64,000 bases of DNA, from NCBI GenBank assembly GCA_026874595.1, contig CM049316.1, forward strand, positions 60,273,676-60,337,675, written 5' to 3'. Shown here in pieces: positions 1 through 64,000 of the stretch. This stretch comes from Sipunculus nudus (taxonomy: Eukaryota; Annelida; Sipuncula; Golfingiida; Sipunculidae). A model generated the notes under the pieces. That model was not told the origin of the DNA, ran no database searches, and saw only the letters and a program-made list of their open reading frames with translations. The position numbers and the translations under genes are program-made. How positions within the stretch are numbered: position 1 is the stretch's first letter; each line of letters begins with the position of its first letter.

Positions 1-1539
1 GGCCCAAACATAATGGACTTTGTGAAAAATCAGGAAAAATATTTACTCACTTAACATGAAAAATTTTGAAACTAGAGTCTGTTTTTCCAAGTATATAACT
101 ATGTTTAATTAAGATTCAATTGTTTACCCAAAATTAGATCTGAATTTTGTAAATTTTTTAAGTAATTAGCATAAAAATAAAATCAGTACCTTAAATTTTG
201 CCCAACTTTGACCATGGCACGTTTTTTTCCTGTAAGTACCATTGATTTAATTTTCACAGCATGTAAACATAAATATTTAATTTGTTCAAATCTGAAATTT
301 GGAAGTAAAAGCTTGAAAATTAAGCTAGTTATTGATTTTTTTTCTTGAGGCTCTATTGTAGTCATTTGCTTTGTTTACAGATTACATATGCAGGGTCCCA
401 CTCCAGGTCACTGGAAGTCAGCTATGCCAGGGTTTCTGATTTGTTACAGTCACTGGGGGAGATCCCCTGCTGTGACAGGTGTACAGTTATTCTCATATCA
501 CCACCCCAATGACCACCCCCCCCCCCCCCCCCCCCCCCCCGCAAACCCAACCCACCAAGTGTTATGCAGTATTGTTATTGTTTTCCCTGTATCTCCTTAA
601 TTGTAATGCTGTTTCCACTCTGATATGCAAAACCTTTCCTTGAAAAAGTAATTCAAGGTGTAATCGAGAAGATGCAATGTTGTGTAATGTAGCATTTTTA
701 AAGAAATCATTTTTCTTTTAAATGATTTTACCATTCATAATTGAACCCATCAGTATGCTTAAATTATGATAAAATATGAAGCACATTATGGATAAATAAA
801 GACACAATAAAAAATTGTGAAATCTAAATCAAGTATTTTTTTTAGATATTTATTGTTTTGCATATTTTAAAGATATATTTTTGTGGTAAAAGATAAATAA
901 ACATTTGTATGCATGATGTGGTGTTATCTGACAAGATTGAGATTTATGATGATGCAATTGAGAATTATGAATCAACTTTTATATTCAGATATATATGTTA
1001 TATTGAATATGTATAGAAATATAAACTTAAATTAAAAAAAAATTGATGTGATAAAAAAATGAGGATTTATTACAAACATTTGTTTATTATTTTCCGGCAT
1101 CAGCAGAATTTGAGATCAGGCTTTGTTTGCCATGTTTTATGTTGTTAATTAGTTATATTTCAACTGTATACATTTCATAAAAAAAAACATATATTTAATA
1201 ATATATATTATACAAAAAAAAGATTCGATTGAACAAATGTGTAAACTACTGAAATGTCAACAGTTAATCGAAAAGCCAACTAATGATCATGGTAATTGTA
1301 CAGATCATTTGTTCACAAACTGCTCACATGCTTCAGTTTCAACATTAGGAAACACATGGTCAGGTCACAAAATATTATTTGCAACAATTTCTTGCTCATC
1401 AATACAAACCAATCATATAAACCAACCATGGCCTTTATTACCTCTTCCTCTTACACTTTATCTCCATTTGATATTATTTTAGATTTTTACCTTCAAGGTT
1501 AACGTCAGCTGAGCACAGTGACCCATAGGTCCCTTGTTT
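1..1539 (+). repeat. Tandem-cored (Helentron-like) element, 3' part, cut by the window edge
   Basis: This stretch is a diverged copy of the element at about 30825-32766, in the same orientation. Shared landmarks include the block at 388-510 (matching about 31107-31230) that runs into a poly-C tract, and the block at 1228-1300 (matching about 32515-32590). The second copy carries about 640 extra bases (31800-32432) absent here, and this copy has about 100 bases near 80-180 absent there. The 3' end shows the subterminal block GTCAGCTGAG at 1504-1513, the near-palindrome GACCCATAGGTC at 1520-1531 and a terminal TTGTTT. No convincing protein is encoded; the small open frames are chance. It lies upstream of the first zinc-finger exon seen here, so probably in an intron. 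Confidence 0.75.
516..540. repeat. Poly-C run (25 nt)
   Basis: An uninterrupted run of 25 C inside the repeat copy. The paralogous copy has a C run at the same place (about 31230-31246), so the tract is an ancestral part of the element whose length has drifted. Confidence 0.95.
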
Positions 1540-3696
1540 AACCTTGAGTCAACCAGTTATTTGATTTCTGCATATACTTGCGATTCTAATATTATATTAA
1601 ATAGCATTGATTTATACTATTATTGATTTTATGTTGTGTTTTGACATTAGTCCCTTTTCTCTGATATAAGATGTGTTTAGTTTATTCTTACAGAGATATT
1701 CCTTTCATCTGTTAATGAATTAAATAAAGCCATGCAGATTGATGATATATAGTTTGAAATATTTATTTAGATGTTTTCTTATATGATTTATTGAACCAAA
1801 CTGGTAAAATTAAAAAAATAATATATAGAAAAAAAAGATTCACTTTGGATTAAAAAAGGACTGATTTGTAGTTTCTTTTTTGAATTGGCAAACAGTGAGT
1901 GGTATCTTTTTATGATGTCTGAATTCCTGTTTCCACATAATGGAATATATCAAAAGCCCACTTGAAGGATTTATTTAATGTATTAGCTTGTATGGGATGT
2001 GCAGTGCCTTGGCAAACATTTAAACATACCCGACAGGCCCTGCCATAGGTGACATCTGGTGAAAAAAAGTGGAACTAGCACTGGCCATTTGATACACTTT
2101 TGATGTGGTTGGTTCAGGGGCATGTATTCATTGGAATGAACTGTTTTTCTGGCCTAGGTTAAATCCACGATGGAAGGATAATATGTCTTATTTAAGCAAA
2201 TGTAGTTAAAAAAATCATAAGTGTTAAGGGAATTATTAGGTTTAGAAATTTTTTGACTACTGTTACCTACATGTTAGGATTTTGTAGCAGGATTTCAAGG
2301 GATACTGGTTAAAACATCAAATTTAAACACATCATATACTGATGAAATTCCCAATTTAATATGAAGGTAGAAGAAACAAAGGATTAATGAATATTAGCAA
2401 AACATGACGGTAGATAAAGTTAATCTACAATTCAGTGGATAATCAGAAACGGTAAGTAATATAATTAAGAGTTCATACCATGTTTTACCAGTTAACATGT
2501 CTTAAATAAGGAAGTTATATGTTATAACTCTCCAAATCAAATATTTTAAATTTCCATTATATTTTGAAATAACGAAACTCAGGGGATGGAAGAGAATGTT
2601 GTTGTTCAATGAAGGGGACCCTTCACCCATGGGTGGTCTTGATAGACAGGTGGTCTTTCGGACAGGTACCACTGTACTTATAAATAAGAATACAGAGCTA
2701 TACTACAGCCTGTTTAATGATTGTAGATTATTTGTATCACTTTATATAGAAATCTGTGTAGAGAATACTTGATGATAAATTCATAGTTCTGTGTATAAGA
2801 GTCTGTTCATTATAAAACATACATACAGGTTGACAGTCTGCACTGGAGTGTATCTATTTGTATTATGAAGGTTTCTTCAAGGCACTGAAGAAATAATTTG
2901 CAAATTTATTTGAAAAAAATTTCCATCAAACGATGCTGCACATTACTCTGATTTTGTGGTTGAAACTTGACTTTTTAAATATATTGGGTTTAGATGTGTC
3001 AGATGTGGCTGTTAAAATTGGTTGTGTTTATACCTTTGATCTAGTTGAAGGCTGGAGTCAGAATTAAGGGTAAAACAAGCTCCTGTGACCATATGATTTG
3101 TGTAATTTATTCTAAGACCTTTTTAGGTAAAATACCTGATGCACATAACACTTTAAGAGTTTTATCACATGAATTTAACCATGAAGTAAATTAATACAAA
3201 AAGTTTGTGCCAGAAAAGTGAGTCTGCCTGGGAGAAGTTGCATAATTCTGATACAGTACTGAGATACTATAATATCCTAATACATCACTTGACAGAAAAC
3301 TGCTATTTGCTAATGGCAGTATGTACCATAAACACCAACAGGTGGGAAGTTTTGTGTCCAGCCAGGTTAATGAGACATAGTCCTGTGAACCTTGCAGGGA
3401 GATCACTTGACAAGAAGGATATATCAGCTATTTGCTCAGGTGTATAACACTTGATACAGAGCTAAGATATTGCATCTAATTATATTGCTATATGTTGTAT
3501 GCATACAAGACATGCAGTGATATACTCTGTACCGTAATAACTAATTATATTTATCAAAGGAACAGAGTCGGAACAGAGAGAGACTCCTTACATGGTGGCA
3601 GCAGTGGGATGTTACAAGAAGTGGCCATGTGAAGAGCAGTAAATTGTACTTAATAATTAATGTAGTTTTGTTAAATTATCTTATTTGTTTTTTCAG
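1540..3696. other. Probable intron sequence upstream of the first visible exon
   Basis: AT-rich non-coding DNA without a convincing exon. It holds a small dispersed-repeat fragment (2600-2690) and, at 3590-3612, a sequence resembling an LTR-retrotransposon primer-binding site (see findings). It ends in a polypyrimidine tract and a CAG acceptor at 3694-3696. The open frame from 3629 into the exon is fortuitous: it translates the T-rich tract as a hydrophobic stretch. Confidence 0.6.
2600..2690. repeat. Small dispersed repeat fragment (GGTGGTC type)
   Basis: The stretch with two spaced GGTGGTCTT words followed by CGGACAGGTACCACTGTA resembles 24560-24612, which has two GGTGGTCCT words, TCAGACAGG and CCACTG. 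A related GACCACC-rich fragment lies at 55258-55385. The CCACTGTA end suggests a decayed Tc1/mariner or pogo-type MITE terminus, but no complete element is visible. Confidence 0.4.
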
Positions 3697-6600
3697 TTCT
3701 GATCTCCTTGCTGAGCACATTCAGAAGCATCATCAGGATGGAATCGTTGACCGAGGATTCCGCAAACCAGGAAGCATGGCACCAAGCCCTGATGGCTTCA
3801 AATGTGACTTGTGTATGATCTCAATGGGAACATCAGAGGAACTGGAACAACACAAGATCAGTCAACACAACCCTATGGCTTATGCGTATGCAGTCCAGTG
3901 TATATATTGTGGTCAGGTATGCTTGGGACAGAAAGCGCTAAAAGAACATATAGAACAGAGCCATGGGAAGGATAACCGATGCCCACTGTGTAATAGCTGC
4001 TTTCCGGATTTGGAGGTCTTGTATCAGCATTTTGAGTCACAGCATATAAATACAACCCCAGTGCCACCACCTGCAATACCACCTGCAAAGAAACCAAAGC
4101 TTTCTCCGCGGGGTTCATCTAGTTCCAACAGCTGTACCTCCCCGGTAGTGAATAACCCAAGAGATTTGTCCTGCCCTTACTGCAAACGGGAAGGGTTCTC
4201 CAGCGAGGATGTCATGAAGCTTCACATTGAGGCCCTTCATGAAGGAAAATTTCCCGGAGCCCCCAAATTTGCACTCTCAAAATCCAATACATGTCCACAC
4301 TGTAATGCTACTTATCCTACACTCTACGGCCTGGAAGAACACATGCGATTACAACATCCAGAAGTTGCATATGTCAGCAAGTCTGATGGAGGAAAAACTC
4401 CTGATAATGTCAAATTCAGTTCTCCGCCAACTTTGAAATCTTTTGATGATCGTGAAATAGCCTGTTGTACAAAATGTAAGATGGGCTTTACAAGCAAATT
4501 CCAGTTATCTCAGCATATCACAAAAGTCCACACAGCTGATATCAGTGTAGATTTGAACAATAAAAGCTTCACTAGTAATTGCACCCTTGATTCAAACAAG
4601 AACAAAACTGTACTAGTGGAAGAGCTTAGGGCATTAAAAGAGCAAATCACAAAGTCAAATGGCACGAGTGAGCAGCAGAATGGTCTGTTACCAGCTGGTG
4701 ATGCGAGTGAGATTCCACAAAGCACCACAGGTGGTGCTGAGGAGGATGTGACTTCAGAGATTAAGGACAGTGATTATAATCGAAGATTTCTCGTGCTTAA
4801 TAAACGGTATCGTTGCACCAGTTGCAGCAAATGTTTCTCCAAACCGGATGAACTGCAGAAGCATCTGATGGACATCCACGCACATCACTTGTATCGATGT
4901 GCCCTGTGCAAAGAAATCTTTGATTCTAAAGTCAACATCCAAATCCACTTTGCTATCAAACATAGTGATGAGCAGAAGGTGTTTGCCTGCAGCATTTGTG
5001 GAAGTGAATTCCTCTCTGAAGAAATGTGGAGTGCTCATGTGAAACTTTCTCATGTACAAAATACTATTAGTAGTAAGTACCGTTGCTTGTTTTGCCAGGA
5101 AATATTTGCAACTGAGATTGAACTTCAGGTGCATTTAACAACTCATAAGAAACCATTTATTTGCACTCTCTGTAATGAATCATTTCATGTCGAGTTCTTA
5201 TTGGACAAACATATGGAGAAATACCATCTACCTGAGGGCAAGAATGATTCATCTTCAATATCATCCCGGTGTCCAATGCTTACGTCACCACCGAGAAGAA
5301 CCTCCTCAAGGGGGAGCCAGCATCCAATGTCACCATCACATAAAGCATCGCCAGGTTACCAGCCCAGTCCTGCCCTCTTGGTTCAGCAGCCAGAACTAAA
5401 CATCAAGGCAGAGAGGGATGCCATAGATTCTAACACGATTCCGCAATCTCAGTTTTCAAGTCCTGGTTTAAATGCAGATAGTGCACTGGCCTATCATTTG
5501 AGTAAAACGCCTAATAGCACTAGAGAGGAAAGCTCCTCAGTACCAGCATTGTCACCGGTGCAGTATTGCGGTGTTAGCTCCGGATCCATGTCAGAGGTCA
5601 ACTTGCACATGGATCTGGATCAGATCCATAAGTGCATGTACTGCCAGCAGGCATTTAAAAACAAGCAGGAACTGGAGAAGCATGTGAAGCTTCATGCCAG
5701 CCCCAGCAACAGAAAGTGTAACATCTGTGATGAGGTTTTCCAAAGTGCCAGTAGCCTTGCTGAACACAAGCTGCAGCACTGTAAAGTCCTGCAGGGGAAC
5801 TTGTGTACCATGTGTAAGGTAGCCATGAGGACGGAGGAGGAGTTCTATAGCCATACCCAGCAACATGGGTTTGTGGGTACCAACATGCAGTGTGTAGTGT
5901 GTCGTCAGTCACTCACATCTGCTCTAGAACTCCAGATGCATGGAAAACATCATTTTCAAGGAAACGTTAAACACCACACTTGTTATATATGTTTGAAAAA
6001 CTTTGATTCCACTGAAAATTTAATTTCCAAAATCAGTGCATCCAACCAGTCATATTATGTTTGTAAGCCTTGTTTCCATGGAGAAAAACCACAGAGCCAC
6101 CCCTGCAGCAAATGTGATCAAGAGTTTGACAGCCTAGATGAGCTAGAGAGTCACATGACTCATCACGCAAAGAGTTACCAATGTATCAAATGTCAGCAGA
6201 CTTTCACCAGTGAGCAAGAAATCCAGCTGCATGTCGCATCTCACGTGCTCCAAGAGGGAAACGTTCATGAGTGTAAAATATGTAGAAGCAAATATGACTC
6301 GCCTGCAAAGCTTCAGTGCCACCTGATAGAACACTCGTTCAAGGGCAAGGAATTCCAGTGCTATGTGTGTGGTGCAGTCTTCCACTCAGCGGCTGCAATA
6401 CAAGTGCATGCACTCGAGCACAGAGCAAGTCTACGTCAGTATTCCTGCAATAAATGTAGTCAAAGCTTTTTCTTCAGTGCCGAATTACGACACCATATGA
6501 GTGTCCATGAAGAAAACATCAAAACTAAGTCCTGCAAAAGTGTTGCCTCTGTGAAAACAAATTCGCGCTTCTTGAGTTCGACTTACCCAACAATTTCTAA

Positions 6601-6824
6601 ACTTATCAAAGGCTCTGTGGGATCAAAGCAGCCTGCAAAGTGCTGCCTTTGTCCCATGACGTTCTCAACAGCTGATGAATTGAAGGCTCACCAATTAAAA
6701 GTTCATGACGGCTCATTGGACAAGAGTGTAGACTCTCCAAATAAGACTCATCAGTGTCCCAAATGTAACAGAGAATTTCCATCACTCAGTGCTCTGCAAG
6801 GTCACACCTGGGTTCACAATACAG
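3697..6824 (+). CDS. ZNF423: ZNF423/ZNF521-like zinc-finger protein, large exon (about 23 fingers)
   Basis: This 3.1 kb internal exon encodes about 1042 residues of a multi-C2H2 transcription factor. The exon starts after a CAG acceptor in the middle of a finger (LLAEHIQKHH is the histidine half) and ends with one base of a codon at a GTGAGT donor (6825). Fingers with C-x2-C cores begin near 3803, 3899, 3980, 4172, 4292, 4468, 4816, 4900, 4990, 5086, 5164, 5635, 5719, 5806, 5893, 5983, 6106, 6181, 6271, 6358, 6445, 6640 and 6757. The run YDSPAKLQCHLIEHSFKG, near 6290-6345, is a signature I recognise from vertebrate ZNF423 and ZNF521; finger order around it also agrees. Linkers near 4040-4170 and 5240-5620 are Pro/Ser-rich. 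In vertebrates these proteins act in the nucleus with EBF and SMAD factors and the fly homolog is OAZ; a similar role here is inferred. The finger near 5983 lacks clear zinc-binding histidines. The N-terminal exons lie outside the window. Confidence 0.9.
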
Positions 6825-8312
6825 GTGAGTGTAATAATAAATAATAAGATATATAACAAGTCTTTGTATACTAAATAACAGGTAGGTGCCTTAATGTATG
6901 CTTATGTCTAGGAGTTAATATGAGACCTGAGTTCCAACTCCATGGCTGGTCATGTTGAAACTTGTCGATGGGGTCATAAAACTTGGTAATCAATGGCACA
7001 GAGAAATGCTACTTAATGAACATCTAGATGGCAGAAAACAGCATCATCCTTGTTAACTCTAGAATGGTGGGGCGCTTCCCTTTTCTGGGCCTGCACCTAC
7101 AGCGCACTTAGGGTTTCTTTTCATTCATAAAGATATTTGCAGAATGTAAAATTCATATTGATATCTTTCCTGTGGAATATTCTTTATCAGTATTTGGAAA
7201 TGTGTAACTGTTATGGCACTCAATTTTCAGTATAAATTTTATATACCGCCAAAAATTATTGTACCAGCAAGGAGTTTAAAGCACATTCACATATATCACA
7301 AATTCACAGGTCACTGTGTAATAATATTTCCATCCCTGATATATGTTACAATATTAATATTTGGGGCAACTCTTTATCATAAATTTCAAGCACTTTCAGC
7401 CAAAGTGACATCAGTACATGACAATTTTCCTATCATTTGAATTTTGAACTGTGGATGGAAGTGCTCACTGCATTGTGCTGCCATCTATGTGTAAGCGTTG
7501 AAACAAGTTTGGCCTGAGCAAGGGATAGGAAAGGTGCAGCCTTGAAGCTAGTGACCTCTGGTTAAATATTTGTGAATTAAGTGATATGACACCAACTTTG
7601 ACGTTTCTTTTCTATGTTTGGAATCAGTATCATGTGTTTGCTTAGGCAAAAAAAAAAATAATAAAAAGGTTCTCAGGCACCTAGAAACCTACCAATTTTG
7701 AGCTCAAGCCACACGGACATTTCTTTCAAGAAGATAAAACAATACAATTTTTATAAAATTTCCTTTGTTTTGTAGTGATTTTACTTGTTTAGCAAAAAAA
7801 TCTGTTATAATCATGCTTTTCCCTTATCATATGACATTTTTATCAAACATACAAAATAGGTTAAAAAAAATTCCCGCCCACATTGATTTCTGAAAAAAAG
7901 TGCTTGAGAACCAAACCTTTTTTTTTTGGCCTTACACATCTGAATGGTTCAAATGTGAGAGATGCACTGACATCCCTGTGGCAGGTGTTTTTCTTACTGT
8001 TATATTTGAACACTTCTCATAAACTCCAGGTTATGCCATCTTGAGTCCAGCAGAAAAAATTACTTTGTCACACAAGGCCTGATATTCAATTTGGAAAACC
8101 CCCCAAAAAAGACTTACATGCATTAACTATTATCTAAACAAATGACAGATTATTACAAAATCAAGTTAATACTATGTACCAAACTCAGTCTCTACATTAG
8201 AAGTTAAATGTAATTCATTATTAAAGAAAAAAACCTTGTGAAAACTTACTTACAAATACATGTGTTGATTTCATATTTGAAGTTTAAGGTGTGATAAATT
8301 GTGATAAAATCA
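6825..8312 (+). other. Intron of the zinc-finger gene, unique part
   Basis: Starts with a GTGAGT donor. AT-rich non-coding sequence with no exon or clear repeat. Read-through would add only a few residues before a TAA at 6842, so intron retention would give an isoform lacking the last fingers. Confidence 0.7.
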
Positions 8313-11300
8313 TTTTTAGCTCAGCTGACTGTAAGTCATCTGAGCTATAGCGATCACTCTTTGTCTGTCGGCCGTCCGGCCATCCGGCCATCCTGCCGCC
8401 TGTCCGTTAACAAGGCACAACCGCTGGACCTGGAATCTTCTTACTTTACATCCAGAGAGGTCCATGAAAAATCTCCTTGGAAACCTGGATTTAGGTCTCT
8501 GTTACCCATATCCTTCGAGCTATGGGGCCCCAAAGTACCCCCCAGAATAGTAAAAAATTTCATACAAAAACTTCAATATCTCATTGACTACATCACTGAT
8601 AGTCATGATTTTTGATCATGAGATGTTTCATCTGTTTCTGCAGACTGGTGGCACCACCTGTATTTTTCCATTTTTAACGAATTGTTTTCTCTATTTTAGA
8701 GACCTTTAAAAATGTGAATATCTGTTAACAGGGCACTAATCGTAAAGACTTGACCTAGAATCTTCATTCTTGACATTCTGAGAGACCTATGAAAAGTCTC
8801 CATGAAAACCAGAAATTAGGTCTCTGTTACCCATATCCTTCAAGCTACAGGGCCCCAAAGTACCACCCAGAATAGTCAAAAATTTCATAAAAAAACTTCA
8901 ATATCTGATTAACTACATCACTGATAGTCATGATTTTTGGCATACATATTGATCATGAGATGTTTCATCAGATTCTGCAGACTGGAAGCGCCACCTACAT
9001 TTTTCAAATTTTTACAATTTTTATGCCCCCGCCACAAAGTGACCTACTTTTGACTGTTTTACGGCTCCTGAACATAGAAAATTTCATGAAAAATATGAAA
9101 TATCATGACAAATACACATGTACGGACTTTTTTTCGCAATGCCTGCAGATATTGGCCTGATTTTTGGTGTGTGGCCAGATATTGACCAGTTACAGATTGA
9201 GTTCGCATTTTGTCCTGGTTGACCTACTTTTGACTGTTTTACGGCTCCTGAACATAGAAAATTTCATGTAAAACATAAATTTTCATGACAAATACACTTG
9301 TACAGACTTCACAATACCTGCAGATATTGGCCTGATTTTTGGTGTGTGGGCAGATAATGACCAGTTACAGATCAAGTTCACGTTTTGTCCCAGTTTACCT
9401 ATTTTTGACCGTTTGACGGTGCTCTAACAAAGAAAATTTCATAAAAAGGTGCATATGTATGGACTTTTTTTTGCAGTGCCTGCAGATACGGGCCTGATTT
9501 TTGGTGTGTAGGCAGATAATGACCAGTTACAGATCGAGTTCTTGTTTTCTCTCAGTTGACCTACTTTTGACCATTTGACTGCTCCTGAACATAGAAAGTT
9601 TCATTAAAAATATAAATTTTCATAACAAATGCATATGTACTTACTTTTTTTCCTCAATGCCTGCAGATACCACCCTGATTTTTTATGTGTGGGCAGATAA
9701 TGACAGTTACAGATCGAGTTCGCGTTTCATCCCGGTTGACCTACTTTTGATTGTTTTACGGCTCCTAAACATAGAAAATTTCATGAAAGACAGAAATTTT
9801 TTTGGAAAATGCACATGTATGGACTTTTTTTCACAATGCCTGCATATACTGGCATGATTTTTGGTGTGTTGCTTGATAATGACCCATTACAGATCGAGTT
9901 TGCATTTTGCCCTTGTTGACCTACTTTTGACCATACGACACCTCCTGAACTTAAAAAATTTTTCAAAATTTTACAAATGTTTCTAATTTGCCCAAGGCGG
10001 GGGCATTCGTGTCGTTCCGACACATCTAGTTTTCTCTATTTTTGAGACCTTTAAGGATGTAGTTATCTGTCAACAGGGTTCATATTGGATCTAGAATCTT
10101 CATTCTTGACACACAGGAAAACCTATGAAAAGTCTCCATGGAAAACTGAAATTAGGTCTCTGTTACCCATATCCTTCGAGCTATGGGGCCCCAAAGTACC
10201 CCCCAGAATAGTGAAAAATTTCATACAAAAACTTCAATATCTCATTAACTACATCACTGATGGTCATGATTTTTGGCATACATATTGATCATGAGATGTT
10301 CCATCAGTTCCTGCAGACTGGTGGCGCCACCTGTATTTTTTTTATTTTTTACGAATTTTTTTCTCTATTTTTGAGACCTTTAAAAATGTGGACATCTGTT
10401 AACAGGGCACAAATCGTAAAGACTGGTCCTAGAATCTACATTCTTTACATTCTAAGAGACTTATGAAAAGTCTCCATCGAAACCAGAAATAAGGTCTCTG
10501 TTACCCATATCCTTCGAGCTATAGGGCCCCAAAGTACCCCCCAGAATAGTGAAAAATTTCATACAAAAACTTCAATATCTCATTAACTACATCACTGATG
10601 GTCATGATTTTTGGCATACATATTGATCATGAGATGTTTCATCAGGTTCTGCAGACTTGTGGCACCACCTGTATTTTTCGATTTTTTACGAATTGTTTTC
10701 TCTAATTTTGAGACCTTTAAAAATGTGAACATCTGTTAACAGGGCACAAATTGTAAAGACTTGACCTAGAATCTGCATTCTTTACATTCTGAGAGACCTA
10801 TGAAAAGTCTCCATGGAAACCAGAAATTAGGTCTCTGTTACCCATATCCTTCAAGCTACAGGGCCCCAAAGTACCACCCAGAATAGTCAAAAATTTCATT
10901 AAAAAACTTCAGTATCTCATTAACTACATCACTGATAGTCATGATTTTTGGCATACATATTGATCAAGAGATGTTTCATCAGATTCTGCAGACTGGTGGC
11001 GCCACCTATATTTTTCAAATTTTTACAATATTTTCCTCCTATTTTTGAGACCTTTAAGGATGTAGTTATCTGTCAACAGGGTTCAAATTGTACCTAGAAT
11101 CTTCATTCTTGACATTCTGAGAGACCTATGAAAAAATCTCCATGGAAACCTGAATTTAGGTCTCTGTTACCCATATCCTTCGAGCTATGGGGCCCCAAAG
11201 TAACCCCCAGAATAGTGAAAAATTCATACAAAAACTTCAATATCTCATTAACTACATCACTGATGGTCATGATTTTTGGCATACATATTGATCATGAGAT

Positions 11301-12205
11301 GTTTCATCAGTTTCTGCAGACTGGTGGCGCCACCTGTATTTTTCGATTTTTTTACAAATTGTTTTCTCTATTTTTGAGATCTTTAAAAATGTGAACATCT
11401 GTTAACAGGGCACAAATCGTAAAGACTGGACCTAGAATCTTCATTCTTGACATTCTGAGAGACCTAAGAAAAATCTCCATGGAAACCTGAAATTAGGTCT
11501 CTGTTACCCATATCCATTGAGCTGTATGGCTCCAAAAAAAACCCCAGAATAATGAAAAATTTGATACAAAAACTCCAGTATCTCAATAACTACAACACTG
11601 ATGCTCATGATTTTTGGCATACATAATGATCATGACATGTTCCATCAGTTTTAGCAGACTGGGTGTGCCACCTCTATTTTTTTTTTATTTTTATGAATTA
11701 TTTTCTCTATTTTTGAGACCTTTAGAGATGTGGTTATCTGTCAACAGGGTACACATTGTAACAACTGGAGCTAGAATCTTCATTCTTGTCATGCAAGGAG
11801 GCCCATTTAAAGTGTCTGTAGAAACCTGAAATTAGGTCTCTGTTACCCATATCCTTCAAGCTATAGGACTCAAAAGTTTCCCTCAGAATAATGAAAAATT
11901 TGATACAAAAGCTGAAGTATCTGAACAACTAATCCAGAGACCACCATGCTTCTTTGCATGGATATTGACCATTAAGTATTTTTATTAGTTTCTGCAGACT
12001 GGTGGAGCCACCTGTATTTTTTTTAAAGTTTTCACATTTTTTCTCTATTTTTGAGATATATTAATACAGACACAATCTCAGCCTGTGGGTTAATATTTTT
12101 TGATGCTTCAGTTGAATGGTTATATACTACCATTCAGATGATAAAATTTCCTTTTGCAAATCTCTTCCCAGTCAGCTGAGTGTCATGACCCATGGGTCAC
12201 TTGTT
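8313..12205 (+). repeat. Tandem-cored Helentron-like element, family 1 (complete, with a nested insertion)
   Basis: The 5' end is a T-run followed by AGCTCAGCTGACTG at 8318-8331, which forms a hairpin with GTCATCTGAGCT just downstream. The core is about eight tandem units of roughly 335 bp; the word GGTCTCTGTTACCCATATCC recurs near 8490, 8819, 10156, 10493, 10830, 11158, 11493 and 11834. Most units carry GGTGGCGCCACC or a one-base variant (8647, 10320, 10995, 11323). The 3' end has CAGTCAGCTGAG at 12169-12180, the exact reverse complement of 8320-8331, then the 14-bp palindrome TGACCCATGGGTCA at 12186-12199 and a terminal CTTGTT. No protein is encoded. The plan matches Helentron-associated non-autonomous elements. 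It lies in the intron of the zinc-finger gene on the same strand. Confidence 0.8.
9021..10031 (+). repeat. Tandem-cored Helentron-like element, family 3, nested in family 1
   Basis: A 1.0 kb element interrupts a family 1 unit within a T-run; the host unit resumes at 10032 with CTCTATTTTTGAGACC. Near the 5' end is ATGCCCCCGCC (9023-9033) and near the 3' end its exact reverse complement GGCGGGGGCAT (9996-10006). These are followed by a perfect hairpin GTGTCG-TTC-CGACAC (10009-10023) and a terminal CTAGTT. The core is about five units of 160-180 bp; the word GACCTACTTTTGAC recurs near 9041, 9221, 9557, 9736 and 9917. No target-site duplication is seen, as expected for insertion between T residues. 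No coding capacity. Confidence 0.8.
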
Positions 12206-12787
12206 GACTCAGACTTGGACTCAAGAAAAATATTGGTGTAGACAAGTTTTTTCAATAAATGAAACCGTAAATGCAATACTTTTTGTTGTTGTATATTCAG
12301 TATTAAAGTCAGATAATTTTTTTCAAATTTAAAGTTTGATGAAACTCTGGAACTTTAGGTTCAGTTGTGTAAAAAGGTATTAATATATATTCTTCATAAA
12401 ATATTCTGAAATCTTAAGGGTTCCCGCTTATTTATCCTACTACAGAGGGTGCAGTCATCCCAAGAGCACTTCTCCAGCTTCTGCTGGGAAAATACTGGTC
12501 CAACAGAACTAATCTCTTTCTGCAGATGTAATATATTACAAAATCAGATTGTCCTCAGAGTACTTTCGTATCATATATCTGTGCCCTTATAAAACCCTGA
12601 CCTCAAACATTTGGAAACCACTCATGGGGGCTGCCATTATGTACACATACTAAAATCAGAACGTCACAAGTTGTATATTGCAATATCCTGCTAGTAATAA
12701 ATACATAAAATGTAAAGCATGTCATGGATGGAAATGATAATCTGTTGGTATGTTCTTCCCATTTCGAAACTTCTTCTTTTTTACCAG
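12206..12787 (+). other. Intron of the zinc-finger gene
   Basis: AT-rich non-coding sequence ending in a polypyrimidine tract and CAG acceptor (12785-12787). Nothing else seen. Confidence 0.6.
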
Positions 12788-12850
12788 CTAAAAAAGAAGG
12801 GGACAAAAAGAAGAATGGAAAACCTTTGAAGAAGGGGTCACAAGATGAAG
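12788..12850 (+). CDS. ZNF423: ZNF423/521-like gene, 63-nt lysine-rich small exon
   Basis: A 63-nt exon with a CAG acceptor before it and a GTCAGT donor after it (12851). Joined to the large exon it reads AKKEGDKKKNGKPLKKGSQDE, a strongly basic linker between fingers with no zinc ligands. Both ends are in phase 1 and the length is a multiple of three, so skipping it keeps the frame into the next exon. The basic run could act as a nuclear localisation or DNA-backbone contact segment; that is inference. The splice signals and phase match are the evidence, and I cannot show conservation. Confidence 0.75.
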
Positions 12851-13589
12851 GTCAGTTGTCTTAATTAATATGTATTTTATAACTTAAGACTGGTCAATTT
12901 AACAAGAATGAGTATAATAATATTTTTAGATACTTAACATGTCATGGTTTTCTAGTTTAAAGCCTTCATGATATTCAAGTGCTGGTGATAATTATGTTAC
13001 CTCTCCTATGGGGAAGACATACAGTGTTTGGTCTGTCATTGTTGTTGTCCTTGGTTGTCATCCTCATTTGTCTTCATCTGTGTAATTACTTGTGAACGCA
13101 ATACCTTTTGAACCACTCAATATTTTTCATGAATTTTCAATTGTTTCTACCAAAATCTTTGACAAGTTTGAGAACCGATGACCTTGATCTTCACATTCAG
13201 AGTAAACTCTCAAGAAATCTTTGATTTTTGTTAACCCCAAACCTTTCAAGTAGTCCATATTTTCTTCCACATATTTGGGGATAGGAAACCCATAGGGAGG
13301 AGAGACATCACTGTCTACTCATTCCAGTTCATATCAGCTATTAAAATGAAAGAATAGAGGTTAACAAAGGTAAAAATACACAGGTTATGTTCAGATACAT
13401 ATCCTTATATGATTAAAGTAAGGGTTTCGTTCTAAATCCAATTGTTTTATCAGGTACTCAAGAGAGGAATCTAAAAAATAAATATCTGCATCTAGTACAA
13501 AAAGCTGCATCTAGACCGTTAAAAGTTACAGTGAATATTTTAGCATGTGTGTCATTTGTAGTATAATTTTTCATTGTTTTAATATACAG
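12851..13589 (+). other. Intron of the zinc-finger gene
   Basis: Non-coding sequence between a GTCAGT donor and a TATACAG acceptor. Nothing else seen. Confidence 0.65.
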
Positions 13590-13720
13590 ATGCCTTAAGA
13601 AGTCTGTCCAATGGCCTAGCAGCCACTATGGAGGAGAAGAAAGGTTATTCATGCCAAACCTGTAAGAAAACATTTACAAAGAAATTCAACTTGAAGACAC
13701 ACATGCGGACCCACCAACAG
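13590..13720 (+). CDS. ZNF423: ZNF423/521-like gene, exon with one C2H2 finger
   Basis: A 131-nt exon preceded by a TATACAG acceptor and followed by a GTGACA donor. In the frame passed on from the small exon it reads DALRSLSNGLAATMEEKKG and then one canonical finger (CQTCKKTFTKKFNLKTHMRTH). It ends on a codon boundary after HQQ. This finger is the most canonical in the gene. It sits between the basic linker and the terminal exon, and the phase agrees on both sides. Confidence 0.9.
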
Positions 13721-15144
13721 GTGACATACAGCGTATTCTAGAATATGCGCATTCATTATATTTTATATCCCATGTATACATATGATATATTGTTAAGTGT
13801 AAAATTGACAAAAAAGAATGATATACTATGTAACAATTTGGAGGGAATTAATTCCACTACACAGGAGCTAAATTATGGGATGGCAAGAAAGGTGGGAAAT
13901 GTTCTCGAGGGCTAAGATTAAGAGGACACCAGACTTCCTTGTTGAGAAACGGCACAGAAAGGCAGTTTCCAGGACTTTCATTTGCATTATGAGTATGATG
14001 TGCTAGAACAATAATGACTTGGTGCTGGGGAAGCCAGCTGGAATATAATGATACCGCGCTGTCATAAGGAATTTGTTAATTTTTGCATCATATATTGCTA
14101 TGTTGATGTTGGATGGTACTTACTAATATGTTGGTAATGTGAGAACTGCATAAACCAGATCACGACGACAATAATTTCAAATATTTTATTTTATTCTGAC
14201 ATATATAGATAGTGGATTGGCCAAATCAGTAAGCTTTAAATGAAAGTTTCTCAGTCAATGAATTCTGTATGATATATCAAGCGAGATGAGAGAAAATGTT
14301 ATAAATCTTCTTAACGCCACAAGTTCAAGCATACTGACTGGAAAAATATACAATGAGCAGGTAGTTAAGCGCCACCTGTTATTGCTTAGCTGAATTGAAA
14401 AAAGATCTGGTGGTGTTTACAATATTGGGGTCTTTCCTTGAATTTCATTTAGTCCTCACTATCCTTTGCATGAGGTACTAATATGCTAATGAAGGGGATC
14501 CCTAGGTCCATCAGCAGCCTCATTATGAACTAATATGCAAATACCAGGGATTCACCCAAGTCACTGGACAGGAGTCTAGTTACCCATCTGCTAGAGGTCG
14601 TTTCTACTCTAAATGAATGTCTTCTGTTTAGGCACTGTCAACAGCCAGGACTACTTGTCTCAACTATTCTTGCCTCAGTGACCTCCATCCAGGCAAAAGA
14701 TTACCATTTATTTTATATGTTTTTAGTGGGTACTGGTTATATAGTTACTAAAGGCCTGGCAATTTCTAATAGATTGCACTGACTGTAAAATAAGGATGAA
14801 AGAAAGTATGAAATGTGATAGTAATAATCCCTGTGCTTTTGTGGAAATTTGTAAAACTGAGATACTACTAGACCAGCTAATACTTGATTACTCAAACAAA
14901 AAAGAAACAAGCACAGCTCAAGTTCCTCCATAGAGGCTCAACACTCAAGTTTAAACCAGAGGAAATTGGAAGTAAAACCCAAGTTACCCATCATTTGAAA
15001 TGAGACTTAGTTGGCATGGCTTAAAGTAACTGTACAATAAATACTTGGCAAATTTGTTTCATTGCCATAAAGGTAGAGTACATATGTACATTCAGTCAAT
15101 CTCTTGACGTTTCATATGCCATTTACTATTAATATTTTTTTTAT
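13721..15144 (+). other. Intron of the zinc-finger gene, unique part
   Basis: AT-rich non-coding sequence; no exon, RNA gene or complete repeat recognised. Confidence 0.6.
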
Positions 15145-16576
15145 TGTATCCCCAGACAAAGTCGGGGGATACTATGTTTTCATGGCGGTCCCGCCGCTGC
15201 ATATAAATCTTGTTGGCCTGATAACTCAAAAAATATTTCACGGATCTTTATCAACCTTGGTATAAGTATAGATATGGATGAGAGGACGAGGTTTATTAAA
15301 AATGAGGTCATGACCTTTACTAGGATAGTGTCCTTGACCTTGAATAGGTCCATTTTTTGGGGAAAATCACACAAATTCTTAAATATCTCAAGAAATCTTG
15401 CATGGATTGATCCCAAAATCAAGTTGATCGAAGATCATGGGTAGGGTTGTCATGTTCCAGAAACTGGTGGTGCCACCTATCATTCTTTACTTGTTTTAGT
15501 GCCTTTTAATACCCCCAAAATTTCCACTTGACAGTACTGTGAGCATTAAAAGTCAAAAACTAATGGACAGATTTCTTTTATATTATGCATAAACATAGAT
15601 ATGGGTTATTGGATGATGTTTATCTAAATTGGGGTCATGACCTTTCCTATGAGAGTGGCCTAGACCTTGAATATTCCCATATTTGGTGAAATTCACACAA
15701 AATCTTTAATATCTCAGTAAGGGATACATGGAATGATCCAGAAATCAAATTGACCGAAGATCTTGGATAGCTTTGTCTTTTGCAGAAGACAGGTGGTGCT
15801 GTCTTGTGTCGTTTTCTTGTTAAAATGATGTTAACGCAATAACAAATTAAGAATTTGAGGTACAGTCACCAAACTGATGCATCTTATCAACGGCTAGGTC
15901 AAGTTTGAACATGGATGACCTTGATGCATTTTTTCAAGGTCACAGCAGCAATTATGCTAAAATGATATTAGGGCAATAACTCGAAAAGAATTTGTGGTAC
16001 AGTCACCAAACCCACAGTTTAGATGCATCTTATCAAGGGCTAGGCCAAGTTCGAATATGGATGACTTTGATGCGTTTTTTAAAGTTACAGAGGCAATAAT
16101 GCTAAAATGATGTTAACTTTAATATCTCACTGAGGGATGCATGGATTGGTCCAAAAATCAAATTGACATAAGATCTTTGATAGCATTGTTTTCTGCTGAA
16201 GACAGGTTGTGCCACCTTATGTTGTTTCCTTGCTAAAATTATGTTTAAACTGAATAACTTTCTAAGATTTGAGGTACAGTCACCAAACCCACAAGTTTGA
16301 TGCATCTTATCAATGGCTATGTCAAATTTGAACATGTATAGACATGGGTTACAGAATGAGATATATTTCAGTTTGGATCATGACCTCTCCTATGAGAGTG
16401 ACCTTTACCTTAAATATGCCCATACTTATAAGAAACCATGGTGGCTTGCCAAGTGTCAGTCTCTGCATCTGAATTCAAGATGGGATCCTATTCTTCGAGG
16501 CCGGGGGGGGGGGGGGGGGGGGGGGTTAATTGTCTGGGGATACTATGGCACCTGAGATGCCAAGAAATATGTAGTT
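15145..16576 (+). repeat. Tandem-cored Helentron-like element, family 2 (complete)
   Basis: The 5' end has GTATCCCCAGACAA (15146-15159), which pairs locally with GGGGATAC at 15165-15172. The 3' end has the exact 14-bp reverse complement TTGTCTGGGGATAC (16530-16543), then a hairpin with stem TGGCA/TGCCA (16546-16562) and a terminal GTAGTT. The interior contains repeated blocks: a word GAGGTACAGTCACCAAAC recurs near 15856, 15988 and 16270 with the surrounding 130 bases. GGTGGTGCCACC stands at 15476-15487. A 23-nt G run lies just before the 3' block. A 5'-truncated relative lies at 22785-23254. No coding capacity. Confidence 0.8.
16503..16525. repeat. Poly-G run (23 nt)
   Basis: An uninterrupted G run immediately upstream of the 3' subterminal block of the family 2 element. 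Two to five G tracts here could fold as a G-quadruplex on the + strand. Confidence 0.95.
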
Positions 16577-19500
16577 ATTTAAAATATTTATTTATATTTA
16601 AAGAGTTTCTTCAGTATTGACTCATTCATGTATCTGTTATACTGGATAAATCCGCAAAACCCTCACCTACAGAGGTATTACAAGATACAAGATTTGTCCA
16701 TGTTTTAGTTTGTTGTTATTTCAGGCCTGTCCTGGTTTTAGTCAATCTCTGTCTCTTGTTCCTGGAAAAATTGTGCAGGTTGTGTATGATGAGATGAAAA
16801 CTGATAGAGGTCTGCTTGGTTTTGCTAATTACAGTGAAGTTTACTTGAGCAGCTGAACTAGTTTGTTTTAAAGGTTGTTGGTGTTTTCAGTTTACACCTC
16901 CTCCTGTTATTGTTAAGCAACAGAAACTTTGTATCAGGTGTTGCACTGATTTTGTGACATTTAAATTGTTTTGTTACCTTTTAGTAATTTCAAATATTTT
17001 TGTACAGATATTTACGAAAAAATTTAATACTTCAGAATAAGTCAAATTCAAAACAAAGAAGGAAAGAATTGTGTGCTCTATATAAAACCTCAGATATTAA
17101 CAATTAACCAAAAACTAATATTTTATAAGTGGATTGTTGCGATATGTTTTCTTTTAGAACTGACCTCTGTGTATAAGAACTTTTTCTGTTTGATAAATTT
17201 TTATCTCAGTACTAAGCAGACATGATTAAAACAAGAATTGTTCATCATTGTCAACTAATCATCCTGTAGTACTTTATTGTATTTCCAATGTCTAGCGTTT
17301 TTGTCATTTTCAGCAGACAGGTACAAGTGTTTTGCTTCATAGACCTGAGTAGTTTTTAGAAAGCCCCCAGCTGACCAACTTGTGTTTTAGAATTAAAGAT
17401 GTATATTTTAATTGTACAGTTTGACCAAAAAATGTTTTGCACTTTTCATTCACAAATGGGTTTAAAAGAATTTTTCTAAAAAATTTTTGTGCCCACAGTC
17501 ATTCATTAAAAGTAGTTTCTTTAGATAAGGATCAATATTGCAATTGCCAGACATTTGGGAACATTCCACATGACACGTTCTTAGGTTGTATTGATTTTGT
17601 ACAACCAAAGTAGTTTTTAAGATAATTTGTTGTCAGAGTACTTTGTTTTAAGTATGTGTACAGTTTTTGTAAAAACATAAACCTGAATTAAATATTTACC
17701 ATGGCTTGTGATGATGTCAAAGGTCATAACCCAGCTTGTGATCAGGAGTGTACCTGCACAAAATGTCATAAAATTGCAGTGAAAAAGTGAGATAAGGAAC
17801 AGAATATCACAATTTACATTACATTAGTGAGATTTCTGTTAAAATACTCAGGGTTCAGTTTATGGGTGGGTCCTTAGGTCTTTGCCCACATTTTTTTCTG
17901 AACGGCCAACTGAACTCAAGTCAGATGGGCCCAAAAGGCCAACCAAATCTTTGCATGGGAATATAAATTCGCATGGTACCCCAAGTACATGGCAATTTCT
18001 TTGATAACTCTTACAAACCATCTTATGAAGTTTAATTATTAAATAAATCTACAGTCTAATTAATTATACACTCAGTGTCAATAGTGTGATACAAATAGGT
18101 TCACTCGGAGTCTCTGGTATTTACTTATATAAATTTCATTTTAATTAGGTTTTATTTGAACAAGATCCTGGAAATTTAAATTTCATTTTAATTAAAGAGT
18201 TTATTTAAACAATATCCTTGAAATATATTGTGATTATTTTGCGATAATATTTGGTTTGGCTTTGGTCTTTTTAAGTATCCAGCAGAACCCACTCATGCAG
18301 GAAAAAGGCCCACCATTTTAATTTAAAATCATAAACAGAATACTGATACTGCTATAGAACCTGAATTTATTCAGGAAATGCACTTTAAAAAATTTATTGC
18401 AAATATTTTTTTTGGAAAAAAATCCAAAAATAAATGTAATCCCAGAATTCTACATGTGCCACTCATGTCTTAATTGTTACATTGTCATGTCACATTCTGG
18501 CCCAGATTCAGATACATCAGCACATAAACAATGAAAGATGATGCCTTGAATATTGTAAAGGCACCAGTCGTGAGTGTGAGTAGACAGGTGGTGGTGTCCT
18601 GGTTGCAGACAGAGGTCTGGATTATATATGGACTCTAGACATAACTGTATCTTTCTCTGCTTTCCATCTTCTGAGCGAAGGTGATAACCCTTTGTACATG
18701 TCTCTCTCCATTAATGAGATGTCATCTGTAGCAACTAGGTTACCCATATAGATAGCATTTTGATTTTACCTTTACAGGTATTTGTCTGTTTAAAACTTTC
18801 TGAGAGGATCACCTACCACATGAAAATTGAAATATATTCATGCTTGGAGATGAATACTATTACAGGCTTTTATAACAATTAGCTGATCACAGAGCTTGCT
18901 CTCTTAAAACCTTAAGAATGTGTATTAAATTGGAATTTTTTTTTTCCAAAACCAGTTCTAGAGAAGACGTCAGTGTGTGCTTACTTTTATCTAGTTCAGG
19001 AGTAAAGTAATTTAAAGTTTTGAAGGGCAATGATGAATAAAGAAATGTGAGGCAGCATCATAGGTAACACTGATATTGCTCAAGATTCTAAAAAATAACA
19101 AAACAGAATATTTTGAAATGTTAACTTTTCAGGCTTGGTTTCATAGCAGAAGGCTTGAAGAATAAATGAAAACAAAAATTTTTTACTGAATTGGTAAAAT
19201 AATTCTTAAAAATTGCCTTTGTTGAAGTGTTATGGATAATATTTAAAACAATTTTATTTTCTTTATTTAACTTGGTGAACACTTTTGTGAACATTTCATG
19301 AAAAATGCATTTTCAGACAACTGTTTTATGATGAATGCTCTTAAAATTGTTTAAAGATGTAGTTTTTTTCAACCAGTTCTAGAAAAGAAAACAGTGTCCT
19401 TCGGGCCATTTTAGACTCAACATTAAGGTTTTACAACAGTTTTAGTCGCAACTGCTTGTCCTTGGACAGCTGGGTGGGCTTATGCTAGGCCAGACATCTA

Positions 19501-20519
19501 ATCATTGTGAGATTGTGTTCAGAGGGTACTCACCCTCTTCTTGTGGGGTAGGGTGATTTATGTTACCCCTGTACAGGGTTGGGGTACAGGAGGGTTGTCA
19601 GGATCTGATGGGAGTTAAGGACCAACTGCATAGCGTGTGTCTTATCTTTATCTCAGAAGCCATGCAGTACTGGTACCCCTCAAGATCCCACCACTTGTAA
19701 AGCTGATAATTCACTACTGGTTTACGATGCTAATTGTCACTAAGTTGCCATTTTATGTACACCCAATTGTTATCTTTGCCCTTTGAAGTGGGGCTTGAAC
19801 TCACCCCTGTCGCAAGGTGAAGGTGTAACATGTTCTTTTATCAGCTTGGGTTGTTTCTTTTTATGGTTTCAGCATGACATTTCTTTAGCAAACTGACTAG
19901 ACATTGACACAGTTGCTGAAGGATAGATAAATGAGTTTGTTCACAAATCATCAAAAATAGGACAAAGTTTTTATGACAAGCGTTGTACACAGTAAGCTGA
20001 AACTCAACATCAGGAATATTGTAAAACAACTTATAGGATGTAACTGGTGGGGAAGGCAGGCAGCTGAAAGTCAATGATTGTCCTTTTTAAGAGGTCCCCG
20101 GGAAAATGTCCAGTATCAACCGATTTGTCAAGTCATGATAATGTGTGTATGAAGCACAATGCTTTTTCTGAATAGCATTAGTTCCTGGACCCATGCTCAT
20201 ATGCACACACTACATGCAACAGATTAATATCAATATGAAAAACATGCCCCCCCTCCCATTGATAAATTCTTCATAGCTCCAGCAGCATTTATTAGTCATA
20301 TCATTAATCGCTCAGAGACATCTGAAACCAAAAACACAGCTGTTACTGGCTTGTGCTTCATATCTATGGCCTTGATGAATGATATGTTCCCATATTAGAT
20401 TGTGATTGTATTTTGCTGTTATATTTATCGTGTATCATGTTCGCAGTTGTGCAGAAAAATTTATTTAAATCATATATATCTGAAGATTTTATAGGGTTTT
20501 TCCTGTTTTTGTTTTTCAG
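16577..20519 (+). other. Long intron of the zinc-finger gene, unique part
   Basis: About 3.9 kb of AT-rich sequence with no exon, RNA gene or clear repeat recognised. It ends with a strong polypyrimidine tract and a TTTTTCAG acceptor at 20519. Confidence 0.6.
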
Positions 20520-21098
20520 AATAGCTCTTTTGTTCGTTGCGATGTCTGCCTGGCTACATTCAGTCATGTGAAACAGCTGCAGCGCCACCTGATGTCTGCT
20601 CACAAGAAGTCCACTAATGCCATATGTCAGATTTGTAACGAACTGTTTTTCTCACCTGCACTTCTACAGAACCACATGAAAACTGCACACAAACTTTCAA
20701 ATTTACCACCACCTGAATGTATATCCGAGGTAAATGGTGGAGACGGTCTGCTGATGGAGGTGGACCCATGTAAAACCAGTACATCTACAGAGGAGCTTAG
20801 TCCAATCATAATCCAGCCAAGTGCTGACTCGTCCAGTTGTTATAAGGATGTTAGTCAAGAGCAGTCCCCTCTAGTCACATCCATGCTCTTTGACAATATG
20901 GCGGAAGAAAACGGAAATTCCGTGTCCATAGAACACTGCAAAGGTAATTCTCAGTCTGACCTTACTGACTGCAGAACGGAGCCAAACTGTGAGCCAAAAT
21001 CTTCTGAAGAATCTAAATTGACCTTTGACCTTGAAGGCTCACTTTCAGATGGAGTGACTGTTACATCAACGCTACCAGAACAGCTCACAGTGTCTTGA
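20520..21098 (+). CDS. ZNF423: ZNF423/521-like gene, terminal exon with last two fingers and stop
   Basis: The terminal coding exon starts on a codon boundary (NSSFVRCDVCLATF) after a TTTTTCAG acceptor, matching the phase of the preceding exon. It encodes two C2H2 fingers: CDVCLATFSHVKQLQRHLMSAH and CQICNELFFSPALLQNHMKTAH. After them comes a tail of about 130 residues rich in Ser, Glu, Asp and Thr with no fingers, ending at a TGA (21096-21098). The tail shows no domain I recognise; an acidic activation or interaction role is only a possibility. Together the four exons give 1299 residues, about the size of an entire vertebrate family member, so with its missing N-terminus this protein would be longer. 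Confidence 0.9.
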   Translation, partial: NSSFVRCDVCLATFSHVKQLQRHLMSAHKKSTNAICQICNELFFSPALLQNHMKTAHKLSNLPPPECISEVNGGDGLLMEVDPCKTSTSTEELSPIIIQPSADSSSCYKDVSQEQSPLVTSMLFDNMAEENGNSVSIEHCKGNSQSDLTDCRTEPNCEPKSSEESKLTFDLEGSLSDGVTVTSTLPEQLTVS

Positions 21099-21720
21099 TT
21101 TGAAACAAATTTAGTGATAAATAGCCAACAGGAGGATGTTGATTAATGAAAAAAAAAAGATTGTATAATGTGAAACATGAACATTGGAGAAAATATATTT
21201 TTTGTAAGTTATTGTATTTCTATGAACGTGTAGAAAATAATCAAAAGATCTAGCTTTGCACATATCCCAATTTCGTGTGACGTTGGCATACTCAAAGCGA
21301 AAATTGTGAACTATTAGTATATGTTCTGTCAGATGACACAACCTAGTCCTCTGGAAGTTATGGTGACGTGGGTTAATTATGGGATCCATGGAATGTTTAT
21401 CTCAGTTTCACGATTATTATGTGGCCTAAACGTAGATCTTTCAGTTCTGAATTGATATTTTGATGGTTTTATGTGGCTCTGCCTTTTATGTGATTTCTTT
21501 ATTTTGGATGGATTTGAAAGACCAGATGTGATGACCAGATCCAGATGTTTTGTTACAGTGTTCCAAATTGAAAGTAAAAGGCATTATTTTAATAAAAGTG
21601 TAAAAATATATTATTTATATTATTTAGATAAACTAAAAGTAATCATCAAAACAGTTGATAATCGTGGCATGTAAAGGTGAGATAAGTATGGACGGGAGTA
21701 GCCAAATAAATTATTCAATG
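21099..21720 (+). other. 3' untranslated region with candidate poly(A) signals
   Basis: Follows the TGA of the zinc-finger gene. AATAAA hexamers occur at 21591-21596 and 21705-21710. Either could define the transcript end. Further AATAAA words downstream (about 22338 and 22430) are less likely but possible. Confidence 0.5.
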
Positions 21721-22784
21721 TACCCACGGTCAGATATAGACCGTTTGGACCTATTTTTATTGATGGTCTTGTAAATTTGAAATCTGCATATAATTAGATT
21801 CCTTGTGCGCGGTTCCAGCATGCAGAATGGGTATCCCGCAAAACGAATCGCTACATGTAGCGATTTCTGAATGTTCCGGATGGTATCCAGGGGCAACACA
21901 AAAAAAGCATACATGCCGCCGTGAAGGTTGATATGACATCTCTCAACACAAATCCCGCATTCCATACATAAGGAATCTTAGCTTAACGCCCACTCCATTT
22001 TTAGACAGAAAACGGGATAAAATTCAGGATCTTACAAAAGGAAGGGGTGGGGCAGTAAACATCCTGGCACAGGTAAGCCAGAGTGTCCTTAGGGCTAGAC
22101 ACTAACTTAACTCTCGCATGCAGAGAAAACTACAGGGAAGAACGGCACCCGTCGCAAGAACCGGATTGTTCTATTAGAAAAAAGACGGGGCGTGCGCCTC
22201 CTTTGTCTGCTCTGGGATTTCTATTAGCACTAGCTGGTTTATTTCTTTATTACATGTATTGTGATACAATTCATCGTCTGTGATTTTCGTAGATGCAGGC
22301 CCCGGTGAATGACCTGTCACCCATTGACCTTGTTTTGAATAAATTAAATAGAGCGGCCTATTGTGTTAATAATGGTGATAGTTGTAGAGTTTAATCTTGG
22401 TTGTGAAATTCGAGAATATATAAGAGAGAATAAATACTCAATATATATTTGACTGAGTGAACTCGAGTCTGTTATTTTTGTAGAAATCTCTTGTTTTTTT
22501 ATTAACTTGTTTGTAAGCTGCTTAAACTTTGGTTACAAGATTATGCAGATTTCTGTTTGGGTACTGTGTGATTACTAAACCGGGTAGGTGGAAGCATTTG
22601 TAGATCGTAAAATAATTTAATGCGAATATGGTTTATTGTTTAATCTTTTAATGTTGATTTTGTTCGTATTTCGTTCCAGTTTATAATGTAAGATTACATT
22701 TATTGTTATTGGTGTTAAATGTGAAATGAAGGGTGCTTTGAACATATCCTAAAACTAAAAAAACATGTTTAATTAACAGCATTC
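21721..22784. other. Intergenic sequence
   Basis: No gene or complete repeat recognised. Short open frames here have no similarity I recognise. Confidence 0.5.
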
Positions 22785-23254
22785 ACTTTAGTGGAACGGG
22801 ATACAGTGGAGCAAAACTAAATTGGGGTCATGACCTTTCCTATGAGAGTGGTCTTGACCTTGAATATTGCCATATATGGTGAAAATCACACAAAATCATT
22901 AATATCTCAATAAGAGGTGCATGGATTGGTCCAAAAATCAACTTGACCGAAGATCTTGGATAGTAATGTCATGTACCGGAAACAGGTGGCGCCACCTGTT
23001 ATTCTTTTACTTGTTTTCGTGCCCTTTAATACCCCCATCATTGCCACTTAACAGTACTGTGAGCATTATAAGTCAAAAACTGTCAGACAGATTTCTTTCA
23101 TATGATGCATATACATTGACATGGGTTAGGGGATGATGTATATTGAAATTCGGGTCATGACCTTTCCTATTAGCGTGACCTTTTCTATGAGTGTGGTCTG
23201 ATATTAATTGTCTGGGGATACTATGGCACCTGCGGTGCCTAGAAATATCTAGTT
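22785..23254 (+). repeat. Family 2 tandem-cored element, 5'-truncated copy
   Basis: Aligns with the second half of the element at 15145-16576: shared words include GGGGTCATGACCTTTCCTAT near 22825 and TTGACCGAAGATCTTGGATAG near 22942. GGTGGCGCCACC is at 22985-22996. The 3' end is intact: TTGTCTGGGGATAC at 23208-23221, a six-pair hairpin GGCACC-TGC-GGTGCC (23225-23239) and a terminal CTAGTT. The 5' subterminal block is missing. The flanks (TACAGTGGAGC near 22804 and GTTCAACTGTA near 23380) may be the ends of an older TA-flanked MITE into which it inserted. Confidence 0.75.
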
Positions 23255-23759
23255 GTTTATTGAATCGGAATAACAGATTGTTGCACGTGTATTTACTCCC
23301 TATCTTTGACTGATTTTATTTTTCATATGACCGTTTATCCGAACAAAACCTTGTCCCTCGAGGTAATCGGACAAACGGCGTTCAACTGTATTACCAGTAA
23401 TCGAAACACATCGCCTTGTTCTCGTGTCAGTTTGCATAATATCCCGAAAATCGAATGAGACGCTCACACATTGTATTGGTTAGTTGTGCAGGTTTGCCCA
23501 AGGTGGCCCAGAGACATATAGTGTGTTATCTTTGATCTTGTATGAGAGTAGGATGCAGAAGGTACAATTGTCATAAATATCATGTCAGCAGCTTAAGAGC
23601 TTGAAATATAATACAGTTCCGTCTTGTAATGTTGTGTCTTGTCGTATGTCTGTCAATAAGGGGATGTCTGCCTGGTAAGGTGAAACTGTAAAGCCGTGTA
23701 ATATTTTATTTATACACGTGTTAATGTAACAGTTTGTACAGATAAATATTATAACTAAT
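23255..23759. other. Intergenic sequence
   Basis: Contains a possible MITE arm (23330-23395, TTTATCCGAACAAAACC with a GGACAAACGG word). Otherwise nothing recognised. Confidence 0.4.
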
Positions 23760-23938
23760 CGTAGCACTCTCCATGGCTCATATAGTGATGTTCGGTAGCC
23801 TGTATTGATGGAAAACCCGGAGAAAACCACCGGCCGTGGACAGGCAAATACAACCCACTACCATAGCCAAGCCAGGGATCAAACCCGGGTCGCCAGCTGA
23901 GAGAGCCGATCGTTTAACCTCACGACTGTCCAGGCCCA
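23760..23938 (-). mobile_element. tRNA-derived SINE fragment (minus strand)
   Basis: The reverse complement contains an RNA polymerase III B-box-like GGTTTGATCCC (from 23875-23885) preceded by a tRNA-like stretch with GAGGTTAAACGATCGG. The adjoining GTATTGATGGAAAACCCGG and ACCACCGGCC words on the + strand are typical of dispersed invertebrate repeats. There is no cloverleaf good enough to call a functional tRNA. No target duplication was identified. Confidence 0.5.
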
Positions 23939-24837
23939 ATGTTCACGTTGCACTAATCGCATCCCACTTGAAGATAAAAAATTCTGTTACATTCCCCTGA
24001 CATCACCGTAGTGCTTTTCCTGTTTTGGGAAGATCAGGATCGAGAAAAATGGTGGCGTTTTATAATGAATTTCAGGTGCATCCATCAAATTTTGGTTACC
24101 CATGACAACCATCCCAAAGTCTGGTAACCTCTGATGTCATTAAATATGCATTGATTTTAGAGAAAATCGAAATTTTGCGAAATATTATATTGATATATAT
24201 TTTTGTTGAGTTTGATAACAATCTTTCCTTTTCCTAGTAAGATATGGCTTTGACACCACAAAGTGGCCTTGTGACCTCTAGCCTCATTAAATATGCATGG
24301 AGTTTGCCCATAATCGAAATCGGGCGAGATAATCTATTGGTAAGAGGTTATGGTGAGTTAAGTGAAAATCCATCAAAGTCCTGGTACGCTATCACGGCGA
24401 CACTAAACGTTAACGGACGGACCGAACATGGGTGTACTGTAATACTTTCCGTCATAGACGGGCGTATAATAAAGGCAGGACTTGCCAAAAGCGGTCTTGT
24501 TGACAGACGTTCTTACTATAGACAGGTCAATTATAATCAGTTTGAATGCGTTCGTTTCACTGAAGGGTGGTCCTGATAGAGAGGTGGTCCTTCAGACAGG
24601 CTCCACTGAACTTGCCTGTTAGAATGGTCTGGAGTAGATTGGTACCCCACTCTATTTTGGCCCTCAGGCAATCAGATAATGATGGGCGTACAACGCCATC
24701 TTCAGTACTCCAAAGTTGCAACTCCTGACTGTCCGGTATATATTTATATATGACAATTATATATGACAAAAATAAACGTTTCGTTTGATCGGGGAAGTTT
24801 TTAAAAAATGGCTGTTCATTTCATGTGACATCAATGA
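23939..24837. other. Intergenic sequence
   Basis: Holds an open frame of 110 codons at 24244-24576 with no recognised domain; it overlaps a dispersed-repeat fragment (24560-24612), so I do not call it a gene. Confidence 0.5.
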
Positions 24838-27800
24838 TTAGATTAATAGATTTTTTTTTAATATCTTTATTCATTTCCATTCTGCCATTTCCATACTCCA
24901 ATCTTCCCCCGGCAGGTAAAGGAAGTGGATAGACAAACATATATTTATAATGACTTACATGCAGTGTGCAATATATCTTTATCTTTACAACATATCAAAC
25001 AGCTGGCCTAATTTCACTTGTTTTACTTTATACTTCTTTACAAATCTTGTGTTTAGATAACTTTTTAAATCATACTTTATATATCCAATCAATCCCTCTG
25101 CAGAAGGATAGACATCTTTCATTTTACACTTGATTTTGAACTTGTACAGTGACCACATAATAAAAGATATACTCTCTTCAATACAGTTCAAGAAATGATT
25201 TTTCGATGAATATCCTACCACAAATATCTTCCAACTCAATTTACATTTAAAACAGGTTTCAAATTTTCTCCAAATGCATTTGTTTAAACAACACGTATAG
25301 AGCCTATGTTCAACATCCTCTTTGACATTACACAACTCACAATTTTCAGATATACTCCTTTTCCACTTGAATAATGATGAATTTGTAACCAATAAATCTT
25401 GTAATAATTTATAATTGAAGTCCGCTAATCTAGCGATCGGTTCTCGCTGTACTTTGCGTATGTATATATCTCTGAAACAAAAAGTATCCTTATCTAATCC
25501 AAATGATTTAATCCATTTACTTTTCGATAAAGGTTGAACAATTTGATTCTTAACAAAGAATTTGTATATTGCTTTTGAATTAATTTGCATCAGATCTATA
25601 CACACTTTGTCTATAGTATATTTATGAGTCAGCCTTGCATGACAATACTGAGCATTTTCACATTCAAATATTTCATTATATCTTTTAAAGATATTCCTTA
25701 TAATATAGTATTCCCTGATCCAATCTGTTGTTTTTCGTAATTTATGTAAAATATTTCGTTCATTAATCAATATTCCGTTTCCATCATATAAATCTTTTAC
25801 ATGTATTATCCCTGCATCTAACCAGTTTTTAAAATATAAGCATTTGCCATGGAACATAAAGTTCTTGTTTAACCATATTTGTTGTTTTAGGAATTGGTTA
25901 CTGCTCATATAGCGAATATCAGATTTCGTTTGACATTGGCTAAAATTACATAACATTTCTCTGTAGAATACTGGCAATTCGTTCAGTTCTGGTACATGGC
26001 CAATTTCATAATTACCATGAACCAGTAATTGTATGTTTTTGCACACCTGATTAACATAGAACTTCCCTATTGGGTTTATTTGACCGGTTTTACTAAATAA
26101 TTTTTGCACCCATGCTGCTTTTAACGCTTTTTCATACAATTCTAAATCAACCATGCGTAGACCACCATCTTCGTAATCTGCAATTAACGTGTTTCTCCGG
26201 ATACGTTCTGTTGATTTCCATATAAACCCAAAGAACATCCTTTTTATTCTGATTATAATATTTTTAGGTACAGTCATAACTGAGAGTGACATTTTTAAAG
26301 TAGATAATCCAAATGATTTTAATAAAATAATTTTTCCTTTCACAGATAAATTTCGTTGTTTCCAAGAAAAAAACTTATTTTCTATTGATTCAATTTTTTT
26401 CCCCAGTGATAGTTTGTACTGGATTTTATATCGTGAGAAATATGAATTCCAAGATATTTAATCGGTTTATCAGAAAAATTTATTTCAAATTTTTCTGTAT
26501 TATGATCACATTTTTTTAGCTGTCCCAGTAAGATTCCTTCTGTTTTCCTCAGATTCAGTTGAAGTCCGGATACTTCAGCAAATTTATTTACTTGCTTTAA
26601 CGCATGTTTCAAGGAAATGTGGTTATTTAATAACAACGCCGTGTCATCCGCATACTGAAGTATGGGGGAGCATTTATCTTTGTTAGGTAGGGTAATGCTT
26701 GAAATATTTGGATCTTGCTTAATATTACAAGATAGAATTTCCGTGGCTATAATAAATAGTAAAGCAGAAATCGGGCATCCTTGCCGGATTCCTTTTCCCA
26801 TCGTTAGTGTTTTGGTAAGCCACCCATTGTTTTTAACAGTAAAAATAGGGCTATTGTAAAGTATTTCCACCCATTTAATAAAAGAATTGCCAAAATTAAA
26901 CTTAAGTAGACATTTTAGTAGGAAATCAATATTTAAACTATCAAAAGCTTTAGAAAAATCGAGACAACAAATCAGTCCTTTTTTATTATATTTCTCGCAA
27001 AAATCGATATAATCTAATACATATCTTACATTTGTTCCAATGTATCGTCCTTTTATTTAGGCGGTTTGTTCTTTTGAAACTATTTTTTGTATAATATTTT
27101 GGAGTCTCTTCGCTAGTACAAAAGCTAATATTTTATAATCAGAGTTTGTAATGCTGATTAGGCGATAATTAACCAAATCTGAACGGCTTCCTTTTTAAAA
27201 AACAAGCGTTATCACCGCCTGTCTCATAGTATACCCCATTTTACCACAGCTATACACTTCGTTTATCATACCTAAATAGTAATCTTTCAGTTACGGCCAG
27301 AATAGTTTATAAAATTCTTGATTCAGGCCATCTAGTCCGGGACTCCTATTTTATTTCAGATTTTCAATAATATTTTGACATTCCTGGTCTGTAATTATAC
27401 CTTCCAACGATTCTTTTTCAGGTTCTGATAATAATCGGTTTATCTTTACTTCATTCATAAAATTATGCGTTTTGCTTTTGTCAATATTATCGTCAGAGTA
27501 TAATTTTTCATAAAACGTACATATTCCACTCAAAATTTCATCATCAGTTTTTAGTTTTTCTCCATTTAATTCAAGCTCATAATTTGCATTTGACATTTTT
27601 TTTTTGTGTCTCCAGTCTGAGAAAGTAAGAAGAATTTTTCTCTCCTTCTTCCCACCATTTTACACGAGACCTGATTTTTGCACCTGCAGCCCTTGATTCA
27701 TATATTTCATCAATCTCTTTTTGCAAGTTTTCAATTTTTATCTTATTTTTTAGATTTTCGTTTGTATTTTTTAGGATCATGATCCGATTTTCTAATTGTT

Positions 27801-28592
27801 TTAATTTACTTCTGTCTCCTTTACACATATCTATTGAAAACTCTATAGAATATTGCTTAATTTTTCTTTTCAATTCTTCCCAAAAATTTATTTTTGAGGA
27901 ACTCTGTAAATATTGTTCCTTTTCTCCCCTTAAAATTTTTGTCATACCTTCAATATAAATAGGATTTCTTTGCAAGTTGGCATTTAATTTCCAGTAGTTG
28001 GGTCCTCTTTTATATGGATAAATACAACATTTCATTATAACGGCTTTGTGATCTGATAAACTTGATGTCCTACGATCAGATACTAAATATTTATGAACAC
28101 ATTCTACTATTTCAAATCTTCCATTCATAAAAATATAATCTAATCTGCTTTTATATTCAGTACCCCTCTCATATGAGAAATCTATTGCTAATTTAACATG
28201 TTTCAATTGAAAGACATCTTGTAGATCTAGCTTTCTGGTAATATTAAGAAATTCAATATGACTTTTATCTTTCTTTACTCCATCAGTAGTTTTGTCACAT
28301 TGACGTAAGTGACAATTAAAATCGCCAGCAATTATTAGATTTTTTTCGTTTACTGTGTGTTGTAATATCCATTTAAGAGCGTGCCTATAAAAATTGCATT
28401 TGCTATTTTCATCGTTTGGTGCATAAAGTGATACTAAAGACAATTTCTCATGTTTAAATTCTAAATTTACCGTAATAAGCCTACCATCGTTGTCACAAAC
28501 AGAATTAATTATACTATATTCAAAATTCCTACCCAAAGCTATAGCTACACCTCTGCTATGTTGACTTTCACTACAAATTTAGATTAATAGAT
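24838..28592 (-). mobile_element. L1-like LINE insertion, 5'-truncated, inactive, with target-site duplication
   Basis: Bounded by the 14-bp direct repeat TTAGATTAATAGAT at 24838-24851 and 28579-28592. On the minus strand the element ends with AATAAA (complement of 24866-24871) and a short A tail (complement of 24852-24859). Its 5' end is cut within the endonuclease domain of ORF2. These are hallmarks of target-primed reverse transcription. Several stops and frameshifts show that it cannot now encode an active protein. Confidence 0.92.
24985..28578 (-). pseudogene. LINE ORF2 (endonuclease-reverse transcriptase), broken
   Basis: Read on the minus strand, the order is: endonuclease/exonuclease/phosphatase-type domain (LIIAGDFNCH, RLDYIFMNG, LSDHKAVI; about 28578-27990), a linker, the reverse transcriptase (GIRQGCPISALLF near 26790; YADD at 26654-26643), and a C-terminal region with C-x2-C...H-x4-C (CELCNVKEDVEHRLYTCC) near 25330. 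The frame changes near 27577-27596 and again near 26343-26400. Four in-frame TAA stops lie at 27351-27353, 27291-27293, 27195-27197 and 27057-27059, all in the N-terminal half of the reverse transcriptase region. The element is 5'-truncated, so ORF1 and the start of the endonuclease are absent. Confidence 0.9.
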
Positions 28593-29266
28593 ATTAATGT
28601 TAAATCAATGCAACATACAGTGGAATATCAAACTTATTTAGTATATCGCATAATATATACGGTCGGTCCTGCTGAATTGTATATTGTATAATTGTATAAC
28701 CCGTTAAATTGTATAAAGTAATGAAAACCAAAACCATTTCCTGTCTTCTTAATAAAATTCTCCGTTTATATGAATATCTGATAAATGTATATATCGGGTA
28801 ATTGTATAGTAAAATCCGTGCATGATGATATCGGGTAATTGTATAGTAAAATCCGTCCATCATGCACGACAGTCCCGGATATTCGTGTGCGACAACGGTC
28901 TCACGGACAACTAACCACCTGGTGCGCTAATTAGCCTGTGATATTGCTCGCCCGACAGCTTTGAAGGGTAACTTCATGTACCACTGACCACTCTTTCTTC
29001 TAATTAGGCTTTGATATGACTCGAGCCACCGGCTGAAATAAGTTTCCTTCCTTTATTACATGCTTAACTAAATGTGTGTTTGATGCGTTAATTCTACACG
29101 TGCTCCCCGGACAAACTGTCACCGGTCAGGATGCAGTATAAACACAGCATACGCTATAAACACGGTCTTTTATTCGAGAGCATTTCCTGTACGGTCAATC
29201 GATGAATATGTTTTATAATTCGTAATAAATCCGTAAGGAAAACAGTATCAATTCTTTTCTTTTCTT
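28593..29266. other. Intergenic sequence
   Basis: AT-rich. Two near-identical stretches of about 45 bases (near 28795-28815 and 28830-28855, ATCGGGTAATTGTATAGTAAAATCCG) form a short local duplication. No gene recognised. Confidence 0.5.
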
Positions 29267-29709
29267 ATAGTGTTATGGAACCTAAAAATAACAGATCACG
29301 TAGTCGTTACGAGCCCAAATTTTGTTACGGAAGCAGGGTGAAAGGTCTAGGGGAATGAATAAAGTCAGTCAGTCAATGTTTTTTTTGTAAACAAATAATT
29401 ATAATTTATTCTTAAAACAACCCTAACATTACAATACACTAAATCAATACAATTACACAGTATAATAAATAAAGTGTACAGTACCACAGTGTCCGGATCC
29501 TAGGCTGTTTTGGATACCACCACTGTCACAGCTAAAATAGTCATTTGAAACATATAATCCAGATGAACAGTTCACATGAGAAAAAAAAGTGTACGGATTA
29601 TACCGAGCGCTGTGTCTCTACACGCCATAGCAATTTACGCCCAGGGCTTGAGCCCAACACAAAACAGAATGCCAACAGCGCACGATAAAAGAGACACCTG
29701 TAACAATAG
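29267..29709 (+). mobile_element. Solo LTR with 4-bp target-site duplication
   Basis: The LTR candidate runs 29271-29705, starts TGTTATGG and ends CCTGTAACA, so it has the TG...CA ends and a short TGTTA/TAACA inverted repeat. It is flanked by ATAG on both sides (29267-29270, 29706-29709). It shares most of its sequence (GATCACGTA, GTCTAGGGGAATGAATAAAG, CCTAACATTACAATAC and others) with 43506-44258. No internal region or second LTR is nearby, so it is a solo LTR produced by recombination. Orientation is arbitrary. Confidence 0.7.
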
Positions 29710-30212
29710 TTAATTCGAAGTATTAATCTGTTTTTTTTTTTGCTGGCGTTATATGACCTCTCACCTTATTAATTTTTAACATATCCACGTGATCGGTTTG
29801 CAGCAAGCCATGCACACTGCGTAGGATCGTACTCAGAATGGTTTTGAGTAGAAACGTTCTCTGGCGGAGGATGACGTTTTCCAGAAGACCGCACACGAAC
29901 AGGTTAACGTGCAGAAAGTATTTTTAAATTTAAAAAAAGATACGTGTTATAAAAATCAAATTCTTAAAGGAATCCTGCTTAACTTCGTGACCTTTGACAC
30001 ATTCACGTGATCGTTAAGCTGCCAGCCATTTTACAGCATCGCTTTTTACAGATAACATACAGGAACAGGTAATTGCAAAGTAATTATCTATTTCTTAGTT
30101 GAAACAAATAAAATTTTTCATGATAACTTAAACTCCTTGAGAAATATTATTAAACCTTTGACAACATATATTCACGTGATCGGTAAGCTGTCAGCCATTG
30201 GCAGTGAGATCT
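29710..30212. other. Intergenic sequence
   Basis: Contains three loosely repeated blocks with ATTCACGTGATCG-like words near 29785, 30000 and 30170, each followed by AGCTG(C/T)CAGCCAT-like text: a degenerate tandem repeat of about 180 bp. No gene recognised. Confidence 0.45.
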
Positions 30213-30454
30213 ATTTTAGCTTAGCTGACTGTAAGTCAATTGAGGTATAGGAATGGCGCTTTTGCTAATAAACATCCAAGGAGGTCAATAAAAAATATCC
30301 TGGGAAACCTGAAATTAGGTCACTGCGACCTATTTCCTCCTCCACCTCCAATATCTCGATAATTAATGCATGGATTGACACGAATCTTACCTTGAATATT
30401 GACAATAACTAGTTTTGTCAGTTCCCAAAAAGTGGTGGCGCCACCTGTATTTTT
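30213..30454 (+). repeat. Family 1 tandem-cored element, 5' fragment
   Basis: Starts with AGCTTAGCTGAC at 30218, a one-base variant of the family 1 5' block, followed by GTAAGTCAATTGAGGTATAG. It contains one diverged unit with AAATTAGGTCACTG and GGTGGCGCCACC (30434-30445). Sequence then passes directly into the next element, which appears to have inserted in the T-run after the palindrome. Confidence 0.7.
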
Positions 30455-32766
30455 AGCTCAGCTGACTGTAAGTCATCTGAGCTATAGTCATGGTCCATTG
30501 TCCGTCGTCCGTCCGTCCGTCTGTACGTCCGTTAGACTGGCACGTTTTGAAACCGTTAGACTTATGAATCCAAAACCCGGCATACTATTAGATGTCCCAA
30601 AATCTCCTACCATACCAAACATTGGGTTACCAGGACCTCGTTCCTTCGAGATATTAAGGAAAAAACCCTCAAATTTCCATTAAAAAACTATTATCACACT
30701 TCAGGACTGCCTAATATCAAAACCACTTATCTGGTTTTCTTAATATTTTCCCAGACGTAATCTCCTATATATTTCCTATATACATGCCAGAAATTAAGTC
30801 GGTTAAGTATAATTTCTAAGTTATGGGCCCGAACATAATGGACTTTGCAAAAAAATCAGGAAAAATATGTACTCATTTTACATGAAAAATTTTGAAAATT
30901 GAGATTTTTTAAGTTGTAAGCATATAAATAAAATCAGTACCTTAAATTTTGCCCAACTTTGACCATGGCACTTTATTCCTGTAAGTACTATTGATTTAAT
31001 TTTCACAGCATGTAAACATAAGTATTTAATTTGTTTAAATCTGAAATTATAAAATAAAAGCTTGAAAACAAGGCAAGTTATTGATTTTTTTCTTGAGACT
31101 CTATTGATGCAGGGTCCCACTCCAGGTCACTGGAAGTCAGCTATGCCAGGGTTTATGATTTGTTACAGTTACTGGGGGAGATCCCCTGCGATGAGAGGTG
31201 TACAGTTATTCTCATATCACCACCCCATTCCCCCCCCCCCCCCCCCACCGCCAAACCGTACCCACCAAGTGTTATGCAGTAGGCCTAATTGTTATTGTTT
31301 CACTGTAGCTCCTTAATTGTAATGTTGTTTCTACTCCAGTATACAAAAACTTTCCTTGAAAAAGTAATACAAGGTGTAATTCAGAAGATGCCATGTTGTA
31401 TTTCTTTTAAATGATTTTAACAAATATATTAAACCCATCATTATGCTTAAATTTATAAAATAATTTAATATGTAGCAAATAAGGGCACAATTTAAAATTG
31501 TGAAATCTGAATCAACCATTGTTTTTAGATATTTATTGTTTTGTAAATTAATTTTGTGGTAAACAAAATTATCATTTGTATGCATGATGTGGCGTTGTCT
31601 GACAAGATTGAGATTTATGGTGATGCAATTTAGAATTATGAATCAATGTTTATATTCAGATATATATGTTATATTGGAAATGTATAGACATATAAACTTA
31701 TAAAAAAAATTGTTGTGATAAAAAAATGAGGATCTAATACAAACATTTGTTCATTATTTTCCTGCCTCAGCAGAATTGGAGATCAGGCTTTGTTTGCCCT
31801 GTATGTATATGCAGAAGTGTTGCTATTCCCACCATCCCCCCCCCTTCCATTTCCTGCCATTGATTCCTGTGCATTGGGATATTAGTTTTTATTGCAAATA
31901 TAAAAAATTTATTTGATTAAAAAATAATAGGATTAGAATAAAAAGATCTTATTGAAACATATACTTGCCTTAGGAGAATGGAACATAAAGTGATCACCTC
32001 TGTCCATCATATTACCGTTATCATTAAATATATATTAATTATGACAATTTTCCTATAACCACCGTTGAAATAACTTTCATATGCTGTATGTGTTTGGAAT
32101 CAAGCTATTTAAGTCTGAACTTTGAAAGTTAATTATATTCAGTTGTGTATTATTGCAGATGTTAAACTTAAAAAATATGATATAATAAATTAATTAAGAA
32201 ATAATTGAAACTTCATATATTATCAACTTTGTTTGTCTACCAGTCTGTCTGTCCTTTTTTTTACGTATTAAGTAATTATGAATGAACTTTTTTATCCTGT
32301 AAGCATGGTTGTTTTAAGTGAAAATCCTATGTATATACACTATAATAATACAGATTTATTGTAACTCCCACCAAACCACACCCCCCCCCCACCACCACCA
32401 CCAAGTCCTTTCATCTGTGGACTGGGGACATTAGTTATATTTCAACTGTATACATTTTATAAAATAAAAAAATACATATATTTAATAATATATGAATAAT
32501 ATTATAAAAAATAGATTCAATTGAACTAATGTGTAAACTACTGAAATGTCAACAGTTAATCAAAAAGCCAACTAATGATTATGGTAATAGTACAGATCAT
32601 TTGTTCACAAACTGCTCATATGCTTCAGTTTCAACATTAGGAAACACATGGTCAGGTTACAATATTACCTCTTCCTCTATCACTTTATCTCCATTTGATA
32701 TTATTTTAGATTTTTACCTTCAAGGTCAACTTCAGCCGAGCACAGTGACCCATGGGTCCCTCGTTT
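30455..32766 (+). repeat. Helentron-like element, family 1b (complete copy)
   Basis: The 5' end repeats the hairpin-forming AGCTCAGCTGACTGTAAG of family 1 at 30455, followed by a (CCGT)n-like stretch near 30500-30535. From about 30825 it matches the copy at the start of the window. The 3' end has TTCAGCCGAG at 32731, the 12-bp palindrome GACCCATGGGTC at 32747-32758 and a terminal TCGTTT. It therefore shares both ends with family 1 but has a different interior. A C run lies near 31230-31246. No convincing protein. Confidence 0.7.
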
Positions 32767-32879
32767 GATATTTTAACGAATAATTTTCAATTTTTTTACT
32801 ATAAAATTACAACAATCATGTCAGTTTCTCAGCTTTGATAACATATAGTGTCCGAAAACCTGGTGTGTTTATTGATCAC

Positions 32880-33780
32880 AAGTGGATGCCCTATAGTAAT
32901 CACCCTCTCTTTCTGTCTGTCTGTCTGTCTGTCCATCCACACAAATTGGCTTCAAGATGATAACTCCAGGTTGGATTGACACATGGATTTCAAACCTGAC
33001 TTAAATATGGCCCACCACTAAAGCAAGAACCTGTTTGAATTTTTGGTCATAAGGTCAAAGGTGAAGGTCACAGGAGTCATTTAAAAGGTTATGGCTGCAT
33101 TTCAAGCCAAGCTTTTCATCCCAAACTTTCCATCTTGCGCATTTAACTGACTTGCCAGGATGGGGAGAGCATTAATGAATTTGGGGTCACAAGGTCAAAG
33201 GTCAAGGTCACAGGAGCCATCTGTTCACAAAATAGTTTCCACATGATAAATCCAGTTCAGTTTGACATATTGGTTTCAAACTTATCTTATTATATTAAAT
33301 TTCATCACAAGGTCACTGGGCCCATCCATTCACAAATTAGTTTAAGGATGATAATTCTGCTTTGGATAGGCAGATTGGCTTGAACTTGATTAATTAATGA
33401 CCCACCACTTAAGAAAATTCATTTTGATTTTCAGGGTCCAGAGATCAAAGTTGAAGGTTACAGGAGCCACAACTTTAAAAAGATTGTGGATGCAATGTAA
33501 ATCAATCTTTTCATCCCAAAGCTTCCACTTTTTACACATAGCTTACTTGCCAAAAGTGAGGAAATCTGTAGATTTTGAGGTTACCTGGTCAGAGGTCAAG
33601 GTCACTTTTTAAAAGATTGTTACAATAATCTTATTGCTGCAAGTTCAAGAATAATAAGTTCTAAGAAGTTTTGGTCATGAGGTCATTGGTTAAGGTCACA
33701 GGACCTTCTGAAAAATTTCTTAAACAATATCCTTAAAGACAAATTCAGCTGAGCGTCGAGACTCATGGGTCTCTAGTTAT
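32880..33780 (+). repeat. Tandem-cored Helentron-like element, 5'-eroded
   Basis: Starts near a CTATAGTAATCACCCTCTCTTTCTG word that corresponds to the sequence just after the 5' hairpin in the other copies, with (CTGT)5 at about 32915-32935. The interior repeats the word AAGGTCACAGGAGCCA-like text (near 33070, 33205, 33455, 33690). The 3' end has ATTCAGCTGAG (33743), a hairpin GAGAC...GTCTC (33757-33773) and a terminal CTAGTT. The 5' AGCTCAG block was not found. Confidence 0.6.
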
Positions 33781-35977
33781 CAATAATAAATGCAACCAGG
33801 TGAATACACAGTATTTTTCCGTAGATGGTGTAGAAATTATAAATGAATAAAATATATAAACTAATGTTACATCATCATTCAAGGAAAAAGTTCCAAAACA
33901 GATAATTCAGAACCATCTGAATAATATGAGAAACACACGTAAGTATAGGTAAAGCCATCCGATAACAATTCATAGTAATGTAGTGACGGCTACAACCTTG
34001 AAGATTAACACCCCGTTTATTTGAATATTTCGCTAAAATGAATACAATCGGTTGACAAATACGATATTCAATTAAACAAGATCGACAGTTCACACATCAT
34101 TCAATGTGCAGCAACGCCCTCGTAAATATTTTAAAAACTAAAGTGACAACAGAAAGTTATATTACAAGAACTGTTCACGGGTAATCAACCAGGACCGTGT
34201 GAGCATCCATGACAACCAGCATGAGCGTGAAATTTGGAGTTGGAATTAGTCTACCGGGAGTATTGAAGAGAGCGTTCTGCGCCCGTCTCTATGATTGGCT
34301 GAGGGCCATAATTGAGCGGGGTTCCAGTCCAGGTCACAACCATGGTCTTTATGAATCCCCTTGAGTAATTAGCATTTTTATGTATCATTTATATACACGG
34401 CATTACTTGCGCATTCTAGAAAACATAACATGACTATCGAACTACCAGTAATTGCTTCTTCTAGAATTAATTGGATTATTCTTGATTAATAATCAAATTT
34501 TGAACATTCATCTTGGAAAGTCAAGGAAAAATCAGGTATATGTTTTCAAGAAATGCTGGAATCCTGTAAAAACAGAACATATGAGAGGATACAATGGAAT
34601 AGGTGGCCGTGATGTTTGTTGATAACTGTGGTCACATCGGCAAAAATATGTATCATTGTACTTTTTCCTTAAGGTAACATAATCATCATCTAATATCATG
34701 TTTTATCCTGGACGAGTCTTGCCGTGCAAGATTAAGTTATATAATTAGACACAAGTCAAATCAGTGTTGTTCTTCAAATAGTGATTATGATTAATCTTGA
34801 ACCATTGCCCATGTTGAAAATCATGCTTTTTCTACCTACCAGTCTTCGACTTTACGCAGTATACTTCAGCTCTGCAAATTACTCCTCTAAAAGGGTCTCC
34901 GACTTCATGCTATATATTTTCTGGTATCGTCAGATGATATTTAGCTCTGCAGACCCGCCAGGCATTACCTCATAAAATGTAAAAAAATATTCAGCCTTGG
35001 GCTTTCGTATTTATGGAAACTTCTATGATGGATTATGGAAAACAGAAACAGAAGTAGACGCGTAGAAATATTGTTTTACCTTACCTACCTGTGTTTGTGT
35101 CGAAAGCAGTATCTGTAGTGCATGTGCTTACCTTCTTTGTTAGTTGCCTAGCAACATTCACCCGTGGTTCAGATTAGAAAATTCAATCGGAAAGATTTTA
35201 TATTGATTCAACCTTGTTGTCCAAGGGCCACAGGCATACCACGAGGCTTCAGTAGTTTTTGCAAGTTAATTTAACGTAACCATAACACATGTATAGTTCA
35301 AGTTCTCGGAAATCTGAAAACCATATTGCTTTTTTTTGTATGAGTTACTGCGAGGTAAAGGTGACAGAGTAATTTAGGTCGAAATTTCAGAAAAATTCCA
35401 TATGGCATGTATATTGCTTGACGTCCCTGTCCCCACTAACAATAAATATGACAGAATAATTTAGGTCCCCTTTAAAAAAATAAATAAGAGTTATGTATAA
35501 TGTGGCTTAATTGTCATCTTCATTCTAGCAAGCCTTTCCCAGCTACGCTTTCAGAGACCTTGATTCAGCCAGTCGCTTTAGCGTCTATTTAATGGATAAT
35601 GTACAGGCCTTCAAGTGTTCGGGCCGAAATCACATATGCAAATCAAATCAAATGAAAAAAATGTAAACTTTACACTGGTCACTGTTCACACGCCATCTGA
35701 ACTAAAAAGAGATGAATCAGAAACTGGAGGACATGTTTAAATGGTTTTAGAGATTGATCAGATTCTCCATGTCCTTCCCGGGAATGCTTTACGTTTGGTG
35801 TCAAAATAACACTAGACGTGCTCTAGCATTCCCGTAAAACAAGTGTACGCAAGTCATTTGATTGGTTAAATTGCTTAGTGCATTCTTCATGGAATAGACG
35901 TCCTAACGGTTCGATGAACCAATGTCTCTGAAAGCTTGGCTGTCCGAGGCTTAATAGTATGAAGATGTCTATAATCG
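33781..35977. other. Intergenic sequence
   Basis: About 2.2 kb with no gene, RNA or complete repeat recognised. Short open frames have no similarity I know. Confidence 0.5.
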
Positions 35978-36556
35978 TTTTTAGCTCAGACGACTGAAAG
36001 TCATCTGAGCAATAGTGATCAATCTTTTCCGTCTGTCCGTCCGTTAACCAGGCACAAATCGTAACCGCTGGACCTGGAATCTCCTTGACATCCAGGCAGG
36101 TCGATGAACAATTTCCTTTGAAACCTGAATTAAGGTCTCTGTTGCCCATATCCTCCGAGCTATGGGATTCGAAAGTACCCCCACAATAATAAAAAAAATT
36201 GATACCAAAGCTCCGGTACCTGCATAACTAAAGCATTGATCATTATGATTTTTTGCATGTCTATTGATCATGTAATGTTTCATCAGTTCCTGTAGACTGG
36301 TAGCCCACCTGTACTTTTTCGAATATTAGGCATTTTCCCCCTCTATTTTAGAGACCTTCAAACATGCGGTCGTCCGTTAACAGGGCACAAATCGTAACCC
36401 ATGGACCTAGAATCTTCATGGAGGTCCAAGAAAAATATCCTTGGAAACTTATAATTAGGTCTCTGATAACCATATCCTCCAATCTTTTGGGCTCATAAGT
36501 ACCTCCAAGAATAATTTGAAAAAATAATATACAAAAGCTCCAGTATCTGTATAACT
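35978..36556 (+). repeat. Family 1 tandem-cored element, left part, interrupted by a LINE
   Basis: Starts with AGCTCAGACGACTG at 35983 and the pairing GTCATCTGAGC. It contains one and a half family 1 units (GGTCTCTGTTGCCCATATCC near 36136; GGTCTCTGATAACCATATCC near 36457). The unit is cut at 36556-36571 by the LINE and resumes at 41401 with TGACTCTGTACATGCATATTGACC and GTTTCATCAG, in register with the unit at 10257-10305. The right remnant fades out near 41475 and lacks the 3' end. Confidence 0.8.
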
Positions 36557-36573
36557 AATTATAGATCGCCAAG

Positions 36574-37098
36574 GAAGAAAAGGAAGAAAACAGAGCTTTG
36601 GAAGAGAAATGTAAACAATCTCTTGAGCTTGCCCAAACAGCCAAAGCTCACTCTGTGAATACAGAGCAATACCTTAGAAAATCCAATATAAAGATAATTG
36701 GTGCTCCAGAAATAGAGAAAAATGAGAACTCAAAACATGTTGCTATGGCAATCTTCAAAGATAAACTCAACATAGATATTCATGAAAATGATATTGACAT
36801 AGCACATAGAGTAGGACCGCACAGGAAAGATAGTCAACGGAGCATAATAGTTAGATTTGTTAGAAGAGATGACAAAACTAGAATTCTGAAAGAGAGGAGA
36901 AAACTCAAGAACACAGGCATTGTTTTGACAGAGGATTTGTGTAGTGACATGCAAAAGCTTTTTAACAGAGTAAAGAAGGATGATAGAGTAAAAGATGCCT
37001 GGACCTGGGATAGTAAAGTGTTTGTAAAAAATGATGATGACAAAATATTTAGAGTTCAGTATGGAGAATCACTCAGTGATGTCTTCCACAGAAGTTAA
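36574..37098 (+). CDS. LINE ORF1 protein, N-terminally truncated
   Basis: The frame is open from the first bases of the element (EEKEENRALEEKCKQ) to a TAA at 37096-37098, about 174 residues; there is no native start codon. The first 35 residues are charged and heptad-like, the end of a coiled coil. Next comes an RRM-like domain of the L1 ORF1 type with IKIIGAPEIEK, DIDIAHRVG, SIIVRFVRRDDKTRIL and a C-terminal segment around TGIVLTEDLCSDMQ. In known L1 elements this protein trimerises and coats the element RNA as a nucleic-acid chaperone. The missing N-terminus is explained by 5' truncation on insertion. Confidence 0.85.
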   Translation, partial: EEKEENRALEEKCKQSLELAQTAKAHSVNTEQYLRKSNIKIIGAPEIEKNENSKHVAMAIFKDKLNIDIHENDIDIAHRVGPHRKDSQRSIIVRFVRRDDKTRILKERRKLKNTGIVLTEDLCSDMQKLFNRVKKDDRVKDAWTWDSKVFVKNDDDKIFRVQYGESLSDVFHRS

Positions 37099-37259
37099 TA
37101 TTGGACAGTGGGTTGGTATTTTCTTCTTTCAGTTGGTTTATTATTATATCTCAATTATGTTTGTAATATTGCTATGTTATAATGCATGTTTTGTCGCTTT
37201 ATGTGTAAAACATCGTGGCTGGATGCACTCTACATATACCATACAAAACCCTTTAATTC

Positions 37260-40200
37260 ATGTCAGTAGGTGACGTTAACTTAGATTTTATAGTTATGTC
37301 TTTGAATACCAGAGGTATTCGTGATTACCATAAAAGGAGAAAATTATTTAACTGGTTACATAAGCATGGTATGGCCAAAGGTATTTCATATTTACAAGAA
37401 ACTCATTCAACTGATAAAGATATGAATTCCTGGAAATATCAATGGAGAGGGAGAATGTATTCTTCTAATTGTACTTCTAAAAGTGCTGGTGTTTGTACTC
37501 TTATTGGAAATAATATTGATTTTAAAGAATTGAAAACATACATTGATCCAAATGGAAGAGTCATAATTATTCATTGCCTGATACAGGGGAATATGTTCTT
37601 ACTAATAAATATATATGCTCCAAATACAGAGTCAGAGCAAGTTAATTTTTATCAGAAGGTTCTGGAACAAATATGCGCATTTAATATAGATAATGACACT
37701 CAAGTTATATGGGGTGGTGATTTTAACTTTCATTTTACAGATTTAGATGGCAGTGGAGGGAATATATATAATTTTAAAAAGAAGTCTATCAATATTATTT
37801 TGTCATCCATGGCACAGTTTAATTTGTGTGATATATGGCGCATAAGAAATGAGATGATTAAAAGATTTACATGGCGTACAACCTGTCCACTGGTACAAAG
37901 ACGTTTGGATTTTTTTCTTATATCTTCATCCCTTCAGTCCTTTACCAAGACTTGTAACATAATTCCAGCAGTCGGAACAGATCATTCTGCTGTAATCCTT
38001 CGTTTGATTTCACATTCATATGAGCGTCATGGCCCTTCATTTTGGAAGTTCAATAATTCGTTGATTGAAGATAAAGATTATATTAAACAAATAGAAGAAA
38101 ATATAGAAAAATGGAGCGGAAAATATGAATTGAGACATGATGCGCAGATGTTATGGGAGTATATTAAATATAAAATAAGGGAATTCACTATACAATACAG
38201 TAAACAAAAAGCATTTAGTTTTAAATCAAAGTTAAGAGAATTAGAAGAAAAGGTAAAATTCCTGGAATATAATCTTGATCAACAATCATTACAGAACAAT
38301 TCAAGATATACCGAGGCTAAATCAAAGCTAGAAGAAATGTATGATCAGATAACCAGAGGAATTATTATACGTTCCAGAGTACAGTGGGTAGAACAAGGAG
38401 AAAAAAACTCGAAATATTTTCTTAATCTGGAAAAGCAAAATAAATGTAAATCTGTTGTCCGAAAGCTTTTAATTAATGATGAAGAAATCACAAAACAATC
38501 TGACATTCTATATAACTTACGGAGTTTCTATAGAAATAAATACTTGAAAACCTCGCTGTTGACTGAGAGTGATTGTAAAAATTATTTAAGAAATATTAAT
38601 CTCCCAAACATTACAGAAACAGAAGCTAAGAGTTGTGAGGGTATCATAAAAAAATGTGAGGTTTTGAAAGCTCTAAAAAATATGAAAAATAATAAAGTGC
38701 CAGGTAATGATGGTTTGACAAAAGAATTTTATGTTGGATTTTTCCCATTGATTGGTGATATGTTGGTAAACAGTATAAATGCCGCATATGACAAAGGAAA
38801 ATTAAGTGTCAGTCAGGGTCAGGCTGTTATAACTCTCTTGGAAAAAAACGGTAAAGATGCAAGGTTGATAAAATCATGGCGGCCAATTAGTCTTCTCAAT
38901 GTTGATGTCAAAATAATTAGTAAAATTCTAGTTCAGAGAATAATTGGTTTGTTACCGCACATTATCCATACTGATCAGAGTGCATTTGTGAAAAATAGAT
39001 TCATTGGTGAGCCTTTACGCTTGATTTCTGATGTGTTATATTATTCAGATACCCAGAATATGGAAGGTATTATGTTTGGGGCAGATCTTGAGTCTGCATT
39101 TGATAATTTAAGCCATGAATTCATGTTTGCGGTTTTAGAAAAGTATGGCTTTGGTCAGTCTTTCATTAAGTGGGTTAAACTGTTACATAACAATGTCCAG
39201 AGTACTGTGGTTAACAATGGATTCAGTACAACGTATTTTACATTGACCAGAGGAACACGGCAGGGAGACCCCCTGGCCCCCTACTTATTTATCATGTCTG
39301 TAGAAATTTTAGGAGCCTTAATCAGATGTAATATGGAGGTAAAAGGTATAAAGATAAAGAATATAGAAATAAAAATGTGTATGTATGCGGATGATATTAC
39401 TCTGTTTTTAAAGGATCTAAATTCACTGCGAAGAGTCATGACCATTTTTGATATATATGCTACATTTTCATCACTGAAGATGAATGTGGGGAAATCGGAA
39501 GTGTCATGGATTGGCAAATGGAAAAACAAAGCAGATGATCCATTTAATTTAAACTGGATAAATTTAGTTAATAGTTCTATGAAGATATTAGGGGTGCACT
39601 TTACATATAATGATAAATTATCATATGTGCTTAATTTTTATAGGGCTTTGTCAAATTTGAAGAATGTTCTAAATCTGTGGAGAGGAAGACAATTAACTAT
39701 ATATGGCAGATTAGAGGTAGTAAGATCATTAGCAGTTTCTAAAATACTGTATATTATGAATATGCTCGACCCCCCAAAGGGATTTATGCAAGAGGTTCAA
39801 GAAATAATTAACAGATTCATTTGGAAAAACAAACGAGCTAAGGTGAAATTTAGTACAGCAGTGGGTATGTATGAAGATGGAGGATTAAAATTACCAAACA
39901 TAGAGATGAGATACAAGACCCAACGAGTAATTTGGGTAGTTAATTTATTAAACAAGTTTAATGGAACTGTTAAAATTCTTTTGAATGCAATGTGTAGTAA
40001 TGAAGGTGGATTACAATGCATTCATAAAGACTTAGATATCAACTGTCTTTCAAAGGATTGTGCACCATTTTATATATCTTGCTTCAAGGAATGGATTTTA
40101 TATTGGAAATGTACATTAATAGAGAAGGATGTCAGATGTCAATTTATTTGGAATAATCGAAACATATTGATTGATGGGTATTCTGTGTTTAATCCTACTC

Positions 40201-41024
40201 TATTTAAAATGAATGTTCAATATATTAATGACATGTTAGATTGTGATAGTAACTTTAAAACAGTGGAACAAATTGTTAAGGATTATTCAGTTACTCGGAA
40301 GGATTTATTGTGTCTTCAATGGAACAGCCTTATTAGTGCAATACCGAAGGAATGGAAAAGAAAAATAAAAGATGGACTTGTTTCAGATATGGTGCCTGAT
40401 AATATTTTAGATTTGTCAAAACTGAACAGTCGTTCGGTGTACAAGGCACTTATTAATACAATTTATCAGGTACCGACAAATAGTACTATACTTGGTGATA
40501 TTGGATATAGCAATTGGCACAATGTTTATGAAAATGTCTATCAATGTACTCTTGATACCTATCTACGTGAATTTCAATTTAAGATTATTAACAATTATCT
40601 TCCTGTAAATAAGAATCTTTTTAGATGGAAATTGATAGACAGCCCAAGATGTAGTTATTGTTTTATTTACAATGAGTCAGTAAGTCATCTGTTCTATTAT
40701 TGTCATACAACAAAAAACCTTTATATCAGGTTGAAAAAGTGGATTGAAAGTACAGGATATATTTTACCGGAGTTTACGAAATCAAATATTATGTATGGTC
40801 AGTTGCCGGATAGTAGTAACAGTAGGCTTAATAATACAATTTTTCTCATTTTTAAATACGTAGTATTCCTTAAAAGGGAAACTGATAATCCTAATTTGTT
40901 AGAAATTATAAAGTTCAAGCTAAAAGAGGTGTATAACATCGAATATCTCTTGGCCATCAGGAAGGGAAAACTGAATGTACATATGGAAAAATGGTCACAA
41001 ATTATGGACATAATCTCGACGTAA
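37260..41024 (+). CDS. LINE ORF2 protein: endonuclease and reverse transcriptase (1254 aa, intact)
   Basis: Starts at ATG 37260, 161 bases after the ORF1 stop, in another frame, and runs to a TAA at 41022-41024 without interruption. Residues 1-240 form an endonuclease/exonuclease/phosphatase-type nuclease (SLNTRGIRD, LQETHS, INIYAPN, GGDFNFHF, DFFLIS, GTDHSAVI). A charged linker follows. The reverse transcriptase occupies about residues 480-780: NKVPGNDGLTKEFY, SWRPISLLNVDVKI, GADLESAFD, GTRQGDPLAPYLF and the catalytic YADD (39384-39395). Near the C-terminus is a C-x2-C...H-x4-C motif (CSYCFIYNESVSHLFYYC). It nicks the target and copies the element RNA. The motifs and two-ORF layout fit the L1/Tx1 group. 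Confidence 0.95.
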   Translation: MSVGDVNLDFIVMSLNTRGIRDYHKRRKLFNWLHKHGMAKGISYLQETHSTDKDMNSWKYQWRGRMYSSNCTSKSAGVCTLIGNNIDFKELKTYIDPNGRVIIIHCLIQGNMFLLINIYAPNTESEQVNFYQKVLEQICAFNIDNDTQVIWGGDFNFHFTDLDGSGGNIYNFKKKSINIILSSMAQFNLCDIWRIRNEMIKRFTWRTTCPLVQRRLDFFLISSSLQSFTKTCNIIPAVGTDHSAVILRLISHSYERHGPSFWKFNNSLIEDKDYIKQIEENIEKWSGKYELRHDAQMLWEYIKYKIREFTIQYSKQKAFSFKSKLRELEEKVKFLEYNLDQQSLQNNSRYTEAKSKLEEMYDQITRGIIIRSRVQWVEQGEKNSKYFLNLEKQNKCKSVVRKLLINDEEITKQSDILYNLRSFYRNKYLKTSLLTESDCKNYLRNINLPNITETEAKSCEGIIKKCEVLKALKNMKNNKVPGNDGLTKEFYVGFFPLIGDMLVNSINAAYDKGKLSVSQGQAVITLLEKNGKDARLIKSWRPISLLNVDVKIISKILVQRIIGLLPHIIHTDQSAFVKNRFIGEPLRLISDVLYYSDTQNMEGIMFGADLESAFDNLSHEFMFAVLEKYGFGQSFIKWVKLLHNNVQSTVVNNGFSTTYFTLTRGTRQGDPLAPYLFIMSVEILGALIRCNMEVKGIKIKNIEIKMCMYADDITLFLKDLNSLRRVMTIFDIYATFSSLKMNVGKSEVSWIGKWKNKADDPFNLNWINLVNSSMKILGVHFTYNDKLSYVLNFYRALSNLKNVLNLWRGRQLTIYGRLEVVRSLAVSKILYIMNMLDPPKGFMQEVQEIINRFIWKNKRAKVKFSTAVGMYEDGGLKLPNIEMRYKTQRVIWVVNLLNKFNGTVKILLNAMCSNEGGLQCIHKDLDINCLSKDCAPFYISCFKEWILYWKCTLIEKDVRCQFIWNNRNILIDGYSVFNPTLFKMNVQYINDMLDCDSNFKTVEQIVKDYSVTRKDLLCLQWNSLISAIPKEWKRKIKDGLVSDMVPDNILDLSKLNSRSVYKALINTIYQVPTNSTILGDIGYSNWHNVYENVYQCTLDTYLREFQFKIINNYLPVNKNLFRWKLIDSPRCSYCFIYNESVSHLFYYCHTTKNLYIRLKKWIESTGYILPEFTKSNIMYGQLPDSSNSRLNNTIFLIFKYVVFLKRETDNPNLLEIIKFKLKEVYNIEYLLAIRKGKLNVHMEKWSQIMDIIST

Positions 41025-41334
41025 TTCTAACCACGATGTGTGTGTCTTGTTCTAGTGTTTATTTAATTTTATTTTTTTTTAAGTGCATATGTCTCATGTA
41101 AAGAGCTCACTTTCATGTGTACTCTATTTGTCATTTAGAAAGGTATTGGTGAAAAAGCGGAGGGTGTTGATGAACTGTTCTTAATAAACATTTTCCTTTA
41201 TTCTTAACAAACATTACATTCAGAAGAATATGAAAGACTAAAATATGCACTTTTGTCTGTACCTGTATTAATCTATGTATATCGCTTATTTTGTTATGCC
41301 ATGTATGTATATGTACGTGTGTATGATCTTTTTG

Positions 41335-41342
41335 AATAAATA

Positions 41343-41387
<45 letters not shown>
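41335..41387 (+). terminator. LINE poly(A) signal and A tail
   Basis: AATAAA at 41335-41340 followed by TATTGT and a run of about 41 A (41347-41387) that ends at the right target-site duplication. The long, uninterrupted tail supports recent insertion. Confidence 0.9.
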
Positions 41388-41389
<2 letters not shown>

Positions 41390-41400
41390 ATAGATCGCCA

Positions 41401-41475
41401 TGACTCTGTACATGCATATTGACCATGGAGTGTTTCATCAGTCCCTGAAGACTTTTGCAGACAATATTGGGTATT
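41401..41475 (+). repeat. Family 1 tandem-cored element, right part after the LINE
   Basis: Continues the unit interrupted at 36556: TGCATATTGACCATGGAGTGTTTCATCAG aligns with the family 1 unit text near 10275-10305 (shown here only by its ends). It decays after about 75 bases. Confidence 0.7.
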
Positions 41476-41689
41476 CAAAAATTCCTTTTGTGAATGTCTT
41501 TCTAGAGTGTGGATTATTGCAGAATGATGTTAATGGGTAACCCTCTCAAGGGTTAGGCCTAACCAAAAGTAATTTTATCTGTTAACTCTGAAGCAATAAG
41601 TGCGGTTTTAATGAGCTACCTGGCGGAATAGAAATCTAGAAGATTTAAAAAAAAATTCCTGAAAATTTCTAACACGAACTTGCCTCCGA

Positions 41690-42008
41690 CGGGAGGGTGT
41701 GCGTTCATCCGTGATCGTGTGTGTATTTTCTGTGTGTGTTTGTTCACGACATACATCAAGCATTTATGAACGGAATCTCATTTCCGTAATTGGCATATGA
41801 AAAAAGCGAATAAATTTTGGTGTGGATCTAGATAATGATCCGGATTGAGGAACGTCATCAAGAGATTTCATAAATGTATAAACACTTATAATGCAAAAAT
41901 GAACCCCGAAATATGGGACGAATAAGTGAATGCAAACAAGGGTTTGGGAGTATAGGGACCCGCACATGGCGGAGACTTGTATTCCGTAGAAAGCAGATTT
42001 ATAGTTTA
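41690..42008 (+). repeat. Dispersed repeat, family 4, copy 1
   Basis: Related to 45551-45790 and 45908-46168. Shared text includes GTGTTTGTTCACGACATA, CATTTATGAACGGAATCTCAT, GGATCTAGATAATGATCC and GGAACGTCATCAA. The 5' end has CCTCCGACGGGAGG, the 3' end a CATGGCGGAGACTTG word followed by CAGATTTATAGTTT. The TAGTT end resembles the tandem-cored elements, but no tandem core is present. Not coding. Confidence 0.6.
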
Positions 42009-42306
42009 TTTTGTTAAACTTTAACAAATAAAAGATTTGCCTTATCAACGCACGTAAAGATTTTTTTAAATAGATTTAGGCAAGAGCACAAACTTGCTTT
42101 GTTAGTTACCAATGCCTGGTGCTAAGTCACTTAGACGATATGAACGGCAACTCCGAAACAGTTTTTGTTGTGGCCTAACATCGAACAACAAAGTAAATAT
42201 TTCATAAGCACTAATCCGCCAGTAAATCAATCATTTATTCAAAATCTGAATTATTCAAAAGGTTAACTGTTTTTGGATCGGAAGGCGAGATTTTCTTGTA
42301 ACATGT

Positions 42307-42308
<2 letters not shown>

Positions 42309-42374
<66 letters not shown>

Positions 42375-42386
42375 TATTTATTTATA

Positions 42387-42437
<51 letters not shown>
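42309..42437. repeat. Compound microsatellite (TA)n, (TTTA)n, (TTA)n
   Basis: (TA)n from 42309 to about 42373 with small interruptions, then TTTA units, then about 16 units of TTA/ATT ending near 42437. Confidence 0.95.

Positions 42438-44258
<1,821 letters not shown>

Positions 44259-44315
<57 letters not shown>
44259..44315. repeat. (TA)n microsatellite
   Basis: About 28 TA units directly following the LTR end; probably the right half of the tract at 43385-43505. Confidence 0.95.
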
Positions 44316-45550
44316 TAAAACGCACTAAACGCTACTAAATTAATTACAATATCTTCTTTGAAAGCTGCACGTCCATTCAGTCATACATGCCTCATAAGAA
44401 TATCCTAAAAGGCGTCTTCGGCATATGTGCCTTATTACGGTAGTGACTATCTTCAGCAGACGACATTTTACGACATTGGTTTCCACCTTATCTTCAACCG
44501 GAGTAAAAAAAAAAGACTGAACAAGCACGCATGTTTTAAGTGGCTACAGGGTATCCGATCCATAAAGTGTAACTCTGGGAGTTTATTTTACCGTCACTGG
44601 GAAGAACCCGGATTTAAAAATAGTGTAAACCTTTCAGTTTCGATCATTATGAGTTGGATAAGGTCACCCTCCCGCTCGGTCATTTGAAACTCCATAATCT
44701 CCTCCCCACAGCTATGTCTGACAGATTTCCAATCAAATTGGACATTACAAGGCAATATGTACCGGGGCAGGCTCGGGGACGGGTTTAAGTGTGATTAGTC
44801 GCGAGAAGGAAGTGATCCAGTACTTCATAATATGACTACTGCGTTCCACTTCACTTCATTAAGCATTCTTTCCCGTCCAATTTAAAGTTAACTAATGGCT
44901 CATGGGTCAAGGCGTTTGCTTATGTAGCGATCTGAGCATAATAAACAGGTGCGGATTAAGATTGCATTGTGCCCCTGGATATACATCATGCATGCAAGGG
45001 CTACTTCATCAATTTGATAACGTGTGTACATGTGAACAAATGTGTTCAAGTTCTGCAGAAACTGACATGGCCATGCGAGAAATTGTATATCTTATAATCC
45101 CGCATCAATGAGCAAATGTCTATCAACCAGACGAAACACCAATTGGGCAAGACATATAATATTACAAAAACTTTAAAATCTCCATGGGCCAAGCTAATCG
45201 GTTAGTTATTGAGAAGAAATTATACGTACGTCCACATACTTTCAGTATGGCGAGCATTCATATTGAATTGAAAAATAAAGTTTGATGATGTTTGTTACAA
45301 AATGTATTTTATTTCTTATGCAGATTAAACATATATATATATATACAATCTGCATAAAATTCCTTTTGCACTCTTAAATTTTTGTTAACTTAATACCGAA
45401 GGGGGGGGGGGGGGGAGGGACGCTGGGGTGGTGGGTGGTAGTCAGCTCCCCAACCCACGGACGAAACAGATCAGGCGCTTTTGTATATTTTTTTTAATTT
45501 ATTTTTTTAATAAAATCAATAATAGTAATAACGATTTTATAATAATTATC
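44316..45550. other. Intergenic sequence
   Basis: No gene recognised. Contains a 15-nt G run at 45401-45415 and a short (TA)n near 45331-45344. Confidence 0.5.
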
Positions 45551-45790
45551 GCCTCGACCAGGAGAGCATGCGATCATCCCGTTTGGGTATGTGTTTGTGT
45601 TAATGTGGGTGTACGTTCACAACATAACTCACGCAATCATGAACAGTCTCATGAAATTTGCAAAGCATTTCGGGAATGTTTCAAAAGGATCGACTAAATT
45701 TTTGTATGGATCTGGCACATAATCTGCATTCGGGGAAAGTCATCAAGGAATATTCACAAATGTAAGGTCACCCTTCTTACACGGTGACGT
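45551..45790 (+). repeat. Dispersed repeat, family 4, copy 2
   Basis: Aligns with copies at 41690 and 45908: GTTCACAACATAACTCACGC, ATCATGAACAGTCTCATG, GCATTTCGGGAATG and GTCATCAAGGAATATTCAC. The 3' end is less clear than in the other copies. Confidence 0.6.
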
Positions 45791-45907
45791 ATTGAGAGAC
45801 TTGCCCTACAAGAGCTTGTTTTAACTCTCTCTGGCGACTGCTCGGTGAAACCTTGTTATGATTATTAACATTCACTTTTACCATTTACCAAGCGGTTTTT
45901 TTTTTTC

Positions 45908-46168
45908 CGCCAGGAGGGTATGCTTTCATCTCCGTTCATATGTGTTTGTGTTTGTTAACAACATAACTCCATAATCATGGACGGAATCTCATAAAATTTT
46001 CAGGGCATTTCGGGAATGGGCCAATGGACAGAATCTATTATTTTTGTGTGGGCCCGGCTGCAGGAACGTCATCAAGGAATATTCACAAATGTTGAATCAC
46101 TTATGTAAGAGCATATTTGGAGCATCCCATGTGGCGGATGCTTGCGCTCCTTAGACAACAGATTTCTA
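45908..46168 (+). repeat. Dispersed repeat, family 4, copy 3
   Basis: Starts in a T-run with CCGCCAGGAGGG. Ends with TGGCGGATGCTTGCGCTCC and CAGATTTCTAGTTTT, so a CCGCCA/TGGCGG pair marks both ends. The interior shares AACATAACTCCATAATCATGG and CATCAAGGAATATTCACAAA with copy 2, to the right of which it sits in the same direction. Confidence 0.65.
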
Positions 46169-48908
46169 GTTTTATGAAATTTCCATCCTATATTAGGCCT
46201 ATATTCCCTTATCCAGTTGTAAACCTTCCTGATGCGATACAGGTTTCAGGAAATACTTTCCAAACACGGGTTTGGGAGCATCCAACAATAGGGTCCCCCA
46301 GTTTGATTCATTTTGGCTGAGGGCATGGCCAGCAAAAAACTACCAGTTGGCGAATGTTTGACGGGGTTTTGGTCAGTGCCCAATATATTTTTAAGAAATA
46401 ATGCAAGATCCTATTTTTTCTGCTGGGATAACATTATATATGCTATATACTTTAAGAAGCATTAGAATGTTAGGATCAATAATCGATACCACCTCACAGC
46501 ATAACTCGAAGAATTATAGCTTATTGCGAAACAAAGTTACTAAGAAACTTTTTTGAAAAAGACAAATATTGACAAATGACTCGACATACTGAGTAATTAC
46601 TGGGAGGCGAGGAGGAAGGAGTGTGGTTCCCAGCTTATGTAAATAATCACGAGTGTTACCGGAGGAGACTGTGGCAGATGGGGATCACGTGATTTATTGA
46701 CACAGCATCAATCACTACTTTCTTTTTTGCTTCAAAATGTTTTAAAAAGACTAAGACTTGGAGAAAAATCAGTTTGTTCTCTTCTTATTTTGCTCCCGTA
46801 GTCATTGTATTGCACAGGAGTCTGTCCTTTAAAAGATGTTGCCATAAATTTGTAAACTTCCCGTAAAATCTTTTCCTTTATATAGTATCTTTATAAGCCA
46901 TTGAAAACCAAGCACGAGCTATATAAAGTCAGAAAAAAATAATCTTTGTTCATCACCTCCTGGGTCATGCTATTCTGCGACACAAACCAGGGAGGTAATT
47001 TGTGTCCAAACGAGTTTCTGATTCCATATAAGAGAATAAAAGTAACCAGACATATACATTCTCATGCAGGCCTCCGCCATTTGGTCGGTCCTTTATGCGG
47101 GGTGCTCCGCAACCCATGATTTCATTCACTTATTGGTCCATATTCCCAGGTCCATTGGTACATATTTTTCCCAACAGGTGTGTGCTTTCACTTATTCAAC
47201 TCATATTCCCATGTTCAGCCCATACCCCTTGGGGAGCAAACAACACAAGAAGCCATATCAGGCGCTAGAAGGTTATTCGTTCTAAGCATGCCATGACCAG
47301 TACTATTCACTCCAGGGTGGAGAGAGCACATCTTTGTGGTAAAGACTTTGGCAAGGGCGCGTAAGGCGGTCACATAGGGACGCGAATCCAACACCTATCG
47401 GTCACAAATCCATCGCACTAACCATTACACGCCACGATCACACAACACACATGGTTATGCGTAAGTCCAACAAAGCATTAATATCACATGGAGTCAAGCT
47501 TGTTTGTAAATGTTTAACAAAAATATGCAAATCGTAGTAGGGAACTTTGAACGCCTGCTCAAGGCACCTGTTTTGGGATTGCTATACCCTGGAAAAGGGT
47601 AACAGGAAACATTGAATGAATCTTTCCACACCTACTATATAACTCTGTAGTGAAGAATTAGCCAAAGCTGCAGTCTGGATATTTAAAACCAGCAATTCAT
47701 TACAACTTTTAAAAAAATTGTGATTCCGGCGTACCCTGTGTACGTATTAATGAATTGTAGGTAATCCCTTTTAGAAACGCTCTTATAACACCTCTTTGAT
47801 GGATGTATATGTGCTTGTTTATCTACAATCTGTTTGTAAACATGGTACATGCATCAATGTTGACACAGATAAAATAAACATGAAACCATGGAGTATGGGG
47901 TTTGACGTTTGGGCTGAAAGGTAACACCAGGCCACACGTGGAAGATTGGTCGTTCCATGACTTAGCTGTATAAAATCAAAAATCCAAACCAAAGGAATTA
48001 AAACCACCGACCAATAATGTCTTTTTTTTTGTAGTACGGTGATCTTTATCTACATTCATTTCCACCTGTGCTTCAGCCGCATGCATGAGAAGTCACTACA
48101 CGACCCGACGTGATATTCTCCAACTGGCTTTGAATATGAAACAAGTCTTCTTGATTGATGATAATTTAATAATGAACTTGAAACTTAATTACTTTCGGAT
48201 TATAAAAAGGCACTACTCTATAAGCACTGTTGTAAAACAGTCTAAAATTCTATCTTACTCCCTGTTCTCTTTGCAATGATCTTCTGGAAACCTCCTCCTA
48301 GAATGACTCCTCGTATATATATAATATCGCTGAACATTATTCATCCATGATAGCTCTGATAGAGGTTCATTTATGCCATCCTTGAACAGCTCTAGACATT
48401 TCACTAGAGCCAATTATCCTGACAGTTAATTAAGACACCTGCTTTATCCACAGTAATTAGAATTGATTAGTAAATGCATAAGCCATGGCTAATTACTATA
48501 TACTTTTACACTTCAAAACACATACTTGCTGAAAACATTATTCTCTTCCAGAGTTTATATAATACAACATCTTAGTCTTAGATATTGCAATTAAACTAAA
48601 ATGACCCTTTTTCATCATATATGACAAAATGTCCCTCTGACAGTTGACTGACAATTATAAAATATCGAAATGAAGAGAAACCAAATACCAACTTTACAGC
48701 TGAAGTGTTTAGGTAATATTTCGCAGATTAATGTTTATATACATAATTGTGAATAATATTAGCTACAGATCAGTGCCAGATATAAAGTGGCAATACCCTT
48801 GTTCTAATGTAAAATAAATGACAAAAAAGTGTGATGTATGGCGGAAATAAAATCATAATAGGAAGCTGAAATAACTACAACGAAAACAATAGATGCCGCT
48901 GCTATTTC
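46169..48908. other. Intergenic sequence with one tRNA-like stretch
   Basis: About 2.7 kb with no gene recognised apart from the minus-strand tRNA-like stretch annotated separately at 47341-47445. Confidence 0.5.
47341..47445 (-). other. tRNA-like stretch or SINE head (minus strand)
   Basis: The reverse complement shows an A-box-like TGGTTAGTGCGATGG (47410-47424) and, about 14 bases on, a weak B-box-like GGATTCGCGTCC (47379-47390). The spacing is short and a cloverleaf does not close well, so it is more likely a decayed SINE head or tRNA pseudogene than a working tRNA. Confidence 0.35.
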
Positions 48909-49696
48909 TGTCACAACCCCGAAGGAATAAGGTTCTTTTAAACGGTGAACTAAACCCGCTGAGACTTACACACTTAAAAAAGGATGAAAATGGCATGAGT
49001 TAACAATACAATAAAATATATTAAAAATGAACTGACACTTCTCTGGAGAGGCGTCCTGTTTACACCAGAATGAACACTACACACGACAGTTCCATTTGAT
49101 CACACGGTTGCTGATCACATGACCGACGCGCACCTGACATTGGAATACCATCTTCTAATCCACACAGGAATATACAGTGTATATACAGGAACACGCCAGC
49201 GCCACTAAACAATACAGTTCTCCACTGAAATAAGCGCACGTAATTTAATATGGTGAAAATCCTGGATCACTGACAGATAGACTCACAGCATTTTCTGTAA
49301 GAACACTCAGGATATGCCTTCACAGCAGAATACTCCTTAATGTATAGCCCTATGTACCTTAATATGCCATTGTGCACGACAATGTCAATACCACTCACGA
49401 TTAGCGTATAAATTGTCTTGGTCTGTTACTGGACTTCACCACGGTAGAAACACATCGACGGTTTACAAGTCCTTCTGTAAAATACGATTCCACTCTTAAG
49501 TCCATGAGAGAGATTCTACGTGGCCGTCGACGTTGGTCTTGAACGCTCGAAACCTCGTCGCTCAGCTGACCAGACAATACCGGAGCCTCCTCCAGACCCC
49601 TGACAAACGGTCAGACTACACTCTTTGGCGCGCTGACTTAGAAGTTTGTGAAGTCCTTCCAGCATCTACAGCTTATATACACCTGCTTACGTCACA
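48909..49696. other. Possible LTR or other repeat, unresolved
   Basis: The stretch begins TGTCACAACCCCG and ends CTTACGTCACA, giving TG...CA ends, and its general composition resembles the LTR at 43506. No target duplication and no second copy were found, so this is a weak candidate. Confidence 0.25.
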
Positions 49697-49769
49697 CATC
49701 CTGACCGCCTTTTGGCCTATCGTCTCACACATTTATGCGGCTTGTGATTAATTGCATTAATACTTAAAT

Positions 49770-49930
49770 AGACATTACTACTCTTATTACGACTACTACT
49801 ATACTTTAACCACTATTACTACGTAGTTCTACTGCTACCACTACTACTAGTACTAGAACTACTACTACTTTGTAATACTACTTTTACTACTACATCTACT
49901 ACTACTAATACAACTACTGCTAATACTTCT
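49770..49930. repeat. Degenerate (ACT)n trinucleotide repeat
   Basis: About 160 bases composed largely of ACT, ACC and ATT trinucleotides with many interruptions, such as CTACTACTACT near 49840-49870. Confidence 0.85.
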
Positions 49931-51590
49931 GATAATAATGTACTATATATGAACATTATAATATGTTTATTTTACCGAACATGTACATTGACTACATCAT
50001 AGTTTTAAGCGATGGGACAAGTTAAAATGAAAGGGGAGTAAGCATATGTGATTCCTGACATTATTACTGTTCAATCTCCTCAGGCAAGTGGAGTTCATGT
50101 GTATCAACCATTACACAGTAAAGGCTTCCAAAAACACTCGGCTTTGTTAATGTTAAATCCTTCATCGTTTCATCTCTGTGAAAACCTTTAACATTATCAG
50201 TGACGTGGAATCAATGTTAACCGCGGACTTATTCACAAAAACTCAATAAAACAGATGTTCAAAGTTTTCATCTAGGGCGGTTTTATCGACTTTAACACCT
50301 GAGCTATATAGTGCTGGATGTTTATGTCTGTTTCTAAAATGTCAACCAAACCAGTATTGATTATTTTCTATAATGTCGCGCTCGCCTATTGGCGAAGCGA
50401 AAAACGGAGATTGCCATATATATGATGAAAGACGACATAGTTGTTTGGTTCCTTGAGATTCAAGGACTCCACCAGGTTCAGAACAAACTAGATCTCATAT
50501 TAGTTACAAACTTATCTATATACGTATCTAGATTAATTTACACCTTTGAAGCGACGTTAACGTCAGCTTAGAGTTGTATGTTGCCCCAACCAATTTCCCC
50601 GTGTAGCATTGAGTTTCAAACTTGAAACTGCAAATGTTGCTCATTGGTTTTGTGTTAAAGCTTGTTATAACGTTTTTGATTGACTCGCTAAAGTCCCCTG
50701 TTGTATCTCCTTTCAAGGCTGCTTTCATCTGGTGACTATAAAGAGCGTGCTTTTAGCTGGCTCCAAAGAGTGTGATATGTTACACTCTTTGCTAGCTCCA
50801 CGATATATAGGACATGCGCGTGGCTGTATTTATATTTCCTATATAACATCTATAAAACACCTGAAGTGTTTTGGACAACTTTAAAGATAAAATTATGATA
50901 TTAAACTTTTTTTTACGTGAGAGTTTGTTGTTTCTTCGGTCAAACTAGACCAAGAAAATGCGGGCTTGTGTATCTCCTTTTTTAACCATCCCGGCCCGAA
51001 TGCAGTGAAGCCCAAAATACTCCTCTAAGCAGTCCCAAACAAGCATTTGAACAACATGATTAAAAAATAATTGACCAATACTGTCAATTTTATTGGAGAT
51101 TATGCCTTACAATTTTTAAAAATCAAACAATGGGGCGTTTTTAATGCTCCATCTCAAGATGGCTGGAGCCAACCAGAGAAAGCTAGACCATTCACTACTC
51201 TATTTCAGGTTTGTGACCCCGGGTCGTGTGTATAAATAAGACCATGTGACCTGAAGTATATCTGCTTATATATCTCCTTGGAGACCGGGGCCGTGTTAGC
51301 CACACAAGTGCGGCTGGCTGGGACAAAAATACGGCTGACTTTGGTAGTAAGCCGGGTATCGTGGCTCGGCTCAGCTAGAAAAATGTCTGCTGGTTTAAAC
51401 TGACCTGAAAGCCTATTAATTTAACGATGTTACAAAAGTAGGCCTATGCGTTTGATTTAAACAAATTATTTTTTTTTATATCTAAGGGGTGTGAGGCTTA
51501 ACCATGTATTATAGTGCAGGGAACTTCAACTTTGCCAGTCAGCAAAAAAAATCAACAAAACTAACTTTGTTTTAGTCTGTATATGTTTCT

Positions 51591-51594
<4 letters not shown>
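49931..51594. other. Intergenic sequence
   Basis: No gene recognised. A hairpin AAAGAGTGT...ACACTCTTT lies at 50765-50790. Confidence 0.5.

Positions 51595-51659
<65 letters not shown>
51595..51659. repeat. (TA)n microsatellite
   Basis: About 32 TA units. Confidence 0.95.
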
Positions 51660-51661
<2 letters not shown>

Positions 51662-52639
51662 ACTGCCACGGACCTGATGATATCACAGCACCCAATTCAT
51701 TCAATGCACACAAGACAGATACAGTTTTAATCAGTGTCGAGGAAGCTTTTAAATTTCTTATGCACCGAAATGCAAGTTTGAAGTCCCACCAAGCATGGTG
51801 ACAGACCAATTTCTTTTAGCATTATTGGGCAAAATTCATAAATTGTGGATCATAAGCTGGTTGTTCGGTTGAATATGAGATGTAAATTAAAGCTTTAGGA
51901 CATAATCAGGGCATGTAACTTTAATTTTGGTTTCCAAGAAGATTTAACCAGGACCTGTCATAATAGCCAGATCTTTAAAGGTACAACAGTTTCAATTTCT
52001 AGTTCTAGTTCTACCCTACAATGCAAAGGTCCTAAAATTACAAGAAAAAAATTGTCAGTTTTAAGAATTTATCGAAGGTGCCACCGATCCTATAGCAGCA
52101 GACTAAGTTTAATTTGTATATCAAATTTGATTTCAATCACTCCTGTTTAATTTGTAACAATTATTGTGACGTGTACGGTATTATACATTGGTTATATTAT
52201 TCAAGAGCAGTTATCTTGCAAAATGTCACGATAACCCATGAAGCCATTAATGCCAATCGTGGCCTTTCAAATATGAATGTTTACTCATTAGAGTCTTAAC
52301 TTATGTGGTGATTATTCGTGCTTTCGCAATGTATCGCAGAGAAAATGGGTTACAGTATCCTAATTTTAGGTTTTTGTTTTACATGTCCGTATCTTATATA
52401 GGGTTAAACACCCTAAGAATAGCAATTATACGCGTTTTGTGCGATCTGGTTACGAACGGAGAGATGCCAAAACCCGATCTGTCCCTTAAGCTCTAAGGAC
52501 TTAAAATCAGAAAGGCCTTTAAATTTACTACCATTTCATATTCCAGATTCATATTACTCTCATGTCAGACATCATGTTGACACTTGTATTATAAAACCTC
52601 ACAATGTTTCGTATTTCTGTCCTTTCTGAAGCGAATTAA
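51660..52639. other. Intergenic sequence
   Basis: No gene or complete repeat recognised; small open frames have no similarity I know. Confidence 0.5.
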
Positions 52640-53230
52640 GGGCCCACTCGAAGATACAAAACTGGTTTCGGTTCAGGGAAACAGTTCACTTAAACTGGTT
52701 TCAGTGAAACTGAAGCCCCATCTCCGGAGAAGGTTTCGGTTTCGCCAAAACCATCCACTTGATAATTATACTGGCACGCATGATAGGGACAATGGGAAAA
52801 AGTAGTCAATATATTAATAATCTTGTAAATTGATCCTGTTGATTTCTGTTTGCGTTATGCAATGCTTTGAATTTAATATCCCCTACTATTGCACTGCATA
52901 GCTAAAGATAAGACCAGCCCGTCGATTATATTACTATGGTTGGATGCGTGAATGTGTTATAGGACACATAGAACAGTCTATTGTCATCATAATTACAATA
53001 TAAATCGATAAAGTATGATCAATTATGCTCTCATCAGGTCTCAAGGTGCCAAGATATGAATCTCTAACTTTTGTTATCATTTTCATTATGAATAAATTAA
53101 ATTAAATTAATTAATTAACGAAGATACTTTTATTTTTCCATTAAACCCGAAACCGTCCACTTATAAATACAAACGAAACCATTCAAGACTGGTTTTCATT
53201 AAACCGAAACTAGTTTGGCATTTTCAAGTA
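52640..53230. repeat. Possible MITE with imperfect inverted ends
   Basis: The left end (AAGGGCCCACTCGAAGAT then AAAACTGGTTTCGGTT, 52638-52675) resembles the reverse complement of the right end (53160-53240, with AACCGAAACTAGTTT and ACTTATAAATAC words). GGTTTCGG-type words are frequent near both ends. No target duplication was found, and the interior is AT-rich and non-coding. Confidence 0.4.
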
Positions 53231-53756
53231 TATAGGACCTTTCAAGTACAGGGCCTCAAAGGGCAATGGCATTGATAGGAATCAAATTAAGTCTTTTTTC
53301 CCTTACCCCATGACATTTTGAAGCAGGCTGACGCCTGTGTGGAGAGAAAAACCTCTGTCAAGTTATGACGCAGCAGGCGGCGGATCGACGAATACCCCAT
53401 GGGACACTCATTAAAGATTTCTTGTTATTGGCTAATTGCCTGCAGAGTTGTCCTTAATAGATACGCTTTGAACTTAGCCTTCCTTTCCTTGTATAGACAG
53501 CGATCAGCGTCCCAAAGGCCCTTTGCTTGTGGTGAGTGATTGACTCTGCAGTGTAGGAGTTATGCTCTGTTTTACATGTCTGTGTCGCCTTCCGTGTTTT
53601 TATTTTTCGGATGGAGACAATTGATAAAATGTAAGACATACAGAGAAACTGACCTGATTAATTTTTTACAGTCTTGATCTCGCGTAATGTATATATACAT
53701 GCATGTATATTGTTTTTCAATTTTCAGTTTACGCTCAAATTATGCAATAAATGATC

Positions 53757-53758
<2 letters not shown>
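53231..53758. other. Intergenic sequence
   Basis: Nothing recognised. Confidence 0.45.
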
Positions 53759-53822
<64 letters not shown>

Positions 53823-53828
53823 TATATC
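53759..53828. repeat. (TA)n microsatellite
   Basis: About 34 TA units with one TG interruption. Confidence 0.95.
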
Positions 53829-53890
53829 ATCCTAAGTAGGTTCCAGTGCTTTCAGTAAAGTACTCGATACAGCTAAGGTAGAGCAGGTTA

Positions 53891-54994
53891 ACTAAACGTT
53901 AAGCACGCTGGAGCATCGTGTTATTACTCGGAGTTTCACGCCGTTGCCGGTATCGGCACCCGGGCGATCATCAGATAACTGATGCTTTGCTAGCAATATT
54001 AGCCCCATTTACACACGTTTTTCTGGAGCCCTCTACATCGCTTAGCGCGCGCCAAATCCCCCAAACGCGCCAGATTTCGAGGATTTTTGGTCTGGAGCGC
54101 GCAACATTTTGACCACCGGTTTGAGTCGGTTCCTGATTCTAGCGCGCGCCAGACTCAGTCTTGTGCGGCCTACATTTGTGCTTCGAACGTGTGTAAACAG
54201 AAGTGGGGCGCGCTACCTTTACAGCGCGCTCAAGCAAGACTCGGCCGTCCTGTGACTAGGATTGAGCTATGCGCCCAAGGGGGAATCCAGCGTAGACCGC
54301 GCTAGATTGCAGTATTTATCTGCGTGTAAACGCAATGCAGATTCTAGGCCGGGCCAAGTGCAATGGGGCCTAACTTGACAGGGTAGCGCGCTCTACATGG
54401 TCGCTTGGTCCGGCACAGTGTGAACGCAAGTTAAAATGTAGCCCGCTTAATATTTTTTTCTGGACCGGTCTAGCGCGCGCGCCACATTTTTCTAGTGTAT
54501 ATAGGGCTATTGTTTACAAAGCGTTGGTCAAGACCGAACACCAAACCGCCCAATACATCGGATTAGTAAAGTGGCCCATTCAAAACTCGGCTCAACAACC
54601 ACAACAAATCATTACGCAGTGAACGTTACGAAAAAGAAACAGAACTTTCGAAGCACATTTTGACCCTAAAGAGAAAACAAATAAAATGTTCTACCACCTG
54701 GGAAATAATCCAACGCTCTAACACAAAGAAACGCACCTCGGACCAATGTAACCTCTGTATGGAGGAGAAAAACAGCATACTGCACCACAAAAGCGACAAG
54801 TCGATAATCCTATTAAACAGGCGAAGTGAATTAATTTCGAAATGCCGACACCTGAATCCGACACCGAACCGTGTAAAAAGAAAGTAACAGTCATAGCTGG
54901 GTCCCCAACAAGCGTCAGCTATCTTATGATCGCCCGGGTGCCGATACCGGCAACGATGCTCTAACACGATGCTCCAGCGTGCTTAACGTTTAGT
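53891..54994. mobile_element. Element with long terminal inverted repeats carrying a Penelope-type remnant
   Basis: The first 33 bases (53891-53923, ACTAAACGTTAAGCACGC...) are the exact reverse complement of the last 33 (54962-54994). After a short non-matching spacer on the left, a second block (CGTTGCCGGTATCGGCACCC, then GGGCGATCAT; about 53941-53985) is inverted at about 54905-54957, so each arm spans about 90 bases. Between the arms lie a GC-rich part with seven GCGCGC sites (54045-54482) and a GIY-YIG remnant. No clear target duplication was found. It may be a foldback-type DNA element or a Penelope insertion with inverted terminal copies. Confidence 0.7.
54525..54890 (+). pseudogene. 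Penelope-like element GIY-YIG endonuclease remnant
   Basis: In one frame (about 54525-54570) the sequence reads QYIGLVKWP, the YIG half of a GIY-YIG motif. After a frameshift near 54570 the next frame reads PFKTRLNNHNKSLRSERYE, then ETELSKHILTLKRK, STTWEIIQR, CNLCMEEK and LLNRRSELISKCRH, ending at a TAA at 54885-54887. I recognise this order from the C-terminal GIY-YIG domain of Penelope-like retroelements, including the C-x2-C and the KCRH end. In those elements the domain nicks target DNA. The reverse transcriptase part is absent. Confidence 0.8.
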
Positions 54995-55421
54995 ATACAA
55001 CAAGCGTCTCTAACAAGTTGGATGAAAACCTCGGTGATTTGCAGCTCCGTCTGGGCGCCGTCAGCTTATTTATGTCGAGAACGCTCTTGCATCTCAACGC
55101 AATTTTGACCAGACATTTTTCTAAAGGTTGTCATCCTTAACAGAGACCCATCGCCACCGAGAGGCAAACCGCATACCAATAAAGTCAAAATCAAACATTG
55201 CATGAAGAATTGTATATATAAATCTAAATACCTAACTACATTACGACAACTCCGATTTTGCGACCACCTCAAAATAACGACCACTTAATCCAGGCCCCGT
55301 TTCGTTTTTACTCTTTATATAAGACCTCGTTTAGACGACCACCTGGTAAAATGAGACCACTGTGTAGAGGTCCCATTGATGGTCGTAATTACGAGGCTAT
55401 AATATATGTATATATAATATA

Positions 55422-55473
<52 letters not shown>

Positions 55474-56859
55474 ATATAATATGGATCTGAGATAAAAGAT
55501 TAACATTCTTTATGTCCAAGAACACTGAGGATTTAATAACGATTTTTTTTTTCATTCAGTTCTCTTCCATATAGAAAGTTAAATATTTAAGTAAAAATAG
55601 CGTCCAGTAAAATTTTTCGAGGGCCAGTTAATTTTTCTGCCTGCTTGTCGGCCCCTTTATTCCAGTGGAAATTTTCGAGACCTGTAAATTCGGGTAGAAG
55701 TCTGAAGGGCCTAATTTTTAACAAGTTAAATAAATGAATACCTTACACCTTATCTAAAAAACAAAATAATTTCAAAATGTGAGAAACTAGTCAACATTTT
55801 TTATCAGTCCTAGTCATGGCGGTCAAGGGCATTGTGCACATGTAGAATCAGCCTCAGCTGACAGCTGCTGATTGGCTGAGGTCACATAAAAACCCAAAAA
55901 ATATAATCAACTAAAATAAAGATTGCTACTCACTAAGGGACACATTTGATTGATCAGATCATTGTAAACATAAACTTGAGATTTATTATAAAATTCTTAA
56001 CTGCCATATTAGACCGTCACTTCCATATGCAGTTCTGGGAAATTATCGAAAAAATATAAATTTTTAAGAACATTATAAAAATCAGGTTTACACTGGTTGG
56101 TGGGATAGAATATAGTACAAATACCATGAAGAAAGACCCGACCAAACCGCATTTCTATAAATATTCATGATAAATGGGCTACATAAAGCACAGCAACAGT
56201 GGGACATTTCTTTCAACAAGCAATGTGGTGAAAGACAATGGAAGCACATCAAAGTATAATGTCCCACGTTCTGCAATACAGAAAGCATAAACATGCGTGT
56301 AAGATTTTACCATAAGTACACCACTACAATGTGTATAAACGTGCTCCACATAAGACAGAGAAGATATTACTTGGACAAATTGACAGACAGGCGGGCTCTT
56401 TGATATCGAATCACAATTTACGAGACATATAACAATATTAATGGGAGACATAAGACAAGAATTTGTCACTGACGGAAATGAAGATAATAAACCAATTATT
56501 GAAAAAGGAACAAATCACACCGGAAATTGACGCCAGAAAAGATTAAATAAGGACAAATGGCATATTTGGAGTAAAGGACATATTATATGCTCACTAGTGT
56601 AAAGAACAGTTGATACTATTAAGTATATATAAAGAGGATATTTACTTATTAAATTAGATATATGGAACATGCAGCTCCTTAGCAAAATAATAAAATTAAG
56701 TGTGTCCTGTACGAGCCACCGTAGAATAGACTTCAAATTAAGTTATACTTAAACGCGAATATGGACAGTCGCCAAACGACTAAGTGAAACACAGGCTCAT
56801 GGAATAATTGAGCCATGGAATTTCTCTTGACCTGAGAGCGCTCCGGATTTCTGACATCG
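54995..56859. other. Intergenic sequence with a microsatellite and a repeat fragment
   Basis: A GACCACC-rich fragment lies at 55258-55385 (CGACCACCT twice, GAGACCACTGTGTAGAGGTC), related to the fragments at 2600 and 24560. A TA-rich microsatellite with TATG interruptions covers 55398-55466. No gene recognised. Confidence 0.5.
55398..55466. repeat. (TA)n microsatellite, interrupted
   Basis: TA-rich tract with two interruptions in its left half and an uninterrupted right half. Confidence 0.9.
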
Positions 56860-58130
56860 GCAAAGCTCAAGTATCCCAAGAGGCAAGGACAGACACCACA
56901 TCTTTGTACGAGATAAAGCAATACCAGATCTTTGGACATGCAAAATACAGGCTGATCCGTCTAGACATGTCTGAATTTCAACAAAATCAGAGGCAAAGAT
57001 GGAGAATATGCAAAAACGGTTGTAGGTGGCGCAAACTGTCTTTTGTATGAGAAAGCTAGTTAAGATGGATGAACATGCAAGCTTTCAGGCTGATCCACCA
57101 CTCCTGTGACATGGTTGTTTTCCAGGCTGGGATGTCACGTGGAAACGTTTGTATGTGCGCCACCAATCTTGGGTATAAAATAACGTTATCCAAGGTCTTT
57201 GGCCATGTAATTTTCAGATTGATACCTCAAACTACTCTTGAGACGTGTGATTTTCACAAAAAAAGATGCATAGATGCATAGATGCATATAAAAACTGTAA
57301 TATGTGTTGCCACCATTCTTGCAGATTAAAGAAAAAAATCCAAGATTTATGGCCAATGCGTTTAATCAATCTTGAGATACGTGCTTGGATTTATTCCATG
57401 AAAACGAGATTGTAGGTGGCGCCACCAATCTTGTGTACGAGAGATTTAGTTAAATGGATGGACATACAAAATTGCAGGCTGATACAGAATAGGAAAAAGT
57501 ACTCTCGAGATATGTGTAGTTTTCACTGTGGCAGATGCACAGGCATGAATCACGTGAATTCAACTGTAGGTGGCGCCACCAGTCAATGATACGAGATAAA
57601 GCTATCCAATATCTATAACGTACAAAATTTCAGATTGTTAAAAATACATGCACGGATGGATATGCCACATAAAAGGTTTAGGTGGCGTTATCATTGTTGG
57701 ATATAAGAAGGAAAATCTATCAAAGATCTATTCATCAAAATTTCAGGCCGATATGTTAAACCATTCCTGATATGTGCTTTGATGTAAAATACGAAAACGT
57801 GATTCTACGTGGCACCACCAGTCTTGTGTAAGAGAATGCAATCCACGGTTGATGGACTTGCAAAAATTCAGGCCGATGCGTCAAACTACTGTTCAGATAT
57901 GCGTCATTTTCATCAAAACCAAACGCCCGAATGGGGCCCACATAATGCAGAGTGCATGTAGGGCCACCAGTCATGCATATATACGAGATAAAGGTACATA
58001 ATGATCCATTTCCTTGCAAAATTTGATGCAAATACATTAAATCTTTCTTGAGATATATGATCAGACGAATGGATGGGCACAATGCTATAAAAATTGTAGG
58101 TGGCTCCACCAGTCTCTTTTAGACACCAGT
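56860..58130 (-). repeat. Tandem array of about nine 135-bp units carrying GGTGGCGCCACC
   Basis: The words GTAGGTGGCGCCACC or close variants recur near 57023, 57151, 57309, 57413, 57567, 57681, 57808, 57957 and 58097, spaced 105-160 bases. Between them recur TACGAGATAAAG, TTTCAGGCTGAT and CTTGAGATATGTG-like words. The palindrome is perfect at 57415-57426 and 57569-57580. On the minus strand the context reads ACTGGTGGCGCCACCTAC, as in the family 1 units, and the sequence beyond the right end (58140-58185) contains ACCGCTGGACGGATCC, like the family 1 5' text. So it is probably a minus-strand core of the same superfamily. Termini were not resolved. Confidence 0.65.
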
Positions 58131-58246
58131 ACCCATGTTAACCTAAAATTGTGAGGGGTTTCGGAAGGATCCGTCCAGCGGTTTTAGAAGAGTTCTTCGT
58201 AGACGACACCGGAACCCCGAAAACTTCGTTTCGGCGGATACAATTA

Positions 58247-58431
58247 CAGTGAAACCTCGTTGTGTCGATTTCGCTTAAAATCGAATACCCCGCTAATGTC
58301 GAAGTTTCAGACTCGATTTTCCGGACAACTTTTGTTAAATTATTACAAAATAAAACCCGCTTGTGTCGAACCTCGGATGTGTCGAAGTTTTGTGAGGATC
58401 CCTTTGACTTCGACACAACGAGGTTTCACTG
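58247..58431. mobile_element. pogo/Tigger-like MITE with TA duplication
   Basis: A 185-bp element with perfect inverted ends of 22 bases beginning CAGTGAAACCTCGTTGTG (58247-58268 and 58410-58431), flanked by TA on both sides (58245-58246, 58432-58433). CAGTG ends and a TA target are features of the Tc1/mariner superfamily, and the terminal text is pogo/Tigger-like. It has no transposase and would depend on another copy. Confidence 0.85.
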
Positions 58432-58433
58432 TA

Positions 58434-59714
58434 TATGATCTTCACGATTACACCTTACCCCATCGTTTTGTAATTGTCATTAATATATAATATTAACTAT
58501 GCCTTGTGGTACTACAGTTCAATTTCACTTGGAAAAGTCTTTTTGTTAAGAGGTGGTCAATGTTTTCTTGTATCAATAAAGTTAACAGTTAGACTTTATT
58601 GTTTGCAGTTAAATATACAACCTGGAAACAAAAAAATAGCTATTTAGAATTTGCTTGTATAGTCCATAAATACGCCAGCTGCAGTGTGATACTGAAATCG
58701 GAAATTACACACACACACACATACACACATCCACGCAAATATACACTGCAGTCGTTTTAGATCTCCTTCGCTTTAAATGCTGCCTTGTATAGTAAGATTC
58801 TCCGGGTATCAACACAAGGGATCTCACAGGGCAAACAATTGTAATCAAGCCAATAACAGCGTTCCCGCATTGTGCATCCGACTCCAGGTTTTAAATCCGC
58901 GACAGCCCGCTCTCGTTGGTCTGATTCTTGGCCCTGTGCAAGCCATGATGATTAGACTCGGAAATTGATAAACAAAGCAGCGGTTTAAACGCAGGAGATC
59001 TGGAATGGCTGCAGTGTACAACCGCTGCGCGAAGAATGTACCACAATTACACACTGTGTTACCTATTTCCTCGTATCATACACATATATTATCGAATTAT
59101 TGTATGGAGAATAGAAGGTTACCTTCACACATTAACAGAATACTGAAAATTGAATCCTTTGAAATGCTGTATAAAGATTAAAAAAAAACATATAATGCAT
59201 CAAAGATACAAAGCAATGAAAAAGAACAATTGAATTAACTCTATGGCTTGTTTTTGTCAATTACATTAGTGCATGTACATACAACTAGAAACCTATATTA
59301 AAGAAAAATATACAAAACATAAATGTCACATCAAATTATAACTCTGATAACCACAGCTTCTCATATTACTCTATTTAACTATGAATATTTTACTAACAAC
59401 ATATATATTCGTGGCAAACATGTAAGTGGATAAATATAAGACTTAAATCTTACTATGATCTAAAACGTACGTAATGGATTCATGATAAAATTTGTTTAAA
59501 TCGGATCCCCCCCCCCCCACTTTTCAGCCCTGCAACCTTTTCTAATGTTTAAGATTAATTTCTGTGGCCTGGACCCCCCTTTTACAGACCTGGGAACCTT
59601 GTTATAGGTTTTGTCATTAGTCCTCCTGCATTGGACCCCTTCTTTTCCTAAAAAGCTGGATCCGTCCCTGTATGGGGCCGATACCAAACCCAGCATAACA
59701 AAGGTAAAGTGTAC
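58434..59714. other. Intergenic sequence
   Basis: A short (CA)n lies at 58708-58728. The stretch 58850-58930 shares CCCGCTCTCGTT and nearby text with 60540-60560 (a diverged dispersed repeat). A C run of 10 or so lies at 59509. No gene recognised. Confidence 0.5.
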
Positions 59715-60127
59715 TAACCGGCTTCTATGGCTCAGGAGTAGAGGACAGGATTCAAAGACGGGAGATCGTGAGTTCGAATCTTAGCGGTGAGGCGGTGAGT
59801 TTTTTTCACGGTCAGCCCCCACCCAGGGTGAGCGCTCTGCAGGCTTAATGGGAAGGCCGTGCCCAACGGCCGTGTTTCACTCATAAACGAGTGCGCCTTT
59901 CGGGAGTGCCTCGATGGTTAGACCTGGCAGTGCGAACGATTAGAGCCCCGTAAGTGCAGTAGTAACCGGGCCTGGTTGACGCCAGGATTAAAAATGAGAG
60001 GAAGTGTTTAATTCTGCCCTGTCACCAAGTCAGAAACCGGAATAAATTCTGCAGATGTTTATATACGTAGTTAACTTAGCATTTAAAAATGGAGGCGGTT
60101 ACCTCCATCAAAAATATAAAAAAAAAC
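59715..60127 (+). mobile_element. tRNA-derived SINE
   Basis: The 5' part has an RNA polymerase III A-box-like TGGCTCAGGAGTAGAGG (59728-59744) and a B-box GTTCGAATC (59772-59780), 30-odd bases apart, as in tRNA genes. A body of about 300 bases follows, with GCCGTGCCCAACGGC and GTTGACGCCAGG hairpin-like words, and a 3' end with the inverted pair GGAGG...CCTCC (60091-60106) and an A-rich tail. The tail suggests mobilisation by a LINE. I cannot assign the family and saw no clear target duplication. Confidence 0.7.
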
Positions 60128-62822
60128 TTAAAAATACTTAAAACTGTTCATATCCTTTTAAAGCATGCTATTCACCTACTTTTATTCTGTAGAATTTATG
60201 TCATTTTCGGCTTACTCGATCTGCGCGCATACTAATGAACTGCTGGAAATTCCTGCTACGAGGAGATTCGTATACCCCCCCCCCCCCCCCCGTCACGGTG
60301 GGATTAGTTTGTTTTTATACAAGCTGTTAGTAAACACGGTACATGTGCTCAGGTTGACAAACAGGAAAAGTTTGTGTTCAGAGGTACGTCCCAGGTGCAG
60401 CCGTACCAGATCTCTTTTCGTGTAACCGTTGCTTTCTCTTGGTCTGAACACCAGAATGCACACGGAGTAAAGAATTGTAATCAGTAATGGGAGCGTGGTA
60501 TCGCTTTTCGCATGCAGCTACAAATTTTAAACATGCGACACCCGCTCTCGTTTGCCTGATAACACCGTTTCTGGCACATGGCCAATATTCAGGCCAACGA
60601 CAGCGGGTGTCCTGCATGGAGCAATTAGGGGCGTAATCTGGAGGTAGTTGACGACCAATGTGCGGACGTTTAAAGGTTAGCAGTGGTTGGTGGTGAGAAA
60701 ATATGAAGAATAATTTGTCTGGTTTATCTGATTGATCTGATTTTCCCGAATATGGCCTTGCTGGACGTGTTTGGACAGGTTAGGTAAACCTAATACATGT
60801 AGCACGTAGTGGTGTTAGGTACAGTCAGCATGGCATCAAGAATAAAGACTGGACCCTGAAGGGATGGCTGGTGCAAAGTGTGACGTCACAGACAAAATTT
60901 AGAAATGACTAGCAATACATGTTTTTATTCTTTACTGAAAATCTGGACCTGACAGGCAGAAATACTAAGCTTTTGATGAGCTTTAGAAATTTTTAGTCAC
61001 AGGGGTTTTCTCTGAGGTTGACATCGAGTTGACAATAGCCTTTGAACAAATCACACAACCTCATGTTTTTTTGAGTAAAAATAAATAAAAAAGTTGTTCC
61101 TCCAGGAATTCGATACAGTTTATGCAAAATCTATGTTAACATTTTTTTTACAGGCAAGTGTGTTATATAATTATATAATGAGTTTTGGAAAACGTTTGCT
61201 TGAGCACATAAAATGAACAAAGCGGACAGCCTATACGACTTGGAAAAAAGTATTTTTTAGCTTGTGCGAACAAGGACAGTTTTTTGCAGAAAGGCGTCAG
61301 ATATCGGAAAAGGCCCATTTAATGACGTCAAGAGTATATTTACATCACACGCACTGGATGGATATAAAAATATCTGAAAATACCTTTGAGGTACCTCTTT
61401 GAACCACTGTCATTATGGAAATGCATGAAGAAAAACATGGAAGCCGCGAGGAATTTCTTCATGCATAGAAGCCATAAGCTAGAAAAGATGTTAGCCTTTT
61501 ATTTTTAAAGTAAACATCAAAGAGTTTTTATTAGATTGTATAGGCTGAGATATTTTTAGATATGATTGAAAAGAGATTGTGCCCTTAGTGTTTAGAAACA
61601 TTTGTTTTACATAATACAATATATATTTATATATAGGGTGCATCCCTGTTGCCCAAATTTTCACAGGAAACAAAGCCCATGACATCAGGCAAAACTACCA
61701 CGATTTTCTTAAACAGTTCTTATTCACATATTATTTACAGTGTTTATGTTACTTGAAACATAGCAGGAGATTGTTACTCACCGATGCAGTTGAGTGTAAA
61801 TACAGTGTTGTATACACACGCACCATCACCCCCCCCCCAAACACACACACAAATACATATATATATTTAAATATATATATAAATATATATATATATATTA
61901 TAAATATATACATATATTCATATAACAGCATATAATAAACCACTTCACTGATTTCCGGGTGACAGCAATTACGACACGTGCCTGGGGTACTTGGATTTTG
62001 TCTCCCAGGGTACAGTACAACATTGCGTCAGTGTCCGGTGTTGATAAAACATATTACAACTGACGAACATCGGCATGGCTCGGATATGACAATATTTTCC
62101 ATCTCAGTGGTTCGGCATATCAGAGAATGTACCAGACCATCAGGATTTAACTGAACCCAATCTCTTTTTATTGAAAACCAATGTTTCCAGTTCTCTAGTA
62201 ATTTGACAATAGACTACGCAGAATCGGACTCAAAAGTGATGTTTAGGGTTTGTGGGCGTCACAATCTGACCCCCACATTGCACTGCGGCTTCTACATAAA
62301 TAGATGGTGTTGGTAAAAATGCAGTGCAGATGGTTATGTTGAATACAAATTATTTCAAGGAAAATTCCATAAACGTGGATGTTTTTGTGGTAAGGACTTA
62401 GGGGAATAAGTAATATTTTGCAAGAATGCGCCTGTGAAATGTAAACAGAAAGTGTTTTCGTGAAATGTAACAAATTTGATTTTTAAGTTTGACAGTTGAG
62501 ACAAGTAGTCAAACAGTGCCTACCAAGACGAGATTCGTTTTGATTAGAAACGATCTCTGGAGGAAAGGGTGGTTGGAGAACAGCAATGTTTACCACATCT
62601 TCGTACACATTTTACTATTTTGTAATGTCTAAGTTCACGACGGGTCGCTCACGTGGGAGATAACTAGATGACGTAATCGCTCTTTTGATCTTTTGCTGGG
62701 ATCGGAGTCAGACCCTATTAAAACGAAATCGGGGACGGGCGCTATTAAAATTTTGCCGGACCTTCTTTTAAACTCCTGGGAAATTCCGGTGCCACTAATT
62801 TCGATCCCCGGGCGTCTGCTAA

Positions 62823-62825
<3 letters not shown>
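60128..62825. other. Intergenic sequence
   Basis: Contains a C run near 60277-60290, a mixed (CA)n/(TA)n tract at 61840-61925 with a C run before it, and otherwise AT-rich sequence with no gene recognised. Confidence 0.5.

Positions 62826-62872
<47 letters not shown>
62826..62872. repeat. (TA)n microsatellite
   Basis: About 23 TA units followed by a few TATG units. Confidence 0.95.
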
Positions 62873-62881
<9 letters not shown>

Positions 62882-64000
62882 AATGTATGTATGTTTGTAA
62901 CTGCATACACCGTGTATAACATTAATAGTCAGCTTACATTGTCACATAAAACAATGACTTTATTATCGAGTAATTTAATGATGACGTCATCGCGGATCAA
63001 ATGACAAAAGAAAAACTATAAGGTACACATTTGTCAGGTCGATAATGACACAGTTAACACTGTTTTATTAGAGGTGTAATGTGACTGGATGGATTTATAA
63101 CGGGCTATGAAACCGATTTTCTTCATCAGGCGTAGCCACTCAGGGAATCCATTTGTTAACATGCCTTACTTTGCCGATATGTAGACGCCTCCATGTTTTA
63201 CGACATTTACGTTTGCTCCGCCCTCTTGCCCCCAACACCATAATTTAGTCTTTATCCGCCATTGGCGCCCGGCATACAAATATTTACACCGACACCTATA
63301 TGTCATTTCGTGTAACACAAATAGATATTCCTGGATTTAATTCCATATACCTTGTGTACCATGGTTTTCGTTACATCTGATGTCGAATATAATGATAGTA
63401 AAATATTAGTGGTAAAAAAATATTCTGTAATTAAAGGGGCTATTCCGATATCTGACGTTTATTAACTCAAGATAATCTCCTGCACCTTTGCTAAAAAATA
63501 AATCAGGAAAACGCCGATCCCATATAACAGAAGCTGTTTCTTTTGATTATAATCATGTGTTTGTAACATGGGGGAAGGGGCAACATGATCAAAACACATT
63601 CTGTGTCCCTATGGTGACTATAGGCAGAGGAAGTAGGGTTTTGCAAATGGCGTTTTGCAAATAGTGACCTTTCAACTTTCGCACATGCATGTGCAACCTA
63701 CCATGTGTGATTGTTAACATTAGCGCATGTACTATGTTTACTAACATGTTTTAGATAGACAAGGTCATGCATCCGTCACAGAGGCGTTATTAGAACCATT
63801 CTTTGCAGAAATTATCAACAGTTCATCAGCATGTAAGCAGAGTAAATCAGAAGTTCTACAGATTAGGGAGGTTAGTGGCTGGCTTTAAAAGTATTAGTGT
63901 TCCCATTAATTTCGAATTCCAGTAGAGAATTTGATATTCCATTTTTGCGACAGAAAAAGAGATAAAAATGACAAATTTATCACATTTATTTGTAATTTAT
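62873..64000. other. Intergenic sequence to the window end
   Basis: No gene, RNA or repeat recognised. Confidence 0.5.

Follow-up and report, generated by a model that had tools for sequence, protein, structure and literature searches.

Many satellite-like arrays in oyster and other bivalve genomes are carried by HINEs (PMC7492417, available part). According to the available part of that description, the HINEs of Crassostrea gigas (Cg_HINEs) combine subterminal inverted repeats (subTIRs) of 11-12 bp, a complementary 5' inverted repeat, a GTCC/GTCT-type microsatellite, a central satellite-like array, and a 3' subTIR with a palindrome. They occur as several unrelated families per genome, with T-rich targets and no target duplication, and the authors report that they were unable to link an autonomous Helentron with them. 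Pearl/CvE, DTC84, and MgE of other bivalves (cited in the available part of PMC7492417) are likewise described with central tandem repeats between conserved flanks. No autonomous partner for these bivalve tandem-repeat HINEs was named in the literature searched, with subscription papers and preprints mostly outside it. HINE/DINE-1 elements of mite, Culex, and Drosophila have subTIRs and a stem loop in common with an endonuclease-bearing Helentron, vary in their number of end Ts, and outnumber autonomous copies (PMC4067079, available part).

The window (the whole 64,000-nucleotide stretch of Sipunculus nudus DNA that was analysed) contains three small rolling-circle elements of HINE type, F1, F2, and F3, which flank a zinc-finger exon (Table 1). 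The structural features listed above recurred here, with T-rich target sites to an extent that differs among the three families (see below), as judged from descriptions rather than from sequence for Cg_HINEs and for the other bivalve elements. F1, F2, and F3 are thus of a kind already known from Crassostrea, here in another genome. The core unit of F1, at about 337 bp, exceeds those of the oyster clusters, which average 140-180 bp (PMC7492417, available part).

Table 1. Features of the three HINEs and the intervening coding stretch, in window coordinates.
Feature	Position	Strand	Evidence
F1 HINE, outer element including nested F3 copy	8313..12205	+	copies stop at both ends
F1 5' terminus, TTTTT-AG + subTIR CTCAGCTGACTG	8313..8331	+	19 bases identical to HelB 5' terminus
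F1 5' subTIR CTCAGCTGACTG	8320-8331		exact inverted match to 12169-12180, 12 bp
F1 5' inverted repeat, complementary to subTIR, one mismatch	8334..8347	+	read in sequence
F1 GTCC/GTCT-type microsatellite segment	8363..8407	+	read in sequence; oyster Cg_HINE has this type of motif at the same place (PMC7492417, available part)
F1 core array, ~337 bp units, interrupted by F3	8403..12056	+	TRF and blastn units
F3 HINE nested in F1 core, TTTTT-ATGCCCCCGCC ... CTAGTT, five-T start included	9018..10031	+	copies and empty units
F3 5' subTIR ATGCCCCCGCC	9023-9033		exact inverted match to 9996-10006, 11 bp
F3 3' subTIR (9996-10006) and hairpin GTGTCG-TTC-CGACAC (10009-10023)	9996..10023	+	inverted match, fold
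F1 3' subTIR	12169..12180	-	inverted match to 5' block
F1 3' palindrome TGACCCATGGGTCA, then CTTGTT end	12186..12199	+	read in sequence; common to HelB
C2H2 zinc-finger coding stretch, host gene	13640..13720	+	Pfam zf-C2H2, E 1.4e-07; between F1/F3 and F2 loci
F2 HINE, TTGTATCCCC ... GTAGTT	15144..16576	+	copies; most other copies end CTAGTT
F2 5' subTIR GTATCCCCAGACAA	15146-15159		exact inverted match to 16530-16543, 14 bp
F2 3' subTIR (16530-16543) and short hairpin TGGCA-CCTGAGA-TGCCA (16546-16562)	16530..16562	+	inverted match, fold

Ends, class, and target sites

A sequence-only reading of the window had assigned one plan to three families: inverted subterminal blocks, a 3' hairpin, and a TAGTT or TTGTT end. 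This plan was confirmed. In the 100-base stretches compared, exact subTIRs of 12 bp (F1), 14 bp (F2), and 11 bp (F3) were found, and each element showed a palindrome near its 3' end, visible by sequence, followed by one of the two termini. Among 2000 random pairs of 60-base window pieces, which are shorter than the stretches used for the elements, the longest inverted match reached at least 11 bases in three pairs and exceeded 12 in none; the three subTIR matches near the element ends are therefore not due to chance. The 3' block sits 25-33 bases inside the element end. When folding energies of the 3' hairpins were compared with those of shuffled sequences, only F3 was better than most shuffles (z -2.3), while F1 (-0.69), F2 (-0.65), and HelB (0.16), a Helentron discussed below, were no better; in the best fold of the F1 3' region, the subTIR paired with the palindrome. 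The longest stop-to-stop frames (100, 99, and 92 aa in F1, F2, and F3, respectively) indicated a lack of coding capacity. TRF at its default score detected core arrays with periods of 337 in F1 (10086-12056, 5.9 copies, 85% matches) and 162-180 in F3, and none in F2; two of the three HINEs have satellite-like cores. The F3 copy in the window is without the 5' inverted repeat and the microsatellite, both of which are kept in copies at loci L071 and L006.

Genome copies aligned at their ends stopped within a few bases of the limits that had been proposed from the window alone. Among best-scoring F1 copies, window included, 22 of 26 distinct copies started with TTTTTAG and 30 of 30 ended with CTTGTT, and 38 of 41 matches in the 3' search ended at query position 149/150 (window 12205/12206). 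Flanks of F1 copies were mostly unrelated, with 5' flanks in common between L002 and L058 and between L052 and L055. In 19 of 20 F3 copies, ATGCCCC followed a run of five or more T. F2 matches started at window positions 15139-15143 in 28 of 39 non-self rows and at 15122-15137 in the remaining 11.

Canonical Helitrons start with TC, end with CTRR, insert between A and T, and are without subTIRs. The window elements do not fit this description, since they have subTIRs and F1 ends in CTTGTT; F2 shares with it a CTAG end and a preceding A. With most of the published HINE features tested being present, the proposed assignment of F1, F2, and F3 to the HINEs, as non-autonomous Helentrons, is supported.

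The expected absence of target duplication was also observed. Direct repeats in the flanks of 23 copies had a mean length of 2.39, versus 2.29 for re-paired flanks, with a longest repeat of 4 (23 of 27 pairs; L038, L041, L081, and the copy at window position 30450 were left out as ill-defined). Insertion into T-runs had been overstated. It agrees with the empty units of F3, described below, but the five T at the left ends of F1 and F3 are mostly the element's own, because they are nearly constant across copies, and the context of F2 is different. One insertion each of F1 and F3 has uninterrupted paralogues. Among 14 non-self matches for the F1 copy at C5:35.018 Mb, 10 (72-86%) crossed the junction; this match list is incomplete and misses the paralogue at L095. 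The empty site at L095 (81%), the one read for F1, shows TTGTT, and the filled site carries TTTTT at its left and TTGTT at its right border, a pattern that by itself also fits a five-base duplication. Such a duplication is unlikely for F1, since both TTTTT and TTGTT stay constant where the flanks differ. The L014 flanks, which belong to a diverged repeat, yielded no empty unit.

F2 departs from the T-run insertion rule. T-[TAC]-A, a context absent from the available part of the Cg_HINE description (PMC7492417), preceded TTGTATCC in all 30 copies read, window included. In a joined-flank search for the copy at L075, non-self matches spanned the 3' flank, a repeat with 881 first-look candidates, and reached no more than 11 bases into the 5' flank. 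F2 might belong to a separate rolling-circle group whose ends resemble those of Helitrons (5' TT, 3' CTAG, A|T insertion), apart from the T|T Helentrons of F1 and F3. The A directly before TTGTATCC and the T two bases earlier (30/30, window included) are in line with this, as is the T found after 9 of the 10 F2 3' ends that a TAG-terminated pattern retrieved, and the context resembles that of proto-Helentron-Pi from Phytophthora, with 5' TT, 3' CTAG, and A|T insertion (PMC4067079, available part). However, the constant A might belong to the element itself, the subTIR, the inverted repeat at the 5' end, and the palindrome at the 3' end of F2 are those of a HINE, and an F2-ended helper was not found among seven Helentron loci (3' end located in three). 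A separate group is on balance a doubtful reading, and F2 is treated here as a HINE.

Nesting of F3 in the F1 core

The three families had been taken to coexist within 9 kb of the introns of one gene, of which one exon (Table 1) was examined here. Three HINEs are indeed present, but F3 lies inside the F1 core and not beside F1, so that they do not represent three side-by-side arrivals. The joined flanks of F3 matched core units that lack the insertion, at L011, at L008, and at another place in the window F1 (94%), and the empty units in L011 and L008 contained a run of eight T. At other loci, F3 occupied the same F1 core T-run as in the window. F3 would thus have jumped into the T-run of an F1 core unit, and HINE cores look like landing pads for insertions.

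The recurrent position could alternatively reflect an old F1(F3) composite transposing as a single two-array element, such as are known in oyster (PMC7492417, available part), rather than repeated insertion at the same T-run. Transposition as a unit seemed likely from a query that held F1 flank and was biased by it: 33 of 40 F3 3' matches continued through the F1 flank and ended no more than 3 bases short of the query end (the other seven stopped 10-23 bases into the flank), and 24 of 40 5' matches crossed the junction at the same core place. It received no support from flank-free copies, core units, or outer flanks. Only two of 20 F3 copies drawn without F1 flank adjoined F1-like sequence, and one of these occupied a different core T-run; L098 and L099, among three copies fetched from short-stopping matches, were not in F1. 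F3 followed one, two, or four core units in different loci, in diverged F1 subfamilies. The window core unit before F3 was no closer to that of L006, which ranked 29th of 201 matches, than to others. L006 and L126, the only near-identical composite pair and initially considered as two composites, proved to be one duplicated stretch (99%) that includes the outside flank. A mobile composite is accordingly unlikely, and separate insertion of F3 into F1 is preferred.

HelB, a candidate helper of F1

The sequence-only reading had suggested an active helper and a search for a Rep/helicase element with the same ends; for F1, this search yielded HelB, a Helentron of approximately 14.9 kb elsewhere in the same genome. 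Its 2342-aa open frame matched profiles for Rep (PF14214, E 7e-28), PIF1 (5e-23), and DUF6570 (1e-16). A match to Exo_endo_phos was weak (E 5e-5, 23.6 bits versus a cut-off of 24.5, for a piece without the last residues). HelB combines Rep, Pif1, and a C-terminal endonuclease, the latter just under the Pfam cut-off, in one frame, and its Rep motif VEFQQRGSPHIH carries the S that in motif 2 is a Helentron criterion (PMC4067079, available part). Another Helentron (L089) gave an endonuclease match of 3.7e-13. Comparison of the C-terminal 260 residues of HelB with solved structures produced nothing beyond weak Pif1 hits and unrelated ones, the best at E 0.03. At least 143 PF14214 matches were found, with 150 of 195 candidates scored, and seven were in frames of more than 2200 aa.

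In two HelB copies with different flanks, the 5' end was identical to that of F1 at 54 and 57 of 60 positions, the first 19 bases being identical. F1-core-like units were present behind it, 11 of 12 at 73-81% and one at 68%. At the 3' end, F1 and HelB agreed at 33 of the last 36 bases and, when the last 60 bases were aligned, in 47 of 65 columns. Helentron families have been defined by at least 11 bp of identical subTIR and subfamilies by 80% or more across the last 60 bp (PMC4067079, available part), which places F1 and HelB in the same family (19 identical bases) and not in one subfamily (47/65). These last columns and the 68-81% cores indicated that HelB as sampled is a relative of the F1 parent and not identical to it. 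Mite HINEs, in contrast, are 84-99.9% identical to their partner (PMC4067079, available part), whereas F1 and HelB are close only at their ends.

With a 401-base query from the HelB 3' part, in which the element ends at base 323, six further copies were identified. They aligned from the first base up to 320-327 at 92-98% identity, and in four of them, as also in HelB, a PF14214 match lay about 4.7 kb ahead of the terminus. F1-like last 36 bases also occurred in two more Helentron loci (L093, 31/36; L101, 27/36). Seven Helentron loci were examined on their 3' side, with the 3' end located in three and not in four; for F2 or F3 ends, only chance-level matches were detected (L089/L100, L090, L091/L094, L092, L093/L095, L101, L102). 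The 3' part of L100, which matches many places, is another repeat. Judged by sequence, F1 has an autonomous Helentron partner with both ends in common, HelB. The suggested helper thus has a candidate for F1 and, among these seven loci, none for F2 or F3 ends; near-identical copies and open frames suggest that it may be active.

HelB could also have gained its F1-like 5' part by inserting into an F1 copy, in which case the common core would be no sign of descent. Each of the two HelB copies read carries a pair of F1-type 5' ends separated by two or three core units, and the inner end lies in a core T-run, as a nested insertion would. Against this, core-like units are also found behind the inner 5' end, the 3' terminus is common to F1 independently, and the outer 5' end works as an element end, because its flanks differ between the two copies. 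Such an acquisition appears improbable. A cut-and-paste origin as MITE-type elements with terminal rather than subterminal inverted repeats, which short size, inverted repeats, and the lack of a stop-free frame above 100 aa might suggest, is most improbable and was set aside in view of the set-back 3' block, the lack of excess target duplication in 23 copies, and the Rep-helicase element that has both F1 ends.

Proposed mechanism and meaning

HINEs would be copied, probably by a rolling-circle process, by the Rep-helicase-endonuclease of autonomous Helentrons, which would recognise a 5' subTIR with its inverted repeat and a 3' subTIR, palindrome, and CTTGTT or CTAGTT terminus, and would insert without target duplication. 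F1 would be served by HelB, with which it has the 5' end, the kind of core repeats, and the 3' terminus in common, and the HelB protein presumably acts on F1 ends. F1 itself is best understood as related by internal deletion to a HelB-like element, with the 5' end, core array, and final ~36 bases retained; the direction is probably from HelB to F1. The elements may still be mobile. Taken as a whole, the explanation that Helentrons moved these HINEs, that HelB served F1, and that F3 jumped into F1 is very probable.

A tentative extension is suggested by the core array that HelB itself has behind its 5' end. Satellite-like HINE arrays could be born inside the autonomous Helentron instead of being captured, and their T-runs could then act as landing pads, building two-array elements by nesting and spreading tandem repeats. 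Nested cases cited for landing pads are F3 in F1, F1 in F1, and a HelB 5' end in an F1-type core.

For the oyster HINEs, an autonomous Helentron could not be assigned in the published study (PMC7492417); here, HelB has both F1 ends and the kind of core. Beyond the known HINE kind, this locus adds the HelB link for F1, the nesting of F3 in the F1 core, and the T-[TAC]-A context of F2. Nesting of units offers a direct way of forming two-array elements of the oyster type, and the presence in one genome of an open-frame Helentron and a HINE with the same two ends and kind of core makes their relation testable.

Structure and classification of the three families

Inverted blocks near both ends of three families of non-autonomous Helentrons (HINEs), F1, F2 and F3, which a sequence-only reading had described, were confirmed as exact over 12, 14 and 11 bases, respectively, when 100-base stretches were compared. 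In a chance control with 60-base pieces of the window, the longest inverted match reached at least 11 bases in 3 of 2000 random pairs. All three families were present, as that reading had proposed, although F3 was located inside the core (repeated array) of F1. Among the 3' palindromes, only that of F3 folded better than shuffled sequence; those of F1, F2 and HelB, an autonomous Helentron with F1-like ends, did not.

Positions of the elements and associated features (F1, F2, F3 and zinc-finger rows: window positions)
Feature	Position	Strand	Description
F1	8313-12205		outer element, F3 within its core
F3	9018-10031		inside F1 core
C2H2 zinc-finger coding stretch	13640-13720		between F1/F3 locus and F2 locus
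F2	about 15144-16576		
HelB	C17, about 35640366 to 35625477	minus	Helentron, 2342-aa open frame
L089	C11:50379400-50388900		Helentron other than HelB, with OTU domain

In the available text of both papers, the plan of the three families is that of the Pacific oyster HINEs (Cg_HINEs; PMC7492417) and of the HINEs in PMC4067079. This agreement supports the original assignment to the non-autonomous Helentrons, a kind of element that is already known.

The window also contained a remnant of a second F2-type element (22817-23254; F2 3' end 92% identical over 51 bases) and three more F1-type 5' ends within 30214-33778 and 35978-36557. The one at 30450 may extend as far as about 33778, to a 3' end of different sequence (...CATGGGTCTCTAGTT), and behind the one at 35978 lie diverged units of the F1 core.

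Element ends and target sites

A first look at the 1.43-Gb genome, in which the window lies on contig C11, gave by a loose count 3139 candidates for the F1 5' end, 2033 for the F1 3' end, 1737 for the F2 5' end and 1573 for the F3 3' end. As scoring covered no more than the top 40 or so candidates of each search, the copies read were the window's nearest relatives rather than a random sample. Among these best-scoring copies, F1 started exactly with TTTTTAG in 22 of 26 distinct 5' ends and terminated in CTTGTT in all 30 3' ends. Upstream flanks of the F1 5' ends were mostly unrelated, with two pairs having a common flank. At least five T preceded ATGCCCC in 19 of 20 F3 copies. Because they are near-constant across copies, the T tracts at F1 and F3 starts appear to be largely the element's own. 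F2 departs from the T-run rule, since T-[T/A/C]-A preceded TTGTATCC in 30/30 copies; CTAGTT ended 10 of the 14 F2 copies with both ends called.

Joined flanks of the window's F3 matched uninterrupted core units in loci L011 and L008 and elsewhere in F1 (94%), and the empty site in L011 and L008 was a run of eight T, with five and four T at the filled site. For an F1 copy at C5:35.018 Mb, 10 of 14 non-self matches crossed the joined site (72-86%). In L095, the one F1 paralogue read, the empty site was GAGAATTGTTTTAGG; its TTGTT corresponds to both the left TTTTT and the right TTGTT of the filled copy, so that five bases are ambiguous at this single site. Both flanks were compared in 23 copies (8 F1, 13 F2, 2 F3), after 4 of 27 pairs had been excluded because they were ill-defined. 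The longest repeat common to the two flanks had a mean length of 2.39 bases, versus 2.29 with flanks re-paired randomly, in line with the proposed absence of target duplication.

HelB as candidate helper of F1

In Helentrons, the element ends are nicked by Rep, the helicase peels off a strand, and the copy is inserted at a T-rich target that is not duplicated. Scoring of 150 of 195 candidates in the genome gave 143 matches to the Helitron Rep family PF14214, and seven of these lay in frames of 2229-2426 aa. In L089, a single 2208-aa ORF with the order OTU - Rep - Pif1 - Exo_endo_phos is predicted to encode a complete Helentron protein. A search for its 3' end at the locus did not find one. Repeats were also present in the N-terminal region of the L089 protein, with a weak match to STPRs, and, several hundred bases long, 3' of the ORF. 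A 1.3-kb repeat on the reverse strand of L100 (1929-3292), whose many partial copies are mostly 73-86% identical, has a short hairpin plus an A-rich tail at its end.

A Rep/helicase element sharing its ends was found for F1. The HelB protein matches Rep and Pif1 and, more weakly, the endonuclease, and its Rep motif, VEFQQRGSPHIH, has the S of the Helentrons of PMC4067079, a Helentron sign according to the available text. Its 3' terminus was identical to that of F1 at 33 of the last 36 bases, and its 5' end at 54/60 and 57/60 bases in two HelB copies with different flanks. Of 12 units behind the HelB 5' end, 11 resembled the F1 core at 73-81% and one at 68%. Two other Helentron loci had an F1-like 3' terminus (L093, 31/36; L101, 27/36). 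The HelB 5' parts L103 and L104 each had two F1-type 5' ends, with two or three core units between.

A 401-base query spanning the HelB 3' end, in which CTTGTT ends at base 323, gave 41 matches. Six were further HelB 3' copies (start at base 1, stop at 320-327, 92-98% identical), and in four of these, as in HelB, PF14214 was matched about 4.7 kb upstream of the end. Another 28 began at 169-235 and nearly all reached the same end, which suggests a separate set of non-autonomous elements related to the 3' part of HelB.

The common ends suggest that F1 would be copied with HelB's protein. Over the last 60 bases, 47 of 65 aligned columns were identical between F1 and HelB, below the 80% one-subfamily threshold in the available text of PMC4067079, and the cores were only 68-81% alike; HelB therefore appears to be a near relative of F1, not its direct parent. 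In the available text of PMC7492417, the authors found no autonomous Helentron relatable to Cg_HINEs, whereas F1 has HelB with the same ends. As far as literature searches show, a Helentron partner with common ends is new for a bivalve-type array HINE.

Insertion of elements into HINE cores

In the window and in L006, L022, L096, L127 and L128, F3 interrupted the F1 core unit near position 302. With the 57 bases preceding the F3 ATG of an F1-borne copy as query, 24 of 40 matches started at base 1 or 2, across the 5' junction, and 16 at 33-53, close to the F3 start. A single spreading composite is the less probable origin of this pattern: among 20 F3 copies drawn without F1 flank, only 2 adjoined F1-like sequence, in one case at a different core T-run, and the unit preceding F3 in L006 ranked 29th among 201 matches to the window's unit. 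The pattern thus probably reflects repeated F3 insertion at a favoured core site. L006 (C2:3.49 Mb) and L126 (C2:0.21 Mb) were 99% identical over 1.75 kb, including outside flank, in opposite orientation; either the stretch was duplicated recently or the assembly includes it twice.

F1 3' ends directly preceded F1 core in L013 and L029, and the second, inner 5' end of HelB was placed in a core T-run. Together with F3 in the F1 core, these placements suggest that HINE cores serve as landing pads for elements of this class.
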